IMG/VR virus record: IMGVR_UViG_3300036770_008723
Span: 1 to 33,307 of that record
From: a virus
DNA: 33,307 nucleotides
Reading direction: 5' to 3' (one strand)
The position numbers were made by a program, and so were the translations under genes. Numbering within the stretch: position 1 is the stretch's first letter; each line of letters begins with the position of its first letter. The notes beneath the pieces are model-generated. The model ran no database searches. It was given only the letters and a program-made list of their open reading frames with translations, and had not been told where the DNA came from. Positions 1-33,307 of the stretch are shown here, one piece after another.

Positions 1-63
1 GGCGCGCACCTCGGTCTGCATGGCCTCACGCAGGCGGCCGAACACGGCGGCGCGGACGAACAT
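1..63 (-). CDS. 5' end of an unidentified gene running off the left edge
   Basis: A minus-strand ATG at 63 opens a frame of 21 codons (beginning MFVRAAVFGRLREAM) that stays open to the window edge. An AGGAA ribosome binding site sits at a suitable distance upstream of the ATG. If the prophage continues leftwards, this is where the tape measure or another tail gene would start. The few residues visible do not resemble a tape measure N-terminus that I recognise, so it may equally be a host gene. It is divergent from the nitrilase, with about 130 bp between the two starts. Confidence 0.45.
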   Translation of the reverse strand, partial: MFVRAAVFGRLREAMQTEVRA

Positions 64-193
64 GAGCTGGTTCCTGCGGGTGTGCCGACGCTTGCGCTGG
101 CCGATGCCACGGTTGCGTGGCTACGCTGCGTCCAGGCGGCTCGGATCGTCGAAATTCCGGTCACCGCGTGGCAACGATCTGGGGAGTGGGTAG

Positions 194-1087
194 ATGAGCA
201 AGGTGCGTGTTGGCTTGGTCCAGATGGCGCTGAAGGCACCGACCTCGGCGCCGGTCGCAGAGATTCGCGACGCGATGAATGCCGCCCATGCCGAGCAGGT
301 GCGCCAGGCGGCGGAGCAGGGCGTGCAGGTGATCTGCTTCCAGGAGGTGTTCAACGCCCCGTACTTCTGCCCGGTGGCGGAACCGCGCTGGCTGGAAGCC
401 GCGGAGCGCGTGCCGGAAGGTCCAACGACGCAGCTGATGTGCCAGCTCGCCCGCAAGCACAGCATGGTGATCGTGGTGCCGCTCTACCGGCGCCACGATG
501 ATGGCCGCAAGACCAATACAGCCGTGGTGATCGACGCCGACGGCTCGGTCCTGGGCACGTATGAGAAGACCCACATCCCGACCATCGGCGCGCATCTGCA
601 TACGATGATCGGCAACGAGGAGCGCGGCACCGAGCGCTACTGGTTCGAGCCAGGGACCAAGGGGTTCCCGATCTTCCAGACGAGGTACCTGAAGCTGGGT
701 GTCTACATCTGCTACGACCGGCACTTCCCCGAAGGCTGGCGTGCCCTCGGTCTGGCCGGCGCCGAGTATGTCGTGAACCCCTCGGCGACCTGGAAGGGGT
801 TGAGCCAGCACCTCTGGACGCTGGAGCAACCGGCGGCCGCGGTAGCGAACGGGTTCTATGTCGGTGCCATCAACCGCGTCGGTGTCGAGGAACCCTGGGC
901 GATCGGCGAGTTCTACGGGTCGAGCTATGTGGCTGATCCGCGTGGCCGCATTCTGGCCCAGGGACCGGACGATCGCGACGCGCTGGTAGTGGCCGATATC
1001 GACCTCGATGTCGTCCGCGAGGTGAAGGCGACGTGGAAGTTCGACGAGCATCGCCGTCCCGAGACCTACGGCGCCCTCACGCGCTGA
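194..1087 (+). CDS. Nitrilase-superfamily amidohydrolase, beta-ureidopropionase-like
   Basis: A 297-residue protein covering a full carbon-nitrogen hydrolase domain. The catalytic triad is visible as Glu51 (in CFQEVFNAPYF), Lys125 (in YEKTHIP) and Cys173 (in YICYDRHFPE). Together with the VNPSATWKG segment these point to the N-carbamoyl-beta-alanine amidohydrolase branch, which releases beta-alanine, CO2 and ammonia in reductive pyrimidine breakdown; the substrate is inferred. The enzyme is cytosolic, with no signal peptide. The ATG at 194 follows a GGGGAG ribosome binding site. The gene is plus-strand and converges on the phage tail chaperone, overlapping its 3' end by 11 bp. It is either phage cargo or the first host gene beyond a truncated prophage. 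No other pyrimidine catabolic gene is in the window. Confidence 0.9.
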   Translation: MSKVRVGLVQMALKAPTSAPVAEIRDAMNAAHAEQVRQAAEQGVQVICFQEVFNAPYFCPVAEPRWLEAAERVPEGPTTQLMCQLARKHSMVIVVPLYRRHDDGRKTNTAVVIDADGSVLGTYEKTHIPTIGAHLHTMIGNEERGTERYWFEPGTKGFPIFQTRYLKLGVYICYDRHFPEGWRALGLAGAEYVVNPSATWKGLSQHLWTLEQPAAAVANGFYVGAINRVGVEEPWAIGEFYGSSYVADPRGRILAQGPDDRDALVVADIDLDVVREVKATWKFDEHRRPETYGALTR

Positions 1088-1990
1088 CCGACTGGCCGCG
1101 GAGCCGCGCCTCGCTCTCGACCATCTTGGCGTAGATCGTCCCAAGGGTGGCAAAGGCATCAACCAGCCACGCTGCCTGGTCACCCACGCCACCGGAGTCC
1201 GGCCAGTGGGCGATGCCGCCCTCTGGATCCCGGCAGGCCGCCCAGAGTCGGACGACGTCATGCCAGGCAGGAGGTACCGTCAGCCTGGGGTTGCCGCCGG
1301 TCCACGGCTCGCCGGCTACCATCCAGTCGGAGCCGTCCTCCGGCCTCAGCCCTCCGGCGAAGGCGTCTGGGTCTCGGGCGACGGCGAGGGCGCCGTGGAG
1401 TTTCCCTCCGCACTCCGGTCCAGCGATACCAGCAGGAACGCGCGCCAGCCCACGGCGGTGACTTCGCTCGTAGGCAGCACGTCGAGCAGGTCCTCCGGCA
1501 CCAGCCCCTTATCCCGCCGGAAGACCGGCAGCCCGGGACCATCCCAGCCGCGGAGTGCATGCCGGCACGCCACCCAGGGCGCCATGCCGGTCCAGCGTTC
1601 GCCGGCCGCGCGCAGCTCGGCATAGACCGGCACGTCCATGCAGGCGGTGATGATGACCGCGAGCCGCGCCTGCGCCTCCGCCAACTTGCTCTTGAGCGCG
1701 GCATCGTCCGACGTCGCGTCCACCGCCTCACGTGCCGCGTCAGCTTCGTCCACGACGGCGAGTGCCTCGTCGATGTTCGCCGGCGCGATCTCGCGCAGTG
1801 CGGCACGCAGGCCATTGCTGACGTCCTGGGGCGAAGGGCGCATGCCGGCCTCCCTCGCCAGCGCGGCGCGGAAGGCGATGCGTTCGCGGTAGGTGAGCGG
1901 CGCCAGCCGATACGTGCGCGGGCTACCCGGCGGCGTGAAGGCCACAAGGTCGTATGCCGAGAACACCGGCGGTGCGGTCATGCCATCCAT
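1077..1990 (-). CDS. Tail assembly chaperone, -1 frameshift product (gpGT-like)
   Basis: The 214-residue frame starting at 1990 and the frame ending at 1077 are related by a -1 shift. They meet at a canonical heptamer GGGAAAC (1406 down to 1400), read as G GGA AAC in the zero frame. After slippage the new frame is open from 1400 to 1077 and gives a 304-residue product: 197 residues shared with the short form plus 107 new ones. In lambda and many siphophages this position, between tail tube and tape measure genes, carries the G/GT frameshift at GGGAAAG. A plain annotation would call 1077-1322 (81 residues from an internal ATG) a separate hypothetical gene. However, 26 open codons lie upstream of that ATG, which favours the fusion. 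The 3' end overlaps the convergent nitrilase. Confidence 0.75.
1346..1990 (-). CDS. Tail assembly chaperone, short form (gpG-like)
   Basis: A 214-residue protein whose gene starts 40 bp downstream of the tail tube stop, in the lambda gpG position. It begins with a short beta-rich stretch (residues 8-32), then is mainly helical and charged, ending in a Pro/Ser/Thr-rich tail (PSPSPETQTPSPEG) translated when no frameshift occurs. The ATG at 1990 is preceded by AGGAG at 7 bp; a second in-frame ATG at 1981 is possible. The family role is to coat or chaperone the tape measure protein during tail assembly. The assignment rests on position, length and the frameshift site rather than on a sequence signature. 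Confidence 0.72.
   Translation of the reverse strand: MDGMTAPPVFSAYDLVAFTPPGSPRTYRLAPLTYRERIAFRAALAREAGMRPSPQDVSNGLRAALREIAPANIDEALAVVDEADAAREAVDATSDDAALKSKLAEAQARLAVIITACMDVPVYAELRAAGERWTGMAPWVACRHALRGWDGPGLPVFRRDKGLVPEDLLDVLPTSEVTAVGWRAFLLVSLDRSAEGNSTAPSPSPETQTPSPEG
1400..1406 (-). promoter_or_regulatory. Programmed -1 ribosomal frameshift site GGGAAAC
   Basis: On the minus strand the heptamer reads GGGAAAC, with GGA and AAC in the zero frame and GGG and AAA after slippage. This is the X XXY YYZ form. A short GGCG/CGCC stem can be drawn about 5 bases downstream, but I see no convincing pseudoknot; the lambda site also works without an obvious one. Confidence 0.75.
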
Positions 1991-2029
1991 GATGGAGCTC
2001 CTGGAAGTGTTGAGGATTGGGCGGGGCGA

Positions 2030-3196
2030 TCAGAACTGCGCCAGGTAGAAGGCGCTGTCGGCGCCATCGCCCTGGAACCCGATGCCGTGCTGACCGAGGC
2101 CGTCACGCTGGCCGGGGTCCATGCCGATCGCCTTGGCGTTGGGGACGATGGCCACGAAGCGATTGCCAGGCGTGCTGCCGATGATCGCCATCAGCGACAT
2201 CGACGTCCCCGCCCGGAAGGCGTTGAACAGCGCCACCGAGTTGGTGGTGTTCATGTAGGGATCGAGATTGCCGGCGACGTCGCGCTCGATCGGCAGGGCA
2301 GCGCCATAGCCCTCCGCACTCTCCGGATCGTCCGGGAGGATAACGTTGACCCCGGCGTTGATGGTCAGCGTGCGCACCTGGGCCAGCGCCCTGTTGAGCT
2401 GGCACTTGCCGCCCACGAAGCGCGGCGGCGTCGGACGGAGTACAGCCGCGGCCCCGGCCGGCACTGCAGTGGCGGTCTTGCTGGCGAACTGGGCGCGCAT
2501 CTCGAAGGTGATGAAGCCGATGCCGCCGGTGGTCAGTTCGAGCGAGGCGGTGCCGAGCGCCCCGGTGAAGGTCCAGAGCAGGCCGTCGGCGTAGAAGTAG
2601 ATTGTCGCGGTCCTATAGACACTCTCGTCCGAGGTCGGGCTGTAGAGCACGTTGATCGGAATCTGCAGCAGGCTTCCGGTGGTGAACGGGGTGCCGCGCG
2701 TGTCACCGATGGTGATGACCCGGGCGGCGGTGTAGTCGACGATCCCCGTGGTGCAGGCCTCGATGCCGGTGACGATCAGCGGCATGCCGCGATACTGCTG
2801 CGCGTTGGTGCCAAAGGGCGTGGCGGCGGTCACGGTCGTGGTGGTGCCGGCGGTGGCCGCGGTGGGCGCGCCGACGGCGGTGGCGGTCACCAGTTCGGAG
2901 AATGTGCAGCAGCGCAGCAGCTTGCCGAAGTCCGGCGCGGTCCCGGCGGTGCCGGAGCCGCGCAGGGGCATGCGCAGGCGCAGCCGTGGCTTGAGGCCGC
3001 CGACCACCGAGGATGCCTTGTCGAGCGAGCCGGTGAGTTCGGGCAGTTCGATGATGGTGGGATCGAACTGCACCTCCATCTCGGACGCTATCCAGTCCGC
3101 GGCCACGGGTGTGCCGCCAATGGAGTCAGTGCCGGGTGCCACCTCGATCTTGGCCGCGACCGCGGCGAACTTCATGCGCACGAGGTTCGTACTCAT
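2030..3196 (-). CDS. Phage tail tube (major tail) protein
   Basis: A 388-residue protein without membrane segments, rich in Thr, Gly and Ala and in beta-strand-like stretches. It resembles long-form siphophage tail tube proteins of alphaproteobacterial prophages (opening MSTNLVRMKFAAVAAKIEVAPGT, then alternating polar and hydrophobic strands). It lies between the tail terminator gene and the frameshifting chaperone, the expected place. The ATG at 3196 follows an AAGG ribosome binding site. Its size is about twice that of a minimal tube protein, suggesting an added surface domain. The family is inferred from position and composition; no catalytic motif is expected. Confidence 0.82.
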   Translation of the reverse strand: MSTNLVRMKFAAVAAKIEVAPGTDSIGGTPVAADWIASEMEVQFDPTIIELPELTGSLDKASSVVGGLKPRLRLRMPLRGSGTAGTAPDFGKLLRCCTFSELVTATAVGAPTAATAGTTTTVTAATPFGTNAQQYRGMPLIVTGIEACTTGIVDYTAARVITIGDTRGTPFTTGSLLQIPINVLYSPTSDESVYRTATIYFYADGLLWTFTGALGTASLELTTGGIGFITFEMRAQFASKTATAVPAGAAAVLRPTPPRFVGGKCQLNRALAQVRTLTINAGVNVILPDDPESAEGYGAALPIERDVAGNLDPYMNTTNSVALFNAFRAGTSMSLMAIIGSTPGNRFVAIVPNAKAIGMDPGQRDGLGQHGIGFQGDGADSAFYLAQF

Positions 3197-3233
3197 GGGC
3201 AGGGCCTTTCAGATTGTGCGGAGGAGCCGCGGC

Positions 3234-3686
3234 TTAGGGGAGGTAAGGGGAGCCCAGGGGCGCGATGGCGAGCATGGTGAACCGGACCAGGACCTCGCCG
3301 GCCGGCTTGGTACTCTCGTCGGTGTCGTAGAGCCGGAACTCCGCACCCTGCTCGGCGACCTCGCCCAGGCCGTCGATCGCGGGCGTCCAGCCGGCGAGCG
3401 TCGCGACGAGTGACGCATGCAGCGCGGACAGCCCCTGCTCAACGCCGAGGTCCGTCGTGTCTCGGACGTAGCCGGCCACGGCGAAACCCAGGCTGTAGTG
3501 GGTGCTGCCGGGTTCGGCACTCTCGTCCGCCTCCCAGTCGGTGCCGGTGAGCACCAGCCGGGGCAGCGGCTCCTTGTCGGTGTCCACCGGGGCACGGCGC
3601 GCGCGTTCCAGCACGACGCCAGGCAGTTCGGCAGTGAGGCGGTCGGCGATCGCCGCCAGTGCCGCCTCGCGGATGGGAATCAGCAT
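3234..3686 (-). CDS. Tail terminator-like (gpU-like) protein
   Basis: A 150-residue protein opening with a helix (IREAALAAIADRLTAELPGV), followed by strands and a terminal strand pair. This is the pattern of small phage proteins that cap the tail tube and join it to the head. It lies directly between the head-tail joining protein and the tail tube gene. The ATG at 3686 is preceded by GGAGG at 7 bp, and the upstream stop is at 3689, so the two genes are tightly coupled. The role is inferred from gene order and size. Confidence 0.68.
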   Translation of the reverse strand: MLIPIREAALAAIADRLTAELPGVVLERARRAPVDTDKEPLPRLVLTGTDWEADESAEPGSTHYSLGFAVAGYVRDTTDLGVEQGLSALHASLVATLAGWTPAIDGLGEVAEQGAEFRLYDTDESTKPAGEVLVRFTMLAIAPLGSPYLP

Positions 3687-3688
3687 GG

Positions 3689-4006
3689 TCAGACCTCCGC
3701 CAGAATCAGACGCCAGGACAGGCCGAGCGCGTCACGCTCTGCGTCGTCGACGCGGTACACAATGCCGTTGAGCAGCACCTCGTCGCCGCGTTGCGGTTCC
3801 AGTGGCGCGATGTCACCGGCGAGGATGGTGGCGGCGATGCTGCCGGCTCGGGTGCCGAGGCCTCCCAGCCCGCCGATGCTGTCGGTGGGACTGGACAGCA
3901 CGACACGGGCCGGGACCCAGGGACCGGGTGGTCGGCGGTAGTCGGCCGGCGTGCCAACGTTGGTGTCGGCATGAATGGCGGCAAGCGCCTGTGCGAAGGC
4001 CGACAT
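3689..4006 (-). CDS. Head-tail joining protein
   Basis: A 105-residue protein ending in LNGIVYRVDDAERDALG followed by a short hydrophobic strand. This matches small head-tail joining proteins (lambda gpFII-like beta-barrels), where a DEVLLNG.VYRV strand is common. The ATG overlaps the TGA of the M15 peptidase gene (TGATG), indicating translational coupling. I chose this start because a longer frame upstream, to 4156, only reads antisense-like sequence through the peptidase gene. The function is inferred from its position between capsid and tail genes. Confidence 0.7.
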   Translation of the reverse strand: MSAFAQALAAIHADTNVGTPADYRRPPGPWVPARVVLSSPTDSIGGLGGLGTRAGSIAATILAGDIAPLEPQRGDEVLLNGIVYRVDDAERDALGLSWRLILAEV

Positions 4007-4416
4007 CAGTCGGTCCCTGCTGGATATGCATCGCGGTTGAGCTCGAAGTGCGGCCCGTCCCGGAATCGCGGCCAGTCGCCGCCCCAGACCAGGGCGATGC
4101 CACGAGCCTGCGCCGCGTCCTTCATCGCCTTGGACATGGGGTAGAACAGCGGCCAATCCCAGCGGACCTCGCCATCGACCGTCGGCGCGAGATCGACGGC
4201 ATGGCCAGTCAGGTGCCGGCTATCCATGGTGCGGCTGGCGCCGGACTTCACCAACTGCGCCTGGCGCTCACGGGTGCGCAGTCCCTCCACCACGATGAAG
4301 GGCACCAGCTGGCGGGCGGCCTCGACCACCGCCACCAGATCTGGATGCACGCCGGCGAGTCGGGTGTGGTCGCGGGCGGACAGCAGATCGGCCGCTTTGG
4401 CAGTAGCGACGACCAT
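4006..4416 (-). CDS. M15-family peptidase, likely endolysin
   Basis: A 136-residue peptidase of the D-alanyl-D-alanine carboxypeptidase / L-alanyl-D-glutamate peptidase type. Zinc-binding motifs are visible: S66-R-H68-x-x-G-x-A-x-D75 and, near the end, WGGDW...PHFEL with His123. This is a compact, single-domain phage form without a cell-wall binding domain or signal peptide. It probably cleaves peptidoglycan stem peptides at lysis, after release by a holin, or locally during DNA entry. It sits inside the head gene block, 3 bp from the DUF2190 gene, rather than in a lysis cassette. The ATG at 4416 is used. Confidence 0.87.
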   Translation of the reverse strand: MVVATAKAADLLSARDHTRLAGVHPDLVAVVEAARQLVPFIVVEGLRTRERQAQLVKSGASRTMDSRHLTGHAVDLAPTVDGEVRWDWPLFYPMSKAMKDAAQARGIALVWGGDWPRFRDGPHFELNRDAYPAGTD

Positions 4417-4418
4417 GA

Positions 4419-4760
4419 TCAGGTTCCCGCCGGCGTGGAGCCGGACAGGCGGACGCGCGCGGTGGTGTCGGCCGAGGCCGCGGCCACGACGGCGTGGCCG
4501 ATGGCGACGTTGCCTGTGGCCGTGGTGGTCACCCGCTTGTTGGTGTTGTCCCAGAACACCCGGGCGCCAACCGCGATCACCAGCGGTGCTTCCTTGGTGA
4601 TGTCGAACACGCCGTTCACTGCCACCTCGGCAGAGACGCCGGTGAGCGCATCGACGGCGACGACACCGAACAGGGCGCCGACCAGCACGCCCTGGCCGGA
4701 GGTGCGGTCGTAGGGCATGGGCAGAAGGACCGAGAGGCCCGGCTGGACGAAGGTCTTCAT
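4419..4760 (-). CDS. DUF2190 capsid decoration protein
   Basis: A 113-residue beta-rich protein with the DUF2190 pattern: the N-terminus MKTFVQPG.SV, a middle FGVVAVDALTGVSAEVAVNGVF.I.K, then V..G..VFWDNTNKRVT and A.G.AV.AA...T..VRL. Family members sit on or beside the major capsid protein and stabilise the shell. The gene follows the capsid gene directly in the transcription direction. GGAGC lies 8 bp upstream of the ATG at 4760. Confidence 0.88.
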   Translation of the reverse strand: MKTFVQPGLSVLLPMPYDRTSGQGVLVGALFGVVAVDALTGVSAEVAVNGVFDITKEAPLVIAVGARVFWDNTNKRVTTTATGNVAIGHAVVAAASADTTARVRLSGSTPAGT

Positions 4761-4860
4761 GCTGTGGAGCTCCAGAAACGCGACGGGCGACCCGAAGGCC
4801 GCCCGTCCGCGAGACGATGAGGATGGAGAGGATGATCAGCCGGCCATCGATGGCGCGGGC

Positions 4861-6939
4861 TCAGGTGCCGGGGTTGAACCAGGCACCGCGCCAGTCGATG
4901 GCCCCCACGCCGAAGTCGAAGATCACCGAGACCTCGACGCCGTCGACGCCGGACACCGGTCCGGTGGTCACCTGCGGCCCCTCGGCGCCGTTGAGGTAGC
5001 CGTAGACATAGACCGGTGCCGAGAGCGGATCGGAGAACAGATACCATCGGTTGGTGGGAATCAGCGGCTCGACCAGCGGCTGGATGAAGCCGGAGAAGAC
5101 GTTGGCGTTGCTGGTCTGAGTGGCCTGCACCGAGACCGTCAGCTGTCGGGCCGACAGCTCCTGGTTCGGCCCCACCAGCAGCGTCATGCTCGAGCCGACC
5201 GAGATCGGCAGGCCATCGAGCGTCTTCTGCTTCATCACCGCGGCACGGCCAGCCGCCAGGTTGGTCAGGTCCAGCGCCGTACCGGAGGACGCCTTGTTGG
5301 TCCGGGCAGCGCCGGTGGCGAACACCGCCGTGGCACCGGTGGTGAGCGTCGGGCCATCGCCATTGGCGCTGTTGAGCAGGCCATAGGCGGTGACGTTCTC
5401 GAAGTCCGCCACGCGGCGGCCGATCATGGCAGCGAAGTCGGTGAACGCGCCGAGATCGTCGTTCACCAGCATCGGCCTGGTCACCCGGATGCGCCGGGCG
5501 AAGGTGGTGAGCGTCACCAGTTCCTGGCTCTCGGACATGGTGCCGGCCTGGATCTCGCCGCTTTCGGACAGCGGCACCAGGTTGGGGAAGTCGCCAACGC
5601 GCAGGTGGCGATGCGGCTTGAAGTCGCGGAAGTCGCGCCGCAGGAAGATCTGCCGGTAGGTGGGGTTGGCGGGGGCGTAGGCGGCCAGCAACATCTTGTT
5701 GGCCGCAGCCGAGAGCAGCAGCGGGAAGTCGCTGGTGGTCTGGAAGGCGCGCTCGGCCAGCTTGGCGGTGTCGCGCGGGATGTTCCGCTCGCCGCGGGCG
5801 CGCATCAGCTCGGCCACCATCTCGGAGGGTCGCCAGCCCAGGAACTCGGCGTGGCGGCCACCCGCACCACCGGCGGCCTGGTATCCGGGCATGGCGCGTA
5901 CGGCCAGGGCCTCGGCCATGGCGTCACGGATGATCTCGGGATCCTGGGTGGCGGGGCCGGCGGCCGGATTGGCCGGCAGCGTCGGCGGTGCGGTTCGGCC
6001 CCGCTGGGCGAAGGCATCCCAGAGCCGGCCGCGCAGCACGTCGGCGGAGACGCGCTCGCGGATGGCGGCCTGACGCTGGGCGTCGATCTGCTCGTCTGGC
6101 AGCAGACCGCGGGCCGCGGCCAGGACGGTCTCGTAGCTGGTGATGCGCTCCACCGCCGCCCGCTCGGCCTCGGCGCGCACGGCGTCGAGATCGGGGGCGG
6201 CGGCGGCCGATGCCGGCAGAGAAGCCGGTGCAGGCGTGGCGGGCGCATCGGGGGCGGTGGGCATGGTGGTGGTGTCTGCCGGGTCCGGCATGGTCGTCTC
6301 CTGGGTGATCGTAGGGGCGGGATCGGGGATGGCCGGCTCGATGGCCGGCACCGTCGGGGTGTCACTGGCGCCGCGCACGGCGGCGGCTGGGTCGACCGGC
6401 AGCGGCACGACGGAGATCTCGTACGGCTCCCAATCAACAGCGCGGTGGATGGTGCCGACGAGGAGATCGGGGATCGGCTCATAGCGATGCACGCGGTAGC
6501 CGACGCTGACGCTGCGCAGGGTGCCGTCCGCGATACGCTGCCAGAGCGGCTCGACGTCTGCTGCAGAGGAGAACTGGAGGGTGGCGATGCCGCGGCCGGC
6601 TTCGAGGCGGGCGGCGATCACACGTCCCACGACATCGCGTGCATCGCCGCTGCGGTGGGTGTTGAGCACCGGGGCGCCACCACCGACCAATCCCTGCATG
6701 CGCACCGCGTTCGGCGACATGTCGAGTTCCTCGGTGATCAGGCCGAGCGGCGGCACGTAGTTGCGGGCACGAGCACCGGTGGACCACACCACCTCGACGG
6801 TGCGAGCAGCTCGATCGACCGTGGCTGGTGCCGAGACGGCCCGCGCGGCGGTGATCGATTGCCCACCGGCGGAAAGTCGATCGACATGCGTCGTCGCCGG
6901 CGCGGGATCACTCCCGCCCGGATCGATGGGTTCTGGCAT
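4861..6939 (-). CDS. Prohead protease-major capsid protein fusion
   Basis: A 692-residue polyprotein. The N-terminal part (about 30-190) is an HK97-type prohead serine protease with His95 in VLNTHRSGDARDVVGR and the serine segment LRSVSVGYRV (143-152). A Pro/Ala/Thr-rich linker follows (about 185-255). Next is a helical, charged delta or scaffold region (about 250-350). The C-terminal half is an HK97-fold capsid protein (FPLLLSAAANKMLLAAY, a central RIRVTRPMLVNDDLGAF stretch, and an end typical of capsid C-termini). I chose the ATG at 6939, with GAAAGG upstream, over a GTG at 6987 lacking a good ribosome binding site. An internal ATG at 6291 has its own strong ribosome binding site, so the capsid part is probably also made separately. 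Confidence 0.92.
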   Translation of the reverse strand: MPEPIDPGGSDPAPATTHVDRLSAGGQSITAARAVSAPATVDRAARTVEVVWSTGARARNYVPPLGLITEELDMSPNAVRMQGLVGGGAPVLNTHRSGDARDVVGRVIAARLEAGRGIATLQFSSAADVEPLWQRIADGTLRSVSVGYRVHRYEPIPDLLVGTIHRAVDWEPYEISVVPLPVDPAAAVRGASDTPTVPAIEPAIPDPAPTITQETTMPDPADTTTMPTAPDAPATPAPASLPASAAAAPDLDAVRAEAERAAVERITSYETVLAAARGLLPDEQIDAQRQAAIRERVSADVLRGRLWDAFAQRGRTAPPTLPANPAAGPATQDPEIIRDAMAEALAVRAMPGYQAAGGAGGRHAEFLGWRPSEMVAELMRARGERNIPRDTAKLAERAFQTTSDFPLLLSAAANKMLLAAYAPANPTYRQIFLRRDFRDFKPHRHLRVGDFPNLVPLSESGEIQAGTMSESQELVTLTTFARRIRVTRPMLVNDDLGAFTDFAAMIGRRVADFENVTAYGLLNSANGDGPTLTTGATAVFATGAARTNKASSGTALDLTNLAAGRAAVMKQKTLDGLPISVGSSMTLLVGPNQELSARQLTVSVQATQTSNANVFSGFIQPLVEPLIPTNRWYLFSDPLSAPVYVYGYLNGAEGPQVTTGPVSGVDGVEVSVIFDFGVGAIDWRGAWFNPGT
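6289..6302 (-). promoter_or_regulatory. Internal ribosome binding site and ATG inside the protease-capsid gene
   Basis: On the minus strand AGGAG (6302 to 6298) is followed by 6 bases and then an in-frame ATG at 6291, which begins MPDPADTTTMPT. Initiation here would give a 476-residue scaffold-plus-capsid protein without the protease domain, as in the nested C/Nu3 arrangement of lambda. The start falls at the linker between the two domains. Confidence 0.6.
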
Positions 6940-7050
6940 GTCATTTGCCTTTCGAGCTTGGTGTCTTGGCCCTGGGAGGTCTATCACTGCCAGAAATATC
7001 CTGACTTGACCCCGAGCGAATCTTCGTCGCTCAGGATAAGAGGTTTGGCC

Positions 7051-7149
7051 ATGACCGAAATTGCGGCGGCGGCTTGTGGCTTTGAAATCGAAGTGCCGAT
7101 GCTCGCTCGCTATGCGAGATCGACGATGAGGAAAGAAACATTTATATGA
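7051..7149 (+). CDS. Possible 32-residue leader peptide or small ORF
   Basis: The ATG at 7051 follows an AAGAGG ribosome binding site at 7 bp and opens 32 codons (MTEIAAAACGFEIEVPMLAR, then a basic segment RSTMRKETFI) ending at TGA 7147-7149. It has no membrane segment and I recognise no family. It could be a leader or a partner of the DUF2971 protein 89 bp downstream, or simply chance in this spacer. The good ribosome binding site is the only positive evidence. Confidence 0.25.
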   Translation: MTEIAAAACGFEIEVPMLARYARSTMRKETFI

Positions 7150-7153
7150 GTCC

Positions 7154-7183
7154 TTGTCACACGTTGGCGCATTTTTGTTTTAG
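7154..7183 (+). promoter_or_regulatory. Candidate promoter for the DUF2971 gene
   Basis: A TTGTCA hexamer (7154-7159) is followed by a T-rich stretch, TTTTTGTTTTAGG. A -10-like sequence (TGTTTT or TTTTAG) can be placed 16 to 18 bases downstream. The -35 match is good and the -10 weak. Its position, 55-85 bp before the chosen DUF2971 start in an AT-rich spacer, suggests an independent moron-type promoter. Confidence 0.3.
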
Positions 7184-7237
7184 GACTGTGTTAACGCCTG
7201 CTTGATGTGTTCTAAACTGCCACCATCTGGACCAATC

Positions 7238-8023
7238 ATGCTGTACAAATTCATTCAGAGCGAAGCGCATGTTTTACTGGATGTTTTTGAGAAAATCGTC
7301 GTTGGTGGATCTTTGAAATTCTCCTCAGCCCTCTCCTTCAACGATCCCTTCGAGTTCAAGTTCAATTCGATAGCACCGAGCCGTGAGATCTTCGACGCAT
7401 GGCACAGGACTTACGATCCTGGGCGCAGCGCGGACGAGCTCGAGCAGGGCTGGGCGTCCTTCTCCGATTCGGGAGCGGACTGGAATACGGCCTTCGTGCC
7501 GAGGCAGAATTTGCTACAGCAACTATATGTTTTATCTTTAGCGTCCCGCTGGGACAGTCACCTGATGTGGTCGCATTATGCCGGCAACCATCAGGGATAC
7601 GCGGTGATCTATCGCCCTGAACTCGTCGCAGCTGTGGAGGCTCTCCCTGCCCGTGTGGCGGCCGGCCCAGTCGCCTACCGCGCGCACCTGCCAGATCTTC
7701 CTTGGTTCCAGGTGACGCCCCAGGAGATGGTCCGACCTGTGCTCTTCACCAAATCGGACGAATGGTCCTACGAACGTGAGTTCCGTCTGGTTCTCGGAGG
7801 CAACCCGGGCCAGCTGGCTCTCTACAAGACGATTGATCCATCTCTGATCGCCGGTGTCATCCTCGGCACACGGGCATCCAACGCGCTTGTCGACCGCGCA
7901 CTTGCGCTCCAGAAGGCCCGCCCGGAGTTTATTGTCCGAAAGATCGCATCGAAGGCCCGCTCCTACGCACTCGAGGCCTACGATGTAGACGGAAAAAGCT
8001 GGCACTATGGCCATATGCTATAG
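7238..8023 (+). CDS. DUF2971 domain protein (cargo gene)
   Basis: A 261-residue protein with the DUF2971 pattern. It opens MLYKFI, has LKFSSALSFNDPFEFKF near the N-terminus, then WSHYAGNHQGYAVIYRPE in the middle, VLFTKSDEWSYEREFRLV, and IAGVILGTRAS towards the end. The family is widespread in phages and genomic islands, and its biochemical role is unknown to me. The ATG at 7238 fits the usual family start; ATG 7205 or TTG 7202 would add 11-12 residues. The gene is AT-richer than the phage genes around it, opposite in strand and bounded by spacers, which marks it as a late acquisition. Lysogenic conversion or superinfection exclusion is a guess from context only. Confidence 0.85.
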   Translation: MLYKFIQSEAHVLLDVFEKIVVGGSLKFSSALSFNDPFEFKFNSIAPSREIFDAWHRTYDPGRSADELEQGWASFSDSGADWNTAFVPRQNLLQQLYVLSLASRWDSHLMWSHYAGNHQGYAVIYRPELVAAVEALPARVAAGPVAYRAHLPDLPWFQVTPQEMVRPVLFTKSDEWSYEREFRLVLGGNPGQLALYKTIDPSLIAGVILGTRASNALVDRALALQKARPEFIVRKIASKARSYALEAYDVDGKSWHYGHML

Positions 8024-8148
8024 CGACGCCGGTGAGTAGCCCCATGGCTGGGATTCGCGCGAAGGGGCCACCACTTCCGCGGCATACTACTGCCGATTGT
8101 CGCTCAAGGCGGGCGTCGGTGCGCTGCGCAGACAACGCGCGACGACGG

Positions 8149-9633
8149 TCAGAGCTCATCGGCATCATTCGGAACACTCGGGTGTGGCATCGCGGCGCCC
8201 GTCGCGGCAATCTCGATGGCAGCCATCTGGGCCGCGTCCTGCGCGGACCCGGACTTGGCAACGCGGCGGGGATCGCTGTCGAGCGAGATGCCGGCGTCAT
8301 CGAGCAGGGCGTTGGCCTCGCGGATCATCTCTACCGCCTGGCGGAAGTCGTAGCCGAACGAGCCAACCGCCTCGGGTTGCGGCACGAAGCCCGCGCGCAC
8401 CTGGGCGATCAGGGCCGTAGTATCCTTCAGGGGGTCGATCATCTCGTGGGCCGGTGGGACGTGGGCGACGTCGGTCGGCATGTCAGCGTCCCACAGGCCG
8501 AGTAGCGCCCCCTGTTGGTGAAATCGGTCAGCGATTGGGCGGACTAGCATCGGGATCAGCATCCCGTACTGCACCTGCTCGCAGAGCCGGCGGAATTCGA
8601 TCTTGCCGGCGCGCAGGCTGGAGTAGTTGGCCTGGGTCAGATCGCCAGAGACCTGGTCGTAGGTCAGCCCGGCACCGACCGACGCTGCCTCCAGAGCGCG
8701 CCGCGCGAAGGCGGTGTGGCTGCCGCCGCCGGATGGATTCACCACCTCCACCGACCCAGTGCCGCGGCGATAGAGAATCATGCCTGGCTCAAAGGCTTCC
8801 ACTGGCCGCCCCTGCGCATCCCGCAGCAGCCCCGCCGCGGCGCCGGTCAGCACCTCATCACCCTCCTCGGTCACTACCGCGGCGAGGCACGCCTCAATCT
8901 TGGCCTTCATCAGAAGAGCCGCCTCGTAGTCGCCGAGATCGCGCAGCCGCAGCAGGATCGGGGCCAGCCACGACACGTCGCGCAGCTGGCCGGGTCGGCG
9001 CTTGCGGTAGATGTGCAGCACCTCGCTGGCAGGGATCGGTACGCTGCTCTGGCTTATGCTCGGCAGATACAAGCTGGCACCGGGATGCTGCGGGAAAAGC
9101 CAGTAGGCCGTCGGCGCGCCGGTACCATCGACAATGATGCCCTGCACGGTGATGGCACCGCCGATCGTGCCGGTGCGGCTGGCGTCGAGATGGTCGCTCT
9201 CCAGGACCTGCAGGCGCAGGCCGATCGGGTTGGTGGACGTCGGCTCGGTAATCAGCAGCCGCACCATGGACTCGCCGCTCTCCACCACCGAGCGCATCAC
9301 CAGGGCCTGCAATCCGTAGAGGTCGAGTCTCCCCTCGGCGTCGCAGGCAGTGCTCTCGGCCCAGCGGCGCCAGGCATCGGCGTGCTTCTTGTTGGACCAG
9401 CGCGTGGTGATACCTGCGCCGACGGCATTGCCTGTCCAGAGGTCGATGATACGGGCAGCGTAGGGGTCATTCCGGACGGCATCGCGGGCGCGGCGCGTGA
9501 TGGTGCTCGATGCGCTCGCCACCTCGCTGTTGGCGCTGCCACCGGATGCCGCCCAGGCCGAGGCGCGAGCGTCCTGGGCTGCGGCATAGCCACGCAGAGC
9601 GCGCCAGGCATCGCGCAGACGGGCGGAGATCAT
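8149..9633 (-). CDS. Portal protein, lambda gpB family
   Basis: A 494-residue protein of the lambda portal family. Recognisable segments are the N-terminal RNDPYAARIIDLWTGNAVG, the central EVLHIYRKRRPGQLRDVSWL, and the C-terminal QVSGDLTQANYSSLRAGKIEF, where family members have (V)xGDxxxxNYSSxR. Twelve copies are expected to form the ring at the capsid vertex through which DNA is packaged. I chose the ATG at 9633, with GGAG upstream, instead of a frame extension to 9663. The next phage gene in order, the protease-capsid fusion, is separated by the plus-strand DUF2971 insertion. Confidence 0.93.
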   Translation of the reverse strand: MISARLRDAWRALRGYAAAQDARASAWAASGGSANSEVASASSTITRRARDAVRNDPYAARIIDLWTGNAVGAGITTRWSNKKHADAWRRWAESTACDAEGRLDLYGLQALVMRSVVESGESMVRLLITEPTSTNPIGLRLQVLESDHLDASRTGTIGGAITVQGIIVDGTGAPTAYWLFPQHPGASLYLPSISQSSVPIPASEVLHIYRKRRPGQLRDVSWLAPILLRLRDLGDYEAALLMKAKIEACLAAVVTEEGDEVLTGAAAGLLRDAQGRPVEAFEPGMILYRRGTGSVEVVNPSGGGSHTAFARRALEAASVGAGLTYDQVSGDLTQANYSSLRAGKIEFRRLCEQVQYGMLIPMLVRPIADRFHQQGALLGLWDADMPTDVAHVPPAHEMIDPLKDTTALIAQVRAGFVPQPEAVGSFGYDFRQAVEMIREANALLDDAGISLDSDPRRVAKSGSAQDAAQMAAIEIAATGAAMPHPSVPNDADEL

Positions 9634-9649
9634 CAATTCTCCACCCGTC

Positions 9650-9829
9650 CTACTTCGCCACAAGCCGCTTCACGACTTCCAGCACCGTGCCCTCGCCGAG
9701 CAGCAGCAGGAAGACGATCGCGATAAGGACGAGTTCGATCCGCTTGAGGCGTGCCTCGGTCTGCTTCCAGCGCTCCGCGCACACCGCCTCGTGGACGGCG
9801 AGCTTCTGCGCGACATCGTCCTCGGACAT
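9650..9829 (-). CDS. Small membrane protein, XhlA/holin-like
   Basis: A 59-residue protein. Residues 1-30 are a charged amphipathic helix (MSEDDVAQKLAVHEAVCAER and onward to a Lys/Arg pair). Residues 31-44 (IELVLIAIVFLLLL) form one hydrophobic segment. A short helix ending in VVKRLVAK follows. This charged helix plus one membrane segment resembles XhlA-type hemolysin/holin accessory proteins. It lies between the gpW-like connector and the portal, 16 bp before the portal start. A role in lysis with the M15 peptidase is an inference; a structural or membrane-anchored accessory role is also possible. Confidence 0.6.
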   Translation of the reverse strand: MSEDDVAQKLAVHEAVCAERWKQTEARLKRIELVLIAIVFLLLLGEGTVLEVVKRLVAK

Positions 9830-9847
9830 AGGTCAATCTCCGGTCAG

Positions 9848-10081
9848 TCAGCCGGCGTCGCGGGAGAAGCGCGCCAGGGTGATGCAGGGACGGCGTTGCG
9901 CTGGATTCTCGGTGGCATAGCCGGCCGCAAGCGCCTGGCCGATCTCGGCCAGCGAACGGTATTCGACGGTGCGGCCTTCGAAGGTCACGCGCGTGGTGCC
10001 GGCGGTATAGGCATCGGCCAGACCGCGCCATCGGTTGCCGGTGGGTTGGACGATTGCCCACGCCAGAGCGTCAGGGTTCAT
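9848..10081 (-). CDS. gpW-like head-tail connector
   Basis: A 77-residue protein with the gpW pattern: a helical start, the beta-hairpin TTRVTFEGRTVEYRSLAEIG, then a helix (QALAAGYATENPAQRR). In lambda gpW attaches below the portal and stabilises the packaged DNA. GAGGAA lies 7 bp before the ATG at 10081. The frame extends upstream to 10375 but there only mirrors terminase coding sequence. The start is 12 bp from the terminase stop, as expected for a TerL-W-portal order. Confidence 0.85.
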   Translation of the reverse strand: MNPDALAWAIVQPTGNRWRGLADAYTAGTTRVTFEGRTVEYRSLAEIGQALAAGYATENPAQRRPCITLARFSRDAG

Positions 10082-10092
10082 GATGGCGTTCC

Positions 10093-12018
10093 TCAGCGCA
10101 GCCAGCCGGAGCGGGCACCGAGCCAGATACGAGGCCGGATCGCCGCCGAGCTGTTTGGTGCCAACGTGGTCGGCGCAGCGCGTGCCTGGTCCAAGGTCGC
10201 GAACGTCTCGCTGCCGGCGGGTGGGGCTCTGGTGGCAATCGGCGCGTCCGCCAGTTCCTCTCTCAGCCGCTGCCAAAACCGCTCGCCATAGCGATCGGCG
10301 CCCAGCAACCACAGCGCGGCGCGCGCCAGCACGGCGCAGTCCAGCGCCTCGTTCCGTTCCCTGAGCTTCGACCATTCCTGCCGGGCGAACCCGCGCCGGT
10401 CCTTGGTGGTGCGCAACTGCTCAGCAACCAGCTGCTTCACCCACTCAACCTCGATGGCCCGCGGCAGATGCACCCAGCCCTGCGGGTAAACCTCTGTCTC
10501 ACCGCGACCCAGCCAGAGCCGGCGATACAGGTCCGCCTTCCAGGTCGAGACCGACACCGTCCAAAGCTTCAGCCCGCGGCGCAGCTTCTGGCCATTGACC
10601 AAGGCATCGACCAGCGTCGGTCCCTGCACCGGCTGTGCACGGTTCCAGCCCTCGACGCCCTTGGTTGGGGCAATCCGCGGATCCCGGAGGTGCCGTAGGT
10701 GGCCATAGACCGAGGCCGTGTCCCGGCCGCCGGTGTCCACGCATACCTTGGCGATGCGTATCGCGCCGGCAGTGCCGCGCGGCCAGTCCCTGGCCAGCAG
10801 CTTCGCCAATTCCTCCCATGGCGCACGCTCCCTCGGGCTGCCGGGAATGACGACATGGTCGACCAGCCAGGAGGTGAAGCCCTCGGCCCAACCCCACACA
10901 TCGATCTCGATCCGGTCGTCCTGCACGTCGACGCCGGCCGTGAGCACCAGAGCGCCGGGCGGCACGATCCCGATGGCGAAGTCCTCTCGCCGTTCGACCA
11001 GACGCTCCCAATCGGGCGCCTCGCCATGCTCCTGCCAGACCTCGCCGAGCACCGTGTTGCGAAAGGTCTTGAGGTCCTCCGCCTTGCCCTGCGCCGCCTC
11101 CCAGTCGCGCGCTATCTGCTCCCACGACAGCCACCCCACCGGCGAGTAGAGCGCCGAGATGTGGTAGCCGACCGTATGCGGGTCCGATGCCTCCGCCGTC
11201 GCCCGCCACTCCCCGCCGGCCAACATCGCCGTCTTGTGGTGTTCGCCGATCGGCGAGTCGCAGGCCTCGCAATGGTAGGCGGCGCTGGTGGGATTGCCTT
11301 TCGTCCAGATCAGCCGCTCGAACCGGAGCCATTGCATCGCCTGGCAATGCGGGCACGGCACGAAGAACCGCCGCTGGTCGCTGGACTGGAACTCCCGCTC
11401 GATCCGGCTTCTGCCGGCGATGGTTGGCGTCGAGACCAGGAACACCTTGCGCCGCCAACCAAATGTCCGCGCCCGCGCCTCGGCCAGGGCAATGGGGTCT
11501 CCCTCGCCTTCGACATCGCCGGGATAGGCGTCCACCTCGTCCAGGAACAGGAACCGCGCCGTCATCGAGCGCAGCCCGACTGCCGAGTTGGCACCGGTCA
11601 GCACCAGGATGCCGCCCGGGAACTCCTTGGACAGCATGGTGTTGCCGCTGTCCCTGGCCCGCGCCGGTGCCACCCGCTCCCGCAGCGCAGGCGTCTCCTC
11701 CAGGAGGGGATCGATCCTCTGCCGGCTGAAGCGTTTGGCCAGTTCCACGGTCGGCTGCACCGCCAGCACTGGGGCCGGCACGTGGTGCATGATGTAGCCC
11801 AGCCAACAATTGCCCCCCTCCGACGCGCCGACCTGTGCGCCCTTCATGAACACTACGCGCCGGGCGGGATGCACCGCGGAGAGCGCATCCATGATGTCCC
11901 GCAGATACGGGGTCCGCGACGTGCGCCACGGCCCCGGCTCCGACGAAGCGCGGGTGCTCAGCACGCGATGCTGGTCGGCCCATTGGCTGACCGTGAGCTG
12001 CGGTGGCGGACGCAGCAT
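10093..12018 (-). CDS. Terminase large subunit, lambda GpA family
   Basis: A 641-residue packaging motor. The ATPase domain has the Walker A-like GAQVGASEG (60-68) and Walker B FLFLDEVD (156-163). A zinc-ribbon region follows (CPHC near 220 and CEAC near 250). The C-terminal RNase H-like nuclease begins at ALVLTAGVDVQDD (about 353-365) with its first acidic residues visible. The length is normal for the GpA family. The protein cuts concatemeric DNA at cos-type sites and translocates it into the prohead through the portal. It starts 26 bp after the TerS stop. Confidence 0.95.
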   Translation of the reverse strand: MLRPPPQLTVSQWADQHRVLSTRASSEPGPWRTSRTPYLRDIMDALSAVHPARRVVFMKGAQVGASEGGNCWLGYIMHHVPAPVLAVQPTVELAKRFSRQRIDPLLEETPALRERVAPARARDSGNTMLSKEFPGGILVLTGANSAVGLRSMTARFLFLDEVDAYPGDVEGEGDPIALAEARARTFGWRRKVFLVSTPTIAGRSRIEREFQSSDQRRFFVPCPHCQAMQWLRFERLIWTKGNPTSAAYHCEACDSPIGEHHKTAMLAGGEWRATAEASDPHTVGYHISALYSPVGWLSWEQIARDWEAAQGKAEDLKTFRNTVLGEVWQEHGEAPDWERLVERREDFAIGIVPPGALVLTAGVDVQDDRIEIDVWGWAEGFTSWLVDHVVIPGSPRERAPWEELAKLLARDWPRGTAGAIRIAKVCVDTGGRDTASVYGHLRHLRDPRIAPTKGVEGWNRAQPVQGPTLVDALVNGQKLRRGLKLWTVSVSTWKADLYRRLWLGRGETEVYPQGWVHLPRAIEVEWVKQLVAEQLRTTKDRRGFARQEWSKLRERNEALDCAVLARAALWLLGADRYGERFWQRLREELADAPIATRAPPAGSETFATLDQARAAPTTLAPNSSAAIRPRIWLGARSGWLR

Positions 12019-12043
12019 GGCGCCTGCCCGCCTGCGGACATGG

Positions 12044-12583
12044 TCAGCGGTCCGCGCCGCGGTTTCCGAGGCCTGGGGGATCGAAGCGATCGGCGGCCTC
12101 CGTCAGTAGATCGGCGACGTGCTGCTGCAGCACGGTCTGCACCAGGTGCGGCTCCACCCCGAGGTCGGCGGCGATCAGGCCGGACACCCGGGCCGGCCAG
12201 TTCAGCAGTGCGTCGCGCATGGCGCCGGCGATCTCGTCGATGGCAGCATTGGCCGCCGCGGCGTCGAGCAGCCGGCCCTTGTCTTCGTCCAGCGCCATGC
12301 GCTGGGCTTCCACCTTGAGCGCCAGCTGGGCCACACGGAGCCTGGCGTAGGGCGTGGCATCGCCCGACAGGCCGGCTTGCGTGGTGCCGGCGCCAGTCGC
12401 GCCCGCCAGTGGCGAACGCACCGGGTCGGCGGTCTCGATCATGCGGCGGCGGGTCTTCTCCACATCCCATTGGCCATCCGGCTCGCGTTCGATACGGCCC
12501 TTGGTCTCGGCCTTGCGCAAGGCGGTCTCGGTGACGCCGATGCGGCGGGCCAGTTCCCGCGTCGATGGGGTCAGCTCCGGCAT
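12044..12583 (-). CDS. Terminase small subunit (Nu1-like)
   Basis: A 179-residue protein. The N-terminal 60 residues form a winged-helix or HTH-like DNA-binding domain (STRELARRIGVTETALRKAE...GQWDVEKTRRRM). A helical oligomerisation region follows (RLRVAQLALKVEAQRMALDE). It sits immediately upstream of TerL in the transcription direction. The family recognises the packaging start site and loads the large subunit. It is the first gene of the structural operon, divergent from the plus-strand accessory genes. Confidence 0.86.
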   Translation of the reverse strand: MPELTPSTRELARRIGVTETALRKAETKGRIEREPDGQWDVEKTRRRMIETADPVRSPLAGATGAGTTQAGLSGDATPYARLRVAQLALKVEAQRMALDEDKGRLLDAAAANAAIDEIAGAMRDALLNWPARVSGLIAADLGVEPHLVQTVLQQHVADLLTEAADRFDPPGLGNRGADR

Positions 12584-12683
12584 GGACGGCCCCTTTCGCC
12601 GCGCGCTCAGGCCCGGCCGAGGGCAGCCTCATGATCTGATCGAGTGCGCCTGAACAAAGCAATCATTCTGCGCTCATTCTGAG

Positions 12684-12730
12684 TTGGCTCTGCCCCGCCC
12701 CAGCGCGAAGTGTTCATCACGCGCAGGGGA
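12684..12730 (+). repeat. Leader motif, copy 1 (upstream of the 12760 gene)
   Basis: TTGGCTC (12684), 10 bases, CAGCGCGAA (12701), 7 bases, TCACGCGCAGGGGA (12717-12730). The same three blocks recur in the same order at 14129-14177 with spacers of 11 and 8 bases. Each copy ends 29 bp before the ATG of a short plus-strand gene. A shared promoter or operator is likely, but the blocks do not match a standard sigma-70 -10 box. Confidence 0.65.
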
Positions 12731-12759
12731 CCAGGCCCCGCCAGGCAGGAGCAGCAGAG

Positions 12760-13131
12760 ATGGCCAGCACCAACATCCCACAGACCCAGAACCAGGAGTG
12801 GGGGTTCTACGGCACGATCAGCCACCACGCCGAACCGGCCAAGGCCTGGAACCTGGCGATCACCGCGATCAGCGATGCCACCGGCCTGCCGCTCGACACC
12901 GCACGGGCCTTTCTCGACAGCAGGCAGGGCCGGCATTTCGCCGACGCGGTAGCCAACCGCCTCACGGACAGCGAGGCCGACAATGCCGCCGCGATCAGCG
13001 CCACGGTCGCGGAGTGGATGGGCTGGCGCATCAGCGCCCGCACCGCCCACCAGACCGGCATCCCCCGCGGGCTCCCCTACCTCACCGGCTTCGCCATCCA
13101 GGCCGAGATCGAGGCCGACACGACCGAGTGA
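12760..13131 (+). CDS. Conserved-looking hypothetical phage protein, 123 residues
   Basis: A soluble, mainly helical protein. The N-terminus (IPQTQNQEWGFYGTI) is aromatic and polar. The middle has a helical segment with GRHFADAVANRL, and the C-terminus ends in acidic EIEADTTE. It shows no membrane segment, catalytic motif or family that I recognise. GGCAGGAG precedes the ATG. Its upstream leader repeats before the 14207 gene, so these small plus-strand genes are probably controlled together. It is divergent from TerS, with about 176 bp between the starts. Confidence 0.7.
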   Translation: MASTNIPQTQNQEWGFYGTISHHAEPAKAWNLAITAISDATGLPLDTARAFLDSRQGRHFADAVANRLTDSEADNAAAISATVAEWMGWRISARTAHQTGIPRGLPYLTGFAIQAEIEADTTE

Positions 13132-13192
13132 CGCGCCGCCCTCCGCCACCGCCCCGACCGGGTTCCGCCCGGCGGGGCTCCAGGCAGTAGCA

Positions 13193-13211
13193 GCCCCTGG
13201 TGGTCAGGGGC
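13193..13211 (+). promoter_or_regulatory. Stem-loop just before the DUF3489 ribosome binding site
   Basis: GCCCCTG (13193-13199), a 5-base loop, then CAGGGGC (13205-13211). This is a perfect 7-bp GC-rich stem ending a few bases before the GAGAGGGAG ribosome binding site of the next gene. There is no T-tract, so it is more likely a translational or operator element than a terminator. Confidence 0.4.
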
Positions 13212-13229
13212 GCGAGAGGGAGAACCCCG

Positions 13230-14033
13230 ATGGCCAAGCTTTCCGACACTGCCCTGGTCCTGCTCAACAAGGCCGCCACCCGCGACGACCGCATCGCCGA
13301 GCCGCCCAACCATCTGCCCGCCGCCGCGCGCAACGCAGTGGTGCGCAGCCTGCTCAAGCAGGGGCTGCTGATCGAGGATGCGGTCGCACTCAACCATCCC
13401 CTGGCGTGGCGGACGGACGAGAGCGACGCCGACCTGCGCTGCAGCATCGCGCTCCGCATCACCGACGACGGCTTCCGTGCCCTCAACATGGACCCGCCGG
13501 GCAGCGAGCCCGCCGAGGACGACGCGACCTACACCGCCGCCACGGACGCGCCCACGGCGCCCGACGCGGCTTCGGTGCAGGCGGAGGCCCTGGCGGTGGC
13601 CGAGGTCCTCGAAGCCGCCCAGGGCGCACCCGAGCCCGCCCCGCGCGCGAGCCTGCGCGACGCCGCCGCGGCGGTTCTGGAGGAGTGGGACGACCGGGAC
13701 AACCAGCAGTATGGCCTGCCCGAGGCGATCGAGCGTCTGCGCGCCGCCTTGGCCGCAAAGTGGGGGCGTCGCGCAGGCGGACCCGGCACCCCGCGCAAGC
13801 CGCGCGAGGGCACCAAGCAGCAGGCGGTGCTTGCGATGCTATGCCGCGAGGAGGGGGCCACGGTGGCCCAGATCGCCGAGGCGACCGGCTGGGCCAGCCA
13901 CACGGTCCGCGGCTTCCTGGCGGGGCTGAAAAAGAAGGGCTTCCAGGTCGCCCCCCTGGAGCGGGTCCGGATGGTCGGTCCCAACAAGGACGGCGCGAAG
14001 GGCTCCTACACCATCTACGCCATCACGGAGTGA
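13230..14033 (+). CDS. DUF3489 domain protein
   Basis: A 267-residue protein. The N-terminal part (about 1-95, starting MAKLSDTALVLLNKAATRDD) resembles a winged-helix fold. An acidic, Ala-rich linker follows (about 95-150). The C-terminal DUF3489 module (about 195-267) holds TKQQAVLAMLCREEGATVAQI, then WASHTVRGFLAGLKKKG, a helix-turn-helix-like unit. The ATG at 13230 with GGGAG upstream is chosen over an upstream GTG at 13200. DUF3489 proteins are common in alphaproteobacterial mobile elements and are presumed DNA-binding; the target is unknown. It is in the plus-strand accessory cluster. Confidence 0.88.
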   Translation: MAKLSDTALVLLNKAATRDDRIAEPPNHLPAAARNAVVRSLLKQGLLIEDAVALNHPLAWRTDESDADLRCSIALRITDDGFRALNMDPPGSEPAEDDATYTAATDAPTAPDAASVQAEALAVAEVLEAAQGAPEPAPRASLRDAAAAVLEEWDDRDNQQYGLPEAIERLRAALAAKWGRRAGGPGTPRKPREGTKQQAVLAMLCREEGATVAQIAEATGWASHTVRGFLAGLKKKGFQVAPLERVRMVGPNKDGAKGSYTIYAITE

Positions 14034-14128
14034 CCGACGCTTGGCGGGGTACCGAAGCGGCATCCCGCCTGCTTCCGAAGATGATCAATCGCGCCCGGAG
14101 AACGCAATCTTCCGGGCGCGCTCTTGTC

Positions 14129-14177
14129 TTGGCTCATCGCCGCGCTCAGCGCGAATGGTCCTGTCACGCGCAGGGGA
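14129..14177 (+). repeat. Leader motif, copy 2 (upstream of the 14207 gene)
   Basis: TTGGCTC (14129), 11 bases, CAGCGCGAA (14147), 8 bases, TCACGCGCAGGGGA (14164-14177). This is the second copy of the three-block leader seen at 12684-12730. The sequence between the blocks differs, so the blocks themselves appear conserved. Confidence 0.65.
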
Positions 14178-14206
14178 GTTTCCCACGCGAGACACAGGAG
14201 CCGCCC

Positions 14207-14422
14207 ATGACCAACGACTCTGCCTGCCACGCCAAGCTGGTGGGCCTTGCCGCCCACGCCCGGCTTTCCTGGCACCACTGGTTCAGCCGCGCCCGCGCCA
14301 CCCGCCTGGGACTCAGCGACGACCGCTACGGCGGCGCCTACGCCCTGGACGGCGCCGCCATCTGGCGCCACCGCCTGGCGGAACTGAACGCGCAGATCCG
14401 CGCGAATGAGGCGGGGGCATGA
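14207..14422 (+). CDS. Small hypothetical protein, 71 residues
   Basis: A 71-residue soluble protein containing LVGLAAHARLSWHHWFSRAR and, near the end, WRHRLAELNAQIRANEAGA. It is probably two or three helices with basic and aromatic residues. AGGAG lies 6 bp before the ATG. Its stop overlaps the start of the next gene (ATGA), so the two are translated together. I recognise no family. Confidence 0.7.
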   Translation: MTNDSACHAKLVGLAAHARLSWHHWFSRARATRLGLSDDRYGGAYALDGAAIWRHRLAELNAQIRANEAGA

Positions 14423-14781
14423 TGGCCCTCTCCCACTCCCGATGGATCGTGCTGGCCAGCGACGGCCGGCACTCCACAATCGGGCGCGACACGGCGCCCG
14501 ACGATGCCACGCTGGCCGCCGCCGGTTCCGCCCTGGCCAGCATGGGACTGACCGGCTGGCTGGTGCGCCTCGAGGGCGACTACTGGTCGCGCCGGAAGCC
14601 GGTGGTTCTCACCATGATCCAGCCCCTGGCTCACGCCGCCGACGCCGACTGGGGCGCCGCAGTCGCCGCGTTCGAGGCCATGCGCATGGCGGCCACGTCG
14701 TCGAAGGTCTGGTCCTCGCCGTCCAGGATGGCGGGCTCGCCGGTGAAGTCCTGCCAGCGCAGTACCGCCACGTCGCAGTAG
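14419..14781 (+). CDS. Hypothetical protein with a 3' end antisense to a methylase gene
   Basis: The first about 95 residues (SRWIVLASDGRHSTIGRDTA, ASMGLTGWLVRLEGDYW, then ADWGAAVAAFEAMR) look like a normal small alpha/beta phage protein. The last about 25-30 residues (SSKVWSSPSRMAGSPVKSC...) are the antisense reading of the methylase C-terminal half and look non-native. The original gene probably ended near 14690 and lost its stop when the methylase gene was joined to it. It overlaps the minus-strand methylase gene by 151 bp. Function is unknown. Confidence 0.6.
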   Translation: MMALSHSRWIVLASDGRHSTIGRDTAPDDATLAAAGSALASMGLTGWLVRLEGDYWSRRKPVVLTMIQPLAHAADADWGAAVAAFEAMRMAATSSKVWSSPSRMAGSPVKSCQRSTATSQ

Positions 14782-15932
14782 TCCGGCGTGATCTCCATCG
14801 CTATGCACACCCGCCCTGACGTCTCGGCGGCGATGATGGTGCTGCCGCTGCCGCAGAACGGCTCGTAGACCAGGTCGCCGGCCGCGCTGTTGTTCAGCAT
14901 CGGCCGGCGCATCACCTCCACCGGCTTCTGCGTGCCGTGCACCGTGGCCGCATCCTCGTCGCCGTTGGCAGTGGCCACCGACCACAGGGTCGTTTGGTCT
15001 CGCGCCCCCTGCCAGTGACCGGTCTTGCCGTCGCGCACGGCATAGAAGCAGGGCTCGTGCTGCCAATGGTAGTCGCCGCGGCCGAGGACCAGACGCGACT
15101 TCGCCCAGATGATCTGCGAACGGATGCCGAAGCCGGCGGCTTCCAGGCTCTCGGAGACGACGCGGGAATGGCGGCCGGCGTGCCAGACATACGCCACGTC
15201 GCCGGGGAACAGCGCCCAGGCCTCGCGCCAGTCGGCGCGGTGATCGTTCGGTACATGGCCGACGCGGGCGGTGGCCGACACGCCGGCAGCGTTGCGCCAT
15301 GTCGGATCATACTCCACCCCGTACGGCGGGTCGCTCACCAGGAGATGCGGCTTGGCGCCCGCCAGCAGGCGCTGGACATCGGCAGCACTGGTGGCATCAC
15401 CGCAGAGCAGCCGATGCCGCCCTAGTCGCCACAGATCGCCGGGCCGCGTCACCGGCACGGGCGGCGGCTCCGGTGCCGGGGCGTCCTCATCGGCGTCATT
15501 GCCGCCTTCGCCATCCAGCCCGGCCTCGGCGAGCAGTGCATCGAGCGCCGGCTGGTCGAAGCCCAGCAGCGCCAGGTCGAAGCCGTCCTCGCGGATGCGG
15601 GCGAGTTCGGCGGCGAGCAGCGCCTCGTCCCAGCCGGAGTTGAGCGCGATCTGGTTGTCGGCCAGGCGAAGCGCTCGCGCCTGCGCCTCGGTCAGATGCG
15701 CCAGGCGGATCGCCGGCACCGACGCGAGACCCAGCCGCTTCGCAGCCAGCACGCGGCCATGGCCCGCGACCAGCATGCCGCTGGCGTCGACCAGCACCGG
15801 GTTCACGAAGCCGAACTCGGCGATGGACGCAGCAATCTGCGCCACCTGGGCATCCGAGTGCGTACGGGCGTTGGCGGCATACGGCATCAGCGACGCCAGG
15901 GGCACGGACACGACGGCGATCTCAGGCTGCAT
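14631..15932 (-). CDS. ParB-like domain fused to N6-adenine DNA methyltransferase
   Basis: A 433-residue protein. Residues 1-100 are a ParB/sulfiredoxin-like domain (NARTHSDAQV, GFVNPVLVD, AGHGRVLAAKRLG, LADNQIALNSGWD). A charged linker follows (140-165). The methylase domain has motif IV DPPY (201-204) before the SAM-binding motif I FCGSGST (359-365), the beta-class order. DPPY points to adenine N6 methylation; the recognition sequence is unknown. The gene overlaps the second ParB-methylase by 11 bp. Its last about 20 residues (MRMASNAATAAPQSASAA) are antisense to the plus-strand 14419 gene, suggesting a replaced C-terminus. No restriction endonuclease is adjacent. Confidence 0.9.
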   Translation of the reverse strand: MQPEIAVVSVPLASLMPYAANARTHSDAQVAQIAASIAEFGFVNPVLVDASGMLVAGHGRVLAAKRLGLASVPAIRLAHLTEAQARALRLADNQIALNSGWDEALLAAELARIREDGFDLALLGFDQPALDALLAEAGLDGEGGNDADEDAPAPEPPPVPVTRPGDLWRLGRHRLLCGDATSAADVQRLLAGAKPHLLVSDPPYGVEYDPTWRNAAGVSATARVGHVPNDHRADWREAWALFPGDVAYVWHAGRHSRVVSESLEAAGFGIRSQIIWAKSRLVLGRGDYHWQHEPCFYAVRDGKTGHWQGARDQTTLWSVATANGDEDAATVHGTQKPVEVMRRPMLNNSAAGDLVYEPFCGSGSTIIAAETSGRVCIAMEITPDYCDVAVLRWQDFTGEPAILDGEDQTFDDVAAMRMASNAATAAPQSASAA

Positions 15933-17397
15933 GGGCCGGCTCCTGCTCCGCCGTGCGCTCGGCCGCGATGGCGTCGTAATCCCTGCCGTCGCCGTCGAGC
16001 GTCACCGACAGGTCGGGATGGTTCTGCCGCAACCGCGCGATGGCGAGGTCGACATAGGCGGGCGCCAGTTCGACCGCCCGAACCACCCGGCCGGTGCGCT
16101 GACCCGCGAGGATGGTGGTGCCCGACCCGGCGAACGGCTCGAACACCACATCCCCTTCCTGGCTGAACGCCCGCATCAGGAACTCCGGCAGCTTCACCGG
16201 GAATACCGCCGGATGCTCGGTCTCGATGCCGCGTGCCTTGTGCCGGGTGATCCGCAGCACGTTGTCCGGAATGCGCGTCTCCTGCACACCCTGGCCGGCG
16301 TGCTGCCAGTCGGTGACCGTGCCGTCCTTGTTGCGCAGCCCACCGTGGCTGCCGTTCACATGGCCGGCCCAACGGCAGGGGATGATCTTGTTGGCCTGCC
16401 GCGCCTGGCGATTGAAGTGGAAGACGAACTCGAAGCTCGGCGCGAGGCGGCCATTCCAGTCGCCGGGCAGCCCAGGCCCCTGGTCCCAGACGTAGAGCCC
16501 GAAGCGGCGCCAGCCCTGGCCGCGCATCCAGTCCAGCCAACCGTTCCAGTACGGCTGCCACTCGCTGTCTCGGTGGATCATACCGAGGTTCACCAGCACC
16601 TGGGCGTCCTGCGTCAGCGCCAAGTCGAGATGCGCGAACACGCCTTGCATCAGCACATCCCAGTTGGCGACGCCGCCGGTGGTGTAGTCGCGCTGGTTGC
16701 CATAGGGCGGAGAGGTGAACAGCAGGGCGGCCCGCTCGCCGCGCATCAGGCGCGCGACGGTGGCCGAGTCGGTGCTGTCGCCGCAGGCAAGCCGATGATC
16801 GCCCAGGCACCAGACATCACCGGCCCGTGCGACTGCCTGGCGCGGCGGCTCCGGCTCGGCGTCGGCGGGATCGTCGGCCTCAACGTCCTCACTGCCGGCT
16901 TCGACGGCACCCTCGCCATCGATGTCGGTGCTCTCCGGCTCGTCTCGCGCATCGCCATCGGTGACGGCTTCGTCCGCGGCGGCCAGGATCGCGCCGATTT
17001 CTTCCTGGGAGAAACCGATGGCCAGGAGATCGACCTCGCCAGCCTGCTGCAATCCGGCGAGCGCATCGCGCAGCAGTGCCTGGTCCCAGGTGGCGTTCTC
17101 GGCGATGCGATTGTCGGCCAGCCGCAGCGCGTCCCTCTGCGCCGGCGACAAGTGCTTCAGGACGATCGCCGGCACCTTGGCGATACCGAGTGCCTGCGCC
17201 GCCTCGAGGCGGCCATGGCCGGCAATCAGCACGCCGTCCTCGTCCACCAGCAGCGGGTTGGTGAACCCGAAGGCGAGCATGCTGGCCTTGATCTGCTCGA
17301 TCTGCTCGGCCGAGTGCAGCCGGGCATTGCCGGCGTGCGCGCGCAGTTCCCCCACCGGACGCAGCACGATCTTCGCGGCCATCCAGGGCACGGTCAT
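15922..17397 (-). CDS. ParB-like domain fused to a second DNA methyltransferase, SPPY type
   Basis: A 491-residue paralogue of the next gene. The ParB-like domain is at 1-105 (NARLHSAEQI, GFTNPLLVDEDG, AGHGRLEAAQALG, LADNRIAENATWD). A long acidic linker (140-185) leads to a methylase domain with TSPPY (228-232) followed by FAGSGTT (422-428). SPPY is usual in N4-cytosine methylases but is also found in some N6-adenine enzymes, so the target base is inferred. The central specificity region differs fully from the first enzyme, implying a different target. The ATG at 17397 has only a weak ribosome binding site; 17382 is an alternative. It is first in the methylase pair. Confidence 0.9.
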   Translation of the reverse strand: MTVPWMAAKIVLRPVGELRAHAGNARLHSAEQIEQIKASMLAFGFTNPLLVDEDGVLIAGHGRLEAAQALGIAKVPAIVLKHLSPAQRDALRLADNRIAENATWDQALLRDALAGLQQAGEVDLLAIGFSQEEIGAILAAADEAVTDGDARDEPESTDIDGEGAVEAGSEDVEADDPADAEPEPPRQAVARAGDVWCLGDHRLACGDSTDSATVARLMRGERAALLFTSPPYGNQRDYTTGGVANWDVLMQGVFAHLDLALTQDAQVLVNLGMIHRDSEWQPYWNGWLDWMRGQGWRRFGLYVWDQGPGLPGDWNGRLAPSFEFVFHFNRQARQANKIIPCRWAGHVNGSHGGLRNKDGTVTDWQHAGQGVQETRIPDNVLRITRHKARGIETEHPAVFPVKLPEFLMRAFSQEGDVVFEPFAGSGTTILAGQRTGRVVRAVELAPAYVDLAIARLRQNHPDLSVTLDGDGRDYDAIAAERTAEQEPAHAA

Positions 17398-17595
17398 GGG
17401 AGCATCCGAATTGTGAGAGGGCAGTGCCGCGCACCGCGCACCAAAATTGCGAACTGGCGCTAGGCGTCTATCGCGCGCCGTCCCCCCACATCGATCCGGA
17501 CCAGGAAGGAACCATCGGATCGGGGAAGGTGAGCACCAATCGATCGACTGTGGAGCGTGGGGACTGCATCAACCCAACACTTCGATCGTGGGAAG

Positions 17596-17625
17596 AATCT
17601 ACTTCGACCGGTTCCAACGCTGCAA
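17596..17625 (-). promoter_or_regulatory. Candidate promoter for the methylase pair
   Basis: On the minus strand TTGCAG (17625 to 17620) is followed after 18 bases by TAGATT (17601 to 17596), each matching four of six sigma-70 consensus positions. Transcription would begin near 17588 and carry a leader of about 190 bases to the ATG at 17397. Confidence 0.3.
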
Positions 17626-17696
17626 TCGCCTTTCGTACGCTCCATGTCGATTTCTTGTATCCTGTTGATCTACATGAAGAACTCCCCCGTGCGACA

Positions 17697-17738
17697 GCCG
17701 CGGCGCCCCGTCCCACCACGGAGCCAGGGCGCCGCGGC
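17697..17738 (-). terminator. Inverted repeat following the replication-block transcript
   Basis: GCCGCGGCGCCC (17697-17708) and GGGCGCCGCGGC (17727-17738) form a perfect 12-bp GC stem with an 18-base loop. It starts 7 bp after the DUF6456-like stop. No T-tract follows on the minus strand, so it may be a factor-dependent terminator or an mRNA 3' stabiliser rather than a classical intrinsic terminator. Confidence 0.5.
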
Positions 17739-17744
17739 AGCCCT

Positions 17745-18296
17745 TCACGCCACCATCGATCGCGGCACCAACCCGTAGTGCACGGCCAGCACGTTCAGCG
17801 CCGCCACCAGGATGCCCTGGCCCTGCACGTGGTTGATCGCCCGCCCGCCCCAGCCCTGCCTGCCAGCCCATTCCCGCACCGAGCATTCCATCCCGACCAC
17901 GTGCCACAGGCAGCTGCCGCAGGCGGTGTCGGTGCCGCCGAACAGGGACAGTGCCTCGGCCACGCGACGTCGGGCGGCGGCCTGGTGTTCTGTCGGGCCA
18001 TCGTCGCTGCCGCCGCTGACGCGGATCAGGGCCGAGACGCGGATGCTGTCGAGCATCGCGGCGCGAAACTGGGTGCGGAACATGCACCCGGCGTCGTGCA
18101 TCGCCGGGGTGATGCTGCCGTTGGCCAGCATCTGCCCCAGCGTGTCGACCATCCGCCGCTGCGTGGCCGGGCGCCCTGTCTCGGGATCCTGGCCACGGAG
18201 CGGCTCCGACACTGCCCCGTGCTGTAGCCGCCAGCGCGACGGCTTGCCCAGGTCTTCGGCCGCGTTGCCACGCCCCGTCTTGCGCTTACCGGCCAT
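17745..18296 (-). CDS. DUF6456-like helical protein
   Basis: A 183-residue protein. The N-terminal 20 residues are basic (MAGKRKTGRGNAAED). The middle (about 45-85) is helical (MVDTLGQMLANGSITPAMHD, then an AGCMFRTQF segment). The C-terminal half contains ACGSCLWHVVGMEC and ends LVAALNVLAVHYGLV. The pattern GxxxxxxQxR...AG..F...F and the terminal L..LA.HYG resemble DUF6456, found in alphaproteobacterial regulators and prophages. The ATG at 18296 is chosen for the GGAGG 8 bp upstream; 18302 is an alternative. It is last in the recombination and replication block and overlaps the preceding gene by 11 bp. A DNA-binding regulatory role is inferred. Confidence 0.68.
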   Translation of the reverse strand: MAGKRKTGRGNAAEDLGKPSRWRLQHGAVSEPLRGQDPETGRPATQRRMVDTLGQMLANGSITPAMHDAGCMFRTQFRAAMLDSIRVSALIRVSGGSDDGPTEHQAAARRRVAEALSLFGGTDTACGSCLWHVVGMECSVREWAGRQGWGGRAINHVQGQGILVAALNVLAVHYGLVPRSMVA

Positions 18297-18513
18297 GGCC
18301 ATGCCCTCCCTGTCGACGCCCCCAGCGTCGGTTGGCTTCGTTGGTGATGGCCTGGCGCAGCCAGGGATCGGTGATGTCTTCCACCGGGATGGCGGCAACA
18401 CGGTGCTCGTGCCAAGCGCGGGCACGCATGGCCTCGATGTCCATCGCGGTGGACGGGCTGCGTGCCAGGTCCAGAGACGACCGTGGGGGTTGCGGCGCAC
18501 CGGGGAGCCTCAT
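18286..18513 (-). CDS. Small hypothetical phage protein, 75 residues
   Basis: A 75-residue protein with a helical core (MDIEAMRARAWHEHRVAAIP, then DITDPWLRQAITNEANRRWG) and a basic His/Gly/Arg-rich end. The ATG overlaps the resolvase stop (ATGA) and has GGAGG 6 bp upstream. I recognise no named family. Its tight coupling between the resolvase and the DUF6456-like gene suggests a role in the same DNA-processing programme. Confidence 0.72.
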   Translation of the reverse strand: MRLPGAPQPPRSSLDLARSPSTAMDIEAMRARAWHEHRVAAIPVEDITDPWLRQAITNEANRRWGRRQGGHGHGR

Positions 18514-19061
18514 GCCCGCCCTCCGGTGCTGGAGGTCGCCCACAACAGCAGCGCCAGGGCATCGGCCTCGTTGTCGTCGGCAGGGTGGAAGCCACGGGCC
18601 TGCATGGCGGCGATCACGGCGGCTTTGTCGGCGTTGCCCTTGCCGGTGGCGAAGCGCTTGATCGTGCCCACCGGGACGCCCTCGTAGGGGATGCTGTTCA
18701 ACTCCGCCCAGGACGTGAGCGTCGCCAGCAGTCCGCCGAAGACATGCGCCGCGTCAGTGCCGATGTGCCGGCGGACTTCCTCGAACACGATCCGGTCGAT
18801 CGGTCCAGCCAGATTGAGCATCTCGCGCAGCCAGCCGTGGAAGCGGAGATACCGCATCCCGCCGCCTTCGAACCGGCCGGACCTGAAGCTCATCGTACCG
18901 GAGGTGATGCGGTCGTCGCGGGTGCGCAGGGCCCACCCAGTGGCGGTGCCGAGGTCGAGAGCGAGCACGGCCGGTGTGCCGGCCAGGATGGGCGGTGATG
19001 CGGGTAGGGCGATGACGGGGCTTGCCAGGGCCGTGGGCACGGCCAGAGTCGCAGAAGCCAT
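18510..19061 (-). CDS. RuvC-like Holliday junction resolvase
   Basis: A 183-residue RNase H-fold nuclease. Acidic active-site residues are visible: Asp36 in LALDLGTATGWAL, Glu94/Glu95 in IVFEEVRRH, and the C-terminal cluster DDNEADALALL (162-172). KGNADKAAVI (141-150) is the usual basic segment before the last acidic motif. Phage RuvC relatives resolve branched DNA produced by recombination and replication before packaging. It lies downstream of the primase and is coupled to the next gene. The first about 28 residues are Ala/Pro-rich, so the true start could be slightly internal. Confidence 0.9.
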   Translation of the reverse strand: MASATLAVPTALASPVIALPASPPILAGTPAVLALDLGTATGWALRTRDDRITSGTMSFRSGRFEGGGMRYLRFHGWLREMLNLAGPIDRIVFEEVRRHIGTDAAHVFGGLLATLTSWAELNSIPYEGVPVGTIKRFATGKGNADKAAVIAAMQARGFHPADDNEADALALLLWATSSTGGRA

Positions 19062-19192
19062 GGTGATCTCCAGAGAGGGGGAACAGCGTGGTCAGGGCGA
19101 CGACGGCGCAGGTCTTGGCGGAGCTCGCCGACGTCGCCCGCCTGGGGCGGTGTAAGGGCCAGTGGGCGGCCCGGTGCTGTGGGGGCGTTGCA

Positions 19193-22126
19193 TTACGGCA
19201 CCCCGTCCAACCAGGCAGGAGGATCGACCGGCGGGGAACCTTGGATAGAAGGTTCCCCACCAGGTTCCTCGGCAAAGTTGCAGTCCTGGCCTACATCCGG
19301 GGAACATGGGGAACCTGGGGAACCTATTTCCGGGTTCCCTGATACATACGCGCGTGCGCGCACACGTGTAGGGATGAAAAATGGTTCCCCAGGTTCCCCA
19401 GGTTCCCCACTTGCAGTTGGCGACAGCGAGTTTACGAGGGGAACCTTTGGACCAGAGGTTCCCCGATCTGCCCCAAGGTTACCCGCCGGGCCGCTGTCGC
19501 GGGCCTGATCGAACTCGTCAGGGCCAGCCATGACCCGAAGCCGCCATTTGCGAGCGTTGTGAGCGACCGGCCCGAGCTCGACCCTGACCTTGCGATAGGC
19601 GATCTGAAAGACGCGATCCCGCATCTTGGGGAGCAGCATGCCGAAGCGCGTCCGCTGCGACCGCTCGCTGCCTTCTCCGATATTGATCGCAGGGTCCGAC
19701 CGCACCGCGAGATCGAACAGATCTGCTACACCCACCTCGGCAGTGCCGAACCTGTCCCACCACGACTGCACGAAGGCGCGCCACGCGGCGCCCTCCGCGT
19801 CGGAAGCTTCGAGAGCCTCATTGAGGTTGCCCAGGAAGCCTTCGACGCCGATGGTCTCCAGCACACCACCGATGATCTGCGCCCAATTCTCGTAGCTTCC
19901 GAGGCTCCGGCTCCCTTTCGGCTGCCCGGCGGCGATCCAGGCCTGGCACAGGGTCAGGCAGGCACCGACCAGCGTGCCGCGGTTGGAGCGAACCCAGCCC
20001 ATGAGGTCCGGGTGACGGAAGGTATCGCGGCGCCAGGGCTGGTCGACGCGAGCGTCGAGGCGGATGCGGACCAGGCGGCGGGCCATCTCGTTCGAGAAGG
20101 AAGGGTTATTGCCGGTGGCGATCCAGGTGCAGCGGATCGGCAGCCGGACCATCTCCGAGACGCCGAGGATACGGTCCTCCCAGAACGGGGCGGTGAGTGC
20201 CGCGGCGAGCGCGGAGGCATCGAGTTCGTGGCGCAGGTTGTCGATCAGCACCATGGAGGGGATCTGGCGCAGCTTGGCGGTGATGCGCTTGCGCCATTCC
20301 TCATCGTCACGCCCCTCGGTCATGACGGAGGCGCCGGTACCGGTGAGGATGGTGGAAATGGCGTCCACCATCAGCGTTGCGCCGGTGCCGGGTGTCGGCT
20401 TCTCGATCAGGTGCAGCGGCGTCGGCCCATCGATCATGGCGCGGAGAAAGCCGAGCAGGAGGAGCGCCGCGGCGTGGGCCCGCTCGGCAGCACCGACGAA
20501 GGGAAACTCGCCCAGCAGGTCGTCCAAGATCAGTGCGCGGGCGGCGGCAATCTGCGCGGCTGTGGGACGGTCTGGGATTTCCGAGACAGAGAAGCCTGGC
20601 GCTGCGTGGTAGAGCAGCCGGGCATCGGGGTGATAGCCTGGCTCGGTGAGCAACGCGCCGTTGCGGCCGAACACCGGTGTGCTGACGATGCCGGTGAGCA
20701 CCGGCAGGTTGACGTCAGGGGTGGCGAGCAGCGACTTCACTAACCCGGTGGGAGGCGGCGCCGGGATGAGATCGCCCTGCCGGTTGATCTTCCGCCAGGT
20801 CGCGACCAGCGCCAGCATGTGCCGGAGGCGCTCGTCGTTGAGCGTGGCCACGGTGGGGCGGCCTTCGTCATCGGGCACGAGCCAGCTGGCCAGCCCGCCG
20901 GCACGGAACAGCCAAGGTGGGTTGTTCGTGCCTTGCAGCACGGTCCAGGTCCGGTTGACTGCGCGCTTGAGGTCGCCTTCGTCGGCGCGAAGCTGTGGCA
21001 CCTGCTGGCCAGGGTCGCGAAATCCGATCGGCAGATGTCGGCCGACCGGCGTGACCTGCTCGCCCTCAGGGGGTTCCTGGCGCGTGGCGGCGGCACGCAG
21101 GAGCGCTGCCACCGTCTCGGATCCGTCGCGCACCAGCATGTCGTTGAAGTCGTCGCCCGGCTCCGGCGGCAGCGCGATCACCGCGCGCCGTCCATCGCCC
21201 TTGAGCCGGCGCAGCAGCGTCTCGGCGGCGCGCAAACCGGCGCCGGACGGGTCGTTGTCCGCCAGGATCAGGATATGCCGCGCCTCGGGGGGTAGCTGAA
21301 CCTGCTCCATCCCTGAGGTGGACAGCGCCGCCCAGACCGGCAGGCCAGGGCACGCCGTCATGACCGCCAGCCCGGTTTCGATGCCTTCCGACAGGCCGAG
21401 GAAGCCTTCGGCGCCAATGGGGGCGAGCCGCACCGCGCCGCCGCCAGGCTTGCCGAGCATCATGCGCGGCTTGGTGACCGGCGCCTTCGCAATCCGATCA
21501 GGTGCCTGTTCATCGGCCGCCAGATAGGTCCGGTGGATCGCGGTCACCTCTCCCGCACCGTCCCGCACGACGCCGATCAGCGCCGGATAGCCGGATTTGC
21601 TCTCCCAGTGGGTCAGGTCAGGATGAAAAAGCAGGTCCACGCAGGCCGGCGGCAGAAGGCCACGCTGCTGCAGGTATGCTTCGGCTGCCGAGCCAGCGAG
21701 CGCCACGGCATGATCCAGGATGAATCGTATCTCGTGCCCAGTGTCGCGCTCGGCCTTCGGCGGCGGGGACGGCTCCTGGCGCGCAGGAGGCGTGCCGGAC
21801 CAGCCGACCATATCGGCCGCGTGTGCATAGAGATCGCGACCGGAGAGCCTCGTCCCATTCCCCAATGTGCTGAGCGGTCCACCTCCCTGGTCGCCATCAA
21901 AGTCGTGCCAACTGCCGGCATGCTCGCCGGTGAGGGTGATGACACAGGAGCCGTTGTTACGCGGCGGATCACCGTGGATGTTGGCCAGGCGCCACTCGTT
22001 TCCTGTCCGGCGGCCGTTGGGGAACATGCCCGGCACCCAGGCATGCGCGGTGTCGCGCAGTCGCTGGACGATCGCATCGAGGTCATAGCGGACCGGGGCC
22101 GCGGCGACGTCATTCAGGTCAATCAA
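19193..22126 (-). CDS. Toprim primase with C-terminal helicase-like domain
   Basis: A 977-residue protein. The N-terminal 110 residues form a primase-associated region (GNEWRLANIHGDPPRNNGS, SWHDFDGDQGGG). The Toprim core spans about 140-345, with LSEGIETGLA (245-254) and LADNDPSGAG (288-297). The C-terminal half (about 400-840) is an AAA+-like ATPase with the altered P-loop PTPGTGATL and a Walker B-like MVLIDNLRHEL. The last about 100 residues are Gly/Pro/Ser/Glu-rich (GEPGEPGEP, GSPGSPCSP), encoded by the repeat array at 19233-19464. It probably primes and unwinds phage DNA for replication. A TTG at 22126 is the start, overlapping the helicase gene by 8 bp. Confidence 0.9.
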   Translation of the reverse strand: MIDLNDVAAAPVRYDLDAIVQRLRDTAHAWVPGMFPNGRRTGNEWRLANIHGDPPRNNGSCVITLTGEHAGSWHDFDGDQGGGPLSTLGNGTRLSGRDLYAHAADMVGWSGTPPARQEPSPPPKAERDTGHEIRFILDHAVALAGSAAEAYLQQRGLLPPACVDLLFHPDLTHWESKSGYPALIGVVRDGAGEVTAIHRTYLAADEQAPDRIAKAPVTKPRMMLGKPGGGAVRLAPIGAEGFLGLSEGIETGLAVMTACPGLPVWAALSTSGMEQVQLPPEARHILILADNDPSGAGLRAAETLLRRLKGDGRRAVIALPPEPGDDFNDMLVRDGSETVAALLRAAATRQEPPEGEQVTPVGRHLPIGFRDPGQQVPQLRADEGDLKRAVNRTWTVLQGTNNPPWLFRAGGLASWLVPDDEGRPTVATLNDERLRHMLALVATWRKINRQGDLIPAPPPTGLVKSLLATPDVNLPVLTGIVSTPVFGRNGALLTEPGYHPDARLLYHAAPGFSVSEIPDRPTAAQIAAARALILDDLLGEFPFVGAAERAHAAALLLLGFLRAMIDGPTPLHLIEKPTPGTGATLMVDAISTILTGTGASVMTEGRDDEEWRKRITAKLRQIPSMVLIDNLRHELDASALAAALTAPFWEDRILGVSEMVRLPIRCTWIATGNNPSFSNEMARRLVRIRLDARVDQPWRRDTFRHPDLMGWVRSNRGTLVGACLTLCQAWIAAGQPKGSRSLGSYENWAQIIGGVLETIGVEGFLGNLNEALEASDAEGAAWRAFVQSWWDRFGTAEVGVADLFDLAVRSDPAINIGEGSERSQRTRFGMLLPKMRDRVFQIAYRKVRVELGPVAHNARKWRLRVMAGPDEFDQARDSGPAGNLGADRGTSGPKVPLVNSLSPTASGEPGEPGEPFFIPTRVRARAYVSGNPEIGSPGSPCSPDVGQDCNFAEEPGGEPSIQGSPPVDPPAWLDGVP
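19233..19464. repeat. Symmetric GGGGAACC/GGTTCCCC repeat array, candidate origin
   Basis: In order on the plus strand: a 10-bp stem GGGGAACCTT/AAGGTTCCCC with a 6-base loop (19233-19258); three direct 9-mers GGGGAACAT, GGGGAACCT, GGGGAACCT (19299-19325); an alternating purine-pyrimidine tract (19342-19370); three GGTTCCCCA 9-mers (19383-19409), the inverse of the first triplet; and a 9-bp stem GGGGAACCT/AGGTTCCCC with a 9-base loop (19438-19464). The whole is near-symmetric about 19355 and lies in the 3' coding end of the primase. Direct 9-mers beside a replication gene suggest iterons. Confidence 0.8.
19342..19370. other. 29-bp alternating purine-pyrimidine tract (Z-DNA prone)
   Basis: Every base from 19342 to 19370 alternates purine and pyrimidine, passing through GCGCGTGCGCGC and CACACGTGTA. 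Such tracts can adopt Z-DNA under negative supercoiling. It sits at the centre of the symmetric repeat array. On the minus strand it encodes the segment around TRVRARAYV in the primase tail. Confidence 0.8.
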
Positions 22127-23402
22127 GGATCACCAGCCCCCGCTCGGCGCGGGTAATGGCGGTGTAGAGCCAGCGGGCACGGTCCTCGGCGGAGTGGCCG
22201 TAGCCGTCGTCGTAGACGATGACGTTGGGCCACTGGCTGCCCTGCGCCTTGTGGCAGGTGATGGCGTAGCCCCAGGTGGTCTCGACCAGCCGCCGAACAT
22301 CGCGCCAGTCGCGACGGGCACGCTCAGGGTCGAGCATGACGTGGTCGTCGAAGTGACCCTTGTAGAACCTCTGCCGCCCAGGGATGGCGGTGCCGTCTTC
22401 GGTGGTCACCGCGGCGGTGAAGGCGAGATGGTCCTCGTCCTGGAGATCGCTGAGCGAGACGAACATCCCGTTGACCAGGCCGAGGTCATGCCGGTTCTTC
22501 AGGCAGATGATCTTCTCGCCGCGGCCCTCCGGATAGATCGCCGGAAACCCGGCGGCATGCTTCATGGCGGCGTTGAGCTGCAGCCGTGTCGCGTTGCGCC
22601 CGCAAATGACCTGGCCGCCATTGAGCAGCTGGGTGGGCGAGACCTGATGCCGCGGCATCTTCCAGACCAGGTCGTCGTGCGCGCCGTGCGGGATGTGCTG
22701 GCGCTCGCGTGCCAGGGTGGCGAGCCGGATGATGGCGCTCTCGCCGGCCTGGCGATGGATCTCGGTCAGCATCACGTCCGGGGTCGCCTCGGTGAAGGCA
22801 CCGGCGCCCTTGATCGGCGGCAGCTGGCCCGGGTCACCCAGCACCAGGATCGGCTTCCCGAAGGCCAACAAGTCGTTGGCCATCTCGGTCCCGACCATCG
22901 ACACCTCGTCGAGCACGATGAGGTCGGCCTCTCGCACCATCGACTGCTCGTTGAGCAGGAACTGCGGCTTGTGGATGTCGGCGAGGCGGAGCTCGAGGCG
23001 GCGGATGCGTGTCTCGGCGAACGCCCGTTCCGCTGGGCCCATGCCACGCAGGGAGTTGCGCAACGCCGCCAGGTCCTTCTCGACCCGCTCGATTTCCTCG
23101 GGCGTCGCCTCCGACACACGGTAGATCAGGCTGTGGATGGTCGAGGCGGGCGTGCCCTTGCGCGTCATCACCAGCGCGGCCTTGCCGGTGAAGGCAGCGA
23201 ACAGCACGCGTCCGGTCCACCGGCCTTCATCCGGCTCGATGCTGAGGCCCATGGCCTCGATCGCATGGGCGGTGATGGTGCTCTTGCCCGAACCGGCGTA
23301 GCCGAACAGCCGGAATACCTGCTGGTGGTGTCTGCGGTTCTGGTACCAGTCGACGATGGCGCGGATGGCGGCGGCTTGCTGCGGGGAGGGGGTGAAGCTC
23401 AT
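22119..23402 (-). CDS. RecD-like superfamily 1 DNA helicase
   Basis: A 427-residue helicase with Walker A GYAGSGKST (34-42), Walker B VLDEVSM (163-169), motif III LVLGDPGQLPP (187-197), and C-terminal motifs with TCHKAQGSQWPNVIV and LYTAITRAERG. This set matches RecD/Dda-type 5'-3' helicases; the length is that of compact phage forms without a RecD N-terminal domain. It acts on DNA in the cytoplasm, in replication restart or recombination. The ATG at 23402 overlaps the exonuclease stop (ATGA), which decides the start over an upstream one at 23420. Confidence 0.93.
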   Translation of the reverse strand: MSFTPSPQQAAAIRAIVDWYQNRRHHQQVFRLFGYAGSGKSTITAHAIEAMGLSIEPDEGRWTGRVLFAAFTGKAALVMTRKGTPASTIHSLIYRVSEATPEEIERVEKDLAALRNSLRGMGPAERAFAETRIRRLELRLADIHKPQFLLNEQSMVREADLIVLDEVSMVGTEMANDLLAFGKPILVLGDPGQLPPIKGAGAFTEATPDVMLTEIHRQAGESAIIRLATLARERQHIPHGAHDDLVWKMPRHQVSPTQLLNGGQVICGRNATRLQLNAAMKHAAGFPAIYPEGRGEKIICLKNRHDLGLVNGMFVSLSDLQDEDHLAFTAAVTTEDGTAIPGRQRFYKGHFDDHVMLDPERARRDWRDVRRLVETTWGYAITCHKAQGSQWPNVIVYDDGYGHSAEDRARWLYTAITRAERGLVILD

Positions 23403-24181
23403 GCGGCGGTCTCCCAGCATCGGGTTGCGTAGGGGCAGAAGCGGCAGAGGTGGAAGTCAGGGTTGGCAGCGATGCGCGGCGGCAGTTCGCCGGCTGCGGC
23501 GGCGCGCATGATGTCAACGGCCCGATCGGACAGGCGCTGTGCCTCGGCAGGCTCGAAGGGCACCGCGATGTGGTGCAGTGCCAGGCTGTCGCGGTTGAGG
23601 GCCGTGAACAGCGTCACCTCGAGATCGAGGTAGGCCATGTAGAGCTGCACCTGGGCGAAGTAGACCGGCTTGGACTGGCGCAGCCCGCGCTTGACCAGGT
23701 CGTTCCAGGACTTCGAGTTGAGGGCCTTGTGCTCGAAAAGGGCCGGCCACTGGATACCGACATCGGGCCCGGCGACGATGACGCCGTCGGCATGGCCACG
23801 CAACCGGCCACCGGCGACACTGAAGCCGAACTGCCGTCCATCGGCGCCGCGGTCGCGGAGGTCGAAGCCAGCGCTGCGCAGCCAGCAGATGGTCATCGCT
23901 TCGAACTGGTGGCCCGCCTCGAAGACGCGCAGGATGCCGCCGTCGAACTCGCCGTCGGGGTCCTTCGGCGTGTGGGTAACCTCGAAGACCAGCTTACGCG
24001 CACACTCCTCGCCGACGCGGCTGCCGCCGAGATAGTCGCGTGGCACCTGGCGACGGTTCTGCGCGACGAGAGCCGCATCGATGTGCGCGTTGACGCGGGT
24101 GGTGGTGTCGCCGGTGGCGGTGGTCGGGCTGGACCTGCCATAGACGAAGCCAGATTGATGGTTGAGATCGATCAACACCAT
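23399..24181 (-). CDS. PD-(D/E)XK exonuclease with Fe-S cysteines, Cas4/AddB-like
   Basis: A 260-residue nuclease. Catalytic residues are visible as His130/Asp132 (GHADGVI), Glu150-x-Lys152 (FEHKAL) and a Gln-Tyr motif, QVQLYMAY (178-185). One cysteine lies N-terminal (Cys60, in SRVGEECARKL) and three lie at the end (Cys246, Cys249, Cys255 in FHLCRFCPYATRC). This is the four-cysteine arrangement of Cas4 and AddB-type iron-sulfur nucleases. It probably resects DNA ends to feed the RecA-like annealing or recombination protein nearby. It is coupled to the RecD-like helicase by an overlapping stop and start. It is not a CRISPR component: no array or cas genes are present. Confidence 0.9.
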   Translation of the reverse strand: MVLIDLNHQSGFVYGRSSPTTATGDTTTRVNAHIDAALVAQNRRQVPRDYLGGSRVGEECARKLVFEVTHTPKDPDGEFDGGILRVFEAGHQFEAMTICWLRSAGFDLRDRGADGRQFGFSVAGGRLRGHADGVIVAGPDVGIQWPALFEHKALNSKSWNDLVKRGLRQSKPVYFAQVQLYMAYLDLEVTLFTALNRDSLALHHIAVPFEPAEAQRLSDRAVDIMRAAAAGELPPRIAANPDFHLCRFCPYATRCWETAA

Positions 24182-24188
24182 ATCGGTC

Positions 24189-24650
24189 CTAAAACGGGAT
24201 CGCGTCGTCGATCGGGTCGCGTGCGGCGGCCTGGCGCTGCATCGAATCCTGGAAGCCGTCGACGCAGGCCTCGATGATCCGGTCGATCTCCGCCGGGGTG
24301 CGGTCGTGGAACGGGGCCAGCAGCCCCATTTCGGTCAGCACCTCGGCGAAGAACCGGCGAGCGTCCTTGATCGCCTGCGTCTCCATGTGGGATTTGTCGA
24401 TCACGCCGTTCTGCCTCCCGACCCGCGGGCCACCGGCGGCCAGGCATCGCATCGAGCAGAAGCCGACGCTGTTGCCCGCCGACCAGGCGCCGTCGCACAT
24501 GAACCCGAAGCCGCGGGCCTCCCGGCTGCAGAGCGCGCAGAGCAGGCGGACCGCATTCGGGAGGCGAGGCGGGCTGGGATGGGCCGGGGGAGGCAGGGCG
24601 CGCGCCTTGCGCCCGTGCCTGCCGCCTCCCTGCCATCGGTTGCGCGCCAC
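24189..24650 (-). CDS. DUF6511 protein with zinc-finger-like cysteines
   Basis: A 153-residue protein. A basic Pro-rich start is followed by a cysteine-rich module (LLCALCSREARGFGF, then GFCSMRC). The C-terminal DUF6511 helix bundle comes next (IKDARRFFAEVLTEMGLLAPF, TPAEIDRIIEACVDGF, DSMQRQ) with the end IPF. A GTG at 24650 with GGAGG immediately upstream is the start. The family is common beside phage recombination genes; its role is unknown. The FCS.RC pattern suggests zinc and nucleic-acid binding, which is an inference. Confidence 0.86.
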   Translation of the reverse strand: MARNRWQGGGRHGRKARALPPPAHPSPPRLPNAVRLLCALCSREARGFGFMCDGAWSAGNSVGFCSMRCLAAGGPRVGRQNGVIDKSHMETQAIKDARRFFAEVLTEMGLLAPFHDRTPAEIDRIIEACVDGFQDSMQRQAAARDPIDDAIPF

Positions 24651-24662
24651 GACACCTCCGCC

Positions 24663-25400
24663 TCAGGGGTTCAACCAGGAGGGACCGGAAGTCGCGGGCG
24701 CCGGGCTGGACGATGGCGGCGATGAAGTCGCGGGTGCCGGGGCCGCAGGACGCTGCCAGGATGGCGTCGGCGTGGCCGCCGGAGCCGCGGTGGGCGTCGT
24801 CCATGCCGCCGTCGTCGCGCTGCCCGTTGCCGGCGCCGCCCGCGGCGCACGCGGCTGGCTGGGGATGGCGGCCAGCGCTTCGCCGGCCATGATGCGCCGG
24901 TAGTCCGGCTCGTTGGGCAGCACCACGCGGTCGAGCTTGTTGCTGTCGCTGTAGCGCGGGTCACTCGCCGCCTCGACCTTGATCTTGGCCGCGAAGGTGA
25001 TGCCGTCGAGATCGGCCAGCCCGCGCAGCACCCGCTTGGCCCGCGCCGCCTCGCTCATGTCCTGCGGGTCGAGGCCGCAGGCGCTGTCGATCATGGCGCG
25101 GAAGATGCCCTTGTTGATCTTCCAGGCGATCGACACGCCCTGCTCGTCGACCTTGCCGCCGATGACGGTGAAGGTCTGCCAGAACCTGCGCCGCGCCAAC
25201 GGCCCGGCCACCACGGTGAACTCGCAGTCCAGCATAAGCACGTCGCTGCCCGGCGTCTTGGCCGGCTTGAGCAGCCCGCGGTCGAAGTCGCCGTGGCCGT
25301 CGTGGCCACCCTTGCGGATGCGCATGGTCACGGGGGCAAAGCTGCCATCGGGGATCGGGTCGGTGCCGCGCGGAAGCTCGGCATCGTTCATGTCGAACAT
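24663..25400 (-). CDS. SSB-like recombination-associated protein
   Basis: A 245-residue protein. Residues 1-175 form a beta-rich domain (FAPVTMRIRKGG, VLMLDCEFTVVAGPLARRRFW, GITFAAKIKVEAA), resembling phage single-strand DNA-binding proteins of the DUF669 type. Residues 180-245 are a flexible Ala/Pro/Ser/Thr-rich tail, as SSBs often have, though it lacks an acidic tip and ends SGPSWLNP. It sits directly downstream of the Sak4-like ATPase, the usual place for the matching SSB. The assignment is by pattern and neighbourhood, not a diagnostic motif. The ATG at 25400 has AAGGA upstream. Confidence 0.65.
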   Translation of the reverse strand: MFDMNDAELPRGTDPIPDGSFAPVTMRIRKGGHDGHGDFDRGLLKPAKTPGSDVLMLDCEFTVVAGPLARRRFWQTFTVIGGKVDEQGVSIAWKINKGIFRAMIDSACGLDPQDMSEAARAKRVLRGLADLDGITFAAKIKVEAASDPRYSDSNKLDRVVLPNEPDYRRIMAGEALAAIPSQPRAPRAAPATGSATTAAWTTPTAAPAATPTPSWQRPAAPAPATSSPPSSSPAPATSGPSWLNP

Positions 25401-25412
25401 GACGAAGGTCCT

Positions 25413-26252
25413 TCAGGTACGGGGGGAGGGGGTGGTGTTGATCTTGCGGAGCAGCGCGGCGATGTCGGGCGGCTCGGTCTCGTCGAGGCGGCCGGAGCGG
25501 TCCTTGGCGGGCAGGGCGAAGCTGTTGCCGGCACGGCAGACCAGGCGGCGCTCGGTGCCCTTGTCGGGGTCATGGCGCCAGCCCTCGCCCTCGCGGCTGA
25601 ACAGGCCCATCGAGATCACCTGGTCGACGATGCCCGGCAGTTCCCGGCCGGCCTTGCCGCCTTCCATCTGCGGCTGCCAGGAGATGCGGCCGAATTCGTC
25701 GGTCACCTTCTCCAGAATGCCGACCATGATCGTGGTCTTGCCCGGCGCGTGCTGCAGGTGCTTCAGCAGGCCGATCACCTCGCGCGCCATCAATCCGTAG
25801 GCGCCGCGGGTGTCCGGCTTGCCTGTCTTCTCGCTGAACGCCTCCGGCCGGTTCTTGGCCCAGGCCATGGCCTGGCGGGTGAGGTCGGTGATGCTGTCCA
25901 GGAACACGACCGACTTGGCGGCGATCAGCTGCACGAGGTCAGGGTGTTGATGGGCAAGGTGCTGATAGTGGGCCTGGGAGAAGACCGTGCCGTCGGCGGC
26001 CGCCGGGTTCACTCCGCCGACGAGGCAGGCGATGTCGATGGCATCCTCGAAGCAGCGCACCGGGATGCTGTCGCCGCGCCAGTCCTGCACCGACTTGAGC
26101 CCGGCCTCGAGATCGATGCACAGTGTCTCGCGCTCTGGCAGGTGCTTGAGCTGGCTGGTCTTTCCGACGCCGGAGGGGCCGAACAGCGCGATGGTGGTCT
26201 TGTTGGCCGCGGATGACAGTCTCTCGTCGGCGGTGACGATGCGCAGTGCCAT
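25413..26252 (-). CDS. RecA-like ATPase, Sak4-type recombinase
   Basis: A 279-residue single-domain RecA-fold ATPase. Walker A is GPSGVGKTSQ (25-34) and Walker B is VVFLDSITDL (115-124). A later strand, TTIMVGILEKVTDEF, corresponds to the region contacting nucleotide and DNA. Phage Sak4-like proteins promote single-strand annealing with an SSB partner, and the next gene fits as that partner. The ATG at 26252 overlaps the previous stop, so I prefer it over a GTG one codon upstream. A DnaB-loader-like role is less likely given the neighbours. Confidence 0.87.
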   Translation of the reverse strand: MALRIVTADERLSSAANKTTIALFGPSGVGKTSQLKHLPERETLCIDLEAGLKSVQDWRGDSIPVRCFEDAIDIACLVGGVNPAAADGTVFSQAHYQHLAHQHPDLVQLIAAKSVVFLDSITDLTRQAMAWAKNRPEAFSEKTGKPDTRGAYGLMAREVIGLLKHLQHAPGKTTIMVGILEKVTDEFGRISWQPQMEGGKAGRELPGIVDQVISMGLFSREGEGWRHDPDKGTERRLVCRAGNSFALPAKDRSGRLDETEPPDIAALLRKINTTPSPRT

Positions 26253-26749
26253 CACACGCCCCCTTCCGCGCCGGCCAGCGTCAGCTTGAAGGTGGCCTTG
26301 CCGGTGCGGACGGTGCGTGCCGCGGTGAACGCCGTGCGGATGTGCTCGGGCCAGGCAGTGTAGGCGCGCTCGGGGACCTTGTAGGTGACCTCGACATACT
26401 CGGCCGGGTCATCGCCGGCGGCGCGGATGCGCTCGACCACCGCGGCGAGCCGATCCTGGTCCCATTCCACGCGCTTCGGCAGGTCGGCCACGATGGTGAC
26501 ATCGCCATCGGTGAAGCGGACGGAGCCGGTGTCCTTGCGCTGTTCGGCGCGCAGGGCCACGGCACGCTGCCCGTAGCGGGCGGCAATGACGCTCTCGATC
26601 CAGTCGCGGTTGCGCTTGGCGTCGTCCAGCGCCGTGGCGGCGTCCTCCTGCAGCAGGGCGAGGTGCTCGGCTGGCAGCGCGAGAACCTCGTCGACGGGCA
26701 GGCGCAGCATGTCGTCCAGGTGCGGACGGTTCGGGCGGGCGTGGTTCAT
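26252..26749 (-). CDS. Hypothetical protein upstream of the Sak4-like ATPase
   Basis: A 165-residue protein. The N-terminal half is helical (LRLPVDEVLALPAEHLALLQ, then NRDWIESVIAARYGQRAVAL). The C-terminal half is alpha/beta with VRFTDGDVTIVADLPKRVEW and an AYTAWPEHIRTAF segment. It overlaps both neighbours (TGATG and ATGA), so it is translationally coupled with them. Its family resembles proteins found beside Sak4 genes in alphaproteobacterial prophages, but I cannot name it. A recombination or nuclease-inhibitor role would be speculation. Confidence 0.72.
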   Translation of the reverse strand: MNHARPNRPHLDDMLRLPVDEVLALPAEHLALLQEDAATALDDAKRNRDWIESVIAARYGQRAVALRAEQRKDTGSVRFTDGDVTIVADLPKRVEWDQDRLAAVVERIRAAGDDPAEYVEVTYKVPERAYTAWPEHIRTAFTAARTVRTGKATFKLTLAGAEGGV

Positions 26750-27144
26750 CACGCGACCTCCAGGGTGCGGTGGGTGATGGCGGGGGTAGGTGCGCTGGCG
26801 GTGCCGAAAACGGCACTGGCGAACCGGGCCCGAACGGGCCGCGGGCGGGGGCGAACGACCAGCAGGTAGGAGTAGTCGGCCTCGCCATGGCGGCGCTGGA
26901 CGAGGTGTGCCTTGCCCTGTTCGGCCAGACGGAAGGCACGAGCGGCGACGCGCCCCAGCTGCCGGCGATCATCCGCCTCCAGCTTGGAGGCGATGGCGCT
27001 GGCGTCGACGGCGAGAAAGCCGCGCCAGTACTCGATGCGGTCGCCGGACGCGGCGGTGCCGAGCCAGGCCATGAGTGCCGCCTCGTCGAGCATCGGCACG
27101 GTGGGGCGGTGGACGGGGGCGGGGATGAGTTTCTGCATGACCAC
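26749..27144 (-). CDS. Hypothetical protein in the early operon
   Basis: A 131-residue protein. The N-terminal region contains MLDEAALMAWLGTAASGDRI then EYWRGFLAVDAS. A helical segment with RRQLGRVAARAFRLAEQGKAH is followed by LVQRRHGEADYSYLLVVR, a strand pair, and a basic, Pro/Arg-rich stretch. This is the layout of a small winged-helix DNA-binding domain, but that is an inference. Start choice is open: GTG 27144 with GGTGAG upstream, or ATG 27138. It is the second gene after the sigma-like factor and overlaps the next. Confidence 0.72.
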   Translation of the reverse strand: MVMQKLIPAPVHRPTVPMLDEAALMAWLGTAASGDRIEYWRGFLAVDASAIASKLEADDRRQLGRVAARAFRLAEQGKAHLVQRRHGEADYSYLLVVRPRPRPVRARFASAVFGTASAPTPAITHRTLEVA

Positions 27145-27171
27145 GATTACTCACCGACCTCGAAATCCGTA

Positions 27172-27744
27172 TCAGGCGACCGAGCCCAATCCGGCGGCGA
27201 GCAGGCGCAGGCGCATCTCGCGGATGCGCCGGTAGATGCTCATGCGCGGCATCGCCCCCAGCTCGCCGAGCTCGTGCGGCGTGTGCTCAGTCAGGGCGGC
27301 GCAGAGAGGGTGGTCGATGGGGTCGATATCCTCGCCGGCACGGGCCAGATCGAGGCGCCGCTCCAGCGCGGCGATGTCGTTCATGGGCTGGCCGCACCAG
27401 GCGGCATAGCTGTCGCCCGTGCTGAGGGTGCTGCCCAGCGTCACGCCCTCGGTGCCAGGCAGCACGTCGTCGAGCGAGAGGGGATGGCGGGTGCGGCGCT
27501 CGGCGCGGACGCGGCGGGCGATGCGGGTGCCAGCGTGGCGCATGCACACCGTGGCGAAGGCGGCGAGCTCAGCCTTGGCAGGGTCGTACGCCGGCAGCCG
27601 AGTCAGGAAGTCGGCCAGCAGGTCCTGCTGGATGTCCTCCTGCTCATGGCGCGGCAGGCCGAGGCTGCGGCACAGCCGGCGCGCGTCGCGCTTGGCGACG
27701 TCGTATGCGGCGGAGAGGTCGGGGAGATTGGGGCAGGTAGCCAT
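27172..27744 (-). CDS. Sigma-70-like factor of phage origin
   Basis: A 190-residue protein. The N-terminal half resembles sigma region 2 (LGLPRHEQEDIQQDLLADFL, then YDPAKAELAAFATVCMRHAG...RIARRVRAERR), with the Asp/Gln-rich helix that binds core RNA polymerase. The C-terminal segment PHELGELGAMPRMSIYRRIR looks like a region 4 helix-turn-helix. The long middle (about 85-150) is unlike a compact ECF factor. The gene stands at the head of the early operon and may direct transcription of phage promoters. The ATG at 27744 is chosen for the GGAG before it; 27759 is possible. A non-sigma HTH regulator is the alternative. Confidence 0.72.
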   Translation of the reverse strand: MATCPNLPDLSAAYDVAKRDARRLCRSLGLPRHEQEDIQQDLLADFLTRLPAYDPAKAELAAFATVCMRHAGTRIARRVRAERRTRHPLSLDDVLPGTEGVTLGSTLSTGDSYAAWCGQPMNDIAALERRLDLARAGEDIDPIDHPLCAALTEHTPHELGELGAMPRMSIYRRIREMRLRLLAAGLGSVA

Positions 27745-27855
27745 CGCGGCGGACTCCATCGAGGCGTGATGGAGCGACCATGGCGACCGGCACAGTGCAT
27801 TTGGTGGGTCGAGCGTGGGCTGAGAGTGGGTCAGTAGCTGCTGGTGGCGTTCCGC

Positions 27856-28833
27856 TCAGCCCATAATGGCGATCTCCTCTGGCGCCAGGGCCAGTCGATA
27901 CCGCTCGACGCGCTGGTTTTGGATGAGCAGTCGCACTGCGCTTGCTTCCTCGCCAGCAAGCCCCTGCGCCATCTGATCACGAAGGTCGCGTGCGACATCA
28001 CGGAGTTGGCGGGAGTCCGGCGGTTGAAGGGCCCCGTAGACCGCGGCTTGAACGTCCGCCTGGCTTAGGAATCCGGAGTGCCGGCGTGCAGTCTCGGCCA
28101 ACGCATGCAGCAGCCTGGACGTCTGATCGGTAAGGTGCAGCACTCGACCATCGAGTTCGAACCTCCAACTGGTCCGATCGACAGAAAGACGCGGCGTCAT
28201 CGCTGAACTGGGGATCAGCTTGCTGCGATCCAGCCGGATTGGCATTTGCGGCAGGCTTGGCATGAATGCGTCGTCGGGAGACACGACATCGACCCCTCGC
28301 TCCCCCAGCGCAGCGATCTCGGTTGCCGACGAGACGTGACCAATCAATGTGTACCGTGTCGCCCGATCAACCGCCCGCAACCTGTCGAGGGTGGCCTGAT
28401 GTCTGAGCACGGCTGTCGACATGGCGACGACAAGCGTACGGTCGCCGGTGACGCGGCCGATCAGCCAGAGACCTGGCACCACCATGTCGGGCAGATGGTC
28501 AAGTCCGGCGGCTTTGCTGATCTGCGCCGCAAGTTGCGCCGGCCGCATCTGGTATCTTTCAATCTCGGATCGGAGCAGCGCCGTGTCCTGCCCAGCGTCC
28601 ATTGGGCAGACCGCAAACGGCTGGTTCCCATCCCAGCGGATCAGCCGCTCCTCGGCGCCACAATCGCAGCTGTCGCACGGATCCCAAGCGGTCAGGTAGT
28701 CCTGGCGCTCCAGCACGCCCAGTTCGACAAGCCGGGAGAAGGCGCGCGCATCGGTCGACCCGGGCTCCGGCCCGTGCGTTAGGGCCGGCTCGCCGCCCTC
28801 ACTCAGCCGGAGCAGGCGCGAGGGCAGGTTCAC
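27856..28833 (-). CDS. Unrecognised protein with zinc-ribbon-like cysteines and OmpR-like C-terminus
   Basis: A 325-residue protein. Near the N-terminus it has a cysteine cluster C53-x2-C56-x-C58 and Cys76 (DPCDSCDCGAEERL, FAVCP). A middle alpha/beta region follows (about 110-195; VPGLWLIGRVTGDRTLVVAM, YTLIGHV). The C-terminal about 100 residues resemble an OmpR/PhoB winged helix (LDGRVLHLTDQTSRLLHAL, QADVQAAVYG, ending RVERYRLAL). I cannot assign a family. The GTG start overlaps the 411-residue gene by 35 bp, so the two form one unit. It sits between the sigma-like gene and the integration cassette, a common place for prophage accessory systems. Confidence 0.72.
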   Translation of the reverse strand: MNLPSRLLRLSEGGEPALTHGPEPGSTDARAFSRLVELGVLERQDYLTAWDPCDSCDCGAEERLIRWDGNQPFAVCPMDAGQDTALLRSEIERYQMRPAQLAAQISKAAGLDHLPDMVVPGLWLIGRVTGDRTLVVAMSTAVLRHQATLDRLRAVDRATRYTLIGHVSSATEIAALGERGVDVVSPDDAFMPSLPQMPIRLDRSKLIPSSAMTPRLSVDRTSWRFELDGRVLHLTDQTSRLLHALAETARRHSGFLSQADVQAAVYGALQPPDSRQLRDVARDLRDQMAQGLAGEEASAVRLLIQNQRVERYRLALAPEEIAIMG

Positions 28834-30034
28834 GGGCGCACAGAATGCCGTTGGCCCGAAGCAGGTCCATCACCAGCTTCTCATGACGATGCCTCTGGAA
28901 GCTCACAACCTCCGGCGCCTTGATTTTCACCGCAATGACCGGCGGACGCGGCTTGTCCGATCGCAGCACGACCTTGATGACCAGATGGGCGAGTTGCCAG
29001 CCCCCGACGCCATAGGCGATGTCGGTGCGGCTGGCGTGCAAGGCTGCCAGAGCATCACCAGCAGGATCACGAGCGATCAGCGAGAGCGCCACCTTTTGTC
29101 CGCCGCGGCGGCCTGCAACGAGGCGGTTCACCTGCGCCTCATAGATCAGCACCTTGTCGATCTGCCGTTCATGGGCATGACGGAAGACGAACGAGCCGCC
29201 GCTACCCTCCACCAGTTCCAGTGTGCAAATGCGGCGCGACGTCGCGGCGCTGAAAAGGCCTGGACTGTCGAGGACAATTTCGGCATAGGCCCGGGCCAGC
29301 TTGTCCCTCATGGCCTTGGCGCAGCCCCACACTTTGAGGCGCCCCTCTTCAGCCGAATAGGCCAGCACGGCACTTGCGATCTCGCGATAGCTGCGGATGG
29401 CCTTCTTGCCCTGCTCGATGACCTCGGTGACCGTGAGTTGGGCGCCATGGCGGATCAGGATGTGGTCGTCGCCGCCGTCGCGGTAGGTGATCACCTCGCA
29501 GAATTCCTCCCGCAGGTCCGCCTGGAATATCTCGCGGGCACGCTCCTGAAGGTGGCGCAGGCGGTCGTCGGACAGATCAGCAATGATGCCTTCTTCGGTC
29601 GCGACGAACTCGGCAACGGACGGCGGAGCGATGAAAGCGAGTCCCGCTTCCGCCTCCTCAAAGAGATCCGGGTGGCCGATGAAGGCGCGCAGCGCCAGGC
29701 ACCGTGCGCTGGTCTTGGCTACCTCATCAGGCGAGACAATCGTGATGCCACGGCGCCGCGCCGCCTCCAGCAAGGCGTCCTGCCCCAGCGGGATGCCGAG
29801 CTTGTCGACGCGATGCAGATCGTGGGTCAGAGTTTCGGGAATCTCGCCTTTGGGCGTCCGCAGTAGGTAGTCGGAAACAGCCGCCCGGCCGACGTCAGGC
29901 GCCGTGGCCAGTTGTGCGAGATCGAGCTTCTCATCCGGGATGCCGTATCGGCTGAGGAAAGCGTGAAGGAGACTGGTATCGACGGTCCGGAGGAACCGCG
30001 GGTTGGCGAAGCGCTGGAAATCGTCCTTGGCCAT
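28799..30034 (-). CDS. Unrecognised 411-residue protein, partner of the 27856 gene
   Basis: A 411-residue soluble protein. It starts MAKDDFQRFANPRFLRTVDT. A region around 60-160 includes SDYLLRTPKGEIPETL and ITIVSPDEVAKTSARCLALR. A middle section has RDGGDDHILIRHGAQLTVTE, and the C-terminal part is beta-rich with FVFRHAHERQIDKVLIYEAQ and HLVIKVVLRSDKPRPPVIAV. There are no membrane segments and no nuclease, kinase or ATPase motif I could confirm. Base composition is slightly less GC-rich than the replication genes. GGAAGGAC precedes the ATG at 30034. The upstream region holds a perfect 12-bp palindrome. Function unknown. Confidence 0.8.
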   Translation of the reverse strand: MAKDDFQRFANPRFLRTVDTSLLHAFLSRYGIPDEKLDLAQLATAPDVGRAAVSDYLLRTPKGEIPETLTHDLHRVDKLGIPLGQDALLEAARRRGITIVSPDEVAKTSARCLALRAFIGHPDLFEEAEAGLAFIAPPSVAEFVATEEGIIADLSDDRLRHLQERAREIFQADLREEFCEVITYRDGGDDHILIRHGAQLTVTEVIEQGKKAIRSYREIASAVLAYSAEEGRLKVWGCAKAMRDKLARAYAEIVLDSPGLFSAATSRRICTLELVEGSGGSFVFRHAHERQIDKVLIYEAQVNRLVAGRRGGQKVALSLIARDPAGDALAALHASRTDIAYGVGGWQLAHLVIKVVLRSDKPRPPVIAVKIKAPEVVSFQRHRHEKLVMDLLRANGILCAREPALAPAPAE

Positions 30035-30143
30035 GGGTCCTTCCGCGTATGTTCGTGCTATGTTCTATTCGGTGCCGGCACCCGGAGTCGAATCCTTTCG
30101 GCGTGAAGGTACGGATTCCGCGGTGGGTGAGTAACGGCAAGGC
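30035..30143. promoter_or_regulatory. Divergent control region with a 12-bp palindrome
   Basis: GGTGCCGGCACC (30071-30082) is a perfect palindrome 37 bp upstream of the 411-residue gene start. Beside it GAATCC and GGATTC form a 6-bp inverted repeat with a 17-base spacer. The region separates this gene from the plus-strand integration cassette and probably holds both promoters. No strong -35/-10 pair is visible; GAATAGAACATAG reading leftwards is a weak -10 candidate. Confidence 0.45.
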
Positions 30144-30356
30144 ATGCCCATCGCTGCAACTCCCAACCCCCACCTTCCGCCCCACCTCCGCGAGGTCTGT
30201 GATCTCCTGGCCCGCGGCCTGCTGCGGCTGCGCAGCCGCACCACCGGGGAATGTGCCAGCCCCCCTGCTGAAGGTCGGGAGCGTGGAGACATTCGCCTAC
30301 ACTCCACCGCCCAGCAGCGCCGTCATGCGAACCCCAAGAGAAAGGGAGTCGCATGA
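30144..30356 (+). CDS. Small protein at the head of the recombinase cassette
   Basis: A 70-residue protein. The N-terminus PPHLREVCDLLARGLLRLRSR is a basic amphipathic helix, followed by a polar tail (QQRRHANPKRKGVA). Small ORFs of this type commonly precede DUF2924 and a serine recombinase in alphaproteobacterial islands; their role is unknown. The stop overlaps the DUF2924 start (ATGA). The upstream ribosome binding site is weak (AAGG). Confidence 0.65.
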   Translation: MPIAATPNPHLPPHLREVCDLLARGLLRLRSRTTGECASPPAEGRERGDIRLHSTAQQRRHANPKRKGVA

Positions 30357-30823
30357 CCACGTTGATCACCTTCATCCCCAAGGACACGGTCCTGGCGCGG
30401 CTGTCCGCGCTGCACGCGATGCCCATCGCCCAGCTGAAGCAGCAATGGCGCGAGCTGTTCGGCAAGGAACCGCCGCCCTTCAGCCGGACATACATCCAGA
30501 GCCGCCTGGCCTACCGGATCCAGGAGTTGGCCTACGGCGGTCTCAGGCCCGAGACGGTGGCGAAGCTGGAGGCCATCGGCGAGCAGTTGGACGGCGGCAA
30601 CGCAATCGTCCGCCGCATCCGTCACCAGGATAAGCCGATCGCCGGCACCAGGCTCATCCGCGAGTGGAAGGGCGTACAGCACACGGTGACGGTGCTCGCC
30701 AACGGGTATGAGTGGGAGGGACGGCCGTACCAGTCCCTGTCAGCGGTGGCTCGCGCCATCACCGGCACAAGGTGGAATGGCTTCACCTTCTTTGGCATCA
30801 AGAACCAGCGGGGGTTGGCATGA
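30353..30823 (+). CDS. DUF2924 protein
   Basis: A 156-residue protein with the DUF2924 pattern. It has LKQQWRELFGKEPPPFSRTY, then LAYRIQELAYGGL near residue 60, then the C-terminal GTRLIREWKGVQHTVTVLANGYEWEG and SLSAVARAITGTRWNGFTFFGI. The family is almost always encoded just before a large serine recombinase and is thought to help it, possibly as a DNA-binding or directionality partner; that role is not established. It overlaps both neighbours by 4 bp. Confidence 0.93.
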   Translation: MTTLITFIPKDTVLARLSALHAMPIAQLKQQWRELFGKEPPPFSRTYIQSRLAYRIQELAYGGLRPETVAKLEAIGEQLDGGNAIVRRIRHQDKPIAGTRLIREWKGVQHTVTVLANGYEWEGRPYQSLSAVARAITGTRWNGFTFFGIKNQRGLA

Positions 30824-32178
30824 GCAAGAAATCTCGGCTTCCCACCAGCGAGAAGTCGATCACGGCGGCGGCGGTCCGCAAGACCCGCTGCGCCATCTAC
30901 ACCCGCAAGAGCACCGACGAGGGGCTGGAGAAGGAATTCAACACGCTCGACGCCCAGCGCGACGCCTGCGCCGCGTATATTGCCAGCCAGCGCCAGGAAG
31001 GCTGGATCGAGGTGCCGGACTACTACGATGATGGCGGCTACTCCGGCGGCACCCTGGAGCGCCCGGCGCTGAAGCGCCTACTGGCCGACATCGAGCAAGG
31101 GCGGATCGACGTCATTGTCGTTCATAAGATTGATCGGCTTAGCCGCTCGCTGACGGATTTCGCCAAGCTCGTCGAGACCATGGAGGCGCACAACGTTACG
31201 TTTGTGAGTGTGACTCAGGCGTTTAACACAACGACCTCGATGGGCCGGCTGACGCTGAACATTCTGCTAAGTTTCGCTCAGTTCGAAAGAGAACTGATTG
31301 GCGAGAGAATCAGGGACAAGTTCGCCGCGTCGCGTGCCCGCGGGATGTGGATGGGCGGCAAGGTGCCGCTGGGCTACCGGGTTGAAGCCCGCAAGCTCCT
31401 GGTGGTGGAGAGCGAGGCGAGCCAAGTGCGGGCCATCTTCGAGCGGTTCGTGGGGCTGCGGTCGGCCACAAAGCTGGCTCAGGAACTGCGGCAGCAGGGC
31501 GTCCTGTCGAAGACCGGGATGCCGATCGACAAGGGCTACCTCTATCGGCTCCTGGCCAACCGGACCTACCTTGGCGAGGCAACGCACAAGGGGAAGGTCT
31601 ATCCCGGCGAGCACGATGCCATCGTGCCAAGGGAACTGTGGGACAAGGTGCATGCTGTGCTGCAGGTCAGCCCCAGGGTTCGGGCGAACCAAGCACGGGC
31701 GCAGTCGCCGGCGTTGCTGAAGGGCCTGATCTTCGGGCTGGACGACCGGGCCCTGTCGCCGACGCACACCCAGAAGGGCGGCAAGCAGTATCGCTACTAC
31801 GTGGCTCAGGCGGTGCTGAAGGATCAGGGCACATCGAACCCCGACATTGTGCGCCGCATCGCCGCGGCCGAAATCGAGCAGGTGGTGCTTGCCCAGGTCC
31901 GGGCGCTGGTGCGGCAGCCGGAGGTCATCGTGGGCACTTGGCGTGCGGCCCGCGAGGAGGCCCCCGACGTGACCGAGGCCGAGGTCCGCGAGGCGCTGGA
32001 GCACCTGGAGCCGATGTGGGAGGAGTTGTTCCCGGCCGAGCAGGCGCGGCTGGTACAGTTGCTGGTCGAGCGGGTGACAGTCGGGCCGACCGGCGCGGAC
32101 ATCAAGCTGCGGGTCGAGGGGTTGTCCAGCCTGGTACGGGATCTGCGGGGTAGCACCGCGACGCGGGAGGCGGCGTGA
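30820..32178 (+). CDS. Large serine recombinase (phage integrase)
   Basis: A 452-residue recombinase. The N-terminal resolvase domain has the nucleophile Ser31 in IYTRKSTDEG, DAQRDACAAYI, and the HKIDRLSRS motif (about 105) with active-site arginines. The LSFAQFERELIGERI helix leads into the recombinase domain (to about 260, LANRTYLG). The C-terminal half (260-452) recognises att DNA but lacks a clear cysteine zinc ribbon, ending in a helical region. It joins phage and host att sites without host factors. The ATG at 30820 overlaps the DUF2924 stop. Confidence 0.95.
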   Translation: MSKKSRLPTSEKSITAAAVRKTRCAIYTRKSTDEGLEKEFNTLDAQRDACAAYIASQRQEGWIEVPDYYDDGGYSGGTLERPALKRLLADIEQGRIDVIVVHKIDRLSRSLTDFAKLVETMEAHNVTFVSVTQAFNTTTSMGRLTLNILLSFAQFERELIGERIRDKFAASRARGMWMGGKVPLGYRVEARKLLVVESEASQVRAIFERFVGLRSATKLAQELRQQGVLSKTGMPIDKGYLYRLLANRTYLGEATHKGKVYPGEHDAIVPRELWDKVHAVLQVSPRVRANQARAQSPALLKGLIFGLDDRALSPTHTQKGGKQYRYYVAQAVLKDQGTSNPDIVRRIAAAEIEQVVLAQVRALVRQPEVIVGTWRAAREEAPDVTEAEVREALEHLEPMWEELFPAEQARLVQLLVERVTVGPTGADIKLRVEGLSSLVRDLRGSTATREAA

Positions 32179-32705
32179 TGGCGGACACCGTGACGGTGCG
32201 GGTGCCGCTGGTGATCCGGAAGCGTGGTGGGCGGAAAGTGGTGGTGTCGCCAGATGGGTCCGTGCTGCCCGCCGCACCGCGGCACGTGGCCACCAATGCC
32301 GATCCGGCGCTGCTCAAGGCGCTGGGGCGCGCGTTCCGCTGGAAGCGGTTGCTGGACGATGGGACGTACGCCTCGGTCTCCGATATCGCGCGCGCCGAGA
32401 AGCTGGATCGGACCTACGTCGGCGATGTGCTGCGGCTGACGCTGCTGGCGCCACAGATCGTTGAGGCCATCGTGGAGGGGCGGCAGTCGGCGGAGATGAC
32501 GCTGCCGGTGTTGATGAAGCCGTTCCCGGTCGAGTGGGAGAATATCCTCAGCCCCAAACCCGCTTCACTGGCGTCCAAAGACACTGTTGCTATTGCAGAA
32601 GGGGCGGGAGAAGAAAACCTTGACGATCAAGGCGAAGAATTCCGTGCGATTACAAGCGCACTCAGAACTCGCTCAATACATGCGTCGATATTTCGCTCTA
32701 TCTGA
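32178..32705 (+). CDS. Recombinase-cassette accessory protein with a run-on C-terminus
   Basis: A 175-residue frame. Residues 1-120 match the small protein that usually follows such recombinases: RKRGGRKVVVSPDGSV, DPALLKALGRAFRWKRLLDD, a helix-turn-helix-like SVSDIARAEKLDRTYVGDVL, and LMKPFPVEWEN. Homologues normally stop about there. The remaining about 55 residues (LSPKPASLASKDTVAIAEGA onward) are polar, less GC-rich and partly antisense to the Vsr-like gene. The native stop was probably lost at a junction near 32540. The ATG at 32178 follows GGAGG at 7 bp and overlaps the recombinase stop. Confidence 0.78.
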   Translation: MADTVTVRVPLVIRKRGGRKVVVSPDGSVLPAAPRHVATNADPALLKALGRAFRWKRLLDDGTYASVSDIARAEKLDRTYVGDVLRLTLLAPQIVEAIVEGRQSAEMTLPVLMKPFPVEWENILSPKPASLASKDTVAIAEGAGEENLDDQGEEFRAITSALRTRSIHASIFRSI

Positions 32706-33037
32706 TGCTCCCAGATTCGTATTACCTGCCAGCCACGATGTCGCAGCTTGCGCATGTTACGCGTGTCCCGCCTGCGATTCGCATCAATCTTTGCCTCCCA
32801 GGCAGGCGACAGCTTGTCCCTCCACAATGGGAAACGCCAGCCGTGCCAGAAGTCACCGTCGACCAGTACGACCAACATCGCGTCTCGAAACACGAAGTCG
32901 GGCCGCCCAGGTAGATCGCGTGCGTGGGTTTCGAAGGGGATGCCGACCGCCAGCAGGCGTTCAGCAACTGCAAGTTCCGGCTTGGTGTTGCGCCCCTTGA
33001 TTCGAGCCATGACGGCGCTGCGCTTCTCAGGAGACAT
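32627..33037 (-). CDS. Very-short-patch-repair (Vsr)-like endonuclease
   Basis: A 136-residue nuclease with the Vsr pattern. It opens SPEKRSAVMARIKGRNTKPE, then has LPGRPDFVFRDAMLVVLVDG with the catalytic Asp, DFWHGW (in place of the CFWHxH of E. coli Vsr), and RGWQVIRIWEHQI at the end. Vsr nicks at T:G mismatches arising from deamination of 5-methylcytosine; related proteins accompany cytosine methylases. The ATG at 33037 lacks a good ribosome binding site. A GTG at 33142 with AGAGG would add 35 basic residues, and the frame stays open to the window end. It probably belongs to host DNA or a restriction island beyond the prophage. Confidence 0.82.
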   Translation of the reverse strand: MSPEKRSAVMARIKGRNTKPELAVAERLLAVGIPFETHARDLPGRPDFVFRDAMLVVLVDGDFWHGWRFPLWRDKLSPAWEAKIDANRRRDTRNMRKLRHRGWQVIRIWEHQIERNIDACIERVLSALVIARNSSP

Positions 33038-33307
33038 GATGTCGCCACGGTGGCGGCGAGGCGCGGGGCCCTCAGCCTCGGCCGAGGTTCCCGCCTGGGC
33101 AGATAACTTCGATTGCCGCCTGCTCGCTTTCCTGGTTGGCACACTGCGCCTCTGACGCTCGTCTCGATTTATGCGAATCCGGGTTACGGATCCGTTCTCC
33201 TGTGCATACTCTTGCGCTGCACGGTATGGCCAGCAATCTGCCCGTATCCGCGTCAGGGAGAAGGTATCAGGTGAACGAAGCGGGGCTCGTCGGCATCGAT
33301 CTGCCAC

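Follow-up and report, generated by a model that had tools for sequence, protein, structure and literature searches.

Downstream of a tail tube gene, the minus strand of the window (the whole stretch of DNA analysed, 33,307 bases, which is the entire IMG/VR record IMGVR_UViG_3300036770_008723) carries two overlapping reading frames, and the question raised by this locus is how the second of them is entered. An earlier note on the sequence had proposed a −1 frameshift of the phage lambda type. Our analysis points the same way: the gene very probably (we put the probability at about 0.94) encodes a tail assembly chaperone of the lambda G/GT type, produced by programmed −1 frameshifting. The mechanism is established in phage lambda, and the window offers a fresh example.

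The locus and its reading frames

The zero frame, G (1346..1990, minus strand), encodes a putative tail assembly chaperone of 214 residues, running from an ATG at 1990 to a TGA, as defined by its open reading frame and by an 11-member alignment (A3). Codons 196 and 197 of this 214-codon gene fall on the heptamer GGGAAAC (1400..1406, minus strand), which is assigned as a slippery site from the sequence itself and from its conservation as GGGAAAC or AAAAAAC. The zero-frame codons at the site are GAG (1408–1406), GGA (1405–1403), and AAC (1402–1400), giving G_GGA_AAC, so the phase claimed in the earlier note can be read directly from the sequence. In the −1 frame the codons are GGG AAA CTC and onward, with no stop until 1079–1077, again as claimed. 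The −1 frame extension, T (1077..1400, minus strand), has 107 post-slip residues and is delimited by this open frame and by selection that acts on the −1 frame starting at the heptamer; the predicted GT fusion would have about 304 residues.

The first ATG of the −1 frame (1320..1322, minus strand), which is not conserved, opens an 81-residue ORF that resembles a separate gene and is the end part of the −1 frame. Between 1400 and this ATG a direct count gives the 26 open codons that had been described, and these encode LHGALAVARDPDAFAGGLRPEDGSDW. Past the heptamer, the zero frame continues for 17 Pro/Ser-rich residues that overlap the −1 frame and then stops (1346..1399, minus strand); this tail is missing in a distant clade, where a stop stands directly 3′ of the heptamer.

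In the proposed mechanism most ribosomes would finish G, and a minority would move back by a single base on G_GGA_AAC and read on in the −1 frame, producing GT. On the lambda model, the tape-measure protein would be coated by the G part, with the T part bringing in the tube protein. We infer that slippage takes place, how often it does so, and what G and GT do. The junction peptide predicted earlier, SAEGN followed by LHGALAV, holds for a tandem slip; if only the P-site tRNA slipped, the junction would instead read SAEGK-LHGALAV.

The gene order, tube and then chaperone gene, is as in lambda, in agreement with the earlier reading: directly upstream of G is the tail tube gene (2030..3196, minus strand; phrog_290, E 4e-10; 26.9% identical to the Pan1 “tail tube protein”), preceded by genes for a terminator, a head closure protein (PF05354), an M15 endolysin, and a protease-capsid fusion. 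The M15-type endolysin gene (4006–4416, minus strand) sits amid head and connector genes, in overlap with the head-closure ORF (3689–4156, with a TTG start as listed). On the other side, the start of the next tail-operon gene (MFVRAAVFGRL...; 1..63, minus strand) is cut by the record end. In two relatives (L008 and L016) T is followed by a small tail-operon gene and then the tape measure (phrog_3336, E 4.5e-56 and 7.5e-56, respectively), the small gene of L008, a homologue of the one cut here, matching phrog_6367. The order in relatives is accordingly tube, G/T, small gene, and tape measure, and the window record ends before the tape measure.

Between GT and the next tail gene lies a CN-hydrolase gene on the opposite strand (194..1087, plus strand; PF00795, E 7.5e-62), which is context and not part of the frameshift. 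The insertion is found at the same place in five relatives (L002, L003, L004, L005, and L007), in which the gene is 95–99% identical; no copy turned up in some other relatives, L008, L010, and L011 among them. Its best NCBIfam match is TIGR03381, N-carbamoylputrescine amidase, at 200 bits, below the 410-bit cut-off of that family, and its 3′ end overlaps the end of T by 11 bases. Two points were absent from the first reading of this locus: the tape measure past the record end together with the CN-hydrolase gene, and the AAC ending of the heptamer, of a class reported to be of low efficiency in E. coli.

Conservation of the heptamer and selection on the −1 frame

Relatives were collected by profile scans using peptide patterns outside the heptamer; some rows of alignments A2 and A3 came from a heptamer pattern search, so the profiles were partly built from conditioned rows. 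In viral contigs scanned with the G profile (A3), an in-phase heptamer occupies the homologous place in 63 of 63 loci reaching the site; the scan gave 65 loci, two of which (L091 and L107), with the site cut by contig ends, were excluded. For one locus (L112) the profile match ended 13 codons early, and the heptamer stood exactly at the expected place. The T profile (A2) gave 40 loci, all 40 with the heptamer, and in both sets the site is always GGGAAAC or AAAAAAC. A third scan (A5) yielded 60 loci, most of them on the contigs already found; L193, where the match ended short of the site, was left out, and the heptamer is present in all 59 counted. The 20 loci of the pattern search (L017–L036), being conditioned on the heptamer, enter no conservation count, though some are in A2 or A3. 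Excluded from all site counts were L013 (26 residues matched, then divergent) and L006 (91 residues, contig end); at 2447–2524 of L013 the G gene departs from the family beyond this match, where unrelated sequence seems to interrupt it. Among the findings that would count against its proposal, the earlier note had named a loss of the heptamer from relatives keeping both frames; such a loss was looked for among the G- and T-profile loci and was not found.

Across 1857 codon positions, the seven minus-strand ORFs taken as genes (1346 to 6987) contain two in-phase X_XXY_YYZ heptamers. The second, GGGTTTC, lies in the tail terminator ORF and was used as a control; of 51 distinct homologues among the fetched loci, 1 keeps it. 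Since GGGAAAC or its AAAAAAC counterpart is kept in 63/63 and 40/40 loci, the site is more than a chance occurrence.

For a comparison of distinct sites, the loci obtained with A2 and A3 were pooled with the window and with six loci from assembled genomes, identical surroundings being counted once; the set would omit any site with fewer than 150 bases around it. It comprises 60 sites, 33 with AAAAAAC and 27 with GGGAAAC, which are related by descent, so that counts overstate their independence. Nearly all come from environmental contigs, and the genome matches are to assemblies named Acetobacteraceae, Rhodospirillales, and Asaia. The fewest switches between GGG and AAA by parsimony are four on the best tree, well-supported branches force only one, and we are unsure of the actual number. 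One 92-kb contig (IMGVR_UViG_3300036770_007174) holds two different G/T loci (L077 and L081), whose G copies are about 94% and 54% identical to window G; L081 has a second in-phase GGGAAAC, 15 codons (45 bases) upstream of the conserved site and in the same frame.

Codon choice at the site departs from that of the same frame upstream. The slip-site Gly is GGA in 27/27 sites, compared with 19 of 376 upstream Gly codons, and the slip-site Lys is AAA in 33/33, compared with 6 of 77 upstream Lys codons. The preceding codon ends in G at all 27 GGGAAAC sites and in A at all 33 AAAAAAC sites; GAA ahead of the latter is partly to be expected, because GAA outnumbers GAG in these members generally (199 versus 105).

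The frame of codon-position variability shifts at the heptamer (35 distinct sequences, 36 loci). Upstream, variability at zero-frame codon positions 1, 2, and 3 is 0.23, 0.25, and 0.32, highest at position 3; past the heptamer, the −1 frame positions give 0.09, 0.11, and 0.22 in the overlap and then 0.16, 0.16, and 0.37. Within the overlap of these 35 sequences the −1 translation has a mean identity of 0.745, compared with 0.582 for the zero frame, and beyond it there are 29 stops in the zero frame and none in the −1 frame. The stretch directly past the slip, LRGALAVAR, includes the most conserved run of T (A2). Taken at the level of sequence, these patterns identify a real, selected, lambda-type frameshift site.

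How the −1 frame would be entered

The best surviving alternative, which we nonetheless consider very improbable, is that T is a gene in its own right, with translation beginning at the 1322 ATG or resuming past the G stop by reinitiation. In the window this ATG lies 23 nt past the G stop, and the T homologue of Synechococcus phage MinM1 was deposited as a separate hypothetical protein, both of which favour such a reading. However, an ATG within codons 0–29 of the −1 frame occurs at only 4 of the 60 distinct sites, the window included, and 20 of the 60 have no ATG, GTG, or TTG between the upstream stop of that frame and codon 29. In most relatives the 1322 ATG is replaced by CTG, TTG, ATC, or another codon, and in one locus (L084) a stop in the −1 frame directly precedes the heptamer. 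The overlapping open −1 frame thus has no conserved start of its own across the 60 sites, which contradicts a separate start at 1322. Moreover, the −1 frame is at its most conserved within the residues ahead of that ATG (LRGALAVARDP...), and a separate gene leaves the invariant heptamer unexplained. The earlier proposal of a lambda-type −1 frameshift is the reading supported here.

Somewhat less probable again is a change of frame in the RNA, by transcriptional slippage at a base run instead of ribosomal frameshifting. The AAAAAAC sites (33/60) do contain runs of six or seven A, whereas all 27 GGGAAAC sites, including that of the window, have the same architecture with no run of A or G longer than three; because a common mechanism must serve both kinds of site, transcriptional slippage is disfavoured. 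Least probable of all is a frame broken by a sequencing error or one-base mutation (a pseudogene) with the heptamer incidental, for although one record taken alone could not tell an indel apart from a −1 site, this overlap and its heptamer are seen at 60 distinct sites, drawn from many contigs, from assembled genomes, and from an isolated phage, and the distant clade has a stop directly 3′ of the heptamer (20 listed sites).

Many, although not all, −1 frameshift sites of the lambda G/GT type have a stimulatory RNA element. Downstream of the window heptamer a 6-bp hairpin is predicted 3 nt past the site (1381..1396, minus strand), which the shuffle test does not support as a conserved stimulator: the GGCG/CGCC hairpin, tried as such, is paired in 89.4% of cells, a level matched by 241 of 500 shuffles. 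The downstream fold of the window itself has a z of −0.16, and no conserved downstream structure was found in its group (mean z −0.1 to −0.5), for which alifold on 32 distinct sequences gave an energy near zero over 50 nt and a weak value, −3.7 kcal/mol, over longer stretches. In the distant clade (L116–L140; 20 listed sites, 17 distinct), where A_AAA_AAC is followed directly by a stop, a stable two-part stem of 10 bp is predicted from 6 nt past the heptamer (mean z −2.9; L121, z −3.6); 9 of its 10 pairs are invariant, so that covariation, which bears on helix 1 only, speaks neither for nor against it.

Family, known systems, and the AAC-ending heptamers

G, T, and family members gave no usable match in PHROG, Pfam, or NCBIfam. 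The AlphaFold2 model of G (pLDDT 89, pTM 0.76) had no match with E ≤ 0.001 in a fold search of the PDB and BFVD; its best Foldseek match in BFVD was an unnamed phage protein (E 0.057), and BFVD proteins named tail assembly (chaperone) matched it only at E 0.4–1.8. VIA-align rows for this model reached Z values of at most 6.7 and were set aside as helical bundles sharing a common arrangement only, from which no kinship was read. The T model had a pLDDT of 64 and a pTM of 0.39. Because there is no family match or significant fold match, the name chaperone rests on gene position and on the frameshift architecture. A search for papers on this G/T family, within open-licence literature, a scope outside which most subscription papers lie, found none.

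The lambda heptamer is G_GGA_AAG. The lambda gpG/gpGT pair resembles that of the window in having a −1 frame without its own start and in sharing the G_GGA_AA core, but the A-site codon ends in C in the window and in G in lambda, and G and T of the window have no detectable sequence relation to any described family. A further difference from lambda is that here one small gene, and in some members also the CN-hydrolase gene, stands between GT and the tape measure. The gpG/gpGT model and the roles of the two proteins are described in PMC5009743, and tail chaperone frameshifts are treated in general in PMC10885494.

Both family heptamers have counterparts in Caulobacter phages: according to PMC3556154, the pre-tape-measure chaperones of phiCbK and Colossus use AAAAAAC and GGGAAAC, respectively, so that the same two heptamers are found at the same gene position with an alphaproteobacterial host. 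A tblastn search of window G against the phage collection gave no match. The haloarchaeal virus HCTV-1 has G_GGA_AAC at its g-t site, in a tail gene pair (PMC5009743); this is the window heptamer in a virus of an archaeal host.

Two isolated phages have comparable sites. Synechococcus phage MinM1 (ON981384) has a T homologue (42% identical, E 1e-9) and a tube homologue (41%), and its G shows weak similarity to the window-family G over 78 columns (hhalign probability 54.5). Read across the record ends, MinM1 G leads into A_AAA_AAC_TGA and has no zero-frame tail, T occupying the −1 frame; in the deposited annotation G is a misc_feature running to the record end and T is the separate protein mentioned above. 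Pseudanabaena phage Pan1 has the order tube, chaperone, and tape measure, with a tube protein distantly related to that of the window, and Pan1_31, annotated as a pre-tape measure chaperone, has G_GGA_AAC_TGA at its end, the −1 frame being open; Pan1 G has no detectable homology to the window family (hhalign probability 0.1).

PMC4066793 reports that X_XXA_AAC heptamers work with low efficiency in E. coli, although bacterial insertion elements very likely use them. Both family heptamers belong to this class, which is mildly unusual. It is conceivable, though we think it rather unlikely, that the lineage frameshifts only on X_XXA_AAC (X = G or A; eukaryote-like), GGG and AAA having been exchanged several times while the site stayed slippery. 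This reading is given a modest probability because the −1-frame Leu codon starting at the C of the heptamer (CTC 38, CTG 15, CTA 5, and CTT 2 of 60 sites) could itself hold the C invariant. The idea that the C is selected for slippage was accordingly not retained, as it is inseparable from the conserved Leu codon that the C begins. If the lineage does frameshift only on such sites, the ribosomes or tRNA-Asn of its hosts may tolerate re-pairing from AAC to AAA better than those of E. coli; alternatively, only the P-site tRNA may slip, with a GK or KK junction instead of GN or KN. A proposal that hosts lacking Q34 (queuosine) in tRNA-Asn slip better on AAC was dropped as unsupported: the TGT family was found in 3 of 5 host assemblies of relatives, and the two assemblies without it may be incomplete.

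The frameshift reading would give a functional name to two linked frames that are absent from PHROG, Pfam, and NCBIfam, and GT could be annotated as one fused product rather than as two hypothetical genes. Members of the family occur in Acetobacteraceae and Rhodospirillales assemblies, in environmental phage contigs, and in one cyanophage isolate. A family confined to AAC-ending sites would offer a natural test, in other bacteria, of the slippery-site rules known from E. coli, and the isolated phage MinM1 makes such a test practical. The MinM1 record (ON981384.1) was deposited as linear and its G gene crosses the record ends; the MinM1 genome is therefore probably circularly permuted.

Follow-up and report, generated by a model that had tools for sequence, protein, structure and literature searches.

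The alpha protein of phage P4 is a Toprim primase-helicase initiator, whose C-terminal winged-helix domain binds the origin repeats and which unwinds the DNA and primes it (PMC4234260, with reference to Yeo 2002 and Ziegelin & Lanka 1995 for the binding). The P4 type-1 repeats, GGTGAACA, occur on both strands of crr, which adjoins the alpha gene on its 3′ side; some of them follow each other in tandem at 9 bp. ORF904 of pRN1 is a primase-helicase with a C-terminal winged helix, and its stem-loop origin is found immediately beyond the 3′ end of the gene; members of the pRN family differ in the sequence of the origin but share its shape (PMC4234260). In the pri-rep-ori arrangement of PICI/SaPI, the origin is located immediately 3′ of the initiator gene, with a putative melting region between two sets of iterons (PMC6092414). 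The origin iterons of phage lambda lie inside gene O, whose product binds them (PMC4488673, PMC5043065).

The sequence analyzed here, referred to as the window, is a viral record of 33,307 bases. It carries an array of twelve 9-bp iterons (19233–19484, consensus GGGGAACCT in gene sense) with fixed spacings in the tail at the 3′ end of a DUF7146/Toprim primase gene, where it is translated (Table 1). Very probably, the array is a replication origin and the primase is its initiator, which would bind via its C-terminal domain, open the spacer, and prime outward. The support for this reading comes from comparison only, in which a conserved geometry, a concerted change of the copies, a joint change of residues and bases, and selection at the DNA level were detected; physical binding, origin activity, and melting are inferred. 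To this extent, the iteron origin within a replication gene that an earlier note on this sequence had envisaged is supported. No description of the array was found in the literature, for which only open-licence papers were considered.

Table 1. Features of the iteron array and the neighboring genes in the window
Feature	Position	Strand	Remarks
Primase gene, 977 aa	19193..22126	-	DUF7146 131-234, Toprim_3 244-337
Primase, later parts			ATPase-like region ~420-760, C-terminal domain ~780-866, array-encoded tail 867-977
C-terminal domain, codons 780-866	19529..19789	-	Winged-helix-like topology; iteron binding inferred; AF2 pLDDT ~83-95, covariation confined here
Putative recognition helix, codons 821-835	19622..19666	-	R822, T826, M830 track bases 6, 7, 8
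Putative wing, C-terminal beta-hairpin tip, codons 855-858 (A-H-N-A)	19553..19564	-	856 tracks base 3, 858 base 5, 855/857 base 1
Iteron L1	19476..19484	-	1 mismatch
Iteron L2	19456..19464	-	
Iteron L3	19438..19446	+	Inverted partner of L2, 9-bp hairpin
Iterons A3, A2, A1, tandem triplet	about 19382..19408	-	19382-19390 (1 mismatch), 19391-19399, 19400-19408
29-bp alternating purine-pyrimidine tract	19342..19370	.	Within 56-bp spacer; kept in relatives beyond codon constraint
Iterons B3, B2, B1, tandem triplet, opposite orientation	19299..19325	+	19299-19307 with 1 mismatch
Iteron R1	19262..19270	-	1 mismatch
Iteron R2	19250..19258	-	
Iteron R3	19233..19241	+	Inverted partner of R2, 10-bp hairpin
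RuvC-like resolvase gene	18510..19061	-	Other side of array; linkage control
Dda-like helicase gene	22119..23420	-	Upstream of primase; replication module

In gene order, with start-to-start distances in brackets, the layout of the array is >(20)>(18)<(38)>(9)>(9)>(65)<(9)<(9)<(37)>(12)>(17)<. Two flanking hairpins (19233–19258, 10-bp stem; 19438–19464, 9-bp stem), two 9-bp triplets in opposite orientation (19299–19325 and about 19383–19409), and a perfect alternating purine–pyrimidine run of 29 nt (19342–19370) had been described in the earlier note, and all of them are present. Its count of ten units has to be raised to twelve by the addition of 19262–19270 and 19476–19484 (one mismatch each), with which the array reaches 19484. 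The symmetric order it had seen applies to the core of triplet, tract, and inverted triplet, but not to the outer groups, which both read >,>,< in gene sense with spacings of 20/18 and 12/17 and therefore form no mirror image. All eight exact copies of GGGGAACC in the whole 33.3-kb window are located within 19233–19464. Translation of the iterons results in the tail peptide GEPGEPGEP...GSPGSPCSP. Besides the Pfam domains DUF7146 and Toprim_3, no Pfam helicase domain was matched in the primase, and the AF2 confidence is low in the ATPase-like region, which is unclassified.

The family motif GGTGAACGT is nearly identical to the P4 repeat, and the N-terminal primase part aligns to alpha (hhalign probability 93.5, E 2e-7), whereas the helicase part and the C-terminal domain do not. 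Moreover, ori and crr of P4 are separate and located outside the alpha gene, in contrast to the single twelve-site array inside the initiator ORF, the Z-prone spacer, and the 29 motif versions of the family described here. Two iteron sets flanking a spacer are shared with the PICI origins. However, the PICI spacer is AT-rich instead of a GC-rich alternating tract, the PICI origin follows the gene, whereas the array here is translated within the 3′ end of the gene (it follows the stop codon in distant relatives), and the window encodes its own terminase and portal genes. The position inside the initiator gene resembles that in lambda, if the inferred origin status is accepted. Lambda, however, has four 19-bp iterons and an AT-rich segment instead of twelve 9-bp sites and a GC-rich spacer, and its O protein works with P to recruit the helicase, whereas the protein described here carries its own primase. 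The likeness to pRN1 would lie in a primase-helicase with a C-terminal winged helix, of which the helicase part and the winged helix are here only inferred, and in a putative origin near the 3′ end of the gene.

Relatives were gathered by a pattern scan and a protein scan of viral contigs and by scanning genome contigs of bacteria and archaea. The layout is common to 125 non-redundant arrays from viral contigs and alphaproteobacterial genomes, and the array is thus not a chance feature. Where hosts are named, they are mostly alphaproteobacterial (Rhodobacterales, Roseomonas and other Acetobacteraceae, Hyphomicrobiales/Rhizobiales). The sites are split 6 + 6 around a spacer of mostly 53–68 bp, and the inter-site spacings recur almost to the base; this rigidity indicates that the iteron sites are real. 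The central distance is variable, but in 71 of 73 arrays its length is the same modulo 3, which leaves the reading frame open. Other viral contigs with GGGGAACC doublets were discarded as mostly chance matches or Gly-Pro-rich genes. Among annotated phages and plasmids, only distant relatives were found, none of which reached 80% protein coverage, and a comparable array was absent from the four that were inspected.

In contrast to the layout, the letters of the 9-mer change, with 29 consensus forms among the 125 arrays (for example GGGGAACCT, GGGGAACGT, TGTGAACCT, TGTGAGCCT, TGGGGGTCT, GGGGAGGAT, GGTGAATGT, and CGTGAGGGT). The window has GGGGAACCT, and the phages L155, L107, and L118 have GGGGAACGT, TGGGGACCT, and TGGGGGCCT, respectively. 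L155 is the closest relative (77% protein identity), yet its base 8 is G instead of the C in the window. Iteron identity is 88% within arrays and 64% between them, where orthologous positions are no better than others: all copies within one phage change in concert. The value within arrays is somewhat inflated, because the fit selects sites by similarity. While the twelve rigidly spaced sites persist in about 125 arrays, the encoded tail varies (GEPGEPGEP, GERGERGER, CEPCEPCEP, GGPGGPGGP, GEDGEEGED, and GGSGGSGG), which is the pattern the earlier note had anticipated.

The part of the primase that reads the 9-mer was deduced from covariation. After removal of overall divergence, the partial correlation of motif distance with primase residues ~780–865 peaked at 0.54 (residues 819–843) and was at most 0.25 in the rest of the protein. 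The RuvC gene, which lies across the array at about the same distance, correlated with motif distance at 0.13 or less, and fourfold synonymous sites of the same codons gave 0.02, compared with 0.56 for the amino acids. These fourfold sites are probably near saturation at the distances involved, so the synonymous control alone would be weaker; the two controls together rule out linkage or block recombination as the main cause of the covariation.

Mutual information over the whole protein placed the residue–base pairs 858-5, 856-3, 826-7, 822-6, and 830-8 at the top. The classes of residue and base agreed in 71 to 73 of 73 clusters (Fisher p 1e-14 to 1e-21); the residue classes were picked after the training data had been seen. 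At position 858, A occurs with A at base 5 (57/57) and T, S, or V with G (15/16), and at position 856, H occurs with G at base 3 (49/51) and Q or R with T (22/22). R or K at 822 is accompanied by A at base 6 (51/52) and any other residue by G (21/21). For base 7, C goes along with T at 826 (47/49) and never with I, V, or A (24/24); for base 8, C goes along with M, I, N, A, T, or S at 830 (33/33) and never with K, R, or L (40/40).

Disjoint pairs of close relatives that differ in base class also differ in residue class (26/27 for residue 822, 19/21 for 826, 30/30 for 830, 32/34 for 856, and 23/23 for 858), and the residue class almost never differs in close pairs with equal base class. On a tree of residues 1–780, the motif changes at least 51 times. 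Residue and base changed on the same branch 11 times for 822-6, 12 times for 826-7, 16 times for 830-8, 19 times for 856-3, and 11 times for 858-5, and there were nearly no unpaired changes of either on this tree. Two pairs of loci come close to minimal pairs: L107 and L165 have three differences in the domain including L855S, with T and G at base 1, and L209 and L216 have six including I826T, with T and C at base 7. In a forward test, for which the rules were fixed before further genomes were inspected, most of the new loci were re-finds; only five were not duplicates, and these passed all 33 rule checks. The re-finds repeat known exceptions (e.g., L296 at base 6, L309 and L312 at base 7). 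Only one locus of this test, L311, was truly distant (35% amino-acid distance from any training sequence). A reader domain and a code of nearly one residue to one base, neither of which had been part of the first reading, are thus deduced for the recognition of the short repeats by the primase from covariation and not from binding data.

In the AF2 model of the C-terminal domain (pLDDT ~83–95 for residues 780–866), the helices 764–793, 800–809, and 821–835 are followed by a beta hairpin with strands 845–855 and 858–866 and its tip at 856–857. Residues 822, 826, and 830 follow each other at one-turn intervals along the last helix, and residues 855–858 are placed at the hairpin tip. This predicted arrangement corresponds to the recognition helix and the wing of a winged helix, but the fold remains an inference, because a Foldseek search of the C-terminal model against the PDB gave no significant match (best E 1.2). 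Winged-helix chains of forkhead, RctB, and Cdt1 were among the weak matches. A PDB sequence search with a profile of the whole protein returned nothing relevant. The recognition code is independent of the fold assignment.

Binding of the primase domain to the array might also serve regulation, copy control, incompatibility, or partition, as at a handcuffing locus or the P4 crr, with the true origin elsewhere. In P4, the array adjacent to alpha is annotated as crr; the origin, which carries these repeats as well, is a distinct site ~4.5 kb away. In addition, the comparison presented here contains no evidence for the site at which synthesis starts. We nevertheless regard this as unlikely, because there is no second cluster of the 9-mer elsewhere in the window, and exact copies in 73 loci (1.0 Mb) are concentrated inside the arrays (566, compared with 27 outside, where 10 are expected). 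Clusters outside the arrays were restricted to L029 and two that adjoin their own array. Furthermore, two iteron sets around a conserved spacer are origin-like.

A function in the mRNA, with the inverted triplets of the primase transcript folding into a long hairpin, is highly improbable. The inner triplets do display a perfect mutual complementarity of 19 bp, and a 27-bp imperfect stem had been proposed for them. This stem lacks support, since deviations in its arms are mostly uncompensated: across 73 arrays, 241 partner cells with a deviation from the local consensus were uncompensated and 24 compensated (1.2% of cells, compared with 0.8% for non-partner units). Pairing alone would not require one unit sequence common to all stems. 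Sites on both strands fit the binding of duplex DNA, and in distant relatives, the arrays that follow the gene in non-coding DNA also have sites on both strands. The RNA hairpin was dismissed because of the uncompensated deviations and the lack of an Rfam match.

The codons of the array argue for selection on the DNA rather than the protein, as the earlier note had suspected. Base 6 of the central forward units is a synonymous Glu position, and the choice between GAA and GAG matches the array consensus in 156 of 164 codons, while the same genes elsewhere prefer GAG over GAA two to one. Gly codons agree with array base 3 in 124 of 125 cases. The longest alternating run in the spacer has a mean length of 25 nt (10–36), compared with 12 nt under random synonymous codons, and other 60-nt windows in these genes never exceed 14 nt. 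Selection on the tail itself as a collagen-like Gly-X-Pro spacer, with the DNA repeats as by-product, is scarcely tenable: although the frame is open through the array and a P-x-W-L peptide follows it in nearly all relatives, the tail sequence is wholly different between phages at constant DNA layout, forward and reverse units give different peptides, the synonymous unit bases are constant within each array and vary with residues 822 and 856, and the alternating tract has twice the length predicted from synonymous choice, so that the synonymous tests rule it out. The low-complexity tail would instead be a by-product of the DNA signal, because the ORF reads through its own, inferred origin. A protelomerase site, suggested by the alternating center, was rejected as well, since the array is located inside a continuous gene and protein searches gave no hint of a protelomerase.

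If the array is the origin, several copies of the primase would bind the twelve iterons via the C-terminal domain, with the helix (822/826/830) reading bases 6, 7, and 8 and the wing tip (855–858) reading bases 1, 3, and 5. The inner triplets, which flank the alternating spacer, would load the protein in opposite orientations. Conservation of the tract is observed; the opening of the spacer and any role of Z-DNA are inferred. By analogy to P4 alpha and the PICI origins, the primase itself may unwind the DNA and prime outward. The cumulative GC-skew minimum is located 0.4–1.3 kb downstream of the array in five of eight records including the window, which supports an origin weakly and is only suggestive. 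The spacer is GC-rich and alternating with many CG and CA steps. A GC-rich spacer is unlike the usual melting regions, which counts against an origin.

In distant relatives from Rhodobacterales genomes (25–42% identity in the ATPase region), 9-mer arrays (ACCGTATTx, CACCCGCCA, AATCTCCGG, TTGCGGGGC, and others) are located just after the stop codon in non-coding DNA. In several of them, a spacer of ~80–120 nt separates a tandem pair or triplet from an inverted set, with an outer group at each end, and 3–4 of 10 have an alternating tract in the spacer, for example ACACACACACGCGTG. In the simplest scenario, the origin first followed the initiator gene, and loss of the stop codon would then have let the ORF extend over it. 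A unit of 9 bp preserves the reading frame automatically.

With some reserve, we favor the view that these alphaproteobacterial phages form a large family with a translated, overprinted origin, whose iteron drifts together with the initiator through a readable code (~30 specificities) and in which the alternating tract replaces an AT-rich melting element. In this code, five bases would each be set mainly by one residue, and residues 855 and 857 would influence base 1. Escape from origin-mimicking nucleases, from satellites, or from rival prophages may be what drives this turnover of specificity. A precedent for selection that diversifies iterons and initiator is the Vibrio PLE, in which the ICP1 nuclease Odn mimics the specificity of RepA and PLE escapes by iteron change or exchange of the replication module (PMC8263062), although the initiator is a different one and the iterons have ~30 bp.

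The ~30 natural initiator–origin specificities with matched protein and DNA would constitute a library of sufficient size for reading a nearly one-to-one recognition code from sequence alone. Three questions can be tested directly with such a library: how the specificity of an initiator and of a dozen sites can change jointly while function is kept, what makes phage origins diversify, and whether the opening element of an origin in GC-rich genomes can be a Z-prone tract. An ORF can, on this reading, run through its own origin, and an apparent low-complexity protein tail may then be a DNA signal.

The ATPase-like region of the primase carries a P-loop-like motif, KPTPGTGATL, in which alanine takes the position where the lysine of Walker A is expected. 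G580, G582, A583 and T584 of this motif did not vary across 53 relatives. The primase ATPase may be unusual.

Coordinates of features in the window and of related sites in other loci
Feature	Position	Location or remark
Carbon-nitrogen hydrolase-like gene	194-1087	Left end of window; identified by eye only
P-x-W-L peptide with acidic/hydrophobic end	19193-19230 (codons ~965-977)	3' of array-encoded tail
P-loop-like motif	20370-20401 (residues ~576-585)	Primase gene
Dense GGGGAACC/GGTTCCCC unit array	L018:3081-3638	Another gene, close to its start
GGGGAACC clusters in one phage group	L009:361-672; L012:12241-12556; L058:8711-8983	
Second array	L029:11466-11691	Viral contig, ~8 kb from its GGGGAACGT array
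Array mostly gone between outer repeats	L228:1-1489 and downstream	MAG contig

Clusters of similar units were also found at unrelated genes. The array of locus L018 comprises ten exact unit copies and encodes the peptides GSPAGSPCGSP and RGTDRGTRRGT; no similarity was detected between its gene and the window primase. The GGGGAACC clusters of the L009/L012/L058 group lie directly downstream of, or close to, a non-primase-related gene (MINIAELNKETILN...), which is possibly a replication gene, and they possibly represent a further origin sharing the same letters.

When 73 loci were checked for copies outside the arrays, the only clear second array was that of L029, a cluster of GGGGAACCT units related to GGGGAACGT. 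Some bacteria harbor two such elements per genome (L288 with L303; L210 with L216); the 9-mers differ in one pair (CGTGAATGT versus TGGGGGTCT) and are identical in the other (GGGGAACGT). The relative L228, whose tail reads NACEPQCEPPATGSRGSPVPDWLREL, lacks most of its array, which was either deleted through the repeats or collapsed during assembly.

Since the carbon-nitrogen hydrolase-like gene looks like a bacterial chromosomal gene, the record may represent an integrated prophage with host flank.

A P-x-W-L-type peptide downstream of the array-encoded tail is present in nearly all relatives (e.g., PDWLKELDP, AWLDGVP, PDWLKEVL) and looks to be under selection at the protein level. Perhaps it is a docking peptide, and its location beyond the array would then account for the reading frame being kept open through the array.

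Follow-up and report, generated by a model that had tools for sequence, protein, structure and literature searches.

Two overlapping genes of a temperate phage, here called A and B, most probably constitute the lysogeny-control (immunity) module of the prophage group to which this phage belongs. This reading draws on features established computationally, namely the fixed order and pairing of the two genes, the replacement of the pair by other modules in the same slot, the folds of A and of the winged helix (wHTH) of B, direct repeats specific to each wHTH type, the exchange of wHTH and repeats as a cassette and a promoter motif, together with the coevolution of A with the N-terminal half of B (B-N). 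The window, i.e. the whole stretch of 33,307 nucleotides that was analysed, comes from IMG/VR as a virus record and encodes terminase, portal, head and tail proteins. Given these virion genes, and since the closest relatives of its recombinase are found in Acetobacteraceae and other Rhodospirillales, it is an ordinary temperate-phage genome of that host group.

The gene pair and its slot in the phage genome

A and B lie on the minus strand in the order A, B and then a gene for a sigma-like factor. The two overlapping genes of 411 and 325 residues described in a sequence-only reading of the window were found again with a 35-nt overlap of their frames, and they may be taken as real genes because homologues with intact frames occur in many genomes. 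The relevant features, in window coordinates, are the following.

25413 to 27144, minus strand: operon downstream of sigma, with a Sak4-like gene, a phrog_2480 gene and a 131-aa gene
27147 to 27171, minus strand: candidate sigma-factor promoter, TACGGATT-N11-GAGTAA, 9 nt ahead of the 131-aa gene (ATG at 27138)
27172 to 27759, minus strand: sigma-like factor (Sigma70_r2, E 1.1e-5), the first gene after the repeats
27804 to 27831, minus strand: predicted B operator in the gap between B and sigma, direct repeats ACCCAC-N5-GCCCAC-N5-ACCCAC with an 11-bp period
27856 to 28833, minus strand: gene B, 325 aa, with a Cys cluster (C53/C56/C58/C76), an alpha/beta middle part and a C-terminal OmpR-type winged helix
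27859 to 28197, minus strand: exchangeable winged-helix domain of B (residues ~213-325)
28799 to 30034, minus strand: gene A, 411 aa, N-terminal part helical, C-terminal part (~131-405) with an RdgC/CENP-N/CENP-L-type fold
30071 to 30082, no strand: 12-bp palindrome GGTGCCGGCACC, at chance level and not conserved
30110 to 30134, plus strand: candidate promoter again, ahead of the small ORF that leads into the integration cassette
30144 to 30356, plus strand: small ORF, 70 aa, with an ATGA overlap with the DUF2924 start and similar sequence in relatives
30353 to 30823, plus strand: DUF2924 gene, integration cassette
30820 to 32178, plus strand: large serine recombinase
32175 to 32705, plus strand: phrog_14161 protein, integration cassette

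The 70-aa ORF had no Pfam match; an 18-bp palindrome is located inside it, at 30223. One end of the window carries a Vsr-type endonuclease gene (32627-33307, minus strand; PF03852, E 8e-22) and the other an ORF that by eye resembles a carbon-nitrogen hydrolase (194-1087, plus strand), probably host flank.

A control region divergent to both genes, as proposed in the earlier reading, does not exist: A and B are co-directional, and only the region upstream of A, up to the small ORF leading into DUF2924, is divergent. The perfect 12-bp palindrome noted there is present, but 18 such palindromes occur in the window and none was found at that place in ten relatives checked, so it was discarded as an operator. 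The DNA element that does stand out, the repeats between B and sigma, had gone unnoticed in that reading. That the 411-residue protein belongs to no known family was borne out, A having no Pfam, NCBIfam or PADLOC match; the same applies to B apart from its OmpR-type winged helix. Searching protein families, PDB sequences, phage records and plasmids directly with either protein returned nothing useful.

Pattern-based scans with A or B missed all relatives, and the serine recombinase used as bait led to the recovery of 160 loci. Of 161 loci (the bait loci plus the window, some of them near-duplicates between two collections), iterated profiles detected A in 46 and B in 39, and B was never present without A. 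Where the pair is present, the gene order is sak4, phrog_2480 protein, 131-aa gene, sigma, B, A and, divergently, DUF2924, recombinase and phrog_14161 protein. In wider searches, 28/299 genomes of the family, 13/385 of the class and 40/398 of the phylum contained A. At least one of the recombinase, DUF2924, phrog_2480 or Sak4 genes was nearby in 37 of the 40 distant A loci examined, one of the other three being a 3.4-kb contig. Fourteen partners adjacent to A in distant and bait loci, when aligned together, proved to be B homologues (hhalign probability 97.8, E 9.5e-13, 281 columns). Some distant A genes have no clear B partner, and at two loci a different gene of 376-380 aa stands beside A instead (L244:9890-11029, plus strand; L246:4087-5214, minus strand). 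A search for distant A homologues in named phages found none. A and B recur in one phage group across Pseudomonadota, between the sigma-like/replication operon and the DUF2924-recombinase cassette. The near-constant phage neighbours of distant A genes and their B-homologous partners place the pair in the phage core and not in a defence island.

In prophages without A-B, the same slot commonly holds a Peptidase_M78 gene (E 2.9e-5), an XRE HTH gene (HTH_31, E 6.5e-12) and a further ORF, and in phages without the sigma gene it holds an HTH_3 plus Peptidase_S24 repressor. These are the ImmR/ImmA-like and CI-like lysogeny modules also present in other temperate elements. Since such modules occupy the slot when A-B is absent, the pair stands where a lysogeny switch is expected; known lysogeny modules and A-B replace each other at one site. 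Near one A homologue lies a gene for an M78 (ImmA/IrrE-like) peptidase (L064:7923-8681, minus strand), possibly a hybrid of the two kinds of slot module.

These results leave standing the earlier view of an unrecognised unit, and they show that the two genes are kept together and that their slot is exchanged between prophages. They do not support a free-standing defence system: the pair occurs almost only inside the conserved gene order of one phage group. Occurrence as core phage repressor genes had been named in advance as the outcome that would speak against an undescribed system of that kind, and it is largely what was found, the slot being otherwise filled by CI/S24 or ImmR/ImmA-type repressor modules.

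B, its predicted operator and a candidate sigma promoter motif

The 325-residue protein carries both the C-x2-C-x-C plus C cluster (C53-x2-C56-x-C58 plus C76) and the OmpR-like winged helix that had been noticed from the letters. PF00486 (Trans_reg_C) was matched by 25 of 29 members of the B family (best E 1.5e-7), the B of the window alone reaching only E 0.15, and a B profile matched PrrA with E 1.5e-10. The AF2 model of B (pLDDT 87.2) is that of a soluble DNA-binding protein whose C-terminus superimposes on BaeR (Z 13.3, rmsd 1.8, 94 residues), as expected of an OmpR-family winged helix. No receiver domain was found by Pfam in the full-length window protein or in family members. PADLOC matches of B were weak, the best one lying in the wHTH; a CARF link was discarded because the match covers the wHTH only.

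OmpR-type domains classically bind direct repeats of about 11 bp. Tandem direct repeats of 10-11 bp were present in the gap between B and sigma for all seven wHTH types, most with a unit of their own, TCCCAC being common to types 4 and 6. In 14 of 19 representatives, no more than 12 of 1000 shuffled sequences attained the lag-11 score; in the other five (both members of type 7, and L006, L030 and L098 from type 2) the strongest period was 21 bp. In the region upstream of A, used as control, that level was reached in none of the representatives. Having little lag-11 signal and being hardly changed between L040 and L048 despite their different wHTHs, this region was rejected as the operator of B. 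A strict version of the window pattern had no match in 2.39 Mb outside the window other than at the corresponding position of L086, a locus of the same wHTH type. By eye, loci fetched later carry the units expected from their wHTH (L274 type 3, L275 type 2, L289 type-1-like), and the repeats persist more than their flanks between distant members of one type. Repeats of 10-12 bp also come after several very distant partner genes whose C-termini differ, such as that of L229 with 19/20 matches at lag 11. Repeat similarity tracks that of the wHTH (r 0.89; partial r 0.80 given A; 0/5000 permutations) and does not track that of A (partial -0.01). The association may be partly one of linkage, since the repeats adjoin B. 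The agreement between repeat unit and DNA-binding domain strongly suggests that B binds the repeats. An inverted repeat of the CCATCG-N5-CGATGG kind, over the sigma start codon (~27740-27765, minus strand) and present in most loci of wHTH types 1, 2, 3 and 7, might serve in translation control.

Pairwise identities of A and B-N are correlated (r 0.957), and the wHTH departs from them. L048 and L040 share 98% in A, 98% in B-N and 47% in the wHTH; the window shares 33%, 24% and 64%, respectively, with L086, and 60%, 45% and 21% with L006. The wHTH tree rejects three A lineages (p-AU 8.5e-22, 7e-97 and 1.9e-42), and the A and B-N trees reject the type-1 clade of the wHTH (p-AU 1e-7 and 3e-10). 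The exchange was clearly delimited in the alignment of L062 with L040, where identity is 88-100% up to the wHTH, 49-60% over the wHTH and repeats and 85-100% in sigma and beyond: in two prophages otherwise mostly 92-100% identical here, only wHTH and repeats (~420 bp) were exchanged, the unit passing from TCCCAC in L062 to TCCGAC in L040. Such a pattern is the one expected of diverging immunity specificity; in the lysogeny-control reading A-B would confer superinfection immunity. Immunity also leads one to expect that no genome holds two modules alike; some genomes do hold fairly similar pairs, with wHTH identities of 70% (G024), 62% (G066) and 72% (G769). In another genome, G050, two modules (L278 and L279) share 81% in A, 83% in B-N and 36% in the C-terminal part of B, apparently a further exchange of the DNA-binding domain.

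The repeats are found 35-60 bp ahead of the sigma start. Among OmpR/PhoB-type regulators most act as activators, through 11-bp repeats placed upstream of the promoter, and both points speak for a variant of the lysogeny-control reading in which B activates sigma and A holds B inactive in the lysogen. Against it, no clear -10 element could be recognised by eye beside or after the repeats, and the equivalents in the slot are repressors. For these two reasons we lean slightly towards repression of sigma by B; the activator-inhibitor variant as a whole is conceivable, if distinctly less probable.

The 25-nt motif TACGGATT-N11-GAGTAA has two exact copies in the window (expected 0.00), which end 9-10 nt before the ATGs of the 131-aa gene and of the small ORF. 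A search of the 161 loci with TACGGA-N(9-20)-G[CA]GTAA gave 46 matches, all with a spacer of 13 and all at these two places. The TACGGA-type motif is present in 26 of 46 A loci and in none of the others, a variant, AACAGA-N13-CGGTAA, goes with a more distant sigma class, and by eye the same layout can be recognised before the 131-aa gene where A-B is absent. As its sequence class follows the sigma class and its layout is kept without A-B, the motif is a candidate promoter of the phage sigma-like factor, independent of A-B; the sigma-like factor would recognise it and the resulting transcripts would be nearly leaderless. The motif was also considered as a B operator and rejected, its sequence following the sigma class and not the wHTH type and the 6-13-6 layout being found without A-B as well.

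The fold of A and other possible roles of the pair

The AF2 model of A (pLDDT 83.5) matched RdgC (Z 9.9, rmsd 5.9, 224 residues), CENP-N/Chl4 (Z up to 8.6) and CENP-L (Z 8.0), unrelated structures scoring about 6. RexA was absent among the listed structure-match chains, and the link runs through the shared relatives RdgC and CENP-N/L: the structural relatives reported for lambda RexA are RdgC, IML3 and CHL4 (PMC11077077). As modelled, A thus has a fold of the RdgC and CENP-N/L type, the group of RdgC and two kinetochore proteins in which lambda RexA is reported to fall. The likeness to RdgC concerns the C-terminal part; unlike RdgC, A stands in a phage module and has an extra helical N-terminal domain, and sequence similarity is not detectable (no RdgC Pfam match in 36 A members and no PDB-sequence match).

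Lambda RexA, a dimer, binds DNA non-specifically, interacts with CI and shifts the switch towards lysis; it has roles in both the lysogeny switch and exclusion, RexA with RexB excluding T4rII, and many phages are excluded by the Rex-like genes that actinobacteriophages carry (PMC11077077). By its fold group and its position beside the integration cassette, A-B could therefore be mainly a RexA-like exclusion or defence pair expressed from the prophage, its repeats serving only autoregulation or self-immunity. We consider this unlikely: no RexB-like membrane protein lies beside A, whose neighbours are B and the divergent cassette, the A-family members scanned gave no PADLOC match, the pair is found almost only in the lysogeny slot, leading an early operon, and the exchange of a repeat-wHTH cassette is the behaviour of regulators of specificity. 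Exclusion may be a side role of A, its fold group including RexA with both roles.

A replication-origin (iteron) or partition module, with B on the array and A as accessory DNA-binding protein, is very improbable: tandem repeats spaced by one turn beside a wHTH gene, the resemblance of A to the centromere proteins CENP-N/L and a weak, non-significant likeness (E 0.6) between the N-terminus of B and Vibrio RctB would fit, but the wHTH belongs to the OmpR type, an integrated element has no need of partition, and prophages with sak4, phrog_2480 and the 131-aa gene have an M78 or CI slot without A-B, so that replication does not need the pair.

A proposed lysogeny switch and its relation to known systems

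In the lysogeny-control reading, B would be a DNA-binding regulator whose N-terminal half pairs with A and whose winged helix binds the tandem repeats; these follow closely on the gene for B and stand at the start of the sigma/replication operon. Binding of B would keep the sigma-like factor low in the lysogen. Upon release of B, sigma would be made and fire the promoter motif before the replication operon and before the cassette of small ORF, DUF2924 and recombinase, leading to excision and lytic replication. The fold of A, which is of a DNA-binding type, its coevolution with B-N and the RexA precedent suggest that A acts on B, and it might modulate B according to the state of the DNA or the cell, as RexA modulates the CI-Cro switch. 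Specificity would evolve by swapping wHTH and repeat array as a cassette of about 420 bp, A and B-N being kept.

The pair resembles lambda cI-rexA-rexB in having a DNA-binding regulator beside a protein that, as modelled, falls into the RdgC/RexA/IML3/CHL4 fold group, in lysogeny-control position in a temperate phage. It differs from it in that A precedes B, RexB is absent, B would act beside a sigma gene and no sequence similarity was found; CI has an S24 domain and palindromes, whereas the A-B regulator is of OmpR type with direct repeats. In sister prophages the slot beside the sigma gene and the integration cassette is taken by ImmR/ImmA-type modules (XRE repressor plus M78 peptidase), but the A-B proteins are unrelated to them, include no metallopeptidase and are encoded co-directionally with sigma rather than divergently. 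B has the C-terminal winged helix and 11-bp direct repeats of OmpR/PhoB-family regulators; in contrast to these, it has a Cys cluster and another N-terminal half, in which Pfam found no receiver domain, and no histidine kinase was seen beside it. In the open-access literature searched, no system was found that combines an OmpR-type regulator, a movable cassette of wHTH and operator and a partner of RdgC/RexA fold.

Lysogeny modules as such are already known, and it is this combination of regulator, cassette and partner that may be new. More tentatively, A-B may represent a widespread and so far undescribed switch of temperate phages, in which an OmpR-type regulator with an exchangeable wHTH-operator cassette works with a partner of RexA/RdgC/CENP-N fold that senses the state of DNA without LexA/CI-style cleavage and also excludes phages. 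The analysis gives a functional assignment, with predicted DNA sites, to two protein families left blank by current annotation. The natural exchange of a domain together with its operator offers a handle on the evolution of immunity specificity and would make immunity types predictable from sequence. The presence of a fold of the RexA/RdgC type in an operon with a regulator, in phages other than lambda and the actinobacteriophages, makes it testable whether RexA-like proteins tune lysogeny in general.
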